This document shows, one piece after another, positions 1-57,651 of a stretch of 57,651 nt of DNA. The translations under genes and the position numbers were made by a program. The notes beneath the pieces were generated by a model. That model saw nothing but the letters and a program-made list of their open reading frames with translations. It was not told the origin of the DNA and ran no database searches. Origin of the DNA: an uncultured bacterium (GTDB lineage: Bacteria; Cyanobacteriota; Vampirovibrionia; Gastranaerophilales; Gastranaerophilaceae); the NCBI GenBank assembly GCA_903868125.1, contig CAIPUE010000003.1:1-57651 (forward strand), written 5' to 3'. The stretch's first letter is position 1; every line of letters starts with the position of its first letter.

Positions 1-44
1 GCCTTTAATGTAACCCATTCAAAAACCCTCCAATGCCAATACCA

Positions 45-116
45 CTTACTAATTTTACCATATTAGTAAGTATTTATACATGGCTTTTTGAAAATTAGTT
101 TTTACACAGCCTCAAG
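45..116. repeat. Dispersed ~72-bp repeat, copy 1
   Basis: The reverse complement of this stretch aligns at roughly 80% identity (by eye) with 6558-6629, so the two copies are inverted relative to each other. Shared landmarks are GAGGCTGTG at one end and AATATGGTAAAA near the other. No gene is visible in 1-225; the stretch holds this repeat, a second short repeat and the terminator of the PpiC lipoprotein gene. Confidence 0.65.
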
Positions 117-133
117 GGGAGAGGCGGAAACGC
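113..133. repeat. Short dispersed repeat (CAAGGGG-GAGG-AAACGC)
   Basis: CAAGGGG followed by GAGG and AAACGC recurs at 16022-16041 with three differences. It directly abuts the inverted 72-bp repeat, so this end of the window is a repeat cluster rather than a gene. Confidence 0.4.
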
Positions 134-186
134 TTGTTTTACCTGCTTTTTAGCTTTGCGTATAGGCTGATATTTAAGAATAAAAA

Positions 187-214
187 GGGCGGTCCTTCAC
201 GGACCGCCCTTTTT
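187..214 (-). terminator. Rho-independent terminator after the PpiC lipoprotein gene
   Basis: A perfect 9-bp GC-rich stem (GGGCGGTCC / GGACCGCCC) with a 5-nt loop, flanked by A5 and T5 runs, lies 11 bp beyond the stop codon. The flanking runs let it act in either direction. It closes the murA-mfd-PpiC operon. Confidence 0.9.
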
Positions 215-225
215 AGATAGTTTTA

Positions 226-1395
226 TTATTTCTTTTCCTGTACAACCGGAGCAGGTGTTGCGCTTTGAGATTCAGGATGAATCGCCTCTTTCGCCGTAGG
301 GGTACTTTTGGCTTGTTTTTTCAACGCTTGTTGGATTGAAACAGGATTATATTCAGGATTTACATATTCAATTTTTGCCTGTTTTTTCAAAGATTCAATC
401 AGATTTTCCAAAACTTTAACCTGAGCTTGGTTTTGAAGATATGCCGTAATCTCTGTCTTAACTTTTTCGAAGGGCTCTTGTCCGGCTTTCATTCTATCTT
501 TAACCAAAATAATATGATAGCCGTAAGGTGATTGAACAATTTCGCTTATTGTGTTTGGTTTTTGAGAAAACGCCGCTTTTGCAAATGGTTCAACCATTTC
601 TTGTCTTGAGAAAAAGCCTAAATCGCCACCTTGTTTGGCACTCGTCGCATCATCAGAATTTTCTCTCGCTAATTTTTCGAATAAACTAGGATTTTTTTTC
701 GCTTCCGCCAATATTTTTTTTGCTTTTTCAAATTTTATTGCAAGCTCTTTATCAACTTTAGATTGAATTTCTTCTTTACTAACTCCTTTGTTAGCAGGAT
801 CAGAGGAAAGTTTTTCCTTAATTTCTTCAGGATTTGCCGCAATCAAGATATGAGAAGCTCTTACTTTATCCTGATATTTAAATTTACCTGAATTTTCTTT
901 ATAGAATTTTTTTGCATCCGCTTCCGATACTTGAACTGCTGAAAGCATGCTTACAAGTTTTTTCATTTTAACTTCGTCCATCAAATCTTTTTTGAATTGA
1001 GCAGAAGAAATTCCGTTTTGTTTTAAAATTTCATTAAATTTCTCTTTAGAACCCACTTTGTCAATAATAGATTTTAGTTCATTGTCTGTATCTTCTTTGG
1101 TTATTTTTATATTTCTTTTTTCAATTTCTTGTTCAATGAGCGATTTAACTATTAATTCATTAACCACTCTATCTTTTAGCATTAAATACAAGAAACCATT
1201 TTTGTCTTTTTTAACATCAATTCCCATTTGAGAAAACATAGAACTGCCTACTGCTTTATCAAAAATCGAGTCAAATTGGGATTGGGTAATATTTTGGTCG
1301 TTAACTTTAATAATGGTATCTTTCTGATTGAAAGTGCAACCACTTAGCAACATTGTAGAAATGGCTAGTGTTGCGAATAATTTTTTACTGTTCAT
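226..1395 (-). CDS. PpiC/SurA-type peptidyl-prolyl isomerase lipoprotein
   Basis: Envelope foldase that would assist folding of exported proteins. The N-terminus is a lipoprotein signal (KKLFATLAISTMLLSGC, lipobox LSGC with Cys20). Residues ~30-165 are a lysine-rich SurA/PrsA-like helical chaperone region. Residues ~176-302 form a parvulin domain (KVRASHILI ... GGDLGFFSRQEMVEPFA ... SPYGYHIILV). The end is a low-complexity Pro/Ala/Gln tail. AGAGGAG lies just before the ATG. It is last in the operon, 12 bp after mfd, and followed by a strong terminator. The family is clear from the parvulin motifs; whether it resembles SurA or PrsA more closely cannot be told from sequence alone. Confidence 0.9.
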   Translation of the reverse strand: MNSKKLFATLAISTMLLSGCTFNQKDTIIKVNDQNITQSQFDSIFDKAVGSSMFSQMGIDVKKDKNGFLYLMLKDRVVNELIVKSLIEQEIEKRNIKITKEDTDNELKSIIDKVGSKEKFNEILKQNGISSAQFKKDLMDEVKMKKLVSMLSAVQVSEADAKKFYKENSGKFKYQDKVRASHILIAANPEEIKEKLSSDPANKGVSKEEIQSKVDKELAIKFEKAKKILAEAKKNPSLFEKLARENSDDATSAKQGGDLGFFSRQEMVEPFAKAAFSQKPNTISEIVQSPYGYHIILVKDRMKAGQEPFEKVKTEITAYLQNQAQVKVLENLIESLKKQAKIEYVNPEYNPVSIQQALKKQAKSTPTAKEAIHPESQSATPAPVVQEKK

Positions 1396-1407
1396 GTGAC
1401 GCTCCTC

Positions 1408-4400
1408 TTAATTTGTATACTCGTATCTTGTCTTATGTATATAATAAAACAAATCTGACAATAAGTTAAATATTTCTTCAAAATTCATGCAAGAATTATT
1501 CACCAAAAGAATTGAATTCCCCTCTGTGCAAGCCTTTGGGGCAGAAATAAATTTTATATATTTTGTAATATTTCTATCAAGATTTGCATGAATTATTTTC
1601 CATTCAGCTGGCGAGTACGGCATATAAATCCTTATATTGTCAGTTGTTTCGCGAATTACGGCGATTTTTGCATCAGTTGCGGCAAGTCGAATTTTGATAA
1701 GTTTTGTTAAGTTCTGAACACATTCAGGTGGTTTTGAAAATCTGTCTTGCCACTCTTCGATTATATAATCCAACTCAATTTGAGATTTTACATCAGCAAG
1801 TCGTTTATATTCTATCATCTTTTGTTCGGCTGAACCCACCCACTCGTCAGGAATATAAGCGGTAACATTAATATCAACGATTGTCGGTGAAATTTTTTCT
1901 TCCTGTTCGCCCTTGAGTTCGTTAATTGTTTCTTCAAGTAGTTGGCAGTATGTATCAAAGCCTACAGTAACCATATGACCATGTTGCTTGGTTCCAAGAA
2001 TATTACCAATCCCACGAATCTCTACATCCCGTAGCGCTACTTGATAGCCACTACCCAACGTAGTAAATTCTTTTATAGCCTTAAGCCTTTGGATTGCTTC
2101 TGGAGTTAAGTTTTTATTCTTCTTGTAAAAACAGTAACAATAAGCTTGCCTTTCGCATCTTCCGACCCGCCCTCTAAGTTGATATAGTTGTGCGAGCCCA
2201 AATTTATCACAATCATGAATTATAATCGTATTGGCATTCGGAATATCAAGCCCCGATTCAATGATTGTGGTGCAAAGAAGCACATCAAATTCTTTATTGG
2301 CAAAATCAACCATAACCTGTTCAAGAGTCTTTTCATCAAGCTGGGCATGTCCAATTGCTATTCTTGCGTTCGGGATCAGTTTTAACAATTGAAGCTTAAA
2401 TTCTTCGATTGTTTCCACCCTGTTATAAAGATAAAACACTTGCCCGTCTCTGTCCAATTCATGTATAATTGCGTTCTTAACCGAGGTTTCATTAAATTCA
2501 CCAACAAAAGTTTTTATGGGAAGTCTGTTCTTAGGCGGAGTGTTGATTAAACTCATGTCTTTAATCCCCGAAATTGACATATAAAGGGTTCTCGGAATCG
2601 GAGTTGCTGACATGCTTAGTATATCGATATTTTCTTTTAATTTTTTAAGCCTTTCTTTATGGCGGACCCCAAAGCGGTGTTCCTCGTCGATTACCAAAAG
2701 CCCTAAATTCTTGAACTTAACATCATCCTGCAACAATCTGTGAGTAGCCACAACAACGTCACAGCTACCCAGTATAAGCTCTTTTAAAGTCTGCTTTTGT
2801 TCCTTTACACTTCTAAATCGACATAAAAGCTGAATATTTACTCCAAAAGGCTTAAATCGCTCCTGAAGGTTTTGAAAGTGCTGCATTGCCAAAATCGTTG
2901 TTGGAACAATCACGGCAACCTGTTTTCCCGAAGAAACAGCTTTAAAAATTGCACGGATTGCCACCTCGGTTTTTCCAAACCCGACATCCCCACAAATCAG
3001 TCTGTCCATAGGTTTCTCATTTTCCATATCGGATTTTACATCAATAATCGCCCTCATCTGATCGGGAGTTTCAACGTATTCAAAAGCATCTTCCATTTCT
3101 ACTTGCCAAGGGGCATCGGGTTCAAATTTTATTCCTTCCTGCATTTTTCTCTTTGCATAAAGAATTAACAAATCGTGAGCTATTTTTTCAACTTCTTTTT
3201 TCACCCGTATTTTAGTATTTGTCCAATCGTTTCCACCCATGCGAGAAAGTTTAGGCTTAAGTGTTCCTGAGCCTCGATACCGACAAAGCAGGTTAATTTG
3301 CTCTGCCGGCATGTGTAATTTATCGCCATTCGCATATTCAATTGTCAAATAATCCTTATGCTGTCCATCGATTTGCTGTTGGGAAATCCCTTTGTAAATC
3401 CCGACCCCATGAACCGAATGTACAACATATTCGCCATCTTTTATATCATTTATACTCTCAATGTACTCCTGTTTCTCCTTGTAATACGAGCGTTTAGAAG
3501 TGGTAATTTCCTTCGGGCGTTTATTAAACAATTCTCTGTCAGTTAACAGAATTATTTGCAAATCATCCAAAATACAACCTGCGCAAGAAATATTTTCTAT
3601 AAAATTAAACTTAAAAATTCCCTGAGCCGCAAAAATCTCCTTGACACGTTCAGGATAATCCGTTGCAATAACTATTTCATAATTAGATTTTGATTTGATA
3701 AAATCGGCAATTTCATCAAGTCCTTTAAAATAACCTTTCAACGGTTGAGAATCAAATTCGATTAAATCATCCAAATCAAAATCAATAAAATTATTTAATC
3801 CTATTTTTTGAAACCTTGCTATTTGGTCGTGAAATTCCTTAATATCAAAGTGATTCTGCCCTTTTATTTCAAAATCCAAGTCAGTTTTGAGATTTTCAGC
3901 TATCTGCTTTTGATAATTATCCGCGATAAATTCAAATTTTGAAAAAATTTCCGTCATCTCATCAAAAACAAGAATATAATCCTTGAAATAATCAAAAATA
4001 CTCACAAGGTTAGGATTAAAATAATTTTGATAAACTTCAATCCCCTCAAAATAACCCTCGTCCCGCGTTTTTTGAACTAAGAAATCAGGGAGTTTTAAGC
4101 TTTCGTCTAAAACGAATTTATAAACAGGTTTAATCGAAAATTCCTTAATTTTTTCAATACTTTTTTGGGTTTCGTTATTGAAAAATCTCAAATCAACGAT
4201 TTCTTCCCCCCAAAGCTCTATTCGGATAGGATGGTCCTCAATCGAAAACACATCTATAATATCGCCCCTAACCGAAAACTCCGAAATATCACTAACCATT
4301 GTTGAGCGCTTGTAACCAATGTTGACGAGTTTTTGAACAAAGTCCTTTATATCTATTTCATCACCGATTTTTAAGTTTATTAAATTTTTTTTGATAAACT

Positions 4401-4773
4401 TTGGGTCAGGAAATTTTTCCAACAGTGCTCTCACCGGCACAATAATTGTATCAACACCCGAATTTAAAAACTCCAACTGCTTTGAATAGTCATATAAATT
4501 AGTCGAAACACTTTCATACAAAGAAACATTTTGATAAGGAAAAACCTCGCAATTCATATCAAATGCCGTTTTTAAATCATTTTGGTATTTCAACGCATTT
4601 TGTTCGCTTGCGGTTATAAACAAAACTTTTTTCTTTGAAATCGCCTCGATTTTTTGCACCAAAAGCAGTCTTAAAAACGAAGTTAAGCCAGTTATCGTAA
4701 ATGACTTAGAGGTAACAATATTTCGTTTAAGACGAGAACAAATTTTTATATTTTCAAAATTAACGTTTAGCAT
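1408..4773 (-). CDS. mfd: Transcription-repair coupling factor Mfd
   Basis: ATP-dependent DNA translocase that removes stalled RNA polymerase and recruits UvrA. At 1121 residues it is full length. In order: UvrB-like N-terminal region; CarD-like RNA-polymerase-interaction domain from ~residue 444 (EYVVHSVHGVGIYKG); Walker A GDVGFGKTE at ~595; DEEH box (VIDEEHRFG) at ~692; SMSATPIPRTL; motif VI QLRGRVGR at ~860; C-terminal TRCF domain. It sits between a small duplicated-motif protein (11 bp upstream) and the PpiC lipoprotein gene in one operon. Confidence 0.97.
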   Translation of the reverse strand: MLNVNFENIKICSRLKRNIVTSKSFTITGLTSFLRLLLVQKIEAISKKKVLFITASEQNALKYQNDLKTAFDMNCEVFPYQNVSLYESVSTNLYDYSKQLEFLNSGVDTIIVPVRALLEKFPDPKFIKKNLINLKIGDEIDIKDFVQKLVNIGYKRSTMVSDISEFSVRGDIIDVFSIEDHPIRIELWGEEIVDLRFFNNETQKSIEKIKEFSIKPVYKFVLDESLKLPDFLVQKTRDEGYFEGIEVYQNYFNPNLVSIFDYFKDYILVFDEMTEIFSKFEFIADNYQKQIAENLKTDLDFEIKGQNHFDIKEFHDQIARFQKIGLNNFIDFDLDDLIEFDSQPLKGYFKGLDEIADFIKSKSNYEIVIATDYPERVKEIFAAQGIFKFNFIENISCAGCILDDLQIILLTDRELFNKRPKEITTSKRSYYKEKQEYIESINDIKDGEYVVHSVHGVGIYKGISQQQIDGQHKDYLTIEYANGDKLHMPAEQINLLCRYRGSGTLKPKLSRMGGNDWTNTKIRVKKEVEKIAHDLLILYAKRKMQEGIKFEPDAPWQVEMEDAFEYVETPDQMRAIIDVKSDMENEKPMDRLICGDVGFGKTEVAIRAIFKAVSSGKQVAVIVPTTILAMQHFQNLQERFKPFGVNIQLLCRFRSVKEQKQTLKELILGSCDVVVATHRLLQDDVKFKNLGLLVIDEEHRFGVRHKERLKKLKENIDILSMSATPIPRTLYMSISGIKDMSLINTPPKNRLPIKTFVGEFNETSVKNAIIHELDRDGQVFYLYNRVETIEEFKLQLLKLIPNARIAIGHAQLDEKTLEQVMVDFANKEFDVLLCTTIIESGLDIPNANTIIIHDCDKFGLAQLYQLRGRVGRCERQAYCYCFYKKNKNLTPEAIQRLKAIKEFTTLGSGYQVALRDVEIRGIGNILGTKQHGHMVTVGFDTYCQLLEETINELKGEQEEKISPTIVDINVTAYIPDEWVGSAEQKMIEYKRLADVKSQIELDYIIEEWQDRFSKPPECVQNLTKLIKIRLAATDAKIAVIRETTDNIRIYMPYSPAEWKIIHANLDRNITKYIKFISAPKACTEGNSILLVNNSCMNFEEIFNLLSDLFYYIHKTRYEYTN

Positions 4774-4784
4774 TTTATTTAGTG

Positions 4785-5123
4785 TTAAGTTTGTTTAACA
4801 TTGGGGCTTTCGTACGTAACCCCACTTTCGTTTAAAGCCGCAATAAAATGTTTTGCACAAGATTTTTGAATATCAGGTGGAACAACTCTTAACAATTCAA
4901 CAGTTCTGGAAATTACCGGGTCGTTATCATACCAACGATTGCCGTTCATTGGCTTAACCAGTTCATAAAACTTTTCTATGGCATCTTTTGAAACTTTATC
5001 TTCGATTTTTTGCAGAAAAAGTACCGCTTGGGCTTTTAATTCATCCGGATAATTTTTTAAAAGCTCAACTACTTCCAGTAATAAAGGGTCGTGATCATAC
5101 CATCTTTTATAAATGGGCTTCAT
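4785..5123 (-). CDS. Small protein with two copies of an RWYDxDP motif
   Basis: I do not recognise the family. The 112-residue protein consists of two related ~35-residue units, each starting RWYDHDP or RWYDNDP and followed by a predicted amphipathic helix (VELLKNYPDELK, VELLRVVPPDIQ). There is no signal peptide or membrane segment, so it is probably cytoplasmic. Its start overlaps the 3' end of murA by 17 bp and its stop is 11 bp before mfd, so it is translationally embedded in the operon and is clearly a real gene. Confidence 0.8.
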   Translation of the reverse strand: MKPIYKRWYDHDPLLLEVVELLKNYPDELKAQAVLFLQKIEDKVSKDAIEKFYELVKPMNGNRWYDNDPVISRTVELLRVVPPDIQKSCAKHFIAALNESGVTYESPNVKQT

Positions 5124-6426
5124 TATGTAATCCTTCTGTTAAGTTAACTTCCGAGTTATCAACATATCGTTCGATTTTGCCTCCGAGCGATTTTATTTTT
5201 TCTTCAAAATTTTCATACCCTCTATCAATATGGTGAAGATTTTCAATTACAGATGTCCCGTCTGCCATAAGCCCCGCAACAACTAATGATGCGCCCGCCC
5301 TCAAATCGCTTGCGCTAAGTATCGCACCGGTAAGCTTTTTAACACCTTTAATTATAGCGTGGTTTCTGTCCTGATGGATATCTGCGCCCATCCGTCTTAG
5401 GTCAGGAACTTGCATAAATCGGTTTTCATATAAACTTTCAGTTATAATCCCAACCCCATCAGCTGTTGTTAAAAGAGTCATTGCCATTGATTGTAGGTCG
5501 GTTGGAAATCCGGGATAAGGTTGGGTTACAAAATTAATCGCACTTAATTTATTTTTACAAGAAACCTCAATCGCAGTTGGTTCAATGAGTTTTATATTTG
5601 CGCCCATTTTAAGCAATTTATTGTTGAAAAATGTCAAATGCCCCGGAAAAACATTTCGGATAATCGCTTTACCCTTTGTCGCAACAACAGCAGTCATGTA
5701 TGTTCCTGCTTCAATTCTGTCAGGAATTGTTGTATATTCAATCGGATGAAGATCCTTTGCCTTGACTCCGTTAATAACTATTTCTGAAGTTCCTGCACCG
5801 GAAACATCCGCCCCCATTGTGTTCAAAAAGTTAGCTAAATCGATAATTTCAGGTTCTTGAGCGGCATTTTGAATTCGAGTAGCGCCTTCTGCCAAAACAG
5901 CTGCGAGCATAAGGTTCTCTGTTGCTCCGACTGACGGAATATCCAAATAGACATCCGCTCCGACAAGCCTGTTTACTTTAGCATGTACATATCCATTTTC
6001 AATTTTTATTTTTGCACCTAAAGCTTCCAGACCTTTTATGTGGAAATCAACTCTTCTTTCACCAATAGCACAACCACCGGGTAAGGCTACAATGGCTTCT
6101 TTGCATCTTGAGACTAAAGCACCCAGTATTATAAACGAGGCTCTCATTTTGCTTACCAATTCGTATTTAGCGGTAATATTGGTAATATCGGTTGCATCAA
6201 TCACAACTGATTTTTCTATTTTATCGTGCTTAATCTTAGTTCCCAAACCCTCAATTACACTAAGCATAATATCAACATCTGTTAAATCGGGAACATTATA
6301 AATTTTTGTTGCCCCTTTTGCTAAAATAGCGGCAGCCATTAATTTCAAAACCGCGTTTTTGGCCCCGCCTATGGACACTTCACCTTTTAGTGGCGTTGCG
6401 CCTTTTATTCTAAACTTTTCGGACAA
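5107..6426 (-). CDS. murA: UDP-N-acetylglucosamine 1-carboxyvinyltransferase MurA
   Basis: First committed step of peptidoglycan synthesis: transfers enolpyruvate from PEP to UDP-GlcNAc in the cytoplasm. The EPSP-synthase fold is evident from KGEVSIGGAKNAVLKLMAA, and the catalytic cysteine lies in PGGCAIG at Cys119, close to the Cys115-117 of known enzymes; it is therefore of the fosfomycin-reactive Cys type. I chose the TTG start at 6426 because GGAGGG lies just upstream and the product then begins MSEKFRIKG like other MurA proteins. A longer reading to 6477 lacks family similarity. First gene of the murA - small protein - mfd - PpiC operon. Confidence 0.95.
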   Translation of the reverse strand: MSEKFRIKGATPLKGEVSIGGAKNAVLKLMAAAILAKGATKIYNVPDLTDVDIMLSVIEGLGTKIKHDKIEKSVVIDATDITNITAKYELVSKMRASFIILGALVSRCKEAIVALPGGCAIGERRVDFHIKGLEALGAKIKIENGYVHAKVNRLVGADVYLDIPSVGATENLMLAAVLAEGATRIQNAAQEPEIIDLANFLNTMGADVSGAGTSEIVINGVKAKDLHPIEYTTIPDRIEAGTYMTAVVATKGKAIIRNVFPGHLTFFNNKLLKMGANIKLIEPTAIEVSCKNKLSAINFVTQPYPGFPTDLQSMAMTLLTTADGVGIITESLYENRFMQVPDLRRMGADIHQDRNHAIIKGVKKLTGAILSASDLRAGASLVVAGLMADGTSVIENLHHIDRGYENFEEKIKSLGGKIERYVDNSEVNLTEGLHNEAHL

Positions 6427-6468
6427 AATCCCTCCAAATATACTCTGTAAATAATTAGTACTAACATG

Positions 6469-6495
6469 ATAATACAACCATGGGGGATTTGTAAA
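6469..6495 (-). promoter_or_regulatory. Possible murA promoter
   Basis: Read on the minus strand: TTTACA, 15-nt spacer, TATTAT, about 40 nt before the TTG start. The spacer is short, so this is tentative. Confidence 0.3.
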
Positions 6496-6812
6496 TAGAT
6501 TAATTAATGTAAAGTTTTTATTAAGATTTGAATGAAGGCATTAAGTGGTAAGGTAGGTTTGAGGCTGTGCTAAAATTAATTTTTAAAAAGTCATATACAA
6601 ATACTTAATAATATGGTAAAAATACTTATAGAAATTGTGTTACAGTTAAAAGTTTAGATAAATTTTCAGTAATTCACTTTTTCCTGTATCAGATTTAATA
6701 AATCAGCCAATTTATCTTTAATAATAAACAGGTGAGTGAGTAAGTAAAAACAAATGATGTTTCCCAAAAATCTTTTGATGTAGAAAATGAATTGTGAAGT
6801 TACGTAAAAAAT
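6478..6812. other. Gene-free stretch between murA and the accessory trio
   Basis: About 335 bp with no credible reading frame. It holds the inverted copy of the 72-bp repeat (6558-6629). The rest is AT-rich without a convincing hairpin or RNA fold. Confidence 0.5.
6558..6629. repeat. Dispersed ~72-bp repeat, copy 2 (inverted)
   Basis: Inverted relative to 45-116, beginning GAGGCTGTG and containing AATATGGTAAAA. The two copies bracket the whole murA-mfd-PpiC operon. Confidence 0.65.
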
Positions 6813-6830
6813 GTGAGGTATGGAATAAAG

Positions 6831-7430
6831 ATGGAAAAAGAAGTTTTAGATCAAATAACATTAAAGATGGGTTTAATAAGTGGGTTTATATTTTTAGCAA
6901 TTATAATTCCGCTTCGTATTTATTGGAAAAAAGGAGCTTTAGAAAAAATAAAATCAACATTGATTGAAGGTGAAGAAATTATATATAGATTAAATTTCTC
7001 TTTTGTTAATGATTATATAGTTCCTTTTGGTTTTGGAGCTTTTGGGGGTATGTATATTTTGCCATTTGTGCTTTTAAAAAACATTACTAACATTGGCTTG
7101 GTTAACAGAACCAATCTTCCTTGTTTTATATTAGCAGAGATTATATATTTTATTGCTGTTTTATATGTAGCTAGTTGGGAAGGAGTAATAACAAACAAAA
7201 AAATTCGAAGACCTACTGCTTTTTTAATTTTTAATCAGCTTGGGGGAAAAATGAATTTATTGTTGGATTTAAATTTAAACGAAATTGAATCTATTAAGCT
7301 TGAAAAATATTTTTCCACTAAACTTTTAAAAATTACAACAAAAAACAAACAATCTTATAACTTTGGTGGTTATAAGAATATGGATAAAATTAAGTTACAA
7401 ATAGATAAATTAATTAAGATAGGAGATTAA
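6831..7430 (+). CDS. Membrane protein with a bacterial PH-like domain
   Basis: Function unknown. Hydrophobic helices are visible near the N-terminus (LISGFIFLAIIIPLRIYW), around residues 65-85 and around 100-120. The C-terminal ~70 residues have the signature order of bacterial PH-like/YcxB-type domains: EGVITNKKI, then LNLNEIESIKLEK, then LLKITTKNKQSYNF and a final helix. The ATG at 6831 is preferred over GTG 6813, which would add six residues. The stop codon is one base from the next ATG (7432), so it is probably cotranscribed with the RTX-type gene. Confidence 0.6.
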   Translation: MEKEVLDQITLKMGLISGFIFLAIIIPLRIYWKKGALEKIKSTLIEGEEIIYRLNFSFVNDYIVPFGFGAFGGMYILPFVLLKNITNIGLVNRTNLPCFILAEIIYFIAVLYVASWEGVITNKKIRRPTAFLIFNQLGGKMNLLLDLNLNEIESIKLEKYFSTKLLKITTKNKQSYNFGGYKNMDKIKLQIDKLIKIGD

Positions 7431-7431
7431 T

Positions 7432-8487
7432 ATGACTTGTGAAACACTTTATTGTAGTATTAGCACTACACCTGAATTTACAATTCCGCCGATTTCAGAT
7501 CAAGATAAGGCTATTACCACAATTTCAACTGGGGACTACATTATCGGAGATAGTAGCAATAATATTTTGCAAGGTAAATCAGTTAACATAGAGCATGATA
7601 CGATTAATACTGCTAACGATAATTTTGCAGACGTAATTTGGAGCAATGGCGGTAATGATTATATAAATAGTCTCGGTGGAGCAGACATAATAAATGGTGG
7701 AAAGGGCAATGATTTGCTAAACGGTGGAAAAGGCTATGATACATATTACTTCACCACAGGCGACGGGCAAGATATTATAACTGACGTCGATGAATCTTCT
7801 ATTTCTGTTAAAAATATTCAATATTATTGTAAAAATGGTCAAATTATAGTTAATAATGTTTCCTTAACAGGCGGAGTATTAGACAAAACTACAGGAACAT
7901 ACATAAACAATAATCCTCTAAACGTAGGTGTAACATATAATTGGAGCGGAGTAAACGGAACCAATCTTATTATAAACTATGGTGCAAGTGATTCTATTAC
8001 AATTCAGAATTTTAATAATGGCGATTTGGATATATTATTTAATACCTCCAAAATTAAAGATTTAACCAAAATCCCAGACCAACTCAAAAAAGATAAACAA
8101 AGTTATGCCGACAAAGTGGTTTCAGGCGAGATAGTAGCAAATGCAGATACTGGCACTCCATCGCTAATCTATGAAGACCCACAGGGCAAACAATGGAATG
8201 TTATTAACTGTGAAAACACAAGCAAAGTTACGAATGCATATGGCACAACGATTACAGGTTCAGTGGTTGATACTGCCGGAAATTATATTCTAACCGAAGT
8301 CGGAAAAAATCTTAAATTGACCCAAAGCCCTGTAAATTACAGCAAATTAGTTTCTAATATGAAAGCAACCGCAAGCGGTCAAGAAGTGAAAACATACGAT
8401 TTGGCTATTTCTTCAAATATTTACATCCCCACCTCCTCAGCTGGTGGGTCTGCAACACTCCTGAAAAGGCTAAAACTCTGTGCTTAA
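7432..8487 (+). CDS. RTX-type (hemolysin-like) calcium-binding repeat protein
   Basis: Probably an exported Ca2+-binding protein. Residues ~72-108 carry glycine/aspartate nonapeptide repeats (SNGGNDYINSLGGADIING, GGKGNDLLNGGKGYDTYYF) typical of RTX beta-rolls, followed by the usual GDGQDII-type segment. There is no Sec signal peptide, which agrees with type I secretion, but no ABC/MFP transporter genes lie nearby. The rest resembles no family I know; residues ~210-350 look beta-rich. It starts one base after the PH-like gene. The short basic end (LLKRLKLCA) is unusual for an RTX C-terminal signal. Confidence 0.7.
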   Translation: MTCETLYCSISTTPEFTIPPISDQDKAITTISTGDYIIGDSSNNILQGKSVNIEHDTINTANDNFADVIWSNGGNDYINSLGGADIINGGKGNDLLNGGKGYDTYYFTTGDGQDIITDVDESSISVKNIQYYCKNGQIIVNNVSLTGGVLDKTTGTYINNNPLNVGVTYNWSGVNGTNLIINYGASDSITIQNFNNGDLDILFNTSKIKDLTKIPDQLKKDKQSYADKVVSGEIVANADTGTPSLIYEDPQGKQWNVINCENTSKVTNAYGTTITGSVVDTAGNYILTEVGKNLKLTQSPVNYSKLVSNMKATASGQEVKTYDLAISSNIYIPTSSAGGSATLLKRLKLCA

Positions 8488-8620
8488 GGGTGTTTAGAAA
8501 TGTAACTATTTTTCTAATGGCTAATATACTTTTGATTTTGAAGAGTTAGACGGGATAATAAGCATAATTTGAATATGAATTTTACTAGACAATTTGTTTT
8601 TAGGGATATGGATAAGGAAT

Positions 8621-9538
8621 ATGAAAAATAAAATAAGAACTTGGGCAAGGCAACACAAAATTATAATATGGACTTTTAATATAATTTTTGCAATTATATT
8701 TTTTAATGCGATTGAATTTAATTCATTTTTACATTCTGAGGTATGTCGCTCAAATATAAAACAGGTTAATTTCTACATGGCTGGTGCTGCGACAATAGAC
8801 AAAATGTACTTAAAGCCTCTTGTTAAAATATTTGGTGAAAACAGCCTTTTGCTGAAGCCCATTGTTTTTGTAAGAGATTCTCTTTATAATGAAGGTCTTA
8901 GCTATCTGCCAAAAAATGATGCAGAGAGTGCAGTCTTTTGGTATTATATCAAGTTTTTACCTTTTGTTAAAACTAAATCAAAAATGAATTTTTACGATGG
9001 AATGAAAGATTCAGATGATGTATATAAAAACTTGCAGACTTTTTATAAATATCCTATTAAAAATCAACAATATAACGTAGATAGATATAGTATGCTTATT
9101 TCAACTGCAAATATATATATATTCGATTTGATACATGTATATGAAAATAATAAGAGTATAGAGGATTTATATAAAGATAAAAAACAGATAGATAGAATTA
9201 AAAGTTTATTTACATTGTTTATACATGTAAATACGAATTTAGAAAAATCTGAGCCAGAAACATTAATTAAATATTACAAAAGTCCTTTAAAATTTCAAGA
9301 AAAAACATTAATAAACTCAATAACAGAAATACTTATTGGCAAGGGTTTATATGAAAATGTAAATAGTTGTAATAAACCTTTAATTAAAGCTTACTTTATT
9401 TCAGGTAGAGATTTGTTATTTTGTTCCGAACACTTTGAAACTTGCAATCTCTCACGTAGCCAAATAGCAGTTATAAAAGAGAGGCTTAGATCAATGAGTT
9501 CATTTATGGATAAAATACCGAAATCTTGTAGTCCGTAG
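8621..9538 (+). CDS. Membrane-anchored protein of unknown function
   Basis: No family recognised. A positively charged N-terminus (KNKIRTWARQHK) precedes a single membrane helix (IIIWTFNIIFAIIFF); the remaining ~265 residues are mostly helical, charged and contain several Tyr/Lys-rich stretches, probably outside the cytoplasm. ATG 8621 is chosen because AAGGA lies just upstream; a TTG at 8594 is the alternative. The last codons and the stop (TAG at 9536-9538) fall inside the 51-bp direct repeat, so the present C-terminus was probably created by arrival of that repeat. Confidence 0.6.
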   Translation: MKNKIRTWARQHKIIIWTFNIIFAIIFFNAIEFNSFLHSEVCRSNIKQVNFYMAGAATIDKMYLKPLVKIFGENSLLLKPIVFVRDSLYNEGLSYLPKNDAESAVFWYYIKFLPFVKTKSKMNFYDGMKDSDDVYKNLQTFYKYPIKNQQYNVDRYSMLISTANIYIFDLIHVYENNKSIEDLYKDKKQIDRIKSLFTLFIHVNTNLEKSEPETLIKYYKSPLKFQEKTLINSITEILIGKGLYENVNSCNKPLIKAYFISGRDLLFCSEHFETCNLSRSQIAVIKERLRSMSSFMDKIPKSCSP

Positions 9539-9580
9539 GATGGGCTTCAGCCCATCGCAAGAGTAAATGACTTTATTTCG
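9530..9580 (+). repeat. 51-bp perfect direct repeat, copy 1, with palindrome
   Basis: Identical over 51 bp to 9682-9732. The core at 9535-9560 is GTAGG followed by the hairpin GATGGGC-TTCA-GCCCATC, a member of the window-wide palindrome family. It supplies the stop codon of the upstream gene. Confidence 0.9.
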
Positions 9581-9681
9581 TCAATCAAATCGCTAGCCTA
9601 AGCTATTTCTTCGTTAGATAACTCTTTTTTTGTAGGTAACTGAATTAATTCCGCGTTATTTCTGTTCTTTACTATATCTGC

Positions 9682-9732
9682 AGTCCGTAGGATGGGCTTC
9701 AGCCCATCGCAAGAGTAAATGACTTTATTTCG
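9682..9732 (+). repeat. 51-bp perfect direct repeat, copy 2, with palindrome
   Basis: Same 51 bp as 9530-9580, 101 bp downstream and in the same orientation. The palindrome core is at 9687-9712. The two copies could recombine and delete the spacer. Confidence 0.9.
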
Positions 9733-9833
9733 ATGGGCAAATGCGTACGAAATTGTTCAAATTCACCATTAAATTTACATGTCCATTCTACAATCTGGCA
9801 CAGAAGCTATTACCTCTATTGGGAAAAGATTAC

Positions 9834-9853
9834 GGCTGTGTTTTTACACAGCC
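9834..9853. other. Hairpin of unknown role
   Basis: GGCTGTGT / ACACAGCC, an 8-bp stem with a 4-nt T loop. There is no T run after it, so it is not a standard terminator. GGCTGTG also occurs at the edge of the 72-bp repeats, so it may be a decayed relative. Confidence 0.35.
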
Positions 9854-9928
9854 TCTTTACTAATCCAACAACAAAAAGTCGGAAAAAATAATGTAAGACA
9901 TTGTGGTAAAGCCTTTAACTTTTTGCCT

Positions 9929-9956
9929 TTTACATTTCACCTTTCTGTGCTAAAAT
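9929..9956 (+). promoter_or_regulatory. leuS promoter
   Basis: TTTACA (9929-9934), 16-nt spacer, TAAAAT (9951-9956). Transcription would begin near 9963, giving a leader of about 27 nt with GAAAGG before the TTG start. Confidence 0.65.
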
Positions 9957-9989
9957 ACTTCTAATTGAATAAATGAAAGGATATTAAAA

Positions 9990-12482
9990 TTGAACGAACA
10001 ATATTTTCCGCAAGAAATAGAAAAAAAATGGCAAAAAACATGGGAAGAAAACGAAGCTTATTTTACCCCCGATGAAAGCGATAAACCAAAATATTACGCA
10101 CTTTCAATGTTTCCATACCCATCCGGAAGACTACATATGGGGCATGTCAGAAATTACACCATAACCGATGTAATTGCCCGTTTCAAAAAAATGCAAGGGT
10201 TTAACGTTCTTCACCCGATTGGCTGGGATAGCTTTGGGCTTCCTGCCGAAAATGCGGCGATGAAACACGGTGCAAATCCTGCGACTTGGACAGATGAAAA
10301 TATTGCTTATATGACTAAACAGCTTAAAATGCTCGGCATTTCTTACGACTGGAATCGCGAAGTTACGACCTGCAAGCCCGATTATTACAAATGGACACAG
10401 TGGTTGTTTTTACAGCTTTATAAAAAAGGTCTTGCCTATAAAAAAGAAGCCGCAGTCAATTGGTGTGAAACTTGTGCAACGGTTCTGGCAAACGAACAGG
10501 TTATTGATGGAAAATGTTGGCGTTGTGACGAATTGGTTAAGAAAAAATATTTGTCGCAGTGGTTTTTGAAAATCACCGACTACGCCGAACAACTTTTGCA
10601 AGACCTTGATAAACTCGATGGATGGGGTGACAACGTAAAAACAATGCAGGCAAACTGGATTGGTAAATCCACCGGCACCATTTTGAGATTTAAGGTCGTA
10701 GAAAAAGACATGGAAATTCCCGTCTTTACAACTCGCCCAGATACGGCATTTGGGATAACTTATCTTGTTGTTGCACCTGAATACAAGGATATTGAGGCAC
10801 TTACAACCCCTGAAAATAAACAAAAAGTCGAAGAATACAGAGAAAATGCCCGCAAAATGACCGAAATTGAAAGACTTTCGACTGAAAGAACAAAAACGGG
10901 TGTTCCTTTAGGAACACACTGCATAAATCCTTTAACCGGCGAAAAATTTCCTTTATGGACGGCAGATTATGCGCTTGCAGAATACGGCACAGGTGCGGTA
11001 ATGGCGGTTCCCGCGCATGACCAGCGCGACTTTGATTTTGCTAAAAAATACGATCTACCTATAAAAATTGTTATTCAACCTAAAGATGCTGAAGTAGGTT
11101 GGGCTTGCCAGCCAAACAACATGCAAGTAGCTTACACTGAATCCGGTATAATGTTAAATTCAGAGGAATTTAATGGGAAATCCAACGAGGAATCGAAAAA
11201 ATTAATTACACAAAAGGCGATAGATGGTGGATTTGGTGAGTTTAAAACTCAATACAGGCTTAGAGATTGGCTGATTTCTCGCCAAAGATACTGGGGGGCT
11301 CCGATTCCTGTTGTTTACTGCGAAAAATGCGGAGTACAAGGGGTAAATGAAGCCGACTTGCCGATTTTATTACCCGAAGACGTTGATTTCAAAGTGGTCG
11401 GCAAATCCCCGATTTTGACTTCAAAAACATTTATTAATACGACTTGTCCTTGTTGCGGCGGTGCCGCAAGACGTGAAACGGACACAATGGATACGTTTAT
11501 GTGTTCAAGTTGGTATTATCTCCGATATGCCGATCCTCAAAACGGCGAACAACCTTTTGACAAAAAACTTGTAGATAGTTGGCTTCCCGTTGATCAATAT
11601 GTCGGGGGAATAGAACATGCGATTTTGCATCTTTTGTATTCAAGATTTTTCACAAAAGCATTGAAAGACATAGGACTTTTGAGTTTTGATGAACCTTTTA
11701 AAAACCTGCTTACTCAAGGCATGGTTTTAAAAGACGGTTCCAAAATGTCAAAATCAAAAGGTAACACTGTTGACCCTGATGAAATTTTTGAGAATTACGG
11801 TGCAGATACCGCGAGATTGTTTATATTGTCCGATTCGCCTCCTGCTCGTGATTTTGACTGGTCGGATGCCGGTGTTGAGGGTTGTTATAAGTTCCTAAAC
11901 CGAGTTTGGCGGCTTGTTTCGACTAATCAGGATAAAATCATTTTTGATTATAAATTAGGCGAAAACCTCACAAAAGAAAATGACGATTTAATCCGCGTGG
12001 TTCATATGACAATTAAAGGAATTACAAACGATATTTCAAACGAGTTTCAATTTAACACCGTAATATCAAAATATCGTGAGCTTACAAACGCAATATATGA
12101 CTGGGTTTCAAGGAAAAAAGATTTTGCGGATGCGGATAAAAATGTTTTCAGTTTCGCAATCCTTTCGTTAATGAAATTAATGTCGCCTGTTGCTGTGCAT
12201 TTGAGCGAGGAAGTATGGACGTCTTTGGGTGCAAAAACTTCTATCCACGATGAAAATTGGTGCAAGTATGATGAAAATTTAGCTAAATCAAGTTCGATTA
12301 CGCTTGTGATTCAAATTAATGGCAAAGTCCGTGACAAGATTGAGGTTGCTGAGGATTTATCACAAGAAGAAATGAAAGAAATTGCACTAAAAAGCGAAAA
12401 AACAAAAGAATTTACGCAAGGAAAAGAACTCGTAAAAGTAATTGTTGTTCCGAAAAAACTTGTTAATATTGTTGTTAAATAA
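9990..12482 (+). CDS. leuS: Leucyl-tRNA synthetase
   Basis: Charges tRNA-Leu with leucine in the cytoplasm. Class I signature HMGH at ~residue 48 (PSGRLHMGHVRNYT) and KMSKS at ~585 (DGSKMSKSKGNTVDP). The CP1 editing domain is present (TRPDTAFGITY; GTGAVMAVPAHDQRD). Zinc-type CxxC pairs flank the editing region (CETC ... CWRC) and a further pair lies at ~490 (CPCC). The 830-residue length is normal for bacterial LeuS. The TTG start has GAAAGG 9 nt upstream. Its stop is 2 bp from a convergent orphan gene. Confidence 0.97.
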   Translation: MNEQYFPQEIEKKWQKTWEENEAYFTPDESDKPKYYALSMFPYPSGRLHMGHVRNYTITDVIARFKKMQGFNVLHPIGWDSFGLPAENAAMKHGANPATWTDENIAYMTKQLKMLGISYDWNREVTTCKPDYYKWTQWLFLQLYKKGLAYKKEAAVNWCETCATVLANEQVIDGKCWRCDELVKKKYLSQWFLKITDYAEQLLQDLDKLDGWGDNVKTMQANWIGKSTGTILRFKVVEKDMEIPVFTTRPDTAFGITYLVVAPEYKDIEALTTPENKQKVEEYRENARKMTEIERLSTERTKTGVPLGTHCINPLTGEKFPLWTADYALAEYGTGAVMAVPAHDQRDFDFAKKYDLPIKIVIQPKDAEVGWACQPNNMQVAYTESGIMLNSEEFNGKSNEESKKLITQKAIDGGFGEFKTQYRLRDWLISRQRYWGAPIPVVYCEKCGVQGVNEADLPILLPEDVDFKVVGKSPILTSKTFINTTCPCCGGAARRETDTMDTFMCSSWYYLRYADPQNGEQPFDKKLVDSWLPVDQYVGGIEHAILHLLYSRFFTKALKDIGLLSFDEPFKNLLTQGMVLKDGSKMSKSKGNTVDPDEIFENYGADTARLFILSDSPPARDFDWSDAGVEGCYKFLNRVWRLVSTNQDKIIFDYKLGENLTKENDDLIRVVHMTIKGITNDISNEFQFNTVISKYRELTNAIYDWVSRKKDFADADKNVFSFAILSLMKLMSPVAVHLSEEVWTSLGAKTSIHDENWCKYDENLAKSSSITLVIQINGKVRDKIEVAEDLSQEEMKEIALKSEKTKEFTQGKELVKVIVVPKKLVNIVVK

Positions 12483-12484
12483 TA

Positions 12485-13066
12485 TTATTCTTGACGGGGT
12501 GCTGCTTGCCCCTCTTGAGCAACTTGACCTTCTTTACCAGAAGTTAGTTTATAAATCCCATACAAAACTGCAAGCCCCGAAGCGATACCTCCTGTAACCT
12601 TGCCCCAAGGCGGAAGTTCTTTGATGTATTTTTTTGCTTCTTTTAAAAGTTTTGTGAGCTTAGGAAATGGTGCTACTTTTGCTTTTAATGTTGAAACAAT
12701 TCCTCCAGTTGTTAAAGATGTAGTTGTTTGCTTATTTAAAAAAGATTTTATTTTAATGCCTGCAGCTATCGCTAAGGCAGAAACAGAACCTATCGTTAAA
12801 ATTTCTGACCATGGGAGTGCTTGAGATTTATGTTCTTCGCCACGGCTGATAAATGCGTCTTTAGATGGTGCTCCATGTAATTGAGGACCCGAGCTTATAC
12901 CATATTGAGATGTAGGCGTTGCCAGTAATGGTTTATCAAACGGTAAATAATGTTCTTCACCTTCAGGATTGCCCGCGTATCTTGGCGTTGTTCCCTTTAC
13001 ATAAGCATCTGCATCAAAATTAATAATATTATTAGCAGCCAAATTATCCAATGAATTCGTACCCAT
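12485..13066 (-). CDS. Orphan protein with a hydrophobic central segment
   Basis: No family recognised. The N-terminal ~95 residues are polar and low in predicted structure (many Asn, Gly, Pro), followed by a hydrophobic stretch (ILTIGSVSALAIAAGIKI), a lysine-rich linker, a second hydrophobic stretch (VTGGIASGLAVLYGIY) and a Gln/Ala tail. AAGGAAAGG sits about 8 nt before the ATG. Its layout (disordered head, one or two membrane helices, short tail) resembles the 32990-33364 protein, although sequence similarity is weak. Confidence 0.65.
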   Translation of the reverse strand: MGTNSLDNLAANNIINFDADAYVKGTTPRYAGNPEGEEHYLPFDKPLLATPTSQYGISSGPQLHGAPSKDAFISRGEEHKSQALPWSEILTIGSVSALAIAAGIKIKSFLNKQTTTSLTTGGIVSTLKAKVAPFPKLTKLLKEAKKYIKELPPWGKVTGGIASGLAVLYGIYKLTSGKEGQVAQEGQAAPRQE

Positions 13067-13158
13067 AAAAATAACCTTTCCTTGTACACATCTATATAAA
13101 GTTTTTTTTTACCTAAAAATTGCTTTTTTGTTTAGTTTTTGTTAAATTCTGGTAATAT

Positions 13159-14805
13159 ATGAAAAAAGTTAATACTGATTTAAAATATTTATTTTTTATA
13201 TGGATTATTTTGTTTTTGGCTATAATTCCTACTTACGCACACCATGGGCATTTATTGATTGATTGTGGCAGAGAAGTATATTATCCGACCCAAATTTTGT
13301 CGGGAGAAATATTATATAAAGATATTTTTAATATTTATGGACCGTTCTCATATATGTTTAATGCGTTTTTATTCAAAGTATTCGGAATAAGTTTGAATGT
13401 TCTTTATGTTGCAGGATGCGTATGTGCGTTTTGTATCGTAAGCTTAATTTACACAATCTCAAAACAATTTTTATCGAGATTTTTAAGCTTTGCAATCGCA
13501 AATTTCACGATTGCAATCGGAGTTTTAAACTTAAATCTATTCAATTTTATTTTTCCTTATTCCTACGCGATGTTATACGGCTTTTTAACTTTCTTAGCTT
13601 CAGTTTGGCTTCTTTTTAAATATCAGCAAAGTCCTGAAAAAATTTACCACCTTTATTTAAGTGCTTTTTTTGCGGGGGTTTGCATAACAAGCAAATACGA
13701 ATTTTTACCTTATTTATTGGTAATTTTGTACGCAGTTTTAAAAATCAAGCCATTAAAACTTAAACAATACTATTTCACAATTCTTTCATTGGTATTTATG
13801 CCGATTTTTTGTTTCGGAATCTTGTTTTTGCAGGGATTAGAGTGGAAAGATTTAGTTCTAACGGCTTTAACCATAAAAAGAATGGCACAGTCCGAAACCT
13901 TGAGATATTTTTATCACATGCAGGGCGTATATTTTAATAAACGAACATTTGGCGTACTTATATTGAACTTTATAAAAACTATTATCCCTCTCGGACTTTT
14001 ACTTTGGGGATTTACGATTAAAAAAAGAAGTTTTTCAATAAGCTTGATTATTTTCGCATTATTTTTGATGATATTTTCAATAAATCCTGCCTCGTTTGTA
14101 TTTTTGCCGATTTTTACTTTTATACTGGCGTTAGTAAGTTTTAAAGCCTTAAAAGAAAATCCCAAATTATTAATCCTTGTGCTTAGCTGTATAACTATTG
14201 ATTTGAAAGTTTTTTGGGGACTTGCGACCTTAAACTACGGTGTTTTCTTCGCAAGTTTCTTGCTTATAACTGTTTTGGCAGTAATTACAAAAAGATTTGA
14301 GAATAAAAATATAAATCAAAACGCTTTAGGAATATATTTTCTAGTTGTCGCAGTGATTTTTGGGTGGCAAAATTTGACTTCGCTAAATATAAAAAACAAC
14401 CCGATAAAAAGCGAGCGAGGGCAAATTTACTCTTCAAAAGAATTGGCATCTTCAACTCAGGACTTGATTAATTATATAAATAAAAACACCCTAAAGACAG
14501 ATACAGTAGTTATTTTTCCGGAAGGACCGTTTATAAATTTTCTAACAAATCGTAAATCGGATAATTATTACAATTCGCTAATTCCGCTTTATGTGGAAAC
14601 ATTCGGCGAAAATACATTGATTGAACATTTTAAAAAGACAAAGCCGGAATATATAATTTTCAACAATTGGGATACCAAAGACTACTATTTTGAACACATT
14701 TGTAACGATTATGCCTTTTCGTTTTGTAGCTTTGTTGCAGAGAATTACACTCAAAAAAAGATTATTGACAAAGGATTCCGATACCTTATTTTTCAACGAC
14801 ATTAA
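13159..14805 (+). CDS. Polytopic membrane glycosyltransferase, GT39/ArnT-like
   Basis: Probably transfers a sugar from a polyprenyl-phosphate donor on the outer face of the inner membrane. About ten hydrophobic helices are visible. The first extracytoplasmic loop has the family hallmark Asp/Glu pair: LLIDCGREVYYP (Asp35, Glu39), followed by LSGEILYKDIFNIYGPFSY, typical of GT39/RgtA-like enzymes. The C-terminal ~120 residues form a soluble domain. No Shine-Dalgarno sequence is obvious. Acceptor unknown; no other polysaccharide genes adjoin it. Confidence 0.7.
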   Translation: MKKVNTDLKYLFFIWIILFLAIIPTYAHHGHLLIDCGREVYYPTQILSGEILYKDIFNIYGPFSYMFNAFLFKVFGISLNVLYVAGCVCAFCIVSLIYTISKQFLSRFLSFAIANFTIAIGVLNLNLFNFIFPYSYAMLYGFLTFLASVWLLFKYQQSPEKIYHLYLSAFFAGVCITSKYEFLPYLLVILYAVLKIKPLKLKQYYFTILSLVFMPIFCFGILFLQGLEWKDLVLTALTIKRMAQSETLRYFYHMQGVYFNKRTFGVLILNFIKTIIPLGLLLWGFTIKKRSFSISLIIFALFLMIFSINPASFVFLPIFTFILALVSFKALKENPKLLILVLSCITIDLKVFWGLATLNYGVFFASFLLITVLAVITKRFENKNINQNALGIYFLVVAVIFGWQNLTSLNIKNNPIKSERGQIYSSKELASSTQDLINYINKNTLKTDTVVIFPEGPFINFLTNRKSDNYYNSLIPLYVETFGENTLIEHFKKTKPEYIIFNNWDTKDYYFEHICNDYAFSFCSFVAENYTQKKIIDKGFRYLIFQRH

Positions 14806-14819
14806 TATTAATTTTTGTA

Positions 14820-14856
14820 AAAGTTTAATGCTTTTTCCCTCAAATCATTAAACTTT
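14820..14856 (+). terminator. Probable terminator after the GT39-like gene
   Basis: An 11-bp perfect stem AAAGTTTAATG / CATTAAACTTT with a 15-nt loop, 15 bp past the stop. The stem is AT-rich and the following T run is short, so strength is uncertain. Confidence 0.5.
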
Positions 14857-14907
14857 CTCTAAAGGGAAGCCGACTAAATATTAAGACAAGTCAAATTGAG
14901 GGGTGAA

Positions 14908-15198
14908 ATGACAGAAGCATCATTTTCAAAGTTTTTTAATAATTCACAAACATTCGGATTAAATATAAAAGTTCCGACCAGAAATTTGCAACAAATCGGA
15001 AAAACAGCAGGAGATGTTACGGGGGGGGTACTTGAGCCGCTTTTTACGTATTTGGAAGCAAATGAAAATGTTTTCAGCGGAGATGTAGCATTTGAGCTTA
15101 ATAAAACACGTGCCGCAAAATTTAACACAGAGGTAATAATGATGGCGGCAGATGAAAAGACAAACGGTCCGAAGCCAATGTTTGACAGTAAATTTTAG
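14908..15198 (+). CDS. Small orphan protein (96 residues) with a G8 tract
   Basis: No family recognised; no signal peptide or membrane segment. ATG 14908 is preceded by TTGAGGGG, a good ribosome site at 4-nt spacing. The middle (DVTGGVLEPLFTYLEANENVFSGD) is followed by a basic helix (LNKTRAAKFNTEVIMMAADE). Codons for TGGV include a run of eight G at 15021-15028, a likely slippage site in this AT-rich DNA. It faces hpt across a composite inverted-repeat terminator. Confidence 0.65.
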   Translation: MTEASFSKFFNNSQTFGLNIKVPTRNLQQIGKTAGDVTGGVLEPLFTYLEANENVFSGDVAFELNKTRAAKFNTEVIMMAADEKTNGPKPMFDSKF

Positions 15199-15248
15199 AA
15201 GACAGCTATACTCTTTCTGAAATAAAAAACAGATTTTAAATCCAAGAC

Positions 15249-15272
15249 GGCGGGATAGCAATCCCGCCCTAA
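15249..15272 (-). repeat. Palindromic repeat (GTAGG family), minus orientation
   Basis: Stem GGCGGGAT / ATCCCGCC followed by CTAA, i.e. TTAGG-like edge on the minus strand. Nearly the same stem, with compensating changes, occurs inside purL. Confidence 0.75.
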
Positions 15273-15285
15273 GAGAGAATTTAAA

Positions 15286-15313
15286 GTAGGTCGGCATTGC
15301 CATGCCGACAACA
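15286..15313 (+). repeat. Palindromic repeat (GTAGG family)
   Basis: GTAGG edge, stem GTCGGCAT / ATGCCGAC sharing the edge bases, then AACA. The flanks match the copy at 48233-48260 (GTAGGTCGG ... CCGACAACAAAAA) while the stem core differs. Confidence 0.8.
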
Positions 15314-15359
15314 AAAAATCTGCTTTTTATTTTGTGTATAGTATAGGATTTATACTGAG

Positions 15360-15893
15360 TTATACTTCTACATAGCCAATATAAGGCAGATTTCTGTAAT
15401 TTCCATCAAAATCAAGCCCATAGCCAATTACAAATTTGTTGTCAATCTCAAACCCGACATAATCAGGTTCGATTTCGGTTTTTCTAAAACATTTTTTATC
15501 CATAAGCGTACAAAACTCAGTTTTTTTAGTTCTGAAATTATTATCTATAAAATCACGTAAAAATTTAGCCGTAAGTCCTGTATCTATTATATCTTCGACG
15601 ATTAAAACATTTTTTTCGTTCAAATCCGGTAGAGAGATATCTACGGCATTTACCTTGCCCGAAGAAGTGGTAGAAGAGCCGTAGCTGGAGAGCCTTATAA
15701 ATTCCATTTTTACAGGCATTGTAAGATATTTGACCAAGTCGGCCGTAAACATTACAGAACCCTTCAAAACACAAATCACATAGACCTCTTCGTCCAAATA
15801 GCGGGCGTTTATTTGTTTTGCGACTTCTTTTACCTTTTGTTGAAGCTCTTCTTCCGAGTATAAAAACTTTATATCTTCCTTCTTAATTTCCAT
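15360..15893 (-). CDS. hpt: Hypoxanthine phosphoribosyltransferase
   Basis: Purine salvage: hypoxanthine/guanine plus PRPP to IMP/GMP in the cytoplasm. The PRPP-binding motif VLIVEDIIDTGLTA is at ~residues 95-108, and the family pattern VICVLKGSVMFTADLVK is near residue 40-57. The C-terminal FVIGYGLDFDGNYRNLPYIG is diagnostic for bacterial Hpt. Length (177) is normal. AAGGA lies before the ATG. Not adjacent to tilS, unlike in many Firmicutes, although tilS is only 2 kb away on the same strand. Confidence 0.95.
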   Translation of the reverse strand: MEIKKEDIKFLYSEEELQQKVKEVAKQINARYLDEEVYVICVLKGSVMFTADLVKYLTMPVKMEFIRLSSYGSSTTSSGKVNAVDISLPDLNEKNVLIVEDIIDTGLTAKFLRDFIDNNFRTKKTEFCTLMDKKCFRKTEIEPDYVGFEIDNKFVIGYGLDFDGNYRNLPYIGYVEV

Positions 15894-15969
15894 TTTAATT
15901 CCTTACTTCAATTTTTCTTTTGCTAACTCAATAAATTCTTGTGTTCTTTAAAATTTAGTTCAAATTTTG

Positions 15970-16087
15970 TAACAACTCAACTAGAGTTTAATAATACTAT
16001 ATATATTTACGCCCTCTCCCGCAAGGGGCGAGGTGAAACGCATATCTTTATTGACTTTTTTGCTCCTTGGCTTAACCTGAGTTGTTA
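15970..16087. mobile_element. Possible 118-bp MITE-like unit
   Basis: Perfect 10-bp terminal inverted repeats TAACAACTCA / TGAGTTGTTA bound an AT-rich stretch that contains CAAGGGGCGAGG-type repeat DNA also found near the window start. No target-site duplication is visible, so mobility is inference. It lies between the MNT gene and hpt. Confidence 0.35.
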
Positions 16088-16096
16088 GCAAGTTTT

Positions 16097-16417
16097 TCAT
16101 AGAACAATACCTTCTCTTTTAATGTTTAATACTAACGGTGATTTTTCCTCATCAAACCTATTTTTAGACATAAACATACAAGAGATTATTTGATTAAATT
16201 CCAAAGACAGGTTGCTTAAAATTCGATTGATTTTTCTAAGTTCTTTTATCTGATTTACCTCCGCATTTAACAAAATTAAAACATCAATATCCGAACTTTC
16301 GATATTATCGCCTCTGGCTTGAGACCCGTATAAAATAAGCGACTTTAAGTTCTTTTTATATATGGCTATTAATTCTTTTTTAAAATTATTAAGTATGCCA
16401 TTTAATTCATTATTCAT
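16097..16417 (-). CDS. Minimal nucleotidyltransferase (MNT domain)
   Basis: Small stand-alone nucleotidyltransferase of the DNA-polymerase-beta superfamily. Motif SLILYGSQARGDNIESSDIDV (residues ~25-44) gives the GS...RG...SDID metal-binding core, and ILSNLSLEFNQIIS follows. Such proteins usually pair with a HEPN toxin, which the MNT antitoxin inactivates by AMPylation. No intact HEPN gene adjoins it: downstream there is only ~200 bp with a repeat unit before hpt. It may be an orphan antitoxin or act alone. Confidence 0.75.
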   Translation of the reverse strand: MNNELNGILNNFKKELIAIYKKNLKSLILYGSQARGDNIESSDIDVLILLNAEVNQIKELRKINRILSNLSLEFNQIISCMFMSKNRFDEEKSPLVLNIKREGIVL

Positions 16418-16553
16418 GTCAATCAGTATATCCTAATTTTAATAATTATGCAATTTTTTGTTCTAATTCAATACATATTAGACTACGCAACATTTTCCTC
16501 ATAGTATAATAAATACGACATAGATGTCAAACAATAGTCCTCATCCTTGATTG

Positions 16554-17483
16554 TTATACTAATATTTCTTGCCAACGAACATATAAGCCTTTTATATATT
16601 CATTATATGGCATTCCTTTGATTTTCATGTTTGGAATAGCACCTCCACCCATTAAATCATATAACAACATTGTTTTATCACTAAATTCAGTTTTAGGATT
16701 TGTAATTAACTTTGCAAATGTTTCTGGAATAACTTCTCCGGATGTATTTACAAGTGGTTTTACTGTGGCAAACATTTCATTTTGGTATCTGTTAATATTT
16801 TTAAATAAATTATCAATGGCAGCATCAGGTAACTTCCCATATGCAGATTCATAACCTTTTTTAATAATAGATATTCTGCCATTCACATGCCCTAATTCAT
16901 GAGCAATTATATATTCCTTTATAGCTAAACTGCTAGGATTAGAAGAAGTAAAGTGACCTAATTGTTTTTTATTAACGGTATCAACAAAATTGTTAAAGGG
17001 TCGTGCATTAGTATTGAAAAAGACATGTTTATCTTGTGCGAAACCATATGCATGCGGAGAAATAGCTTCCGGTGGCGTTGAGCCATATTTTTTAATTATA
17101 CTTTTAATAGAATTTTCTTCAAAGGAGCAAAAATCAATTGTTTTGGGTAATTTACAACCCATTTTTTTTAATTTTAAAATGACATTATTAAGTGCTTTAA
17201 TATATTCAGGATCTTTACATTTGATAAAATCTGCATCGATTCCAAACTTTTTTTTAAAGTAAACTGTGGCGTCTTCAATATTTTTAAAATTGTTTTTATA
17301 GTTAGTTTTATGATAAATTATTCCAATTGCAATTACGGAGGCAAGAATTGTAGCACCAGCGAAATATTTTACAGGTGAAGAGTTATAAGATTCTTTTTGA
17401 ATATTATTTGAATGTTCTGTTGCTTTAAATGAATATCTGCCTGCACCAAAATGCGGAGCAATTATCGCTGAGTTTATTGACAT
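16554..17483 (-). CDS. Membrane-anchored HELGH zinc metalloprotease-like protein
   Basis: The zincin motif HELGH is at ~residues 193-197 (YIIAHELGHVNG) followed by a helix and NEMFA, which could supply the third (Glu) ligand. The N-terminus is MSINSAIIAPHFGAGRYSFK, then a disordered Asn/Ser stretch, one membrane helix (YFAGATILASVIAIGIIY) and a catalytic domain of ~230 residues. GAGG lies 6 nt before the ATG. No close family recognised; substrate unknown. The odd N-terminus (FGAGRYSFK ahead of the membrane helix) resembles other orphans in this window. Confidence 0.7.
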   Translation of the reverse strand: MSINSAIIAPHFGAGRYSFKATEHSNNIQKESYNSSPVKYFAGATILASVIAIGIIYHKTNYKNNFKNIEDATVYFKKKFGIDADFIKCKDPEYIKALNNVILKLKKMGCKLPKTIDFCSFEENSIKSIIKKYGSTPPEAISPHAYGFAQDKHVFFNTNARPFNNFVDTVNKKQLGHFTSSNPSSLAIKEYIIAHELGHVNGRISIIKKGYESAYGKLPDAAIDNLFKNINRYQNEMFATVKPLVNTSGEVIPETFAKLITNPKTEFSDKTMLLYDLMGGGAIPNMKIKGMPYNEYIKGLYVRWQEILV

Positions 17484-17614
17484 ACTAACCTCAAATTAGG
17501 TATATATTGATATAAAAACACAAATTTTAAAAAATTGCTTTGTTTTATATCTTCAAGTCAGAAATAAAACAAATTCTTTACAATCAACACTTTATAAAAC
17601 AATTTAATTCCCTC

Positions 17615-17652
17615 AACAAATAACCACCAGCGTAAGCTGGTGGTTATTTGTT
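17615..17652 (-). terminator. Terminator overlapping the tilS stop
   Basis: A perfect 17-bp stem (AACAAATAACCACCAGC and its complement) with GTAA loop. It begins inside the final tilS codons and is U-rich on the far side in either direction. Confidence 0.85.
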
Positions 17653-19002
17653 CTTTAATTCTATCACATGAGACGGCGTGTTTACAACCCTTAATTTGTT
17701 ACTAAGCCCGACACCTGAAACCCAAAGCACTTCAGAACCTTTGCAAAGCAAAATTAATTCGTCTTTGTTATGTTGGGGAACTCTTTTTGAATTTAAGTAT
17801 TTTTTAAGTTTCATAGAACCCACCATCCCGAACGGGATTATAAAATCTCCCTCGCGTCTTGTTCTAAGTGTCAAATCTATTCCAATATTATTTAAATTTA
17901 CATACGCAAAGTAAGCATCCTCGCGCGGAAAATTCAAATCGCCTTTTCCCTCGTATTTTTTTATCGAAAATGTTAAATCGGAATCAGGAAAATCATATTC
18001 TCCCTCTTTTAAAATAGTTATTTGGGAGTTATTTTTCTCCCCAAAAACTTTTGTAATTGAATAAATATATTTTGAACTTGCAAAAATCCATAAATCGTTT
18101 TTTAAAGAAAATCTTGAACCGGATTTTGATTCAAAATTACTCTTAATAAAGTCTAAAATATTAACAATTTTTTTTCTGTCGTAATCTAACCCCTCTTTTA
18201 AACAAATATCATAAATTATTTGTTGCATAACATCTTGCGAAAGTTTTTTGAATTTTTCAGTCAAAAGTTTATCCCCGACATAAACTTCTTTTTTAACCAA
18301 ATCCATATATTCATTCACGATATTCGTCTGACTGACAGCAAGTTCGGCAAGCGAATTGATTGATTTTTCGGCATGAAAATTAATTTCATCAAAAAACGGC
18401 ATAATTTTATGTCGGATAAAATTTCGTTTATAATTTATATCCAAATTTGAAGAATCACTGTTAGCGACAAGCCCGTTTGAATTGCAATAATCCTCAATCT
18501 GGGTTCTCGAAATTCCCAAAAGCGGTCTGTAAAGTGGCACTCCATCAATTAATCTCTTGGGCAAAATGCCCTGAAGCCCTTTAATTCCTGTTCCTTTTAT
18601 TATTCGATAAATAAGTGTTTCTGCGTTATCCGTTCTGCTATGCGCCGTAAAAATTGCACTATTTGCGTAATTTTTGGCATGTTTTAAGAAAAAATTATAT
18701 CTTGCTTCTCGGGCAAAATTTTCCGTTCTTTGTCCAATCCCATCAAAAGTTTCTGAAATAAATTCTATCCCTGATTTTTCGCAAAATCTCTTGCAATTAA
18801 TTTCTTCCTGCAAAGACTCCTCTGCACGCCAGTTATGGTTAAGATGTAGGGCTATGACTTTAAACCCGTATTTTTGAGAAAGCTTATTCAATATATCAAG
18901 CAAACACAAAGAATCGCAACCGCCTGAAAATCCTACCAAAAAAGTATTATCAGGACTTTTCAAAGCAAATTCATCTAAAAAATTATTAACTATTTCTATC
19001 AA
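17644..19002 (-). CDS. tilS: tRNA(Ile)-lysidine synthetase TilS
   Basis: Converts C34 of the CAU-anticodon tRNA-Ile to lysidine, using ATP and lysine. PP-loop motif GFSGGCDS at ~residues 24-31, then ALHLNHNWRAEES and FTAHSRTDNAETLIYRIIKGTGIKGL, typical of TilS; the C-terminal substrate-binding domain is present (RTRREGDFIIPFGMVGSMKLKKYL). The TTG start has GAAGGA just upstream and overlaps the triple-Clp_N gene by 17 bp, so it is translationally coupled and the last gene of its operon. Confidence 0.95.
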   Translation of the reverse strand: MIEIVNNFLDEFALKSPDNTFLVGFSGGCDSLCLLDILNKLSQKYGFKVIALHLNHNWRAEESLQEEINCKRFCEKSGIEFISETFDGIGQRTENFAREARYNFFLKHAKNYANSAIFTAHSRTDNAETLIYRIIKGTGIKGLQGILPKRLIDGVPLYRPLLGISRTQIEDYCNSNGLVANSDSSNLDINYKRNFIRHKIMPFFDEINFHAEKSINSLAELAVSQTNIVNEYMDLVKKEVYVGDKLLTEKFKKLSQDVMQQIIYDICLKEGLDYDRKKIVNILDFIKSNFESKSGSRFSLKNDLWIFASSKYIYSITKVFGEKNNSQITILKEGEYDFPDSDLTFSIKKYEGKGDLNFPREDAYFAYVNLNNIGIDLTLRTRREGDFIIPFGMVGSMKLKKYLNSKRVPQHNKDELILLCKGSEVLWVSGVGLSNKLRVVNTPSHVIELKNK

Positions 19003-20350
19003 TTTCCTTCAAAATCCCTTGTTTTATCTCAACAGCATCTACGCCTAATTGTTCCAAAGCTTTCATTGCAACAGATGTCGGCTCGGTTGTGATTGCGTAA
19101 AGAAGATGTTCGGCTAAAATTCTCGGTTTTTTATGCTTCTTCGCCTTTTGCCAAGCTACTTCAAGAACTTTTTTTGCACGTTTTGTGAATATAATTTCCT
19201 TATCATAATATTCGTTACCGTATCCGATAATTTCTTCTACAACTTGTCTCACGTCCTTAAGAGTAAGCTCCAAATCGTTTAAAACCTTGAACCCAACGCC
19301 CATACCCTCGCTCATCACTCCAAGTAAAAGCATTTCTGTCCCGACAACATTTCTGCCAAGCCGCCTTGCTTCTTTTTTTGCCAATCTTAAAATTGTAAGA
19401 GACTGTGGCATCTGCTTTTCTATCGGCTTGAGAATTCCATGAGCCAAATTGTCATCATTTACATCTAAACTTTTAAATATATCATAAGCAACACCCCTTT
19501 TTGCTTTTAACAATCCTAAAATAATATGCTCCGGCTTGATTGTAGAAGAACCAAGCTCTTTTGCCGTTTGTAAGGCTAAATCCATCATTATAAAAGCACT
19601 TGGAGTAAAGACAACTCGGTTAATATCATATTCTGACTGACGGGATGTTTGTTGAGCCAATTTTTCTTCAAAAATATCTGAATTTATACCATTTTCTTCC
19701 AAAAACTTAGATGTTTCAAAATTCTTAGCCTCCAAAACAGCTGATATTATTTGTTCGGTTCCTAATATTTCATATGTTGAATCCGAAAGCTTAGAAAAGG
19801 CGCGTTCAAAAATTTTTGACGTTCCCTCATCATCCTCAAAAAGATTTGCAGTATTTACATCTGGTGGCTCGGCATCTTTGCTATCTTCAAATTCGGGATG
19901 CTGAAGTTTTTTGGATTTTTTTTGAACAAGCTTAAACAAAATTCCTTTTGCCTGCGGGATGTCGAACTTAAAATGTTCTAAAATTCTTTCATTATAAGAA
20001 GACTCGCTGATAGCTGAAATAAATAAATGCTCAAAAAGCACGTAGCTATTACCTGATTTACTTGCTAAATCAAGCGTATTTTTGAGTAAATTTTTAAATT
20101 CATCGCTGAAAGGAACAGTTGAAGGGTTTTTCTCTGATTTTTCAAACCTTAGTTTATTTTCAACCTCTTTTTTCACCTCATCAAAAGTAACTTTAGAATT
20201 TTTAAAAAGCTTCAATGAAATTCCCTTTGCCTGTTTTACAATCGCCAGCAAAAGGTGTTCTGGTTGAACTGAAGCATTATGCATCAATTTTGACTGGACT
20301 TGGGCCTCAGTAATAACATTTATAGCTTTTTCGGTGAATTTTTCGAACAT
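18986..20350 (-). CDS. Stand-alone triple Clp_N (Clp R) domain protein, no ATPase
   Basis: Six half-repeats of the Clp N-domain are visible at roughly residues 1-75, 80-145, 185-240, 248-310, 315-375 and 385-450, i.e. three Clp_N domains. Examples are FTEKAINVITEAQVQSKLM, ARRLGRNVVGTEMLLLGVM and IIFTKRAKKVLEVAWQKAKK. The last pair is the most ClpC-like. No Walker A, AAA+ module or ClpP loop exists in the 454 residues. In ClpC these domains bind adaptors and substrates, so a docking or adaptor-competition role for Clp protease is my inference. It lies between the DUF1292 gene and tilS. Confidence 0.85.
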   Translation of the reverse strand: MFEKFTEKAINVITEAQVQSKLMHNASVQPEHLLLAIVKQAKGISLKLFKNSKVTFDEVKKEVENKLRFEKSEKNPSTVPFSDEFKNLLKNTLDLASKSGNSYVLFEHLFISAISESSYNERILEHFKFDIPQAKGILFKLVQKKSKKLQHPEFEDSKDAEPPDVNTANLFEDDEGTSKIFERAFSKLSDSTYEILGTEQIISAVLEAKNFETSKFLEENGINSDIFEEKLAQQTSRQSEYDINRVVFTPSAFIMMDLALQTAKELGSSTIKPEHIILGLLKAKRGVAYDIFKSLDVNDDNLAHGILKPIEKQMPQSLTILRLAKKEARRLGRNVVGTEMLLLGVMSEGMGVGFKVLNDLELTLKDVRQVVEEIIGYGNEYYDKEIIFTKRAKKVLEVAWQKAKKHKKPRILAEHLLYAITTEPTSVAMKALEQLGVDAVEIKQGILKEIDRNS

Positions 20351-20369
20351 ATTTTCCTAAATTTTATTA

Positions 20370-20642
20370 TTATTCTTCATCGTCTTCATCAGTTAGGTTT
20401 TCAACATATTCCGATACTTTATCGAATTCTTCATCATCCTCGATTGCCTCAAACAGATAATCTTCTCCGTCTTTTGTTAATCTCATAAGAACGACTTCGT
20501 CATAATCATCATTACTTTCGGCAGGAAGCAAAAGCGCATATTCTTTTTCCTCAAATTCAACAATGTCAAACAGTTCAAAATTGACAATGTTTCCTGCTTC
20601 ATCAACGGTTTCAATTAACTGTTTTTCTTCTTCTTTAGTCAT
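20370..20642 (-). CDS. DUF1292-type acidic protein
   Basis: A 90-residue, strongly acidic protein. ETVDEAGNIVNFELFDIVEFEEKEYALLLP followed by EVVLMRLTKDGEDYLFEAIEDDEEFD matches DUF1292 (YrzB-like). Function unknown in the family. In Firmicutes it is commonly encoded beside ruvX, as here (55 bp downstream of it). GAAAGAGAG precedes the ATG. Confidence 0.85.
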   Translation of the reverse strand: MTKEEEKQLIETVDEAGNIVNFELFDIVEFEEKEYALLLPAESNDDYDEVVLMRLTKDGEDYLFEAIEDDEEFDKVSEYVENLTDEDDEE

Positions 20643-20697
20643 AATTAACTCTCTTTCTTATTCTCGGCGCATTTTTGTGCACCCTAACTCTATTTTT

Positions 20698-21108
20698 CTA
20701 TTTTTTTACCCTTGATAGGTATTGTTCCAGTATAATACAAGCACTTTCAATATCAACTAATTCTTTATGTTTTCTAAAGTCAATTTTTCTGGCTTTTAAA
20801 TTTTCCTCAGCCTGCATGGACGTTAGTCTTTCATCCTCAAAAACAAGCTCAAAATATTTTTTTAAATTATTCGCAAACCAGATGCAATCATTAGCCTGCG
20901 CCCCCTCACTACCGTCCATATTAAGCGGAACGCCGACCACAATTGTTTTTATATTGTTTTCAGAGGCGATTTTCTTAATTTTTTCAATCGCCTCTTCTTC
21001 AGGGTTTCTTTGGACTACACAATTACCGATAGCAATAATATGCAAAAAATCACTTATCGCTACACCAATTCTTTTTGTACCAACATCAAGAGACATAATT
21101 TTATCCAT
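20698..21108 (-). CDS. ruvX: RuvX/YqgF pre-16S rRNA processing nuclease
   Basis: RNase H-fold nuclease involved in maturation of the 16S rRNA 5' end. The N-terminal metal-binding strand SLDVGTKRIGVAISD is at residues ~6-20; VVGVPLNMDGSEGAQA and VFEDERLTSMQAE are the other signature segments. Length (136) is normal. Its start overlaps the upstream helical-repeat gene by 8 bp, indicating coupling. Confidence 0.95.
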   Translation of the reverse strand: MDKIMSLDVGTKRIGVAISDFLHIIAIGNCVVQRNPEEEAIEKIKKIASENNIKTIVVGVPLNMDGSEGAQANDCIWFANNLKKYFELVFEDERLTSMQAEENLKARKIDFRKHKELVDIESACIILEQYLSRVKK

Positions 21109-22747
21109 TATCCACCCACAATTTTTCTATCGCCGAAATCATCAAATCAATCTGTTTTGAAGTTAATTCGAAATTTTTAGGCTTATTTCTTAACGCGAAA
21201 ATATTGGTCATTTTATGCTCTTCTTTATATTTAAATTTAAGCAAAACGTAATATTCATAAATGCTCTTTCGTATAATATTTTCGGACAATTGAAGCTTTT
21301 TCTTTTCCTCAAAATAAAGCGAGTACAAAAGCTGGGCATCTTCTTTATTCCCTGATAAATATTTCAAATAAGCACTCATTAAAATCCTTTTATCCAGTAA
21401 ATCTTTCTGTTCAACAGTAAAAATCTGAACAAGATTTTCACTCACAACCTCATCAAGGTTAAACTCAAAATTGTTCGTGCTTATTTTTGAGTTCAAACTC
21501 GATATCAAAAACCTGAAATCCTCGTTATAATCCACATCAAAAAACCATCTTTGGATAAAATCAAGCATGTAAATATCTTCCTGTTCGTCACCAGATAAAG
21601 TTTTTTGAACAAATTGGCTTTTCAGAGTAAGTTCAATCGGTACAACTTCAGCCTGAATATCCGACAAAAGATTTTTCCAGCAAATATATTCATAAGATAT
21701 TTGTTCTCCAAGCTTGCGGGTTAATTTTTCCGCACCGGATAAAATGGTTTTTATAACCGAAGGATTGAGATAAATGTGCTCATCCCCTTTATAAAATTTA
21801 TCCACAATTCTTTCAAATTCAAGTTTTGAGATATCATTGAATCCAAAGCAATCCACAATCCCATAAGTATCATTTATAACGATTGCAACCATTTGAATTG
21901 ATTCGTTTTCTCGCTCTCTTGAAAAAATAAGCGCCTGATTTCCATGCCCGTCCGGATAACTGGCATAAGAGCAATAGGGTTTGGAATTCAGAATACTTTT
22001 GTAAAAATCAATCGCATTATCTTCTCTAACACCTGAAATTTTCAACTTGGAAATATTTTTCTTTACTAACGTAAGCGTGTCTTCATCATAAACAAAGTCA
22101 ATAAGTTGCACAAGCGTATGTAAAGCCAGTTGAGACTTGGTTGTCCCCAGTATATCAATTGCTATTTTGCCGAGTTCACAGGTCGGATTATACAATACCA
22201 ACGGGTTTAAAATATTAGCTAAATTGTCCGAAGAATAATCTTCGCCCAGCGATTGAACGAGTATTTTTTTATCTGTCTCCGGTAATGAACTCAAAAAATC
22301 TAAAAAATCAATTTGAGCTTCGGGATTAATAATTGCGGTCTGTAAAAGTTTTTGCGTATCCGCATCTATAACTTCGTTTGGATTATCGAAATACTCTTCT
22401 AATTTTTCGTAATCTACTTTATTCCCCATATCCTTTAAGACATTTAAGAGGATAGTTTTTGTCGAATCGGACACTGACGGATTTTTCAAAATCCCCCAAA
22501 GTGCCGTTTCAAAATCCTCTTTATCACAAAGCTTGAGTGCCAAAAAGCAAATTAAAATAACCTTTTGTTCGTTTGCTTTTAAAAGTTCTTTTATTAAAAC
22601 TTCAAGAATAGTTTTTTTATCATTTTGTAAGATTAATACTCTTAATATCCCATCAACATTTGCCGCTTCAAGATTAGTTTGGAATTTGGTCAACACGGTC
22701 AAAATTTCAGCTTTTATTTGAAGTTTATTTAGCTGATTAGTTGTCAT
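21101..22747 (-). CDS. Helical-repeat (HEAT-like) protein of unknown function
   Basis: No family recognised. Residues ~1-240 are successive amphipathic helices of HEAT/ARM type (ILTVLTKF, VLIKELLK, ALWGILKNPSVSD, LVQLIDFVYDEDTLTLVKKN). Residues ~265-330 look like a mixed alpha/beta module with a degraded-enzyme feel (YPDGHGNQALIFSRER, IVINDTYGIVDCFGF), and the end is helical. ATG 22747 is chosen because it overlaps the preceding stop as TAATG; a TTG at 22765 is possible. Cytoplasmic. Lies between the ClpX-type zinc finger and ruvX. Confidence 0.7.
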   Translation of the reverse strand: MTTNQLNKLQIKAEILTVLTKFQTNLEAANVDGILRVLILQNDKKTILEVLIKELLKANEQKVILICFLALKLCDKEDFETALWGILKNPSVSDSTKTILLNVLKDMGNKVDYEKLEEYFDNPNEVIDADTQKLLQTAIINPEAQIDFLDFLSSLPETDKKILVQSLGEDYSSDNLANILNPLVLYNPTCELGKIAIDILGTTKSQLALHTLVQLIDFVYDEDTLTLVKKNISKLKISGVREDNAIDFYKSILNSKPYCSYASYPDGHGNQALIFSRERENESIQMVAIVINDTYGIVDCFGFNDISKLEFERIVDKFYKGDEHIYLNPSVIKTILSGAEKLTRKLGEQISYEYICWKNLLSDIQAEVVPIELTLKSQFVQKTLSGDEQEDIYMLDFIQRWFFDVDYNEDFRFLISSLNSKISTNNFEFNLDEVVSENLVQIFTVEQKDLLDKRILMSAYLKYLSGNKEDAQLLYSLYFEEKKKLQLSENIIRKSIYEYYVLLKFKYKEEHKMTNIFALRNKPKNFELTSKQIDLMISAIEKLWVDNG

Positions 22748-23001
22748 TATCTGCTTTTCCCCCAAAAGGCATCCAAAATCATCTGCGCTTCGGCGGAAGG
22801 CATCCTGTCATTCAATATCAAATACTGAACCGCTATCATTGTACATTCAGAACAAATATTAACATCCGGTCCTTGCACCATTTTGATTACCTGAGTGTTT
22901 GGGCGCTTGCAAAAGCTACAGTACAGAATTTCGTTTTTTTCGCCTTTAGATTCTTTGTTCGATTTCTTTGAGCCTAATCTTACTACTTTTTCATCTGACA
23001 T
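22747..23001 (-). CDS. Stand-alone ClpX-type C4 zinc finger protein
   Basis: 84 residues. After a basic head (KKSNKESKGEKNE) comes YCSFCKRPNTQVIKMVQGPD and then NICSECTMIAVQYLI: the C4 zinc-binding domain that in ClpX dimerises and binds adaptors and substrates. No AAA+ module follows; the frame ends cleanly with TAATG coupling to the next gene. First gene of the operon that also encodes the triple Clp_N protein. Confidence 0.85.
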   Translation of the reverse strand: MSDEKVVRLGSKKSNKESKGEKNEILYCSFCKRPNTQVIKMVQGPDVNICSECTMIAVQYLILNDRMPSAEAQMILDAFWGKSR

Positions 23002-23016
23002 ATTTAACTCCTTTTT

Positions 23017-23052
23017 AGTTGAAAAGTCGAACAGTTGAATAGTTGAACAGTT
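23017..23052. repeat. Octamer tandem repeat (AGTTGAAN)
   Basis: Four and a half copies of an 8-bp unit: AGTTGAAA, AGTCGAAC, AGTTGAAT, AGTTGAAC, AGTT. It sits in the gene-free spacer between the zinc-finger operon and the TPR lipoprotein gene, next to a palindrome and heptamer repeats. Confidence 0.75.
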
Positions 23053-23072
23053 CTGCGGTTCTTGCTTACTTT

Positions 23073-23100
23073 TGTCGGTGCGGTTAAATCCGCACCCTAC
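23073..23100 (-). repeat. Palindromic repeat (GTAGG family), minus orientation
   Basis: Stem GGTGCGG / CCGCACC ending CCTAC; identical over 28 bp, in inverted orientation, to 37934-37961. Confidence 0.85.
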
Positions 23101-23110
23101 CGTTCACCGC

Positions 23111-23151
23111 CCTACCGTTTACCGTTTACCGTTTACTGTTTACTGTTTACT
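23111..23151. repeat. Heptamer tandem repeat (CCGTTTA / CTGTTTA)
   Basis: About five 7-bp units, immediately beside the palindrome. Matching heptamers (CGGTAAA / CGGTGAA) flank the inverted palindrome copy at 37904-37938, so palindrome and heptamers travel as one composite. Confidence 0.7.
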
Positions 23152-23178
23152 CATCTATTGTAACTTAAATTATTAATA

Positions 23179-23207
23179 TTGCCAAATATTTTATTTTAGT
23201 GTAATAT
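23179..23207 (+). promoter_or_regulatory. Promoter of the TPR lipoprotein - lgt pair
   Basis: TTGCCA (23179-23184), 17-nt spacer, TAATAT (23202-23207), then a ~25-nt leader with GGGAG before the ATG at 23241. Confidence 0.7.
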
Positions 23208-23240
23208 TAATTTTACAAGAATTTATAGTAGGGAGAAGTC

Positions 23241-23828
23241 ATGAAAAAAGCGTTTTTATTAGTATTGATACTATTTGTGTCCGTTATTTCAACCGCATGT
23301 ATTAATAATTTGGCTGTACAAGAACTTAACAGTAAGGCAAAAGATTATTTAAATAAAGGCGATTTTGAAAATGCAATCAGCCGCCTAAAATCAAGCATTG
23401 ATTTGGATAGTACAATTTTTGAAACCCATTATAATTTGGGAATTGCCTACACTCAGGCGGAAAAATATCCCGAAGCCGTTGAAACTTTTCAAAGCGCAAT
23501 AAAACTTAAACCTGATTTTACAGATACTTATTATTCACTTGCAGTCGCACAGGAAAATTATGCAAAAGGGATTATTGACGGATCACTAAAAAACAAAGAT
23601 GAAAAAATCGAAACTAAAGATTTAGAAATTGAACAACCTAAAAAAGAGTTGACAAAAGAAGAAAAAGTTCAAGTGGAAAAACTGCTTAATGACTCCATAG
23701 TCTCATACTCAACTTATCTTGAAAAAGGGCAAGATATAGAAGATAAAAAAGATGTCGAAGAGAAGATTGAATACCTAAAAACTCAGGCACTAAAATATTC
23801 TTCTGATACAAAAACAAGTATTGAGTAA
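23241..23828 (+). CDS. TPR lipoprotein
   Basis: Lipoprotein signal KKAFLLVLILFVSVISTAC (Cys20). Residues ~28-110 contain two to three tetratricopeptide repeats (AKDYLNKGDFENAISRLKSS; HYNLGIAYTQAEKYPEAVET; YYSLAVAQENYAKG), followed by a Lys/Glu-rich coiled region to the C-terminus. TPRs scaffold protein-protein contacts; the partner is unknown. It precedes lgt, the enzyme that would lipidate it, with a 4-nt gap if lgt starts at 23833. Confidence 0.8.
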   Translation: MKKAFLLVLILFVSVISTACINNLAVQELNSKAKDYLNKGDFENAISRLKSSIDLDSTIFETHYNLGIAYTQAEKYPEAVETFQSAIKLKPDFTDTYYSLAVAQENYAKGIIDGSLKNKDEKIETKDLEIEQPKKELTKEEKVQVEKLLNDSIVSYSTYLEKGQDIEDKKDVEEKIEYLKTQALKYSSDTKTSIE

Positions 23829-23832
23829 TATA

Positions 23833-24618
23833 ATGTTTGTTTCGCCTGGTGATATCGCATTTTCAGTAGGTTCCGTATCCGTTTATTATTATGGTGTAAT
23901 TATGGCTGTTTCGCTCTTTGCGGGAGTTCTGGTTGCAAGGTTTGTGGTTGCCAAATTTTATTCTGAAATTACCCCTGAAACAATTTATGATATTTCGCCA
24001 CACATTATAATCGGCGCTATTTTAGGTGCAAGAATTTACTATTGTTTATTGAGTTATAATTATTATGCGCAGAACCCTTTTGAAATCGTAAAACTCTGGC
24101 ATGGGGGCATTTCAATCCACGGAGCGATAATCGGAGGGTTAATCGGAGGAATAATTTACGCTAAAAAACATAAACTTCCTGTCTTAAAACTCTGCGATAT
24201 TTTTTCCTATGGGTTGGTTTTAGGTCAGGCAATCGGGAGATGGGGAAATTTCTTTAACTCAGAGGCTTTTGGTCGTCCGAGCGAAAACTTTTTGAAATTA
24301 TACATCCCGATTTACAAAAGACCGCTGGAGTATTTACAATATAACTATTTTCACCCGACTTTTTTGTATGAAAGCATACTTGATGTTTGTATATTTTTAA
24401 TCTTATTTTTTGTTATACGAAAATTCACCAAAAACAATGACGGAATCATATTTTTCTCATACCTAATTTTGTACTCAATCGTCAGAATAGCCATTGAACA
24501 AGTAAGAATAGACAGCATCTTGAATATTTTTGGCATCCCGATTGCCCAAATTGCAAGCATTTTAATAATATTAATTTCAACAATTTTGATGATTAGAATA
24601 TTGAAATATAAATGCTAA
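23833..24618 (+). CDS. lgt: Prolipoprotein diacylglyceryl transferase
   Basis: Inner-membrane enzyme transferring diacylglyceryl from phosphatidylglycerol to the lipobox cysteine. Six to seven membrane helices; HGGISIHGAIIGGLIGG near residue 91 and the Lgt signature GQAIGRWGNFFNSEAFG near residue 132 are intact. ATG 23833 gives the usual short N-terminus (MFVSPGDIAF) and follows the upstream stop by 4 nt; an upstream TTG at 23821 overlaps that stop and is less likely. Confidence 0.95.
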   Translation: MFVSPGDIAFSVGSVSVYYYGVIMAVSLFAGVLVARFVVAKFYSEITPETIYDISPHIIIGAILGARIYYCLLSYNYYAQNPFEIVKLWHGGISIHGAIIGGLIGGIIYAKKHKLPVLKLCDIFSYGLVLGQAIGRWGNFFNSEAFGRPSENFLKLYIPIYKRPLEYLQYNYFHPTFLYESILDVCIFLILFFVIRKFTKNNDGIIFFSYLILYSIVRIAIEQVRIDSILNIFGIPIAQIASILIILISTILMIRILKYKC

Positions 24619-24625
24619 GAATATT

Positions 24626-25327
24626 TTAATTTTTATCCAATATATTTCTATTCAAAAAGTCGTTCGCAACGGTATCTTTTACTATTAATTTTAATTCAAC
24701 TCTACGGCTTTTATCATAATCTTCTTTCCCATCCACAAAGACAGGTTCTGTAAAACTTTTACCTTCAACTATGATTGTTTTAGTTAATTTATCAGTATAT
24801 TTTTTATTGTAACCGGTTTTAAAAAAATATTCAGCGACAGCATTGGCTCTTTTTAAACTTAAATCCATGTTTTTTGTAAACTGTTCTTCTTTGGATGGAA
24901 TATTTTTAAACGTTTGAGAATCCGTATGCCCCTGAATTACAACATTTGAAATCATTTTATATAATTTAGAATTTGCAAATATTGTATTAACGTAAATCGG
25001 AATGAATTTATCAAGATATTTTTTTCCCTTATCAGATAATTCGTAACTATTTATATCAAACAACTCCAAATCAGAAATCTTAACCTGTCCCGTCAGATTA
25101 TCTATCTGGACATTAATTTTTTCTTTTTGCATATTTTGTACCAATTCTTTTGCAATATCACTTTGGGCAGACTGTTGTTGGAGTTTTTGTTGGGTAAATC
25201 CGGTCATAGCAAGAATAAACAAGGTCATAAAAATTATTGCCAAACCTAATAACAGGTCAGTCATTGTTACCCAGAAAACATTCTCCTCCTCTTCAGGACT
25301 TGATTTTATAAATCTTTTGCCAATCAT
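24626..25327 (-). CDS. ZorB/MotB-like stator protein with OmpA domain
   Basis: Single N-terminal membrane helix at residues ~17-42 (VFWVTMTDLLLGLAIIFMTL) with Asp24 placed like the proton-binding Asp of MotB/ZorB/ExbD. A short linker and beta segment precede an OmpA/Pal peptidoglycan-binding domain (~residues 125-225): VIQGHTDS, then SLKRANAVAEYFF, and SRRVELKLIV. GGAG precedes ATG 25327. Forms a pair with the 3-TM protein upstream. With no pilus, flagellar or Tol genes around, I call it ZorB-like rather than MotB. It is expected to harness proton flow while anchored to the cell wall. Confidence 0.75.
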   Translation of the reverse strand: MIGKRFIKSSPEEEENVFWVTMTDLLLGLAIIFMTLFILAMTGFTQQKLQQQSAQSDIAKELVQNMQKEKINVQIDNLTGQVKISDLELFDINSYELSDKGKKYLDKFIPIYVNTIFANSKLYKMISNVVIQGHTDSQTFKNIPSKEEQFTKNMDLSLKRANAVAEYFFKTGYNKKYTDKLTKTIIVEGKSFTEPVFVDGKEDYDKSRRVELKLIVKDTVANDFLNRNILDKN

Positions 25328-25361
25328 TTTCACTCCACTTTACAATAAGACGGCTGTGCCG

Positions 25362-26264
25362 TTAAAATAAATCATCAACTATATCTGATGTTGATTTCCT
25401 TTGTTTATCAACCTTTTCCTGAAGCTTGTTTACTCCAAATATTAAATTCTCAAGATATGGAACCAAAACCTTTGCGAGACTGCTCTCCAAAGATTCTTGA
25501 AATCGATTTGGGATACTTGATAACAAATTCGTCATTGAATTATTTTGAATTTTAGTTTCTTTCAAAAGCTCTATCAAAAATTTTTCGGACGATATATTAT
25601 CAAAGAGTTTATAAAATTTTTCCTGAACTTCACTCAAAGGAAGTTTACACTTAGTATTATACAAAATTCTTTCTATCATTAAAAACGTAAGCGCAGAACC
25701 TACCGCAAGTACTGAAACCAGAGCAGCTACCTGCATGCTGGACATAAGGTTGGAAATTGATTTTATTGTTGCTTCCTGAGTCGCAAAATCTACTCCGGTA
25801 AAGGCTATGGCGATATTCAAAAACGTAAACAAGGGCCCTAAACCTGTTAAAATAGTTGGCGCAGTTTGAATTAACTTGTAATTCAATTTTGAAGTTACAA
25901 GCGTTTCCTCATTAAAGAAATATATTGGGTCAATTGTAGTTTGAATATTTTCGACAGATTGAGATATGTTCTGAAAAACAATATCATTGTTTTCGTTTTT
26001 CAAAGAAACACTCTCCGAATAAACCAAAGTATTCTTAAATTCAGCCCAAGAATTTGCCACATACGAATTCGTAGACATTAAATCATCCAATTCTTTAAAT
26101 TTGAATATTAAATCAGATTTCTTAAAGTTTTGTAATATAGCAGCAAATTCAATCAACTTTAAGTTTATGTAATTAACCTTCCTTATATAGTAAATTAAAA
26201 TAGAAAAAAACGTTACAAGAACTATCAAAATAGCCGGATTGAATAAAATTTCCAAAAAATTCAT
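25362..26264 (-). CDS. ZorA/ExbB-like stator channel protein (3 TM)
   Basis: Three membrane helices: residues ~10-28 (NPAILIVLVTFFSILIYYI), ~142-163 (TAPTILTGLGPLFTFLNIAI) and ~190-212 (VAALVSVLAVGSALTFLMI). The last two carry the small-residue/Thr pattern of MotA/TolQ/ExbB channels. Three helices fits ZorA/ExbB better than MotA (four). A ~75-residue cytoplasmic tail with coiled-coil character follows, shorter than in known Zorya ZorA proteins. ATG 26264 is preceded by GGAGAGG; a longer reading to 26312 is unlikely. Followed after 34 bp by the ZorB-like gene. Confidence 0.75.
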   Translation of the reverse strand: MNFLEILFNPAILIVLVTFFSILIYYIRKVNYINLKLIEFAAILQNFKKSDLIFKFKELDDLMSTNSYVANSWAEFKNTLVYSESVSLKNENNDIVFQNISQSVENIQTTIDPIYFFNEETLVTSKLNYKLIQTAPTILTGLGPLFTFLNIAIAFTGVDFATQEATIKSISNLMSSMQVAALVSVLAVGSALTFLMIERILYNTKCKLPLSEVQEKFYKLFDNISSEKFLIELLKETKIQNNSMTNLLSSIPNRFQESLESSLAKVLVPYLENLIFGVNKLQEKVDKQRKSTSDIVDDLF

Positions 26265-26355
26265 TTGCCCACCTCTCCTCTTACAATAATGATACCATGA
26301 ATAATACCACAAAAAAATGATTTGTTTTTTTTAAATTTGTTATATGATATTTAAA

Positions 26356-29300
26356 ATGAGATGTCCAAAATGTAATCATGATATTAATGATAAAATGCTT
26401 GTTTGTCCTAACTGCAAAAAAGTATTAAGACTTGCTTGCCCTAAATGCGAAACAATTAACAAGACAAACACTTGCAAGCGATGTGGATTTGTCATCGTTA
26501 CGAAATGTCACAAATGCGGTAAAATAAACAAAACAATAAACGGGACATGCGTAAAATGCGGATTTAGTAATTATACGAGTATTGCCATAAATTCTTCAAA
26601 CATTGATGAATTTGCATGCTTAACTATTGAATTCCCAAATTTGGCAGATATTACATCTGCACTCGGCTCTACCAAGTTAACTGATAAATTTAAAGCGAAT
26701 TTAGATCGACTAATATCAAATTATACCCATTCCGTAGGTCTTTCAAGGGAGATTATTGAGAATGTTTATATCACAAGATTTAATAAAGATGCTTCTTTTT
26801 TAACATCAGCGAACAATGCTATTCAAGCTGCAATAGAAATCCAAAACTTAATCACTGAACTAAATTTCAAGCTAAAAAAGACAATTCAAGCTTCTTTGAA
26901 ATGTAATATGGCTGTACTCAAAAGAGATATATATTCTCAACCGCAACAGTATAAATCAGGATGCAACATAAAATTAATTTATCAGCATAAACAAGATTAT
27001 AACTTGCTGAATAATCTGCAAATTATAGTGGATTCCTATGTTTATGAACAAATTTGTGACCAATATGAATTATCGACAATAACGGCAAATTTTGTTAAAA
27101 ATGAGTTGGTTACTTTTTTTGAACTGCATTTGAAAAAATATATAAAAATCCCCAAAGAAAAGGAAGATACCGACGAAGTTCAAAGCTTAGAAAAATTAAA
27201 CCTTTTTGAAGATAATTTTTCTAAAGAGGATGATACGGAAGAAGATAGTCTTTACAATATTGATTCAATAAATTTCGATGAATTAAAATGTACATTTACC
27301 AAAGTGAAATCACTAAATTTATTACCTGAAATATTAGAAAAATTCAAACTAAACAGGAAACGAATTATTTCGATAAAAAGTAAAAAAGAATTTTCCCCAA
27401 AAAGTGGTGAGTTATTAAGTCAAATAGATTCTTCTAAGCTATTTAATAACGTATATAGAGTAACATGTTATGACGAAATGAAATATAAACCTTACGGATT
27501 TTTCTATGAATTAATTTCAAGTATTTATAATTTTTCATTAAGCCCTAAAAATTTTGAAAATAATAATTTCAGCATGTTTAAAGAAATTGATTCCTCAGGA
27601 TTTATTAAGGATTTGATAAATTTAACTGAAAGAAAATTCCCGCATCCTGAAGATGTAAGATATTCTTTGTTTGACATATTTTTTAATATTTTTAGCACAA
27701 TGTCAAATTCTCTAATATATATTGAAAACTTCGAAAAAATTGATGATACCTCTTATGAAGTTTTACAATTATTCTTCGAGAATTTTAAAGAATTAGATAT
27801 AAGTTATTTAATTGTCACAGATAAAGATTTTTCATTACATAAAAATTCTCATTTTCTTTTGGCGGATTCTAATTACATAGAAATCAATGTTCAGCCCACT
27901 CCGTTTAAGGAAATCATTGAAAAAAAATCTCAAAAGTACGAAAAGATTTTAAATAGTTACTACATTGAAAAGATAGCCCAAAATACAAAAGGAAGCGTTT
28001 TATATTTTGAACAATCAATAGATTATTTATTGGAAAAAGGACTTTTGACTTATGAGCATGGTGTTTTTGATTTAGCTGCCTTTGAAAATATTTTAATCCC
28101 CACAACTTTAAAGGAATTAGTCATAAAAAGATTAAAACATCTCTCAGCGGATAAGGATGTCTGTAAAATGTTTGGCATGCTTTTGTTAATCGGTCCGAGG
28201 ATAGATTTATTAAGCGTAAAACTTTTACAAATCCAAGATGAAGCAACAATTATACAAAAATTAATCGCTAAAAATTACATATACCTACACAACAACACAA
28301 TTTATATTCAAAATTACAATCTATATTATGAAAATTTTATTTTAAGTACGCCTTTGCAATTAAAGCAAGATTTAGCTGACGAACTTTTGAATAAAGTCTT
28401 TTTATTTGACAATAGGCACCCTGTTAATGCAACTTTGTATAAGATTTTGGAGCAAGACAGACAAGAGTTTCTTACTTTAGAAAGTTTATCGCGTCTGAAT
28501 GCTTCAATGGGGGATTTTAGTGCATATTTAAATTGTAGTGTCAAATTTCTGAAAATGATTGATAATCATGTTAATGAAAATTCACAAAAATCTATTGAAG
28601 AATATAAAATGGAAGTTTACGAAAATATTTCCAACCTCTTATATAAATATACTCCAAGCAAAATTCATAATATCGCTCAAGTCATTTTAAACAATCTGGA
28701 AAAAACTACTGATGATAAAAAAGTTATTGATTTATGTAATAAAATGCTACAAGGATGCTTGATTAGTGGCAATTATTCATACGCCCTTGAACTTATCCAT
28801 AAAATACTTTCAAGGTTTTCAAACTCGTCACTTAACCCAAATGACAGCAATTTTGATATAGCATTTTTCTTAGTCTCTTTCATTAAAGTCGAGGTATTAT
28901 TTAGTATTGGCAATTTTAAAACTTGTATTGAATCGGGAGAAGAGATTTTAAATGTCATAACTGTGCCAAATCTTCCAATGCTTAAACCTAAAAACTTTTC
29001 ACTAAAACAATTTGAAGAAACTATTTTAGATGCAATGTCTTTTGTTCTTATTTCAAAAATTATATTGATGGAAGATGATTTAGAAAAATTTATAGCGAAA
29101 ACTCAAACTAATGTCGGCAAAGTCCCGAAGGTTTTTGATTTATTTTTAGTACTTCAAAAAGTACTAAAAGGTGATGAAGTAAGTCTCCCTTTTAATACTC
29201 CTGTTCAAGATGACAAATTTTTTGAAATAACGCTAAATATTATAAAAGCTTTCAGTGAAAATAAACTGAATTACAAAAAATTCGCGAGCAATATTTATCA

Positions 29301-29724
29301 GGCAAAAATTAGCGCAAAAATACGTAAATTATCACAAATTGAACTTATATGTGATTTATTAATCGGCTATTCTTATTTTAAGCTTGAGAAATATACGAAA
29401 GCATCACTTATCTATTATAACGTATTAGAAATGAGTACAGCCAACGGATTAAAAATGGTCACATATCTTGCTTGGTACCTTATGTCTATGTTAAAATTTG
29501 AACAGAATGATATTGAAGTAGCTTTTTGTATTGCAAATAATGCGATTATTCAATTGGAAAAAGATTATAATTCCAGTGATTTTCTACTCTTTTTATTTAC
29601 AACACTCTTATCAAAAATATTAATAGCAAAGAACGATAAAGTATCCGCCGAATTATGTTTAAGTAACGCTAAATTTATAAAAGAAAAATATGGACTAAAA
29701 TTCAAAATAGGAGAGATATTGTGA
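26356..29724 (+). CDS. Zinc-ribbon / degenerate cyclase / degenerate AAA / helical-repeat protein
   Basis: Residues 1-70 hold three CxxC...CxxC zinc ribbons (CPKC/CPNC, CPKC/CKRC, CHKC/CVKC). Residues ~75-285 have the length and layout of a class III cyclase domain, but metal-binding aspartates are not evident (CLTIEFPNLADITSAL where DISGFT-like text is expected). After an acidic linker, ~325-600 resembles an AAA/NACHT module without a Walker A (IISIKSKKEFSPKSGELL); a Walker-B-like strand LIYIENFEKID remains. The rest is TPR-like helices. The architecture recalls cyclase-AAA-TPR regulators, probably with binding rather than catalysis. ATG 26344 is an alternative start. Divergent from the ZorAB-like pair and overlaps glgA by 4 bp. 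Confidence 0.7.
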   Translation: MRCPKCNHDINDKMLVCPNCKKVLRLACPKCETINKTNTCKRCGFVIVTKCHKCGKINKTINGTCVKCGFSNYTSIAINSSNIDEFACLTIEFPNLADITSALGSTKLTDKFKANLDRLISNYTHSVGLSREIIENVYITRFNKDASFLTSANNAIQAAIEIQNLITELNFKLKKTIQASLKCNMAVLKRDIYSQPQQYKSGCNIKLIYQHKQDYNLLNNLQIIVDSYVYEQICDQYELSTITANFVKNELVTFFELHLKKYIKIPKEKEDTDEVQSLEKLNLFEDNFSKEDDTEEDSLYNIDSINFDELKCTFTKVKSLNLLPEILEKFKLNRKRIISIKSKKEFSPKSGELLSQIDSSKLFNNVYRVTCYDEMKYKPYGFFYELISSIYNFSLSPKNFENNNFSMFKEIDSSGFIKDLINLTERKFPHPEDVRYSLFDIFFNIFSTMSNSLIYIENFEKIDDTSYEVLQLFFENFKELDISYLIVTDKDFSLHKNSHFLLADSNYIEINVQPTPFKEIIEKKSQKYEKILNSYYIEKIAQNTKGSVLYFEQSIDYLLEKGLLTYEHGVFDLAAFENILIPTTLKELVIKRLKHLSADKDVCKMFGMLLLIGPRIDLLSVKLLQIQDEATIIQKLIAKNYIYLHNNTIYIQNYNLYYENFILSTPLQLKQDLADELLNKVFLFDNRHPVNATLYKILEQDRQEFLTLESLSRLNASMGDFSAYLNCSVKFLKMIDNHVNENSQKSIEEYKMEVYENISNLLYKYTPSKIHNIAQVILNNLEKTTDDKKVIDLCNKMLQGCLISGNYSYALELIHKILSRFSNSSLNPNDSNFDIAFFLVSFIKVEVLFSIGNFKTCIESGEEILNVITVPNLPMLKPKNFSLKQFEETILDAMSFVLISKIILMEDDLEKFIAKTQTNVGKVPKVFDLFLVLQKVLKGDEVSLPFNTPVQDDKFFEITLNIIKAFSENKLNYKKFASNIYQAKISAKIRKLSQIELICDLLIGYSYFKLEKYTKASLIYYNVLEMSTANGLKMVTYLAWYLMSMLKFEQNDIEVAFCIANNAIIQLEKDYNSSDFLLFLFTTLLSKILIAKNDKVSAELCLSNAKFIKEKYGLKFKIGEIL

Positions 29725-31166
29725 AAATTTTATTTGCATCCGCAGAAGTAAAACCATTTTCAAAAGTTGGAGGGTTGGCTGATGTTGTGGGGAGTTTGCC
29801 CAAATATATTGAAAAAGAAGCAGAAATAGCCATATTTACCCCCCTTTACGGCTGTATTGATAAAGAAAAATATAAAGTTAAATTGGTAGAAAATTCAAGA
29901 TTACAAATTAATTTTGGTTGGAATCAAAGCATTTTTCATTTGTATATGGCGACATTGCCCGGAACAAAAATTAATGTATTTTTTATTGATAATCCAAAAT
30001 ATTTCGGGTGTTTTGATACAGTATACCCTTTCAACATTGACGAAAGATATAACCACGAAAGATTTATTGCTTTTTCAAGGGCAATTTTAGAGTACACTCA
30101 ACTTTTAAACTTCAAACCTGATATAGTTCACGCAAACGATTGGCACACAGGAATGTTACCGGTTTATTTGAAAACGACCTATAGAGATAATGAATTTTTT
30201 AAAGATACAAAAACTGTTTTCTCTATCCATAATTTAGCGCATCAAGGGATGTTCTATGATGAAGTGCTTGATTTTGCCCAAATCCCAAAGAATGAAGTCA
30301 TGTATTCTTGGGGTTTAGACCTTTTCGGGCATGTAAATTGGATGAGAGGGGCAATAAATTTCTCGGATAAAGTTATAACTGTTTCACCTACTTATGCAAA
30401 AGAAATTCAAACAGTCGCAGGTGGTGAACATATTGATTGTACGTTAAGAGATAATTCTTATAAGCTTTTGGGGATTTTAAACGGCATTGATACAAAAGAA
30501 TTTAATCCTAAAACTGATAAATGTATTGCAAAAAACTTTGATAAAAAAGATTTATCAGGAAAAATTGATTGTAAAAAAGATTTATATGAAAAATTCGGAT
30601 TAAAATACAAAAAAAATCGTCCTTTAATCGGTATGGTTTCTAGGTTATCTGCACAAAAAGGATTTGAACTTTTTTGGGGACTTGATGAAGAGTTGAAAGC
30701 ACTTAATGCAGATTTTTTAATTTTGGGAACCGGAGATATGTGGCTTGAAACTCATTTTAATCATCTGTCTAATACAACTGAAAACATTAGGGCTTACACT
30801 AAATTTTCACATGAACTTGCGAATCAAATTTATGCAGGAAGCGATATGTTCTTAATGCCGAGCAAATTTGAACCTTGCGGACTAAGCCAGATGATAGCAA
30901 TGCGTTACGGAACATTACCGATTGTGAGAGTGACAGGCGGGCTGGAAGACAGTGTTATTGGACATCCTTTAAAAAAAGCCAATGGGTTTAAATTTTGGGA
31001 TTATGATGCAAGCAATATGATGAACGGCATAAAATATGCACTTGGAGTCTACAAAGATAAAGCCGAGTGGGAAAAACTTGTAAATTCAACAATGAGTGTT
31101 GATAATAGTTGGAAGACTAGCGCCAAACACTATATGGATGTTTACAACGGATTAACTTTAAGCTAA
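29721..31166 (+). CDS. glgA: Glycogen synthase (ADP-glucose type, GT5)
   Basis: Adds glucose from ADP-glucose to alpha-1,4-glucan chains. The donor-binding KVGGLADVVGSLPK is at residues ~15-28; HANDWHTGMLPVYLK, GILNGIDTKEFNP, MVSRLSAQKGFEL and PSKFEPCGLSQMIAMRYG are family signatures including the C-terminal catalytic Glu region. Length 481 is normal. GTG start overlaps the stop of the zinc-ribbon protein (GTGA), so translation of the two is coupled. No other glycogen genes are in the window. Confidence 0.95.
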   Translation: MKILFASAEVKPFSKVGGLADVVGSLPKYIEKEAEIAIFTPLYGCIDKEKYKVKLVENSRLQINFGWNQSIFHLYMATLPGTKINVFFIDNPKYFGCFDTVYPFNIDERYNHERFIAFSRAILEYTQLLNFKPDIVHANDWHTGMLPVYLKTTYRDNEFFKDTKTVFSIHNLAHQGMFYDEVLDFAQIPKNEVMYSWGLDLFGHVNWMRGAINFSDKVITVSPTYAKEIQTVAGGEHIDCTLRDNSYKLLGILNGIDTKEFNPKTDKCIAKNFDKKDLSGKIDCKKDLYEKFGLKYKKNRPLIGMVSRLSAQKGFELFWGLDEELKALNADFLILGTGDMWLETHFNHLSNTTENIRAYTKFSHELANQIYAGSDMFLMPSKFEPCGLSQMIAMRYGTLPIVRVTGGLEDSVIGHPLKKANGFKFWDYDASNMMNGIKYALGVYKDKAEWEKLVNSTMSVDNSWKTSAKHYMDVYNGLTLS

Positions 31167-31187
31167 TTGTTTATGCAAATCGTTTAT

Positions 31188-31242
31188 GAGGATGCGGAAA
31201 AATTCAAAAAATGACAATTTTTTGCAATTTTTCCGCATCCTC
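31188..31242 (+). terminator. Long hairpin terminator after glgA
   Basis: GAGGATGCGGAAAAATT pairs with its complement at the far side, with inner A-run/T-run pairing, giving a nearly continuous stem of about 25 bp. It starts 21 bp after the stop. Confidence 0.85.
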
Positions 31243-31280
31243 TATTTGTAATTGCAAAGAAATTGTAAAGAAAATTTCTT

Positions 31281-31308
31281 TTGGGTTTTGTTTTTGATAG
31301 GATAAAAT
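31281..31308 (+). promoter_or_regulatory. Promoter of the AGCS symporter gene
   Basis: TTGGGT (31281-31286), 16-nt spacer, TAAAAT (31303-31308). The leader would be about 50 nt, with GAGAGG before the ATG. Confidence 0.55.
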
Positions 31309-31367
31309 TGTTGTTGGAATTCTCCATCAATAGTCAAAAGAGACATTACCGCTTGAGAGGATTTTGA

Positions 31368-32888
31368 ATGAAGAAAATATTTTTAACCCTATGTGCTTTT
31401 ATGTGCACTTTACAACAATCATTTGCGTTTAATTTAGATACTGAAATAGAAAAATATATTGCTCCTGTTTCAAACAAAGTTGTCTCGATTATGTTTTTAC
31501 CAATAACTATTTTTGGTGCACATGTTCCGGTTATAATCCTCTGGATTCTTGCAGCGGGAATATTTTTCAGCTTATATTTTAGAGGAATTGCTATATGGGG
31601 ACTTAAACATTCGATAGATTTATTAAAAAAGCCTAAAAAAGACGCCGCAGGCGGCGAAATATCTCCACTGGGCGCATTAATGACCGCTTTATCAGGGACT
31701 GTGGGATTGGGTTGTATCGCTGGTGTTGCAATTTCGATTTCAATCGGCGGACCGGGTGCTGCTTTTTGGATTATGTTTGGAGCCATTTTGGGCATGGCGT
31801 TGAAATTTTCCGAAGTATCTTTATCTTTAAAATACAGAAAATTCCTACCCGACGGTACAATCGCCGGAGGGCCGATGCATTTTATAGCACATGGGTTAAC
31901 ACGAAGAAAAATGCGCTGGTTAGGTCAACCTCTAGCTGTTATTTTTGCTTATCTCTGTGTTGGTGGGGCTTTGGCAGGTGGAAATATGGTTCAAATTAAT
32001 CAAACTACAAGGCAAATTTTAAATATTACGGGCGGAGACAATGGCATTTTACATGGGTATAACTGGCTTATCGGTTTGATTTGCGCAATTCTAATGGGTA
32101 TGATTATTATTGGCGGAATTAAGTCGATAACTAAGGTTGCAATGAAAGCAGTACCGTTTATGGTTTATTTGTACTTAGTGGCGGGCGTCATTATAATTCT
32201 TGCAAATTGGCAAAATATTCCGCATGCTTTTTATATTTCAATTAAAGAAGCATTTTTCCCTCAAGCGGTTGCGGGCGGAGTTATCGGAATAATGATTATC
32301 GGAATGCGCCGTTCAGTTCAATCAAACGAGGCAGGAACCGGTTCGGCTCCTATTGCTTACGCTACGGCACAAACGAATGAGCCGATTTCTCAAGGTTTTA
32401 TCGCGCTTTTAGAACCATTATTAACAGGATTGGTTTGTATGCTCTCTGCAGGAATTATTATTACTTCAGGTGTTTACGAAACTTATACGAAAGGCGTTTC
32501 GGGTATTGAGCTTACTTCTTCGGCGTTTGAGGCGACTTTTCCTTGGTTTAAATATGTTTTATCGGTTGTTGTAATACTTTTTGCTCTTACAACGCTTATT
32601 TCTTGGGCTTATTACGGACAAAAAGCTTGGAATTATATTGTCGGTGAGGGCAAAAAACGTACGCTTGTTTACCAAATTATATTTTGTGGTTTTACGGTGA
32701 TAGGCTCTGTTATGAATATTAAAACTATTATTGATTTAACCGATTCAATGATGCTTGGAATGGCCGTTCCAAACTGTTTGGCAATGTATTTTATGGCAAA
32801 AGAGCTGAAATTTGATTTGATTAAATATTGCAAAAAATACGAAGTGGGGCTGAAATTCAATAAAAATTGGTTTGAAAAAACCGATTGA
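31368..32888 (+). CDS. Sodium:alanine/glycine symporter (AGCS family)
   Basis: Na+-coupled uptake of small amino acids across the inner membrane. About eleven hydrophobic helices; family signatures GTVGLGCIAGVAISISIGGPGA and RSVQSNEAGTGSAPIAYATA are intact, with ALTTLISWAYYGQKAWNYI near the C-terminus. The first ~20 residues (KKIFLTLCAFMCTLQQSFAF) read like a cleavable signal peptide, giving a longer N-terminus than many AlsT/DagA members. GAGAGG precedes the ATG. Single-gene unit. Confidence 0.92.
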   Translation: MKKIFLTLCAFMCTLQQSFAFNLDTEIEKYIAPVSNKVVSIMFLPITIFGAHVPVIILWILAAGIFFSLYFRGIAIWGLKHSIDLLKKPKKDAAGGEISPLGALMTALSGTVGLGCIAGVAISISIGGPGAAFWIMFGAILGMALKFSEVSLSLKYRKFLPDGTIAGGPMHFIAHGLTRRKMRWLGQPLAVIFAYLCVGGALAGGNMVQINQTTRQILNITGGDNGILHGYNWLIGLICAILMGMIIIGGIKSITKVAMKAVPFMVYLYLVAGVIIILANWQNIPHAFYISIKEAFFPQAVAGGVIGIMIIGMRRSVQSNEAGTGSAPIAYATAQTNEPISQGFIALLEPLLTGLVCMLSAGIIITSGVYETYTKGVSGIELTSSAFEATFPWFKYVLSVVVILFALTTLISWAYYGQKAWNYIVGEGKKRTLVYQIIFCGFTVIGSVMNIKTIIDLTDSMMLGMAVPNCLAMYFMAKELKFDLIKYCKKYEVGLKFNKNWFEKTD

Positions 32889-32989
32889 GTTATTAAGAAC
32901 TGTAAAAGTTTTATAAAAAAATATCAAAAAAAATATTCTTTGCGTTTTCATGATATACAATGTGTGAAATAGCAAAAGGAGGTGCGGAA

Positions 32990-33364
32990 GTGATAAATTC
33001 TGTTTCAACTGTCTCATTTAAAGGTGTTGGGGTTATGGATAAAGTTTCCCAAGAGCAATTATATAATCCGGGATTATATGCGTTGCCCGAATTATTAAAT
33101 CCCCCTCCCCCTGTGTATAAAAAACGAGGCGGTTTCCTTAATTTCTTAGCTAAAGTGTTGTTTATGGCTGTAGTAGTCGGCGGAGCTGCAATTGGGATTA
33201 GAAAAGTGTTAATGAACGATTATAAAGTCGTAGAAAAACTTGCCGATAAGGCAACAAATGTAGAAAAAATAAAAAATTCTTTCGCAAAATACACCGACAA
33301 ATTATATGATAATACCGTTATTAGGTTTGCCGATTGGGTTGATAAGACGAAGAGTAAAAAGTGA
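32990..33364 (+). CDS. Small membrane-anchored orphan with an N-terminal SFKG motif
   Basis: No family recognised. GTG 32990 is chosen because GGAGG lies exactly 7 nt upstream; the product then starts MINSVSTVSFKGVGVMD. A proline-rich stretch (LNPPPPVYKKRGG) precedes one membrane helix (LAKVLFMAVVVGGAAIGI) and a ~60-residue lysine-rich helical tail. The head-plus-membrane-helix layout matches the 12485-13066 and 16554-17483 proteins. Confidence 0.65.
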   Translation: MINSVSTVSFKGVGVMDKVSQEQLYNPGLYALPELLNPPPPVYKKRGGFLNFLAKVLFMAVVVGGAAIGIRKVLMNDYKVVEKLADKATNVEKIKNSFAKYTDKLYDNTVIRFADWVDKTKSKK

Positions 33365-33447
33365 TCAAAAAAGTTGGGGAGACTGAGCAAGAGACTCAAA
33401 AACAGTCAATCAAAAGAAATATTTATCGCTTAACCTTATAATCTTCA

Positions 33448-35043
33448 TCATGATTGAAACAAATCGTTTATTTTTCCAACAATATCCTGCGGGTCGAGTT
33501 CGTTTGTAATTTTATTAATATCTTGTGCTATCTGGTAAAGTTTTGCGGCTTCAATCTTATCACCTTTAATTGTGATTGCCCTTGCCAGATTGAAATGCGC
33601 CAGTGCGTAATTCGGGTTATACTCAATCGCTTGGGTAAAAAGTTCAATGGCTTGCTTAACTCGTCCCAAATCATCAAGATAAATTACACCCAAATTATTA
33701 TAAGCTATATCGTAAGTCTTATCGTATTCAATCGCAAGTTCATATTCTTTAATCGCCTCATCAGTATCACTTTTCCCCCAATGTAAAAATCCTAAATTAC
33801 AATGAATTTTTGCATTTGTCGGATCAAGCTCCAATGCACTTCTATAAACAGTTAAAGCATTGTCATAATCTTCCTTATCATAAAATGCACTGCCAAGATT
33901 TACGTAAATATCAATATCCTCAGGTGTCAAAAGATACGCACTTTGATATGCACTTATTGCAGCATCCAAATCTTTACCGTTTTGTTGATGAACATAGCCT
34001 AACGTTTGTGAAATAATGCTTGTCCATTGTTTATTCGGGTTTAGCGTAATTGCAGCTTGATAATGAGAAATAGCTTCATCTATTTCACCTTTGAGATAAT
34101 AAATGTTCGCTAAATTGGAATGAAAATCAGGCATACTTGGAAGAATAGTTATTAATTTCTTATAAACCTCTATCACATTATCATAATCACCCTGTTCTTC
34201 ATAAGTTTGACAAAGATGCCTGTATGCAGGAATATTTAAACAATCAAGCCAAATAGCTGTTTTATATTCAGTGATTGCATCCTCATATTGTCCCACGGAA
34301 CGATAGATATCTCCAAGTAAACAATATAAAGGAACAAATCCGGGTGCTTCTTCAATTGCTTGAATATAAATATCTATTGCTTGGCTAAGTCCTTTAGTTT
34401 GAATTTGGTAATAACCTTTCATTAAAATAGGAAAAAATTTAAAGTAAGATGCGGCACGGACAACATTTTTTATCGCTTGGCTATCAAATGGTAATGTTAA
34501 AAAGGAAAGTACTAATTCCATTTTACTTTTTATTGACATTCTAAAGTTTTTAAAAGCAGAGAGTTTATATAAATTGTAAAGTAAAAAATGGGCACAAGAA
34601 TTTCTGAAAGACTTGAGCTTTACAGCTTTTTGAGCATAAGATATCGCATCCGCAAATCTGGCTTTTTTTGTGTAAATTTCCGCCAAAAGATAATAAGATT
34701 TACTATATTTTTCATTTTTTTTAATTGCCATATTAAGATAATTAATTGCTCTATCCAAATCACCTTTAAAAAAGTGAGCTTGACCGATTTTAAAATAAAC
34801 TTCGGCAGAATCCATGTAAGTTTCAAGCGCACACTGATATTCTGTTATTGCTTCATCCACGTACTGCGATGAATTATATATATCTAAATGCCATGCCAAA
34901 TACAAATCTCCCAGACGAATATGTAAATCTGCATTCGTCGGATTATGTTGTAAGCCTATTTGACAAAGTTCGATTGCTTTTTGCACATCACCTTTTTTAT
35001 ATATTGTATTAATTTTCTTTAATTCTTCTTTTTCTTGCTTCAT
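33448..35043 (-). CDS. TPR protein, paralogue of the 41252-42910 protein
   Basis: About twelve tetratricopeptide repeats across 531 residues, e.g. AIDIYIQAIEEAPGFVPLYC, NALTVYRSALELDPTNAKIH, YDIAYNNLGVIYLDDLGRVK. A non-TPR insert at ~175-205 (hydrophobic, FLTLPFDSQAIKNVVRAASY) interrupts the array, and the same layout exists in the paralogue. No signal peptide, so cytoplasmic or membrane-associated through the insert. It lies 5 bp after the PilZ-domain gene, probably cotranscribed; the PilZ partner suggests a signalling scaffold, which is inference. Confidence 0.8.
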   Translation of the reverse strand: MKQEKEELKKINTIYKKGDVQKAIELCQIGLQHNPTNADLHIRLGDLYLAWHLDIYNSSQYVDEAITEYQCALETYMDSAEVYFKIGQAHFFKGDLDRAINYLNMAIKKNEKYSKSYYLLAEIYTKKARFADAISYAQKAVKLKSFRNSCAHFLLYNLYKLSAFKNFRMSIKSKMELVLSFLTLPFDSQAIKNVVRAASYFKFFPILMKGYYQIQTKGLSQAIDIYIQAIEEAPGFVPLYCLLGDIYRSVGQYEDAITEYKTAIWLDCLNIPAYRHLCQTYEEQGDYDNVIEVYKKLITILPSMPDFHSNLANIYYLKGEIDEAISHYQAAITLNPNKQWTSIISQTLGYVHQQNGKDLDAAISAYQSAYLLTPEDIDIYVNLGSAFYDKEDYDNALTVYRSALELDPTNAKIHCNLGFLHWGKSDTDEAIKEYELAIEYDKTYDIAYNNLGVIYLDDLGRVKQAIELFTQAIEYNPNYALAHFNLARAITIKGDKIEAAKLYQIAQDINKITNELDPQDIVGKINDLFQS

Positions 35044-35048
35044 AGTTA

Positions 35049-35687
35049 TTACGCTTCTTTATTTTCTAAAAGTTTGGCTGTTTGTATTTCAAAACATTGC
35101 TTAATTATACTGCATCTATCATTTTCATCAATATCAGTAAACAGCAAAACATGTTCATTTTTTGGGAGATATCCATCCGGAAGATATCCATTTGGAAGCA
35201 AAATTCCTTTTGCCCGAATCGCACGAATTTGCTTGGGAAGATATAACAAACTCCCCAGTAATTCTTTGGGTTCGAAACTTCCCTCATAAATAAACCTTAA
35301 TCCGCCTCCACCTACTTCAGTCGTGCGGGTAATGATATTATCAAACTCCAAACGTTCAATAATGATTTTTGTATCCAATGCTGTTCTTATATATTTCCGT
35401 CTTTGAATTTTCAGAGAGCTTTCTACGTACTCAATGATAAAATCATCTTCAAGCGGTGAGTTTAAAATTATTGTATCAAAAACTTTTATGCCCTCCGGTG
35501 TAAAAATTTTCACAATCATTTCGTTACCTTCTTTTAGAACATCGATATAACGAAAAATTTCATCAGAAAAATCTAAAGAAAGCCTATCCTTAGAAACTTC
35601 CTTAATAAAACAATCAACTTCTACATCAGGATTGTCTATCGTTTCAAAACATAATTTAATTTTTTGACCTTTTTTTATTTCATCCAT
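35049..35687 (-). CDS. PilZ-domain (YcgR-like) protein
   Basis: Probable c-di-GMP receptor. Residues ~1-95 are an N-terminal beta domain of the YcgR-N type (KKGQKIKLCFE ... EVSKDRLSLDF). The PilZ domain starts at ~96 with QRRKYIRTALDTKII, giving the RxxxR motif. The second motif is altered: TEVGGGGLRF where D/NxSxxG is usual, so binding is not assured. An internal duplication reads NGYLPDGYLP, encoded by a 15-bp tandem at about 35168-35197. Cotranscribed with the TPR gene 5 bp downstream. Confidence 0.7.
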   Translation of the reverse strand: MDEIKKGQKIKLCFETIDNPDVEVDCFIKEVSKDRLSLDFSDEIFRYIDVLKEGNEMIVKIFTPEGIKVFDTIILNSPLEDDFIIEYVESSLKIQRRKYIRTALDTKIIIERLEFDNIITRTTEVGGGGLRFIYEGSFEPKELLGSLLYLPKQIRAIRAKGILLPNGYLPDGYLPKNEHVLLFTDIDENDRCSIIKQCFEIQTAKLLENKEA

Positions 35688-35755
35688 GTTCTATATTGTA
35701 AGTAATTTCAGCGAAAAATGCAAGTTATTAAGTGAAATTAAGAACAGATAAACAA

Positions 35756-36460
35756 CTATTGAATAACAAGACAATCTTCAAGAATTTTTTCAACAACACT
35801 CATTGCATGTATTTTAGTTGTATTAAATACTTCAACCCCCGCCTCACTAATCATCAAAGGAATCTCCGTACAACCTAGAATAACTCCTTGAGCACCATCG
35901 CTTTTCATCTTGTCAATGATTTCTAAATATTTTTGCTTGGATTGTTCTTTAATAATTCCGCAACAAAGTTCTTCATAAATAATTCTGCTAACTTCAACCC
36001 TATCATCTCGATTGGGAATAATAGTTTCAATATTATATTCATCTTGTAATTTTTTTGAATAAAAGTCTTCTTCCATGGTGAAAATTGTCCCCAATAATCC
36101 GATTTTATTCATTCGGTGTTTTTGAATTTCTTTTGCAACGCTGTCGACCATGTGAATCAGTGGCACTGAAATATTTTTCTGAACGGCAGGAGCAACTTTG
36201 TGCATTAAATTTGTGCATATTACAATATACTCTGCACCGCAACGTTCAAGATTTTTTGCCGCAAAAGTTAATTTGTCCGCCAATTCATCCCATTTATCTT
36301 CAAACTGCATTTTTTCAATCTCTCTAAAATTAAAACTTTCAACTATAAGTTCAGCCGAAGCGCAACCGCCTAAGACTTTACGCACTTCAGAATTAATAAT
36401 CTTATAATATTCAACTGTCGACTCGGGACTTAATCCCCCTAATAAACCTATTTTTTTCAT
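35756..36460 (-). CDS. Aspartate/glutamate racemase family protein
   Basis: PLP-independent two-cysteine racemase. GLLGGLSPESTVEYY at the N-terminus, the first catalytic cysteine in VICTNLMHK and the second in VILGCTEIPLM. The substrate is probably Asp rather than Glu given the YgeA/RacX-like text; not certain. ATG 36460 (MKKIGLLGG) is chosen, with AAGGA 9 nt upstream; a longer reading to 36508 adds an unlikely 16-residue head. No cell-wall genes adjoin it. Confidence 0.85.
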   Translation of the reverse strand: MKKIGLLGGLSPESTVEYYKIINSEVRKVLGGCASAELIVESFNFREIEKMQFEDKWDELADKLTFAAKNLERCGAEYIVICTNLMHKVAPAVQKNISVPLIHMVDSVAKEIQKHRMNKIGLLGTIFTMEEDFYSKKLQDEYNIETIIPNRDDRVEVSRIIYEELCCGIIKEQSKQKYLEIIDKMKSDGAQGVILGCTEIPLMISEAGVEVFNTTKIHAMSVVEKILEDCLVIQ

Positions 36461-36588
36461 CTCTTTAATCCTTTTGGGTTTTTCTGCTACAACAATAATA
36501 TAGAGCATATTAAAAAAATATCAAATTTAAGAGAATACCTGATTTTTCAGTTATAATGAGTAAATAATCCTAAGATTGGGGGAAAATT

Positions 36589-37890
36589 ATGAGCAAAATA
36601 TATTTTGTAGATGTAACAAACAGAGATGGGGTTCAAACTTCAAGACTTGGTTTGGCAAAATTGCAAAAAACCGTCATAAATCTTATGCTTGATGACATGG
36701 GAATATCTCAATCAGAGTTCGGGTTTCCGACCACAGGACACGAACTAAATTACCTAAACGGTAATTTAGATTTGGTGGAGCGAGGAGTTATAAAAAAGAC
36801 AAAACTTTCCGGCTGGATGAGGGCTTTGTCGCAAGATGTGGAACTTTCTTTTAAAAATACGCCTAAATTAAAAAATCTTAATTTATCCCAATCTACTTCC
36901 GAGCAGATGACAAATGGAAAATATCAGGGTAAAAAAAATCTTGATGACGTTTTAAAAATGACTTGCGAGGCTGTAGAATGTGCTGTTTCAAATGGCGCTC
37001 AAATAATTGGAGTTAATGCAGAAGATGCTTCCAGAAGTGATTTAGAATTTTTGATAAGATATGCAAAAGAATCAAAAGCCTGCGGTGCAAAACGGTTTAG
37101 ATACTGCGACACTTTAGGTTTTGACGACCCCCGAACGGCTTATGAAAGGATTTATCGAATAGCAAAAGAAGCACAAATCGATGTTGAAACACATTTTCAT
37201 AATGACTTGGGTATGGCTGTTGCCTGCTCTGTTATGGGTGCAAAAGCCGCAGTTGATGCAGGGTTTAATGCCTACATTAATACGGCGATAAACGGCATGG
37301 GAGAACGAGCAGGGAATGCTGATTTAGTTTCTTGCCTTTTGGCTATTTTAAAATCAAGCGGGTTTAAGGACAAATATAAAATTGACCCGCAAATCGATTT
37401 AAGCAAGGCTTGGAAGCTTTCAAAATATACCGCTTACGCTTTTGGCGTGCCAATTCCGATTAACCAGCCTGCAGTGGGCGATAACGCATTTGCACACGAA
37501 TCGGGAATACACGCAGACGGGGCGCTGAAAGACAGAAGGAATTATGAACTCTACGATTTTGAAGAACTGGGGCGCGGTGAGCCTGAGATAATCGAGACGG
37601 GAAGAATGATTACAGTCGGTGAATATGGCGGCATTAAAGGGTTTAGAAATGTTTATCAGGGGCTTGAGCTTGAATTTAAGGACGAACATGAGGCAAGAAA
37701 TATTCTTGAATTAGCGCGTTACGCAAATGTACATACTCAAAAACCAGTGACAGATAGTGAATTGAAATTTATTTATCATTATCCCGATATAGCGGCAAAA
37801 ATTATGACGGTTTCACCGTATTATGAGCCCAAAGGTGCCATGAAAGAACGTGTTGAGGCGAACAAGAGGTATGGAGGTATAGAAGAATAG
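36589..37890 (+). CDS. Homocitrate / 2-isopropylmalate synthase-like enzyme
   Basis: Condenses acetyl-CoA with a 2-oxo acid. HMGL-like TIM barrel: VDVTNRDGVQTSRLG at the start, THFHNDLGMAVACS near residue 202 (metal-binding HxH), INGMGERAGNADL and NAFAHESGIHADG. At 433 residues it lacks most of the C-terminal leucine-feedback domain of LeuA and is closer in size to NifV/AksA/homocitrate-type or short LeuA enzymes, so substrate is undecided. 265 bp upstream of the LeuC/HacA-like gene. The last codons (RYGGIEE) lie in a small GAGGTAT-type repeat patch, so the C-terminus may have been altered. Confidence 0.8.
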   Translation: MSKIYFVDVTNRDGVQTSRLGLAKLQKTVINLMLDDMGISQSEFGFPTTGHELNYLNGNLDLVERGVIKKTKLSGWMRALSQDVELSFKNTPKLKNLNLSQSTSEQMTNGKYQGKKNLDDVLKMTCEAVECAVSNGAQIIGVNAEDASRSDLEFLIRYAKESKACGAKRFRYCDTLGFDDPRTAYERIYRIAKEAQIDVETHFHNDLGMAVACSVMGAKAAVDAGFNAYINTAINGMGERAGNADLVSCLLAILKSSGFKDKYKIDPQIDLSKAWKLSKYTAYAFGVPIPINQPAVGDNAFAHESGIHADGALKDRRNYELYDFEELGRGEPEIIETGRMITVGEYGGIKGFRNVYQGLELEFKDEHEARNILELARYANVHTQKPVTDSELKFIYHYPDIAAKIMTVSPYYEPKGAMKERVEANKRYGGIEE

Positions 37891-37903
37891 AGGTATGGCT
37901 TTT

Positions 37904-37938
37904 GGGTAAACGGTAAACGGTGAACGGTGAACGGTAGG
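37904..37938. repeat. Heptamer tandem repeat (CGGTAAA / CGGTGAA)
   Basis: Five 7-bp units directly before a palindromic repeat; the inverse of the composite at 23073-23151. Confidence 0.7.
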
Positions 37939-37961
37939 GTGCGGATTTAACCGCACCGACA
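37934..37961 (+). repeat. Palindromic repeat (GTAGG family)
   Basis: GTAGGGTGCGG, ATTTAA, CCGCACCGACA: 7-bp stem; identical to 23073-23100 in the other orientation. It lies in the 264-bp spacer between the synthase-like and dehydratase-like genes. Confidence 0.85.
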
Positions 37962-38154
37962 ATAAGCCAACAAGCAAAAAACTCCCTAGCAAAGGAGATG
38001 CGAGCGGGCAAACCTCACTTAAAATGAGGGACGGAGCAAAAAACAGCGAGTGCAATAAGGCGAGTAAGCCGATAATTTGAAAAAGTAAAGTAGAATCTAG
38101 CAAAAACAAGTAAAGGCACCAACAATACAAGTAGGTGTAATGGTATAAAAGAAA

Positions 38155-39393
38155 ATGGGACAAACTTTAGCCGAAAAAATTATTTCAAGCCATACAGGCA
38201 AAGAGGTCAGGGCAGGGGAGCTTGTAATTGCAAAAGTTGATGTTTGCGCAGTTCAAGATGGAACGGGGCCTTTGACTGTGCAGGAATTCAAAAAAATCGG
38301 CAAAAAAAAGCTACATAATCCCCAAAGAACGATTTTGTTTATAGACCACGCTGCACCGAGCCCGAGAAAAGAGCTTTCAAATACACATATGATTTTAAGA
38401 AATTTCGCAAGAGAATACGGTGCAATCTTATCAGATGTTGGTGCCGGAGTTTGTCATCAAAGGTTAATCGAGGATTACGTAAACCCTGCTGAAATACTTG
38501 TAGGGGCGGATTCTCATACCTGTACTTCGGGTGCTTTGGGTGCATTTGCGACGGGCATGGGCTCAACTGATATTGCAGTTGCTATGGCTTTGGGCAAAAC
38601 TTGGTTGAAAGTGCCTTCCACTTTTAAGATAGAAGTTTGTGGCGAATTCCAAACGGGGGTTTGCTCAAAGGATTTAATGCTTTATTTAATAGGACTTATT
38701 GGTGCGGATGGGGCGACTTATCGCGCGTTAGAGTTTTCTGGTGATACTATTGAGAACATGTCGATGTCAGAAAGATTTACGCTTGCAAATATGGCGGTAG
38801 AAGCGGGTGCTAAGGCGGGGCTTTTTGTGTCTGATTTAAAGACAAAAGAATATCTGAAGTCTCACGGACGTGAAGATAAATGGATTGAAATTAAGCCTGA
38901 TGAAGACGCATTGTATGAAAGAATTATTAAAATAAATGCAAACGAGATTAAACAGATGATTGCATGTCCTCACACTGTGGATAATACTAAAACTATCGAG
39001 GAATTAGGTAAAATTAAGGTAAATCAAGTCTTTGTGGGAACTTGCACTAACGGACGGATTGAAGATTTAAGAGTTGTGGCTGAAATTTTGAGAGGGAAAA
39101 AAGTTCATCCCGATGTGAGGATGCTTATTTCGCCCGCTTCAAAAGAGGTTTTCAAACAGGCGATAAAAGAGGGATTGATTGAAATTTTTGTTGATTCGAA
39201 TGCGGCGATATTGACTTCGGGCTGCGGACCTTGCGTTGGAGTGCATGCGGGGATTTTGGGCGATGGCGAAGTTTGTCTTGCAACTCAAAACAGGAATTTT
39301 CAAGGGCGCATGGGGAATACAAAAGGTTTTATTTATCTTTCATCACCACATGTCGCGGCACATACGGCTTTGAATGGGTATATCAGTAATTAG
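38155..39393 (+). CDS. 3-isopropylmalate dehydratase / homoaconitase large subunit
   Basis: Aconitase-superfamily large subunit isomerising a hydroxy-tricarboxylate or isopropylmalate. GADSHTCTSGALGAFATGMG and the [4Fe-4S] ligands are visible: Cys in GTCTNGRIEDL (~297) and the pair in SGCGPCVGVHAG (~356-359). Length 412 fits the archaeal/LeuC2 or homoaconitase type rather than the longer proteobacterial LeuC. The matching small subunit (LeuD/HacB) is not downstream and must lie elsewhere. Specificity is not decidable from sequence alone. No clear Shine-Dalgarno sequence before the ATG. Confidence 0.9.
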   Translation: MGQTLAEKIISSHTGKEVRAGELVIAKVDVCAVQDGTGPLTVQEFKKIGKKKLHNPQRTILFIDHAAPSPRKELSNTHMILRNFAREYGAILSDVGAGVCHQRLIEDYVNPAEILVGADSHTCTSGALGAFATGMGSTDIAVAMALGKTWLKVPSTFKIEVCGEFQTGVCSKDLMLYLIGLIGADGATYRALEFSGDTIENMSMSERFTLANMAVEAGAKAGLFVSDLKTKEYLKSHGREDKWIEIKPDEDALYERIIKINANEIKQMIACPHTVDNTKTIEELGKIKVNQVFVGTCTNGRIEDLRVVAEILRGKKVHPDVRMLISPASKEVFKQAIKEGLIEIFVDSNAAILTSGCGPCVGVHAGILGDGEVCLATQNRNFQGRMGNTKGFIYLSSPHVAAHTALNGYISN

Positions 39394-39432
39394 GTGAAGT
39401 GAAGATTGCTTTGAATAAAACTCGGTATTTAA

Positions 39433-39467
39433 AAAAAACAACCCCATTTTATTTGGAGTTGTTTTTT
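39433..39467. terminator. Bidirectional terminator
   Basis: AAAAAACAACCCC pairs with GGAGTTGTTTTTT (one mismatch), giving A- and T-runs on both sides. It separates the dehydratase gene (+) from the Cys-cluster orphan (-). Confidence 0.8.
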
Positions 39468-39489
39468 AAGTTGTCTTATATTTTTTAAA

Positions 39490-40023
39490 TTAAGCATTAC
39501 CGACTAATGATGCCTTATTATAATTTGCTAACATAGTTGCCCCGCTCATACTTTGTGCTGCCGCCATTGTTGAAAGCTGATTTGCAATAAGCGAATATTT
39601 AGCCTTATAGCTATCAAGTTCAAGTAATTTAGTAGGGTCTTTTCCGGCAGTTGCCTCTAATGCAGTGATTTTGTCGGATATGGTAGTTATAAGATCGCCA
39701 ATCTTCGCATTATTACCGACAGGAATACCCATTTTAGATGCTAACTCTTTAATATCTGCTATAGTGGCATCTAAACTCGAAGTGCCGGACTTGCCACATT
39801 TCCCGCAATTAGTACAAGGTTGACAATTGCCTTGAGTTTTAGAATTATTTACTGTTGATTGTTGCGATTTAAATATCGCTTGTTGAGCTTCTACTTCTGT
39901 TACATATTTCGAAGGGTCAAGCCCCAATGATTGCAGTCTCTTTTTAGTATTACTACTAATAGAAATAGATGAATTATTCGCTGCTTGATTATTCCCATTA
40001 ATTGCACTGATTGAATCTGTCAT
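39490..40023 (-). CDS. Orphan protein with a Cys cluster
   Basis: 177 residues, rich in Ser, Asn, Ala and Thr. An N-terminal low-complexity stretch leads to QGNCQPCTNCGKCGKSG, with four cysteines in a CxxCxxCxxC array able to bind a metal or Fe-S cluster. The remainder is helical (LDATIADIKELASKMG, DSYKAKYSLIANQLSTM). ATG 40023 is chosen because GAAGGAAGG precedes it; a longer reading to 40080 is implausible. No signal peptide. Function unknown. Confidence 0.65.
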   Translation of the reverse strand: MTDSISAINGNNQAANNSSISISSNTKKRLQSLGLDPSKYVTEVEAQQAIFKSQQSTVNNSKTQGNCQPCTNCGKCGKSGTSSLDATIADIKELASKMGIPVGNNAKIGDLITTISDKITALEATAGKDPTKLLELDSYKAKYSLIANQLSTMAAAQSMSGATMLANYNKASLVGNA

Positions 40024-40201
40024 AAAAAACCTTCCTTCTTTAATTATGCTTAACATTATGTATATATAAAGTATATACATAATGTGGGATTTCAGGTTTT
40101 GTTAAATTGGTTACATTTATTTACAAAAATTTCAAAAAAATTCATTTTTTTTGGGGGGAGCTATTGTAAGATATGCTCAAATTGGCTACTGAATTTACAT
40201 A

Positions 40202-41032
40202 TCAGCGCAAATTTACAATCGGAGCATTATTTTTTTTAACCTCTAAACTAATTACTCCATTTATCACAGCAACTTCATCAGATGCGAAGTAGTTGAAGCG
40301 AGGTGAAATCTCAAGAAAACCATTTGCATCATTTGTCAGGCTAGTTTCGTTATCGTTAGGATTATGAACAAATTTACCCTTATCAATTTTATTTGTTTTT
40401 ATAAAATGATCCCCTTTGACCCTATCATAAGGATCATGAATAGTTAAATAATTGGGGTCAACATTTAGTCCATTATGATTAATTCCTGTTGCTAGTACAA
40501 AATGACCATATTTTCTTGTATAAATATTTTTACCTTCGTGTGTGCTTTTTTTATATACCCCCAAATTCAAAAGAACAATATTATTTTTATTCATTTCAGC
40601 CTTTATCCAATTTAAATCTGGAATAGCAGCTATTTTATATTTTTGTTCTGTAGGTCGAAATCCCTGATATTTTATAATCGCCTGATATCCTTTAGGTTTA
40701 ATAAATGCTTCAAGCCCGTTACACATGTTATTTGTTGTTGTACCGTTTGCATCTGTTTTAAAATATGCCCCTAATTCTTTTATTAAATTAAGCTCACTAG
40801 GATTATCAAGTAACGAAAATCCTCTCTTTACCAGCGTAACAATTCCACTTGCTACACTTACAGGGCCACAGTAATATTCACCCACTTCGGGTAGATTATA
40901 TTGTTTCAAATCTGCGAATTCAAATTCAGACAACAACCCCTGCTTAGGTAGCACTTTATTACTCCCAAATGAATAATTTGTTGATGAATATCTATACGAA
41001 ATATTATTAGGTATTTGTAATAAATTTTGCAC
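40202..41032 (-). CDS. C39-like cysteine peptidase-type protein
   Basis: Papain-fold candidate: nucleophile Cys in YYCGPVSVASGI (~residue 54), His in KYGHFVLATGI (~173) and Asp in TIHDPYDR (~198-202), the triad order of the peptidase C39-like family. A hydrophilic head of ~35 residues includes SSTNYSFGSNK; no classical signal peptide or membrane helix is seen. No ABC transporter for bacteriocin processing adjoins it, so a general cysteine peptidase or transglutaminase-like role is more likely. Confidence 0.7.
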   Translation of the reverse strand: MQNLLQIPNNISYRYSSTNYSFGSNKVLPKQGLLSEFEFADLKQYNLPEVGEYYCGPVSVASGIVTLVKRGFSLLDNPSELNLIKELGAYFKTDANGTTTNNMCNGLEAFIKPKGYQAIIKYQGFRPTEQKYKIAAIPDLNWIKAEMNKNNIVLLNLGVYKKSTHEGKNIYTRKYGHFVLATGINHNGLNVDPNYLTIHDPYDRVKGDHFIKTNKIDKGKFVHNPNDNETSLTNDANGFLEISPRFNYFASDEVAVINGVISLEVKKNNAPIVNLR

Positions 41033-41251
41033 TGATATACTTTCCTAAAGTTTAGCTTTTCATTTACATAAAAACAATAAAGCTTGGGATTTGCTACAAA
41101 ATGAATGTAAAATTATAAAACTTTACAAATACGCCAAAATACATTCACTTCTCCCTACACCAAATGAAGTATTTCTTGCCGATACGTATAAAGGTAATAA
41201 ACCGATTTGACGACTTAGATGAGGTTAGACACTTTATATCAGGAGTTATTC

Positions 41252-42910
41252 ATGCTCGAGCAGGCAATTATACGTTCAAATTTGACACTTAATTTAGATA
41301 AAGCCCAAGAATCATTAGAAAAAGCAAGGGGAGCACACGAAAAATATTTAATAAAATTACAAGATAATTATTTGCAAGAAGCAATAGGGCATTATATTGA
41401 TGCAATTAAGCTGGATCCGACCTTGCCTGAAAGTTATTACAGGCTGGCGAGTTTGATGTGGGAAAACGGGCAAATCGGTCTGCAAACGGCTATTGAACAA
41501 TGTAAGACTGCTATTTCAATTGCACCAAAAAATATTAATGCTCATATTTATGCCGGATATTTCATGAAGCTTGCTAATGATTATAAGTCGGCGGAAGCTG
41601 AGTTTAAAAATGCCATAAAAATAGGCGGATTGAATTCTTCTCGCCCCAGATTAATTTTATCCTTGTCTATTTTACAAAAAATGAATGTCGAAAAAATTAC
41701 CGTAAAAGAATTTGCAAAGTGTCTATATTACTTGATTACTGGAGGATTGATATTCGCTTGGGATTTCACATTTTTAAAAATGCTTTACAGAAATTTTGCA
41801 GAGGCATTTTCTGTTATGTATTATAAATCAAGCGGAGAATTTTTTGAAAAATTTAATGATTACACTCAGGCTGTTAAAATTTATAAGAGGGCAATTAAAA
41901 AAACTCAAAGGGAAGAACTTTTTTACCACAAAATAGCGGATATTTGCATCAGAAGGAACAAAATGGATTCTGCTGTAGACTGCTACAAAAGAGCGTTGGA
42001 AGCTAACCCGAGCAATCGCGATGTTTTAGTTAAACTCGCAACCGTTACCCAAACTTTTTTTCCTGAAAATATTGATGAAGCAATCGATTGTTATAGTAAA
42101 TTGCTGGAACTTGAAGAAGATACTGCTCCGATTTATTACGAATTAGGTCATTTATACTTAAATAAAGTAGATAAAATTCATGCCATAAGTGCCTTTAAGC
42201 TTGCATTAGAAAAAGATTGCGATAACCCTTTTTATAACAACTCTTTAGCTTACTCTTTTGTTCAGGCGGAGTTATACGACGAAGCTATCGAATACTATCA
42301 AAAAGCTATTAAATTAAATCCTGATAAAAAATGGACCTCTATAGTTTGTCAAGCATTAGGCTCTATTTATTACCAAATAAAAGGCAATATTGAAGCTGCC
42401 GTGGCTTCTTTTCAGGCAGGTATTATTTTGGACCCTGAAAATAGTGAGATTTGTCTTTCTTTGGGGGATGCGTACATGGCGGAAAAAGATTTGGACAACG
42501 CAATAAGAGCTTATTGCGATTCAATAAGTATTAACAGTGAAGATTACAGAGCTTATTCAAAAGTAGGTATTGCGCTCTGGGAAAAAGATTACTTGGAAGA
42601 AGCAATTGTTGCTTATCATCGCGCAATTGAATTAAATCCTGAATATGATATTGCCAATAATAATTTAGGCGTAATTTATCTTGATGGCATCGGAGTTCCT
42701 GAAGAAGCGATATTATATTTTAAATCAGCAATAGAAATTAACCCTAATTATACTTTGGCATACTTTAACGCAGGTCGTGCGGCTCAGGCAATGGGCGAAT
42801 ATAATGAAGCGGCAAGCCACTATCAAATGGCTTTGGATTTAAATCGCTTGACAGAAGAACTTGACGAAGAAGAAATAAAAGATAAGCTTTACGGATTGTT
42901 TAATGCTTAA
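41252..42910 (+). CDS. TPR protein, paralogue of the 33448-35043 protein
   Basis: Around twelve TPRs over 552 residues, with the same hydrophobic insert (YLITGGLIFAWDFTFLKMLY) and near-collinear C-terminal half as the other copy: both contain (P)DK/NKxWTSI, then AYNNLGVIYLD or ANNNLGVIYLD, INPNYTLAYFN, and end in KLYGLFNA / KINDLFQS-like tails. ATG 41252 is chosen since AGGAG lies 6 nt upstream; ATG 41219 adds 11 residues without a ribosome site. Its 3' end overlaps the convergent cyclo-ligase gene by 11 bp. Confidence 0.8.
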   Translation: MLEQAIIRSNLTLNLDKAQESLEKARGAHEKYLIKLQDNYLQEAIGHYIDAIKLDPTLPESYYRLASLMWENGQIGLQTAIEQCKTAISIAPKNINAHIYAGYFMKLANDYKSAEAEFKNAIKIGGLNSSRPRLILSLSILQKMNVEKITVKEFAKCLYYLITGGLIFAWDFTFLKMLYRNFAEAFSVMYYKSSGEFFEKFNDYTQAVKIYKRAIKKTQREELFYHKIADICIRRNKMDSAVDCYKRALEANPSNRDVLVKLATVTQTFFPENIDEAIDCYSKLLELEEDTAPIYYELGHLYLNKVDKIHAISAFKLALEKDCDNPFYNNSLAYSFVQAELYDEAIEYYQKAIKLNPDKKWTSIVCQALGSIYYQIKGNIEAAVASFQAGIILDPENSEICLSLGDAYMAEKDLDNAIRAYCDSISINSEDYRAYSKVGIALWEKDYLEEAIVAYHRAIELNPEYDIANNNLGVIYLDGIGVPEEAILYFKSAIEINPNYTLAYFNAGRAAQAMGEYNEAASHYQMALDLNRLTEELDEEEIKDKLYGLFNA

Positions 42911-43424
42911 TTTCTGTCACTATGATATCCATTTTTATGTCAAAACTCTCTGATGGCAGGTTTTCTATTCTTAGTTGACTTGGGATTGCAACGATTTTTG
43001 TCGCGTTTGTTGCATTTTGTGATAAAAACCTATCATAAAATCCGCCCCCATATCCAAGTCGATTAAAGTTATCACAAATCATTAAAGCAGGAACAAAAAT
43101 AATATCCAAAATATTCGGATTAACAGGCTTTGAGGTAGGTTCTTTAGTATTAAATTTTGAGATTATTAATTCATCACCTGTTTTGTAGGGACAAACGAGT
43201 AATTCGCTACCATTAACTCTTGGAAGGTAAAAGTTTTTGTTTCCGTTTAAAAGAGCCAAAAGATGAATTTCATACTTTAAAGGATAGAAAATCATTACAT
43301 TTTTTGCTTCTTGGTAGACCTTTAAATCAAGAATGTTTTTAACAATATTTTCGCTTATTGTTTTAATATCGAGCGAATTTCTTATCTTTTTTGCTTTTAT
43401 TCTTAATTCTTTTTTTTCCTGCAT
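42900..43424 (-). CDS. 5-formyltetrahydrofolate cyclo-ligase
   Basis: Returns 5-formyl-THF to the active folate pool as 5,10-methenyl-THF using ATP. N-terminal RIKAKKIRNSLD, FYPLKYEIHLL, and the ATP/folate-binding GYGGGFYDRFL near residue 125 are family hallmarks. Length 174 is normal. No Shine-Dalgarno sequence; the -10 box lies only about six bases before the ATG, suggesting a leaderless mRNA. Divergent from the corrinoid adenosyltransferase gene. Confidence 0.93.
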   Translation of the reverse strand: MQEKKELRIKAKKIRNSLDIKTISENIVKNILDLKVYQEAKNVMIFYPLKYEIHLLALLNGNKNFYLPRVNGSELLVCPYKTGDELIISKFNTKEPTSKPVNPNILDIIFVPALMICDNFNRLGYGGGFYDRFLSQNATNATKIVAIPSQLRIENLPSESFDIKMDIIVTEIKH

Positions 43425-43431
43425 TTTTTTA

Positions 43432-43440
43432 ATATATAAT
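43432..43440. promoter_or_regulatory. Overlapping divergent -10 boxes
   Basis: ATATATAAT serves both sides. Plus strand: TATAAT at 43435-43440, then 26 nt to cobA with AAGG. Minus strand: TTGTTT, 17-nt spacer, TATATT, then ~6-7 nt to the cyclo-ligase ATG. Overlap would make the two promoters mutually exclusive. Confidence 0.5.
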
Positions 43441-43466
43441 AAAGGGATAAATGAAACAAGGTATCA

Positions 43467-44048
43467 ATGGATAAGAAACTTGAAAATGCAGATTTAATAA
43501 ATCCAAACTGGGAACAGCGTGGATATATTCAGATTTACACAGGGAACGGCAAAGGTAAAACTACCGCATCGCTCGGACTCGTGATGCGCGCTTTGGGGCG
43601 GAATTGGAAAGTCCTTTTAGTTATGTTTACCAAAGGCGGCGACAATTACGGCGAATTGACTTCGTTTAGAAATCTGTCACATTCAATTCAAGAAAACCTA
43701 ACAATTGAACAAGCCGGACTTGATAGAATAGTTTATGCCCACAATATGTGTCAGGATGACGAAAAAGCAATCAAAAGAGGTTGGGAAATCGCCAAGCAAG
43801 CCATTAAAAATAATGAATATCAATTAATAATTTTGGATGAAATTAATATAGCTATTGATTTAAAAATCCTTGATATTGATGAAGTTGTTGAGGTTTTAAA
43901 AAATAAACCTCAAGACATGGAAATAGTTTTAACCGGAAGAAATGCACACCCAAAAGCAATAAAAATAGCTCATTTAGTTTCAAAAATCGAGCCGATAAAA
44001 CATTACTGGAACATGGGGATTGATGCAAGAAAAGGCATTGAATTTTAG
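43467..44048 (+). CDS. cobA: Cob(I)yrinic acid a,c-diamide adenosyltransferase
   Basis: Adenosylates corrinoids in cobalamin synthesis or salvage. P-loop GNGKGKTT at residues 26-33 (IYTGNGKGKTTASLG), VMFTKGG, and LIILDEINIAIDLKI are the CobA/CobO/BtuR signatures. Length 193 is normal. No other cobalamin genes or B12 riboswitch are in the window, so salvage is possible. The B12-binding radical SAM protein at 45667-47190 is one potential local consumer of corrinoid. Confidence 0.93.
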   Translation: MDKKLENADLINPNWEQRGYIQIYTGNGKGKTTASLGLVMRALGRNWKVLLVMFTKGGDNYGELTSFRNLSHSIQENLTIEQAGLDRIVYAHNMCQDDEKAIKRGWEIAKQAIKNNEYQLIILDEINIAIDLKILDIDEVVEVLKNKPQDMEIVLTGRNAHPKAIKIAHLVSKIEPIKHYWNMGIDARKGIEF

Positions 44049-44063
44049 AGGCAAATATAAAAT

Positions 44064-44110
44064 ATACAAATGGGGCAAATTTTCTTTAAGAAAATTTGCC
44101 CCATTTGTAT
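44064..44110. terminator. Bidirectional terminator, 20-bp perfect stem
   Basis: ATACAAATGGGGCAAATTTT and its exact complement around CTTTAAG. Serves cobA on the plus strand and eno on the minus strand. Confidence 0.92.
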
Positions 44111-44147
44111 TAGTAGGTTTAGTTTTTCAACTCAACCTTATACTTAA

Positions 44148-45476
<1,329 letters not shown>

Positions 45477-45506
45477 TTAGTTTAAAAACTACTATTTAAC
45501 GCTATT

Positions 45507-45535
45507 ATTATCACATAAAGAAATTTTGAATACAA
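45507..45535 (-). promoter_or_regulatory. eno promoter
   Basis: Read on the minus strand: TTGTAT (45535-45530), 17-nt spacer, GATAAT (45512-45507), about 45 nt before the ATG with AAGGAG in the leader. The rest of 45541-45666 shows nothing recognisable. Confidence 0.6.
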
Positions 45536-45666
45536 GTGGGTGTCTAATTGACGAGCAATTCATTAAAATTAATAAATAATAAAAATATCCAGTGCTCATT
45601 GCCGTATATTACAACAATGATAAAACTGTTTCAATTTACTTACCCTACTATTAAATATGATATCCA

Positions 45667-47190
45667 TTATCTATTTGATGCAAACATTTCCAGAGGCTCT
45701 TTTTCTCCTACATTCACTTCACAAATTTCATTTGTGAAAATTTGTTCATAATGAACAAAATATATTGCTTGGGTAAGAAATTTTGGTAAAGATGTCGGAT
45801 AGTTGAATAAGCATATTGCAAATGTTTTCCAAAAGTAAAACCTATTTTTATCTTTAAGCCCAAGTGTATACAAGCACTTAAAAAATACGGTTATAAAATA
45901 AAAAGTTAAACGCCCGCTACTGTGATTTTTATAGTCTTTCAGGAAATTTAAAATCCTTTTATAGTATTGTTCAGTGGAATAAAGTGACAGCAAAAGTTTT
46001 TTGTACTCACGGATTAACAAGCCTTTATCCATTTTAGGAATAATATTAGTTGAAAAATCCATGTTGTTTCCCGAAGATATATCTGTAAGCCTATTTTCAT
46101 CTTTTAGCCGCCAATAAAGCTTGGTTCCGGGCAGTGCGTTAAGCAAACCAATGGTTGCGACAACTATTCCGGCATCTTGTATGAATTTAAACTGAGTATC
46201 AAAAATTGTTTCGTCATCTTGGTCAAATCCGATGATAAACCCTCCATAAATCTCCATCCCATGGTTATGAATTTTTTTAATATCTTTAATCATATCGCGA
46301 TTTTTATTATGAAATTTGCCACATTCTTCAAGACTTTTTGAAGAAGGGGTTTCTAATCCGATAAAAACCGAACTGAATCCGGCATTTTGCATTAATATCA
46401 ATAATTCATCGTCATCCGCCAAATTTAAAGAAATCTGCGTCACGTAAGTCGATTTGTAATTTTTTTCTTTCCGCCAGCGAATTAGTTCTTTAAGCAAAGC
46501 CTTTGCCTTTGTCTTACTGCTTATAAAATTATCATCCACTATCATTATCGCGCCTCTCCAACCTGCGCCATAGAGTGAGTTTAATTCTTCCATAAATTTA
46601 GCCGGACTTTTCACTCTCGGCTCTTTTCCGTTGAGATTTGCGATATCGCAAAATTCGCAATCAAAGGGGCAGCCTCTCGAAAACTGAAGCGGCATTTTGG
46701 CGTAATCGTTCAAATTAATCAAATCCCATCTTGGAATAGGCACACTATCAATATCAGGTCTTTCATTAGAAGAATATATTTTCTTGAGCGTTCCTTTGTT
46801 TAAATCTTCCAAGAACAAAGGAAGGGTTATTTCACCCTCGTTTAAAATAAAATGGCTTACTTCTGAGAATTCGTGTTGTAAATTGTTAAATAAAGGTCCA
46901 CCTGCTATAGTTTTTATTCCAAGATTCTCACATTTACATATTAAATCTTTTGCGGAGTCCTTTTGGGTAATCATTGCACTGACAAAAACATAATCAGCCC
47001 ACAAAATATCACTGTCCGAAATAGAAGTTACATTCATATCGATTAATTTCAGTTCGTGTTCTTTCAATATTGGAGCAATTGTTAGTAATCCGAGTGGGGG
47101 CATTACGGCTTTCTTATCAACTAAATTTAAAGCATGTTTTAAACTCCAAAATGTTTGGGGATATTCTGGGTAGACCAAAAGAATTTTCAT
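45667..47190 (-). CDS. B12-binding radical SAM protein, HpnP/DUF4070-like
   Basis: N-terminal cobalamin-binding domain (~1-140; LLVYPEYPQTFWSLKHAL, MPPLGLLTIAPIL, TIAGGPLF). The radical SAM motif SRGCPFDCEFCDI gives CxxxCxxC near residue 171-180, followed by GWRGAIMIVDDNFI. The C-terminal third is the DUF4070-type region with hydrophobic helices. N-terminal text is very like the hopanoid methylase HpnP, but this large family has many other members and no hopanoid genes are present, so a lipid or other C-methylation/rearrangement is inference. Encoded alone. Confidence 0.85.
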   Translation of the reverse strand: MKILLVYPEYPQTFWSLKHALNLVDKKAVMPPLGLLTIAPILKEHELKLIDMNVTSISDSDILWADYVFVSAMITQKDSAKDLICKCENLGIKTIAGGPLFNNLQHEFSEVSHFILNEGEITLPLFLEDLNKGTLKKIYSSNERPDIDSVPIPRWDLINLNDYAKMPLQFSRGCPFDCEFCDIANLNGKEPRVKSPAKFMEELNSLYGAGWRGAIMIVDDNFISSKTKAKALLKELIRWRKEKNYKSTYVTQISLNLADDDELLILMQNAGFSSVFIGLETPSSKSLEECGKFHNKNRDMIKDIKKIHNHGMEIYGGFIIGFDQDDETIFDTQFKFIQDAGIVVATIGLLNALPGTKLYWRLKDENRLTDISSGNNMDFSTNIIPKMDKGLLIREYKKLLLSLYSTEQYYKRILNFLKDYKNHSSGRLTFYFITVFFKCLYTLGLKDKNRFYFWKTFAICLFNYPTSLPKFLTQAIYFVHYEQIFTNEICEVNVGEKEPLEMFASNR

Positions 47191-47301
47191 ATAAATATAA
47201 TTCCTCTCTGTTAAAATTCAATTTATCAAGAACTATTTGGATTTAGTATAGCCTAAGTTACCATTGGTAATGATATATTTTTCATACCGAGATGCAAGAA
47301 T

Positions 47302-47341
47302 AACAAAAAAACGCTAAGTAAAAACTTAACGTTTTTTTGTT
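47302..47341. terminator. Bidirectional terminator-like hairpin
   Basis: AACAAAAAAACG ... AAGTAAAAACTT ... CGTTTTTTTGTT pairs along nearly its whole length. Lies just after the lytic transglycosylase stop (47363, minus strand), which it most likely terminates. Confidence 0.8.
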
Positions 47342-47362
47342 AAATATTCTCCGAATTTTAAG

Positions 47363-47968
47363 TTACACAACTCCTTGAGCCGGCATTTCGAGTGGAATTG
47401 GAGCTTTAGGTTCTGCTTTTTCAGTAACAACTTGAACAATCGGTTTTGAAACAATTTGTTTTACGCTCTGATTCTTATTATTTCTTGCTTTCAAAATCGC
47501 CGGATCCGGATTTATTTTTTGACGATTATATTCAGTCATAATTTTTGAAACAAAGTGTCTTGTTTCTCCGTACGGAGGAACTCTATTGTACCTTTTTACA
47601 ATCCCCGGACCTGCATTATAAGCGGCAAGGGCGAGTTCAGTTGAACCGAACATATTATACAATTTTTTGTAATACATTAACCCGCCTTTTATATTATCGC
47701 TCAAATAATACGGATTAACTCCGAGCCTTTTGGCTGTTGACGGCATAAGTTGAAAAACTCCAACCGCCCCGTGTGAACTTCTGGCCTCATGTCTGAATCC
47801 TGATTCAGATTTAGCAATACTTAACGCAAGAGCAGGATCAATGCCCAAGTCTAATGAATGTTTAACAATAGACTCTTTAACATTTGAAACGCTATGTTGA
47901 TTTGCTCTGACTTGAGGGCATAGTAAGCACACTACTGTAATAGTGAAAACTACTAACTTTCTAATCAT
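47363..47968 (-). CDS. Lytic transglycosylase (SLT domain), exported
   Basis: Cleaves peptidoglycan glycan strands with anhydro-muramyl end formation. Signal peptide RKLVVFTITVVCLLCPQVRA; SLT domain ~residues 33-150 with catalytic Glu in SIAKSESGF (~54), GAVGVFQLMPSTAKRLG and LALAAYNAGPGIVKRYNRVP. A Lys/Pro-rich tail follows. It has an unusually long, gene-free upstream region (397 bp) with possible regulatory structure. The gene stands alone. Confidence 0.92.
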   Translation of the reverse strand: MIRKLVVFTITVVCLLCPQVRANQHSVSNVKESIVKHSLDLGIDPALALSIAKSESGFRHEARSSHGAVGVFQLMPSTAKRLGVNPYYLSDNIKGGLMYYKKLYNMFGSTELALAAYNAGPGIVKRYNRVPPYGETRHFVSKIMTEYNRQKINPDPAILKARNNKNQSVKQIVSKPIVQVVTEKAEPKAPIPLEMPAQGVV

Positions 47969-48365
47969 GTAAATCCTCTGGTGTTGTAAATTGAAATTCC
48001 CCTTAGGTACTCGATTAACGAAATCTTCTGTTTTATTAAAGCCATCACAGCTACCAGTTCTTTCTTATTAACCGCCAAAACTCTTTGATTTTTATTGTTT
48101 ATAAATACTCAAATTGCTTTTGATTTCCCCTTAGGAAATAAGTTTGTAATATTATCTTAATACAAAAATAAAAAAAATCAAGTCTTTGTTCCAATTCGGT
48201 TCAACGGATAAGTTATGACTTTGCTTTGGGCAGTAGGTCGGGCATTCCTGCCCGACAACAAAAAGCAAAAAAACTAACATCGCGTCATCCTGAAACAATT
48301 CCCATTAGTGGCCATAATTATTTTTATTGAGACAAAATAACTTAATAAAGTGCAAAACTTGGACT
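47969..48365. other. 397-bp gene-free region upstream of the transglycosylase and downstream of dnaJ-like
   Basis: Contains one GTAGG-family palindrome (48233-48260). Two copies of CCTAAGGGGA (minus strand; near 48136 and 48007) lie in what would be the transglycosylase leader, and the distal one forms a small hairpin ATTTCC / GGAAAT. I do not match it to any riboswitch class I know; the c-di-AMP (ydaO) element was specifically looked for and not found. Confidence 0.4.
48233..48260 (+). repeat. Palindromic repeat (GTAGG family)
   Basis: GTAGGTCGGGCA, TTCC, TGCCCGACAACA: 8-bp stem. Flanks equal those of 15286-15313 whereas stem and loop differ. Confidence 0.85.
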
Positions 48366-49400
48366 CTACTCCAAATCTGCCAATTTTTTGTATAAATCAA
48401 TCTCTTTATCGGACAATTTTTTAGGGATAACTATTTTTATTTTTGCGTTTAAATCACCATAGCCGCCTTCTTTTTTGGGCAACCCAAGCGATTTTAACCT
48501 TAATGTGCCCGAAGATGTTCCAGCGGGAATTTTTATTCCGATGTTGCCATGGAGGGTTTTTATATCTTTTTTACAGCCCAAAACTGCCTGTGCCGGAGTA
48601 ACTTCAACTTCTTTGGTCAAGTTTATTCCGTCGATTTGGTATTCTGTATCTTTTAGATTGATTTTAAGGTATAAATCACCCTTATGACCTCGATTATCCG
48701 TTTTGCCTTCGCCTTTTAGCCTGATTTTTTGTCCTTCTTTCACTTCAAGAGGAAGTTTGACATTAACAGATTTTTGCTCAGAAATTATTCCGGTTCCTCC
48801 GCAATGAGGACAAAACCCACCGCCTTGCGGACAATGCGGACACTTTTCCATTACTTTAAATCTGATCGGAATCGGTTTTTTACTAAACAAATCTTTTGCA
48901 CTGATATTTAAATTTTGAGTTATATCTAAATCTATGGACTGAGGTTGAGAAGCTTGTTTTGGAGCTTGCCCAAAGTTTAAGTTTTCGTAAAAACTTTCGC
49001 CCCTCGAAGATTTTTGATGTGAACCCGCTTGAGATGAATGTTTTGCGCCCATGTCTCCAAAAAGCGAACTAAAGAAATCTGAAAATCCGCCTAAATCATC
49101 AAAGCCAAAACTTTGAGCTCCACCACGCTGATTAAAATTAAAATGCTCATACCCCGGAGGTGGCGTAAAATCCGAGCCGCCTTGCCAATTTGCTCCTAGA
49201 CTGTCATATCTTTGGCGTTTTGTTTTATCTGACAAGACTTCATAGGCTTCGTTCAAATCTTTAAATTTTTGTTCTGCATCTTTTGTTTTGTTTACATCAG
49301 GATGAAACTTACGTGCAAGTTTGCGGTAGGCTGATTTAATTTCAGCTCCCGTAGCTTCGCGTTTTACACCTAAAATCTCATAATAGTCTTTGTATTGCAT
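48366..49400 (-). CDS. DnaJ-like co-chaperone with reduced zinc region
   Basis: J domain at residues 1-70 with HPD at 33-35 (KFHPDVNK), stimulating DnaK ATPase. A Gly/Phe/Ser/Gln-rich linker follows (~75-150). The zinc region is shortened: only CPHC and CPHC near residue 183-200 (CPHCPQGGGFCPHCGG) rather than four CxxCxGxG repeats, so it is intermediate between DnaJ and CbpA types. C-terminal substrate-binding domain 205-340. ATG 49400 (MQYKDYYEILG) is preferred to a start six codons upstream. Divergent from purS. Confidence 0.9.
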   Translation of the reverse strand: MQYKDYYEILGVKREATGAEIKSAYRKLARKFHPDVNKTKDAEQKFKDLNEAYEVLSDKTKRQRYDSLGANWQGGSDFTPPPGYEHFNFNQRGGAQSFGFDDLGGFSDFFSSLFGDMGAKHSSQAGSHQKSSRGESFYENLNFGQAPKQASQPQSIDLDITQNLNISAKDLFSKKPIPIRFKVMEKCPHCPQGGGFCPHCGGTGIISEQKSVNVKLPLEVKEGQKIRLKGEGKTDNRGHKGDLYLKINLKDTEYQIDGINLTKEVEVTPAQAVLGCKKDIKTLHGNIGIKIPAGTSSGTLRLKSLGLPKKEGGYGDLNAKIKIVIPKKLSDKEIDLYKKLADLE

Positions 49401-49460
49401 ACTTACATAATAATACAAAAATGTTAGATTTAAAGTCTTAAATTAATCTCAATTCCGTGT

Positions 49461-49466
49461 TAAAAT
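49461..49466 (+). promoter_or_regulatory. purS -10 box, likely leaderless
   Basis: TAAAAT lies only six bases before the purS ATG, with a weak -35 (TTAAAT) 17 nt upstream. No Shine-Dalgarno sequence fits in the gap. Confidence 0.45.
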
Positions 49467-49472
49467 AATTAT

Positions 49473-49736
49473 ATGAAAAAATTCAGTGCCAAAATTATTG
49501 TAAAAATGAAACCTACTATCAAAGATATTAAAGGCTTGACCTTAAAGCGTGCTATTGAAAGCTTTATCGGGATAGAAAATTTGTCTTGCAATGTCGGTAA
49601 TTATTATTTGCTTAAATTCGAGGCGAAAAATGAAATCGAGGCACTTCATACGGTCGAAAAAATTGCGGGAGAGATTTTATCAAACGAGGTTATTGAAATA
49701 TACGAGATTAAGGCATTAGAAGAAGTTTATGAGTAG
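49473..49736 (+). CDS. purS: PurS subunit of FGAM synthase
   Basis: Small structural subunit (87 residues) bridging PurQ and PurL in the purine pathway (FGAR to FGAM). VKMKPTIKDIKGLTLKRAIE, IGIENLSCNVGNYYLLKFEA and AGEILSNEVIEIYEI are the family pattern. Overlaps purQ by 8 bp. First gene of purS-purQ-purL. Confidence 0.95.
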   Translation: MKKFSAKIIVKMKPTIKDIKGLTLKRAIESFIGIENLSCNVGNYYLLKFEAKNEIEALHTVEKIAGEILSNEVIEIYEIKALEEVYE

Positions 49737-50331
49737 GCTTAAAGTCGGGATAATTGTATTTTTAGGAACGAATTGCGAACTGGACACAAAACGTGCTTGC
49801 GAATTTTTTGGCTGGGATGTTCAATTTATTTGGCAAAATGACAAAATTGAAAAACCATATGATTTAATTTTCATCCCCGGAGGATTTTCTTACGGCGACC
49901 ACATATCCTCGGGGCGGATTGCAAAATTATCACCCGCCGTTAAATCCTTGCCTGTGGGGAAAAGCCTAATAGTTGGGATTTGTAACGGGTTTCAAATTTT
50001 ATGTGAAGCAAAATTGCTCTCAGGTGCTCTAATCGATAATCAAAATATTAAATTCATTTCAAAAGTCGCCGATTTGGATTTTGAGGGTGAAAAAATTTCG
50101 CTCCCGATTGCACATCATCAGGGGAATTATTTTTGTGAAAATATCGACGAAAAACAAATCCTAATGACCTACCAAAAAAACGAAAACGGCTCTGACATGT
50201 CAATTGCGGGTGTTTATGACAGACAAAACAGAATAATCGGAATGATGCCGCATCCTGAGCGAGCTATTTATGAAGAATTAGGTTTAACAGATGGCAGAAA
50301 GGTGTTTGAATTTGTTAAAAACGAGATTTGA
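49729..50331 (+). CDS. purQ: PurQ glutaminase subunit of FGAM synthase
   Basis: Class I glutamine amidotransferase supplying ammonia to PurL. Nucleophile Cys85 in VGICNGFQILCEA; His and Glu of the triad in MMPHPERAIYEE near the end; FIPGGFSYGDHISSG at ~45-60. Length 200 is slightly short but complete. Overlaps purS by 8 bp and purL by 41 bp if purL starts at 50291, so the three are tightly coupled. Confidence 0.95.
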   Translation: MSRLKVGIIVFLGTNCELDTKRACEFFGWDVQFIWQNDKIEKPYDLIFIPGGFSYGDHISSGRIAKLSPAVKSLPVGKSLIVGICNGFQILCEAKLLSGALIDNQNIKFISKVADLDFEGEKISLPIAHHQGNYFCENIDEKQILMTYQKNENGSDMSIAGVYDRQNRIIGMMPHPERAIYEELGLTDGRKVFEFVKNEI

Positions 50332-51961
50332 AGGCTTAGTTAGCGAAAATGAATACAAACATATAAACAAAGAACTGGGTCACGAGCCTAACCATTTTGA
50401 GTTACAACTTTTCAGTGCGACTTACTCAGAACATTGTTCCTACAAACACTCCAAGGAACTTTTAAAACTTTTGCCACGCGAAAATGCAATTTTTTACGAA
50501 GAAAACGCAGGCGGAATTGAGATAGGCGAACACGCGATTTTGTTTAAGATGGAATCACACAACCATCCGTGTGCGGTAGAACCTTTTAACGGAGCAGCGA
50601 CAGGCATTGGCGGGATTATAAGAGATGTTTTGGCGATGAACGCTCGCCCGATTGCTTTGTGTAATTCCCTGAAATTCGGTGCAGATAGTAAGTTGAATAA
50701 AATTTTAAATGGCGTAGTTGAAGGGATTTCCGTCTACGGCAACTCAATCGGTGTTCCGACGGTCTCAACAGAAGTTTTATTCGACAGTTGTTTCAGTGAA
50801 AATCCGCTTGTCAACATCAGCGCAATCGGCTTGGCTAAAAAATCAGATATATTGACCTCAAGTAACGCAAAAAAAGGTTTAAAGCTAATGCTGGTAGGCT
50901 CTGCAACCATGCGAGACGGCATGGGCGGTGCTGCTTTTGCCTCAAAAGAACTTTCGGACGAAAAAGCTGAGGATAAAATTTCAATCCAAATCGCAAATCC
51001 GTTTATGAAAAAGAAATTGATTGAAGCGTGCTTGGAAATTTTTTCTGAAAAATTAGTTGTTTCCTGTCAAGATTGCGGAGCGGCTGGGATTTTGTCCTCT
51101 ACAAGCGAAGTCGCTTACAAAAGCGGTTGCGGAGTAGAAATTGATTTAAATAAAATTCATATCGGCGACAAATCAATCAAAGATTTTGAAATAATGCTTT
51201 CTGAAACGCAGGAAAGGATGCTTTTTGTCATTGAGGAATCAAAAATTGATTCAATCGAGCAGATTTTAAAAAAGTTTGAACTGGAATATTCAATAATCGG
51301 GAATACGATTAAGGATAAAAATTATATTGTAAAAAACGGCGATAATATCCTTGCGAACTTACCTTGTGAACTTCTTGTCAACCCTCCTGAGGTTAAGTTG
51401 GATTTTGCACAAAACGCTGGTGGGATAGTAATCCCACCCTACGTGAGTGTTGACGGGAATTGTCCTGAGATTTACGAGCAGTATGACCACACGGTTGGGT
51501 CTAGGACTCAATTTTCACCAGCATCTTCGTCATTGCGAGACGTTAACTTACAAGATGCTCAAAGATCGAACGAACGAAGAAATCTCGCCAAGGCTGAACC
51601 AAATTTCAATTCACTTTGGATTTACGAAGAAAACTGCTTTTTAGGGATTTACACTTTTTCGGTTGTAATTCAAGAAAATTCTTTTAAAGAAGTTTATGAG
51701 GCGATTTTGACGCAGTCAAAATCGCTCACAGACAGAGGTTTTCAGCCAAAAGGGATTACAAACTGCCTTAATTTTGCAAACCCTGAAATCCCGCCGACAA
51801 TGTATGAATTTAGAGAAACTATTTTGGCGATAAAAAAAGCTTGCGAAGAATTAAAAATCCCTGTTTGTTCAGGTAATGTATCTTTTTACAACGAATATTC
51901 ACTGGGGAAAATTAAAAACACACCGAGTTTTACGATGATTGGGGTTAAAGCTTTAAAGTAG
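50291..51961 (+). CDS. purL: PurL (FGAM synthase), two in-frame repeat insertions, last domain missing
   Basis: ATP-dependent FGAM synthase. Early motifs are intact: ATYSEHCSYKHSKELL, MESHNHPCAVEPFNGAATG, DGMGGAAFASKEL, QDCGAAGILSSTSE. Between the first AIRS-like half and the second, two insertions are read through: NAGGIVIPPYVSVDG from a GTAGG-family palindrome (51416-51443), and SSSLRDVNLQDAQRSNERR from a CGTCATTGCGAG repeat (51527-51590). The second half's first domain follows (FQPKGITNCLNFANPEIPPT, VCSGNVSFYNEYS), but the frame stops after FTMIGVKALK where the final AIRS-C domain would begin. So it is ~556 residues with ~45 inserted. The start may also be TTG 50306 or 50312. Confidence 0.85.
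   Translation: MAERCLNLLKTRFEGLVSENEYKHINKELGHEPNHFELQLFSATYSEHCSYKHSKELLKLLPRENAIFYEENAGGIEIGEHAILFKMESHNHPCAVEPFNGAATGIGGIIRDVLAMNARPIALCNSLKFGADSKLNKILNGVVEGISVYGNSIGVPTVSTEVLFDSCFSENPLVNISAIGLAKKSDILTSSNAKKGLKLMLVGSATMRDGMGGAAFASKELSDEKAEDKISIQIANPFMKKKLIEACLEIFSEKLVVSCQDCGAAGILSSTSEVAYKSGCGVEIDLNKIHIGDKSIKDFEIMLSETQERMLFVIEESKIDSIEQILKKFELEYSIIGNTIKDKNYIVKNGDNILANLPCELLVNPPEVKLDFAQNAGGIVIPPYVSVDGNCPEIYEQYDHTVGSRTQFSPASSSLRDVNLQDAQRSNERRNLAKAEPNFNSLWIYEENCFLGIYTFSVVIQENSFKEVYEAILTQSKSLTDRGFQPKGITNCLNFANPEIPPTMYEFRETILAIKKACEELKIPVCSGNVSFYNEYSLGKIKNTPSFTMIGVKALK
51416..51443 (-). repeat. Palindromic repeat (GTAGG family) inside purL
   Basis: Stem GGTGGGAT / ATCCCACC then CTACG; its stem is the 15249-15272 stem with a paired C-to-T / G-to-A change. 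It is read in frame as about nine codons. Confidence 0.85.
51527..51590 (+). repeat. CGTCATTGCGAG-type palindromic repeat inside purL
   Basis: Starts TCGTCATTGCGAGA and ends CGAAGAAATCTCGCC, the edges of a dispersed repeat widespread in bacterial genomes; GCGAGA/TCTCGC is the outer stem. The length and frame keep purL open. Confidence 0.75.
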
Positions 51962-51985
51962 ATTTGACTTGTTAATCCACAAATA

Positions 51986-52798
51986 TCATACGTTCAATGA
52001 TGTAAACGCATCATCTACAACCGTTTGCGCCGAAAACTTTTTTTGCTCGCCCGCAGTAGCAAGGTAAATTAAATATTCAATATTGCCCGCAGGGCCCTTG
52101 ATTGAAGAGAAAGTCAAACCCAGTACCTTGTAATCTAGCATTTTGGCAAATTCGATAACTCTGTTTATTACATCCACATGGATACTTTTATCTTTCACCA
52201 CCCCGCCTTTATCGACAAGGTTTTTTCCTGCTTCAAATTGCGGTTTTATAAGACAAATAAGCTCGTGAAATTCGGGATTTAAGAGTTTTTTTAAATTCGG
52301 CAGAACTTTTTCAATCGAAATAAATGACAAATCCATCACAAGCAAATCGGCAATTTCATCATCTTTAGAATAAATCTCATCAATGTCACAATTTTTAATA
52401 TTTGTTCTTTCAATAACCTTAACCCGTTCGTCACTCCTGATTTTCCAAGCCAACTGCCCATAACCTACATCCACCGCATAAACGTATTTCGCCCCATTTT
52501 GCAGTAAACAATCGGAAAATCCACCCGTTGACGCTCCCGCATCAAAACAAATTCTGTCTTTTATGTTTACCTCAAATGTTTTAAGTGCTTTTTCAAGCTT
52601 AAATCCTCCTCTTGAAACATAAGGCATGGATTTTATTTCAACTTCTAATTTTTTGTCGGGGTCGATTTGAAATCCCGATTTTGTAACTACCTCGCCGTTA
52701 AGTTTTACGCTTCCCGACAAAATGGACGCCGAAGCCTTGCTTTTGTTGTCAAAGTAGCCTAAATCAACCAAAATTTTGTCTAAACGCTCTTTTTTCAA
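51986..52798 (-). CDS. tlyA: TlyA-family rRNA 2'-O-methyltransferase
   Basis: S4 RNA-binding domain at residues 1-60 (ERLDKILVDLGYFDNKSKAS), then a FtsJ-like SAM methyltransferase: CFDAGASTGGFSDCLLQ, VYAVDVGYGQLAWKI, DLLVMDLSFISI and LIKPQFEAG. Known relatives methylate 16S/23S rRNA cytidines; some act as putative haemolysins, a historical name. It overlaps tatD by 4 bp and is last in the GT2-tatD-tlyA operon. It faces purL, 24 bp away, with no terminator visible. Confidence 0.93.
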   Translation of the reverse strand: MKKERLDKILVDLGYFDNKSKASASILSGSVKLNGEVVTKSGFQIDPDKKLEVEIKSMPYVSRGGFKLEKALKTFEVNIKDRICFDAGASTGGFSDCLLQNGAKYVYAVDVGYGQLAWKIRSDERVKVIERTNIKNCDIDEIYSKDDEIADLLVMDLSFISIEKVLPNLKKLLNPEFHELICLIKPQFEAGKNLVDKGGVVKDKSIHVDVINRVIEFAKMLDYKVLGLTFSSIKGPAGNIEYLIYLATAGEQKKFSAQTVVDDAFTSLNV

Positions 52799-53565
52799 AT
52801 TCCGAATGCCTTTCTTGCGTTTTGGGTAGTAATTTGCGCAACTTCCTCAAATGAAATACCTCTCAATTCGGCAATTTTTTCAGCAACAAATTTAACATAT
52901 GCAGGTTCGTTTCTTTTACCCCGATAAGGTTCAGGCGTGAGGTACGGCGCGTCGGTTTCAAGTAAAAGACTATCAAGCGGAATATTTTTAGCAATTTCGT
53001 GAGCTTTTTTTGCATTTTTAAATGTTACAACCCCACCCAGTGCTATATAAAAATCTTTTTTAATACACTCCTGTGCAAATTCCAAACTACCCGAAAAACA
53101 GTGCATTATCACGGGTATTTCGCCTTGAATGTTTTGGGTTAAAATATCAAAACAATCCTTATGCGCCTCTCTATCGTGCACGATTAAAGCTTTTTTTAAG
53201 AATTTGGCGATTTCAATTTGTTTTAAAAATACTTTTTTTTGCTCGACAACATGAGTCTTATCCCAATAATAATCCAATCCACATTCGCCGATTGCAACTA
53301 CTTTTGAGTTGGACGAAAGCCCACGAATTTTTTCAAAATCCTCGTCTTTTGCGTTTTGAGCCTCCGTAGGATGAATTCCCAACGCACAATAAACATTTTC
53401 GTAATTAGTGGAAATTGCAATAACTTTTTCAAACGAACTTCTATCGACTGAGGGGATAATTATTTTTTCAACACCAAAATTTTTCGCGCTTAAAACAATT
53501 TCATCCACATCAGTATAATCCGATGAATCAAGATGAGAATGAGTATCGACTAGAAAATCAGACAT
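52795..53565 (-). CDS. TatD-family metal-dependent hydrolase
   Basis: TIM-barrel hydrolase/DNase. VDTHSHLDSSDY gives the HxHxD metal site; AIGECGLDYYWD, VIMHCFSGSLEFAQE and LLLETDAPYLTPEPYRGKRN are the family signatures. Length 256 is normal. Start overlaps the stop of the GT2 gene by 1 bp, and its own stop overlaps tlyA by 4 bp. Confidence 0.95.
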   Translation of the reverse strand: MSDFLVDTHSHLDSSDYTDVDEIVLSAKNFGVEKIIIPSVDRSSFEKVIAISTNYENVYCALGIHPTEAQNAKDEDFEKIRGLSSNSKVVAIGECGLDYYWDKTHVVEQKKVFLKQIEIAKFLKKALIVHDREAHKDCFDILTQNIQGEIPVIMHCFSGSLEFAQECIKKDFYIALGGVVTFKNAKKAHEIAKNIPLDSLLLETDAPYLTPEPYRGKRNEPAYVKFVAEKIAELRGISFEEVAQITTQNARKAFGI

Positions 53566-55106
53566 TACTTAAACATCTCGTCTAAAAGACTGCCACTTTT
53601 ACCTTGGTTAAAGCCTCTGCAAGAATTCCACAAAAGTGTCGGAATAGTATTATTTTGAGAATTCGCAAATTCATGGTCACAAAATCCTTTAATCATGTTT
53701 GTAGACCCATCAATATTTGGAGTAAAGTTCGCACAACATTGACAAATTTTTAATACAAATCCGTAATCAGTCAGTTTTTTTGTTAATTCCGTTATAGCGT
53801 CAACCATTCTTAAATGCGTTGAAGTTGTAAATTTCTTCTTTTTAAACATAAATTTAACTTTCGCCAAACCATTGTCAGAAATAAGTTCAAGCTTACAAGG
53901 GATATTATTTTGTCCATCAGTAACAACAACATCTAATATTAATTTCTCATTACTTAAAGTAGAATCTTTTTTTTCGTTGATTTTATTTCTTATTTTTTTG
54001 CAAAGCGGAAAATTCTTAAAAATATGACTGAGCGAATAAATAGGATACAAAAACAAATAAATAAATTCTTTTGATTGTAGTTTGGAATTTAAAAGGCTTA
54101 TCGAAAAACCGAGTATTAACAAAACAAAAGAGATTAATACTATCGAAAAATCTACCATAAAATAATACTTGTAAGAATGTTTCAATAAGTAAATATATGC
54201 AAAAACCAGCAATAAAACATTTGGCGTTAAAAGCGATAAGACATGTTCATTGAATACAATGTTTTTTGTCCAGATTTGTGCAAAACAGCTCTTGAATAGT
54301 GTTAATCGCGCGCTTAAGGATGGAATTCTCAAGTTAAATTCATCAACATTGATGTACGTTTTCACATTCGGATTAAAAGTGCATTTAAATCCGATTCTCG
54401 ATAAAAGTAAGCTGTATTTCAACTCGGAGTTTATATTTTGAAAATCTATGCATCCTATTTTTTCCATTAAATCCTGACGCATAATTAATATATCAGAATC
54501 GATTGTTGTCGCCAAACCCAGTAGAGAACGACTTTTTTGTAAGAAATTTGTATAATATTTATGGAAAGTAATTTTAATTTTCTGTCTCAGATTCAATTTT
54601 TCACCAATCAAAACAGTGGACCCACTGATAACCGGAGAGTCTTCCAAGGCTGAATTAATTGAAGACAAAAAGTCATTTTCAATATAACGATTCGCATCTA
54701 AAAACACATAAGCGTTACAATTTTGCACTGCGGACAATTTTTCCAGTAATATTGAAATAGCCTGATCTTTTCCGATTGTTCCCTGATCTTTAATGTTAAT
54801 CATTTGTATAAAATCATCATGCATAAATAATTTTTCTGAATTATCGCTACAATTGTCTAAAATAACATAAGCGGAAAAACTTTCAGTGGGGTAATCTTGA
54901 ATTTTTAGTTGTTTTACTAAGTTCTCCAAGCTAACTTCATTATTATGCGAGTAGATAACAATACAAAGATTGTTTTTACAATTCAAATTATTGTATTTTT
55001 GCTGAATACGAAATTTTCTGTCATTTTGGTTTTTGACAGCCAATGTGAAAAAATACACCGAATAAAGTGCTACGTATATATATAATAAATTTAATATCAG
55101 TTCCAT
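53565..55106 (-). CDS. Membrane GT2 glycosyltransferase fused to a Cys-rich C-terminal domain
   Basis: N-terminal membrane helix (~1-25), then a GT2 fold (~45-260): CIVIYSHNNEVSLENLVKQL, YVILDNCSDNSEKLF, YVFLDANRYIENDF as the DxD-like site and NINSELKYSLLLSRIGF as the acceptor-side region. Two further hydrophobic segments lie at ~310-365. The last ~125 residues are soluble with a cysteine cluster (ICQCCANFTPNIDG, KGFCDHEF) not typical of GT2 enzymes, resembling a metal-binding module. First gene of the operon with tatD and tlyA. Substrates unknown. Confidence 0.75.
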   Translation of the reverse strand: MELILNLLYIYVALYSVYFFTLAVKNQNDRKFRIQQKYNNLNCKNNLCIVIYSHNNEVSLENLVKQLKIQDYPTESFSAYVILDNCSDNSEKLFMHDDFIQMINIKDQGTIGKDQAISILLEKLSAVQNCNAYVFLDANRYIENDFLSSINSALEDSPVISGSTVLIGEKLNLRQKIKITFHKYYTNFLQKSRSLLGLATTIDSDILIMRQDLMEKIGCIDFQNINSELKYSLLLSRIGFKCTFNPNVKTYINVDEFNLRIPSLSARLTLFKSCFAQIWTKNIVFNEHVLSLLTPNVLLLVFAYIYLLKHSYKYYFMVDFSIVLISFVLLILGFSISLLNSKLQSKEFIYLFLYPIYSLSHIFKNFPLCKKIRNKINEKKDSTLSNEKLILDVVVTDGQNNIPCKLELISDNGLAKVKFMFKKKKFTTSTHLRMVDAITELTKKLTDYGFVLKICQCCANFTPNIDGSTNMIKGFCDHEFANSQNNTIPTLLWNSCRGFNQGKSGSLLDEMFK

Positions 55107-55256
55107 ATTTTACCCCTCTAATCATAATTTTATAAAAAACCAATCACAATTTCCACTAAAAATGTAAAAAATGTAATATTAATAAATATTTGCTACCCAT
55201 GCCTTGAAATTTATGCGATAATTCAAGATAAAGTTAGAATGAAAAAAGGAGATAAA

Positions 55257-56174
55257 ATGACAGAATTTGTTTACATGGACGGAGATTACGTTGAAAAAGA
55301 AAAGGCTACAATACCTGTCATGACACACGCTTTTTTATATGGTACATCAATTTTCGAAGGCATAAGAGCTTATTATAACATTGAAGAAAAGCAATTATAC
55401 GCATTCAGGGTCGCAGAACATTTTGAAAGACTTTATAGAAGCGCAAAAATCATGCATATGCAGCCTAAAAACACTGTTGAAGAATTCTGTGCTATTACAA
55501 AAAAATTGCTTCAGAAAAATAGCTATTCTCAAGATGTTTATTTAAGACCAACTTTATACAAATCAGCACAAAAAGTCGGTCCCGGATTGATTGATAATCC
55601 TGATTCATTTTTAATATTCACCCTTGCAATGGGCGATTACATTGACACGTCAAAGGGTTTAAAGGTGTGTGTTTCTAATTGGCGCAGAAACAGCGATAAC
55701 GCTATTCCGCCCCGTGCAAAAGTTTCAGGGGCTTACGCAAACACTGCACTAATCATTTCTGATGCGAGATTAGCAGGATTTGATGACGCCATTGTTCTTA
55801 CAGAAGACGGAGTTGTTACGGAAGGCTCTGCAATGAACTTATTTATTGTCATAGACGGAACACTTGTAACAACAAATACTACAGACAATATATTAAAAGG
55901 TATTACAAGAGACACAATTATACAACTGGCAAAAGAAGTTATGGGGCTTGAAGTTCAAGAACGAGTAATCGATAGAACCGAGCTTTACATCGCTGATGAA
56001 GCCTTCTATTGTGGTACCGGCGCTCAGGTTAGCCCTATTGTCAATATTGACAACAGGAACGTAGGTGATGGTAAAATCGGACCTATAGCCAGTGAATTAC
56101 AAAAACTCTACTTTGACATCGTCAAAGGACGTAATCCTCAATACAAGAAATGGTGTATGCCTATTTATGATTAG
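55257..56174 (+). CDS. ilvE: Branched-chain amino acid aminotransferase
   Basis: PLP class IV transaminase interconverting Leu/Ile/Val and their keto acids. FEGIRAYYN near the N-terminus, catalytic Lys155 in PRAKVSGAYANTA, TEGSAMNLFIV and FYCGTGAQVSPIV are signatures. Length 305 is typical. AAAGGAG precedes ATG 55257; a longer reading to 55239 is not needed. Its last bases overlap the mlaE-type start. Confidence 0.95.
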   Translation: MTEFVYMDGDYVEKEKATIPVMTHAFLYGTSIFEGIRAYYNIEEKQLYAFRVAEHFERLYRSAKIMHMQPKNTVEEFCAITKKLLQKNSYSQDVYLRPTLYKSAQKVGPGLIDNPDSFLIFTLAMGDYIDTSKGLKVCVSNWRRNSDNAIPPRAKVSGAYANTALIISDARLAGFDDAIVLTEDGVVTEGSAMNLFIVIDGTLVTTNTTDNILKGITRDTIIQLAKEVMGLEVQERVIDRTELYIADEAFYCGTGAQVSPIVNIDNRNVGDGKIGPIASELQKLYFDIVKGRNPQYKKWCMPIYD

Positions 56175-56898
56175 TTTTTTCGGACTGTGTGTTCAAAATC
56201 TAATAATCAGTATTAAGTATTTGTTTTCAAAACAAGTGCGATATTCAAGTGTGATTTCGCAAGCGGCAGCTATTAGTTACGATTCATTGACAATATCGTT
56301 AGTAATCGTTCTCATTGCGGCTTCTGTTATTGCAATACAAGTCTCAAAGCAATTTTTAATGTCAGGCGCAGATAGTTACATCGGCGGAACAATGACTATT
56401 GTAATAATAAGGGAAATTGCCCCCGGATTTGCGGCATTAGCCGTTGGAGCACGCGCAGGAACGGCTATTAGTGCAGAAATAGCAAACATGCAAGTTACCT
56501 CACAAGTGGATGCGATTAAAACATTAAAAGTTGACCCTATCGGTTATTATTTCGCACCGAGATTAATTGCTGCTGGGATTACTGTCCCGATGGTCGTCTT
56601 AGTCGCAGAATTAGTAGGCATTATGGGCGGAATGTTCGTATGCTTTTTTACCATCAATTTGCACCCACACAGATATATAAATTCAGTTTGGCTTTGGCTA
56701 AATACCAGAGACATCTACATCAGCTTGTTGAAAGCGTTTATTTTTGGGATTAGTATTGCCCTTGTATGCGCAACCCAAGGTTATATGACAAAAGGCGGCG
56801 CAAAAGAAGTCGGTAACGCAACCACTCAAGCCGCAATAAAATCAACAATATATATGTTAATTGAAGATTTTATTATTAATCTTATTTATTACCTTTAA
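56167..56898 (+). CDS. MlaE/YrbE-type lipid transport permease
   Basis: ABC permease of the phospholipid/sterol-trafficking Mla family. Five to six hydrophobic helices; IVIIREIAPGFAALAVGARAGTAIS with EIANM and QVDAIKTLKVDP are the MlaE signature; GGAKEVGNATTQA near the C-terminus is also characteristic. ATG 56167 overlaps the last codons of ilvE. The ATPase (MlaF) and substrate-binding MCE (MlaD) genes are not in the window; the next gene is convergent. Confidence 0.92.
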   Translation: MISFFGLCVQNLIISIKYLFSKQVRYSSVISQAAAISYDSLTISLVIVLIAASVIAIQVSKQFLMSGADSYIGGTMTIVIIREIAPGFAALAVGARAGTAISAEIANMQVTSQVDAIKTLKVDPIGYYFAPRLIAAGITVPMVVLVAELVGIMGGMFVCFFTINLHPHRYINSVWLWLNTRDIYISLLKAFIFGISIALVCATQGYMTKGGAKEVGNATTQAAIKSTIYMLIEDFIINLIYYL

Positions 56899-57446
56899 GG
56901 ATTATTAGTGTCAATACCGGCTAATAAGCTTGAAGAATCTGCCGAACTTGAATCATCGGCACCGTAAAAAACTGACATATCAGTTGTAGCTGCTCTGGTT
57001 GCATATTCTGTTTTTTTCTTATCTGCCGCTGATGTTACATTATAAGCCGAAATTTCAGCAGTTGTAACTTTGCCATCGCCGTTTGCGTCAATCTCGCTAA
57101 AATGTGCCAATATTTGTTGTAACGCATCTGTTGATAATCCCGAAGCCGTTCCTAATTGGGTTAATTGTGCTGCGGTAAGTCCCTGATTGGAGATTTGTGT
57201 TGTTAAGGTCGACATTTCATTAGAACTAAGAGCACCATTTTTATCCTTATCCAAGGATGAAAAATTTGACTGAATATATGATGCAAAAGTTGGGTTTAAA
57301 GTCCCTTGAATAGATGGATTTGTTCTAGCCGCTGAAATATTGGCAAGCGTTACACCGTCTTTATAATGATTTGCTATCAAGGAATAAGTGCTCGTTAATC
57401 CTGAATAAATCCCTGAAAGTAACGCTGATCCGTTTGGTGTACTCAT
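56895..57446 (-). CDS. EF-hand protein
   Basis: Two canonical EF-hand loops: DKDKNGALSSNE (~residues 66-77) and DANGDGKVTTAE (~114-125), spaced by a helical linker, so it likely binds Ca2+. The head and tail are Ser/Thr/Ala-rich and low in structure; no signal peptide. Length 183. AAGGAG precedes the ATG. A run of 14 G (57550-57563) lies about 100 bp upstream. Overlaps the 3' end of the MlaE gene by 4 bp. Confidence 0.8.
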   Translation of the reverse strand: MSTPNGSALLSGIYSGLTSTYSLIANHYKDGVTLANISAARTNPSIQGTLNPTFASYIQSNFSSLDKDKNGALSSNEMSTLTTQISNQGLTAAQLTQLGTASGLSTDALQQILAHFSEIDANGDGKVTTAEISAYNVTSAADKKKTEYATRAATTDMSVFYGADDSSSADSSSLLAGIDTNNP

Positions 57447-57549
57447 AATATCTCCTTTTTATTCTTAGTTTAATAACAATCCCTAAAAAATCAACCGTTC
57501 ATATAGCCGATTTTATGTTTTAAATATAAAATTTTTTGCAAAATGAGTT

Positions 57550-57563
57550 GGGGGGGGGGGGGG
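57550..57563. repeat. G14 homopolymer tract
   Basis: Fourteen G in a strongly AT-rich genome, ~104 bp upstream of the EF-hand gene start. The remaining 57564-57651 shows nothing recognisable apart from GGTTCAACGGAT, also at 48199-48210. Confidence 0.9.
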
Positions 57564-57651
57564 CATCATTTTAAGGTACTTATACCGAGTTTAAATCAAT
57601 TTATAGCTTTAATTTGGGAATTAGTTTGGTTCAACGGATTACTTTCAGGAA

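What the first reader, a model, noticed from the sequence alone, without database searches (positions are those of the whole stretch)
24626..29724. ZorAB-like stator pair divergent from a zinc-ribbon/pseudo-cyclase/pseudo-AAA protein
The pair has three-helix ZorA/ExbB topology, a membrane Asp24 in ZorB-like position and an OmpA cell-wall domain, but none of ZorC, ZorD or ZorE is near. Instead, a ~1120-residue multidomain protein with three zinc ribbons, a cyclase-like region without obvious metal Asps and an AAA-like region without Walker A shares the promoter region. This could be a Zorya-like defence system with an unknown effector or a stator for an unrelated motor.
Basis: partly seen in the sequence, partly recalled or inferred. 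Interest (0 to 1): 0.7.

Follow-up and report, generated by a model that had tools for sequence, protein, structure and literature searches.

The report
Tail-less Zorya-type stator with dead-enzyme partner
A gut cyanobacterial relative (Gastranaerophilales) carries, as a stable chromosomal trait, a small ion-driven membrane motor of the kind used by the Zorya phage-defence system, but without Zorya's sensing tail or DNA-cutting parts and paired with a large protein whose enzyme domains are all worn out, so the motor family seems to have a second, probably non-defence job.

Summary
24626-26264(-) encodes a ZorA/ZorB-type stator pair; 26344-29724(+) encodes a divergent 1126-aa protein (here ZCA): three zinc ribbons, a class III cyclase fold, a STAND/AAA_16 NTPase fold without P-loop, and TPRs. 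Solved ZorA structures are ZorA's only sequence matches, and ZorB matches ZorB best. ZorA has no Zorya tail (300 aa; ends in a conserved [VIL]D-x-LF peptide) and no ZorC/D/E/F/G is nearby. The host lineage is Gastranaerophilales (Melainabacteria). In 286 genomes of the order, ZorA and the ZCA orthologue occur together in 191, ZorA alone in 3, ZCA alone in 7, neither in 85, though often unlinked. Presence is uniform within sampled genera, single-copy, among housekeeping genes, absent from viral contigs. It is independent of FliG; MotA and TolQ/ExbB slots are filled by other genes. The sister species carries bona fide type I Zorya in addition. So this is not a Zorya system and not a flagellar stator. 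Most likely it is a peptidoglycan-anchored, ion-driven stator whose cytoplasmic load is a pseudo-STAND scaffold, with an envelope role. No biochemical function was shown; a Zorya-like defence role is not excluded.

The parts
24626..25327 (-). ZorB-type stator subunit, 233 aa from the ATG at 25327 (GTG alternative at 25333): N-terminal TM helix with ENVFWVTMTD, ion-binding Asp24; OmpA/Pal-type peptidoglycan-binding domain
   Evidence: PADLOC ZorB1 2.7e-50; Pfam OmpA 5e-10; PDB ZorB 8vvi 3e-25; Asp and PG-binding motif columns invariant in 29 relatives
25362..26264 (-). ZorA-type stator subunit, 300 aa, three TM helices, no long tail; ends in the conserved C-terminal peptide DIVDDLF (LF motif)
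   Evidence: PADLOC ZorA1 9e-22 over the first ~270 of 699 positions only; PDB hits only ZorA; Foldseek ZorA 1e-8; motif in 59 of 65 ZorA sequences
26265..26343 (.). 79-bp divergent intergenic region between zorA-like and ZCA genes; RBS AGGAGAGG for zorA on the - strand
   Evidence: sequence; promoter scan not informative above shuffles
26344..29724 (+). ZCA, 1126 aa (start may be the downstream ATG at 26356): three zinc ribbons (1-75), class III cyclase fold without conserved metal Asps (~89-261), STAND/AAA_16-like fold without Walker A (~317-517), WH-like (~552-655), TPR solenoid (671-1116)
   Evidence: Pfam DZR; AF2 model pLDDT 84; Foldseek; orthologue alignments A3, A4
29721..31166 (+). 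glgA glycogen synthase, overlaps ZCA by 4 bp; neighbour of ZCA in 68 of 80 loci, but not tied to the trio
   Evidence: Pfam Glyco_transf_5 4e-74; synteny; glgA also present in trio-negative genomes

Best explanation
The trio is a lineage-specific core module of Gastranaerophilales. ZorA and ZorB form a 5:2 ion-driven stator in the inner membrane, anchored to peptidoglycan by the ZorB OmpA domain (inferred by homology). Because the stator is anchored to the wall, its work or signal goes to the cytoplasmic side. There, in place of the Zorya ZorA tail, the stator has a short helical end and a conserved acidic [VIL]D-x-LF C-terminal peptide, which I propose docks ZCA. ZCA is a STAND-type signalling scaffold whose NTPase and cyclase sites are dead; its zinc ribbons and TPRs would hold further partners. 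The unit most likely couples envelope or wall state and ion motive force to a cytoplasmic response (envelope maintenance or signalling) rather than cutting phage DNA. Shown: the families, anatomy, residue conservation, co-inheritance, independence from flagella and Tol/Exb, contrast with true Zorya. Inferred: the 5:2 complex, physical binding of ZCA, the envelope role.
For: ZorAB kinship by sequence and fold, ion Asp and PG motif invariant. Co-occurrence 191 both / 3 / 7 / 85 neither of 286 genomes (phi about 0.92), although unlinked in more than half of the genomes examined closely; adjacent and divergent in 12 genomes of at least four deep lineages. ZorAB and ZCA trees share their main clades. 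Distance correlation 0.83-0.96, kept when RpoB, GlgA, DUF711 or a fast same-architecture paralogue is partialled out (0.63-0.94). Uniform genus-level presence or absence, one copy, housekeeping neighbours. Each genome already has a TolQ/ExbB-size protein and FliG+ genomes have extra MotA-size ones. P-loop loss in all orthologues.
Against: No complex or phenotype was tested. Independent gains or losses are few (2-3 on the RpoB tree, plus two lineages not on it), so co-occurrence is partly shared ancestry. A fast-evolving paralogue also correlates 0.935 with ZorAB, so much of the mirror-tree signal is lineage rate. Genus g9 keeps ZorAB without a ZCA orthologue (G009, G164). ZCA is operonic with glgA in most genomes, not with ZorAB. 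No direct sign of which envelope process.
Confidence: 0.5

Rival explanations
1. A Zorya-like anti-phage system of a new type: ZorAB senses envelope disturbance by an injecting phage and ZCA, in place of ZorC/D/E or ZorF/G, is the sensor or effector.
For: Closest solved and curated relatives are ZorA and ZorB; Zorya types differ in their partners, and type III uses only DUF-type partners (PMC8565338); many STAND proteins with TPRs are immune receptors (established knowledge).
Against: Uniform vertical single-copy presence over dozens of genera; no defence neighbours; no nuclease, helicase or other effector domain in ZCA; ZorA tail, required for types I and II (PMC11890865), is missing; bona fide type I Zorya exists separately in the sister species.
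Confidence: 0.2
2. A stator that powers surface motility, secretion or another machine with further, unlinked parts; ZCA is its regulator or adaptor (as with AglRQS or GldLM).
For: PG-anchored stators do cytoplasmic-side work in flagella and gliding (established knowledge); ZCA has large protein-binding repeats; the trio is retained in genomes without FliG.
Against: No linkage to pilus, gliding or secretion genes in 20 neighbourhoods (the family list is cut at 25); no motility without flagella or pili is documented for these bacteria in the papers read.
Confidence: 0.17
3. ZorAB and ZCA are two unrelated core genes that happen to share a lineage and, in some genomes, a promoter region.
For: They are far apart in more than half the genomes examined closely; ZCA is operonic with glgA; genus g9 has ZorAB only; a fast paralogue also tracks ZorAB.
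Against: Both or neither in 276 of 286 genomes; the divergent pair recurs in four deep lineages incl. other families G044, G039; partial correlation stays 0.63 (p 0.0003) with the paralogue removed, against 0.21 (p 0.14) the other way.
Confidence: 0.11
4. Alternative flagellar stator or Tol/Exb substitute.
For: Own genome has FliG.
Against: 16 ZorA+ genomes lack FliG and many FliG+ genomes lack ZorA; the number of MotA-size Pfam hits largely follows FliG, and a TolQ/ExbB-size protein is universal.
Confidence: 0.02

Closest known systems
ZorAB of type I Zorya (PDB 8qyd, 8vvn)
   Same: ZorA-type three-TM channel subunit and ZorB with membrane Asp24 and OmpA PG-binding domain; only solved family matched by ZorA sequence and best by fold
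   Different: ZorA ends shortly after the region matched to Zorya ZorA, in an LF peptide instead of a long tail; no ZorC/ZorD; vertical core gene, not in a defence island; very long branch to Zorya I of the same genomes
Zorya type III (ZorA, ZorB, ZorF, ZorG; PMC8565338)
   Same: ZorAB with partners other than ZorC/D/E
   Different: Partners there are DUF3348 and DUF2894 proteins flanking the pair; here a divergent, often unlinked pseudo-STAND protein
MotAB, PomAB, TolQR, ExbBD, AglRS stators
   Same: 5:2 ion-driven stator principle; OmpA PG anchor as in MotB
   Different: No Pfam MotA_ExbB match of ZorA; fold match only at E 0.1 or worse; canonical versions exist separately in the same genomes
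STAND NTPases with TPR (6mfv; MalT) and class III adenylyl cyclases (CyaB, Rv1625c)
   Same: Folds and domain order of ZCA; paralogues in the order have DZR, AAA_16 with Walker A in several, MalT-type TPR
   Different: ZCA lost the P-loop in all orthologues and does not keep the cyclase metal Asps

Membership tests
ZorAB stator family | ZorA and ZorB homology with ion-binding Asp in the ZorB TM helix | tested here: met
   Asp24 invariant 29/29
ZorAB stator family | ZorB peptidoglycan-binding OmpA/Pal domain | tested here: met
   Pfam OmpA 5e-10; GHTDS, LSxxRA, SRRVE columns invariant or nearly so
ZorAB stator family | 5:2 assembly and ion flow | not testable with these tools
   only monomer prediction available
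Zorya defence system (types I-III) | long cytoplasmic ZorA tail (required for defence in types I and II, PMC11890865) | tested here: not met
   ZorA 300 aa; profile matched only to position ~266 of 699; same length in 30 relatives
Zorya defence system (types I-III) | ZorC+ZorD, ZorE, or ZorF+ZorG partner genes alongside | tested here: not met
   no such match among the window genes scanned; positive control finds ZorD in L246 and L247 and ZorC in L247
Zorya defence system (types I-III) | defence-island or mobile, patchy distribution | tested here: not met
   uniform within genera, housekeeping neighbours, none in viral contigs
Zorya defence system (types I-III) | protection against phage | not testable with these tools
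   needs plating assay
Flagellar stator (MotAB) | co-occurrence with flagellar rotor (FliG) | tested here: not met
   16 ZorA+ relatives lack FliG
Flagellar stator (MotAB) | MotA family sequence (PF01618) | tested here: not met
   no match for window ZorA; other genes match
STAND NTPase | STAND/AAA_16 fold with TPR sensor | tested here: met
   Foldseek 6mfv 3e-10; AAA_16 in paralogues
STAND NTPase | Walker A P-loop | tested here: not met
   absent in 22/22 and 40/40 orthologues
Class III nucleotidyl cyclase | cyclase fold | tested here: met
   CyaB TMt 0.66, Rv1625c 0.62
Class III nucleotidyl cyclase | two metal-binding Asp residues | tested here: not met
   position 96 is D/E/K/T, hairpin 139-140 is mostly G/D/N then N/K; not conserved

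The most novel reading that the evidence does not exclude
A new functional branch of the ZorAB stator family: a vertically inherited, tail-less, non-defence rotary stator that hands ion-driven, wall-anchored force or state to a catalytically dead STAND/cyclase scaffold through a C-terminal LF peptide, giving a signalling module that may show what ZorAB-type motors do outside immunity.
Probability: 0.4. Interest if true: 0.78.

Novelty: new variant of a known kind. Interest (0 to 1): 0.58.

Why it matters
In the papers found here, ZorAB is described only as the motor core of Zorya phage defence. A core-genome ZorAB pair without tail or effectors suggests that the family has, or had, a non-immune role. 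It also gives a natural 'tail-less' comparison for how Zorya motors signal. The pair scores as well as true ZorB on defence-gene models (169 bits here, 129 for the true ZorB of the sister species), so single-gene defence annotation would mislabel these gut bacteria. The partner is an unusual case of a protein in which both enzyme folds are dead yet conserved.

Tried and rejected
Flagellar stator: FliG profile does not follow ZorA. Tol/Exb substitute: the TolQ/ExbB slot is filled in every genome. Glycogen link: glgA sits behind ZCA in 68/80 loci but is also present in trio-negative genomes and does not covary with ZorAB. Defence island: PADLOC on 127 neighbour proteins gave isolated hits only, at most one protein per listed family (25 of 148 families shown); no defence genes near the trio in the window. 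Mobile element or virus: no relative in viral contigs. Active cyclase or ATPase: motifs absent. Promoter scan: 46 sites against 33 expected, AT-rich, not informative. Mirror-tree evidence alone: weakened by the fast paralogue control.
Full report
WHAT IS THERE. The window is one contig of a 1.89-Mb draft genome in 60 contigs. The nearest named relatives are Candidatus Gastranaerophilales / Melainabacteria from animal guts. On the minus strand lie a ZorB-like gene (24626-25327) and a ZorA-like gene (25362-26264, start corrected to the ATG behind AGGAGAGG). Divergently, after 79 bp, lies a 1126-aa gene (26344-29724), here called ZCA, which overlaps glgA by 4 bp.

THE STATOR PAIR. ZorB matches PADLOC ZorB1 at 2.7e-50 and ZorA matches ZorA1 at 9e-22, but only over the first ~270 of 699 profile positions. 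Pfam's MotA_ExbB model does not match ZorA. Profiles of 30 ZorA and 29 ZorB relatives find, among all solved structures, only ZorA chains for ZorA (4e-29 to 5e-19) and ZorB before MotB for ZorB. The ZorA model (8 sequences, pLDDT 69, so moderate) matches ZorA structures at 1e-8 and TolQ/ExbB at 0.1. The membrane Asp (residue 24) is invariant in 29 of 29 and the Pal-type PG-binding motifs are conserved. ZorA has no tail. It ends in a [VIL]D-x-LF peptide present in 59 of 65 sequences. In genus g9, which lacks a ZCA orthologue, the end reads ESQLFE; this is one genus and only suggestive.

THE PARTNER. All twelve zinc-ribbon cysteines are invariant. The AF2 model from 40 orthologues (pLDDT 84) shows a beta-alpha-alpha-beta-beta-alpha-beta unit at 89-261, an alpha/beta unit at 317-517, a winged-helix-like region and a TPR solenoid. 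Foldseek gives a STAND-TPR protein (6mfv, 3e-10) and class III cyclases (CyaB, Rv1625c; TM-score on target 0.66 and 0.62). Walker A is missing in every orthologue, replaced by another conserved stretch, while an Asp and a Ser after the Walker B strand (D467, S470) are kept; the cyclase metal positions vary. Paralogues with the same build are widespread in the order, and several keep Walker A. ZCA is therefore a specialised, enzymatically dead member of a Gastranaerophilales STAND family (the loss of activity is inferred from motifs).

CO-INHERITANCE. In 286 genomes of the order, ZorA (E below 1e-60) and the ZCA orthologue (E below 1e-150) are both present in 191, ZorA alone in 3 (G009, G164, G094), ZCA alone in 7, neither in 85 (the sorting by these cut-offs is mine). 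The seven ZCA-only genomes belong to genera that otherwise have ZorA, so gaps in assembly are likely. Presence is uniform within sampled genera. Of the 30 relatives studied closely, 12 have the genes side by side and divergent (one with a gene between), including the deep lineages G044, G039 and G013; in the others they are on separate contigs or more than 20 kb apart. ZorAB and ZCA trees share their main clades. On the RpoB tree the label changes only 2-3 times, so the strength of the statistic owes much to shared ancestry. Distance correlations between ZorAB and ZCA are high (0.83-0.96), also for unlinked genomes alone (0.955), and survive removal of RpoB, GlgA or DUF711. A fast same-architecture paralogue also correlates with ZorAB (0.935); with it removed 0.63 remains (p 0.0003), against 0.21 (p 0.14) for the reverse. 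I take this as moderate, not conclusive, support for one module.

WHAT IT IS NOT. Not a flagellar stator: FliG is absent from 16 ZorA-positive relatives and present in many ZorA-negative ones. MotA_ExbB hits count one TolQ/ExbB-size protein in essentially every genome and, as a rule, one or two MotA-size ones where FliG is present. Not a Zorya system: tail and partner genes are missing. The sister species G001 and the other-family genome G044 carry, in addition, true type I Zorya: ZorA about 540-570 aa, ZorB, a ZorC-position gene and ZorD. In G044 ZorC is recognised by PADLOC; in G001 the ZorC-position protein gave no hit at 1e-20. These lie beside restriction-modification genes, in G001 also phage-like genes. 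Zorya defence needs the ZorA tail, ZorB D24 and PG binding (PMC11890865). Neighbours of the short pair are housekeeping genes (DUF711, UvrC, MurJ, penicillin-binding protein, Lgt). Outside the order only two weak hits (1e-10 to 1e-12) appear in 386 genomes of the phylum, and none in viral contigs.

HOW IT MOST LIKELY WORKS. By homology the pair forms an ion-driven 5:2 stator fixed to the wall through ZorB. Wall-anchored stators act on the cytoplasmic side (established knowledge of MotAB and Zorya). In Zorya the tail and effectors lie there; here the only co-inherited candidate found is ZCA, and the only conserved ZorA feature beyond the channel is the helical end and LF peptide. The proposal, marked as inference, is that ZCA docks on this end and that stator activity sets the state of a non-enzymatic scaffold, in envelope maintenance or signalling.

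LIMITS. No complex prediction, expression or phenotype. Gene profiling was limited to families I named. The nature of the envelope process is not resolved.

Noticed in passing
L246:7562-14832 (G001:C45) and L247:3663-10869 (G044:C200): Bona fide type I Zorya operons in Gastranaerophilales, in restriction-modification or prophage surroundings, coexisting with the short ZorAB pair; ZorC of G001 is too divergent for PADLOC at 1e-20.
   Followed up: yes
window 29721 and 80 ZCA loci: ZCA and glgA form a conserved, often 1-4 bp overlapping pair in 68 of 80 genomes although glgA is present with or without ZCA; why a signalling-type protein is coupled to glycogen synthase is unexplained.
   Followed up: partly
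L140-L159, L280-L292: A widespread paralogue family (zinc ribbons, AAA_16 STAND, MalT-type TPR, about 980-1300 aa), some with intact Walker A and some without, in most genomes of the order; function unknown.
   Followed up: partly
window 18986-20350 (-): 454-aa protein with five ClpN-domain stretches; no ATPase family matched in the same protein.
   Followed up: no
window 22747-23001 (-): 84-aa protein that consists of little more than a ClpX-type C4 zinc finger.
   Followed up: no
L278:8383-11026 (G321:C480): Distant ZorB-ZorA-179aa gene order in another family of the phylum, possibly a Zorya III-like or further ZorAB variant.
   Followed up: no
G009, G164 (genus g9): ZorAB kept without a ZCA orthologue, and the ZorA C-terminus reads ESQLFE instead of VDDLF.
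   Followed up: partly
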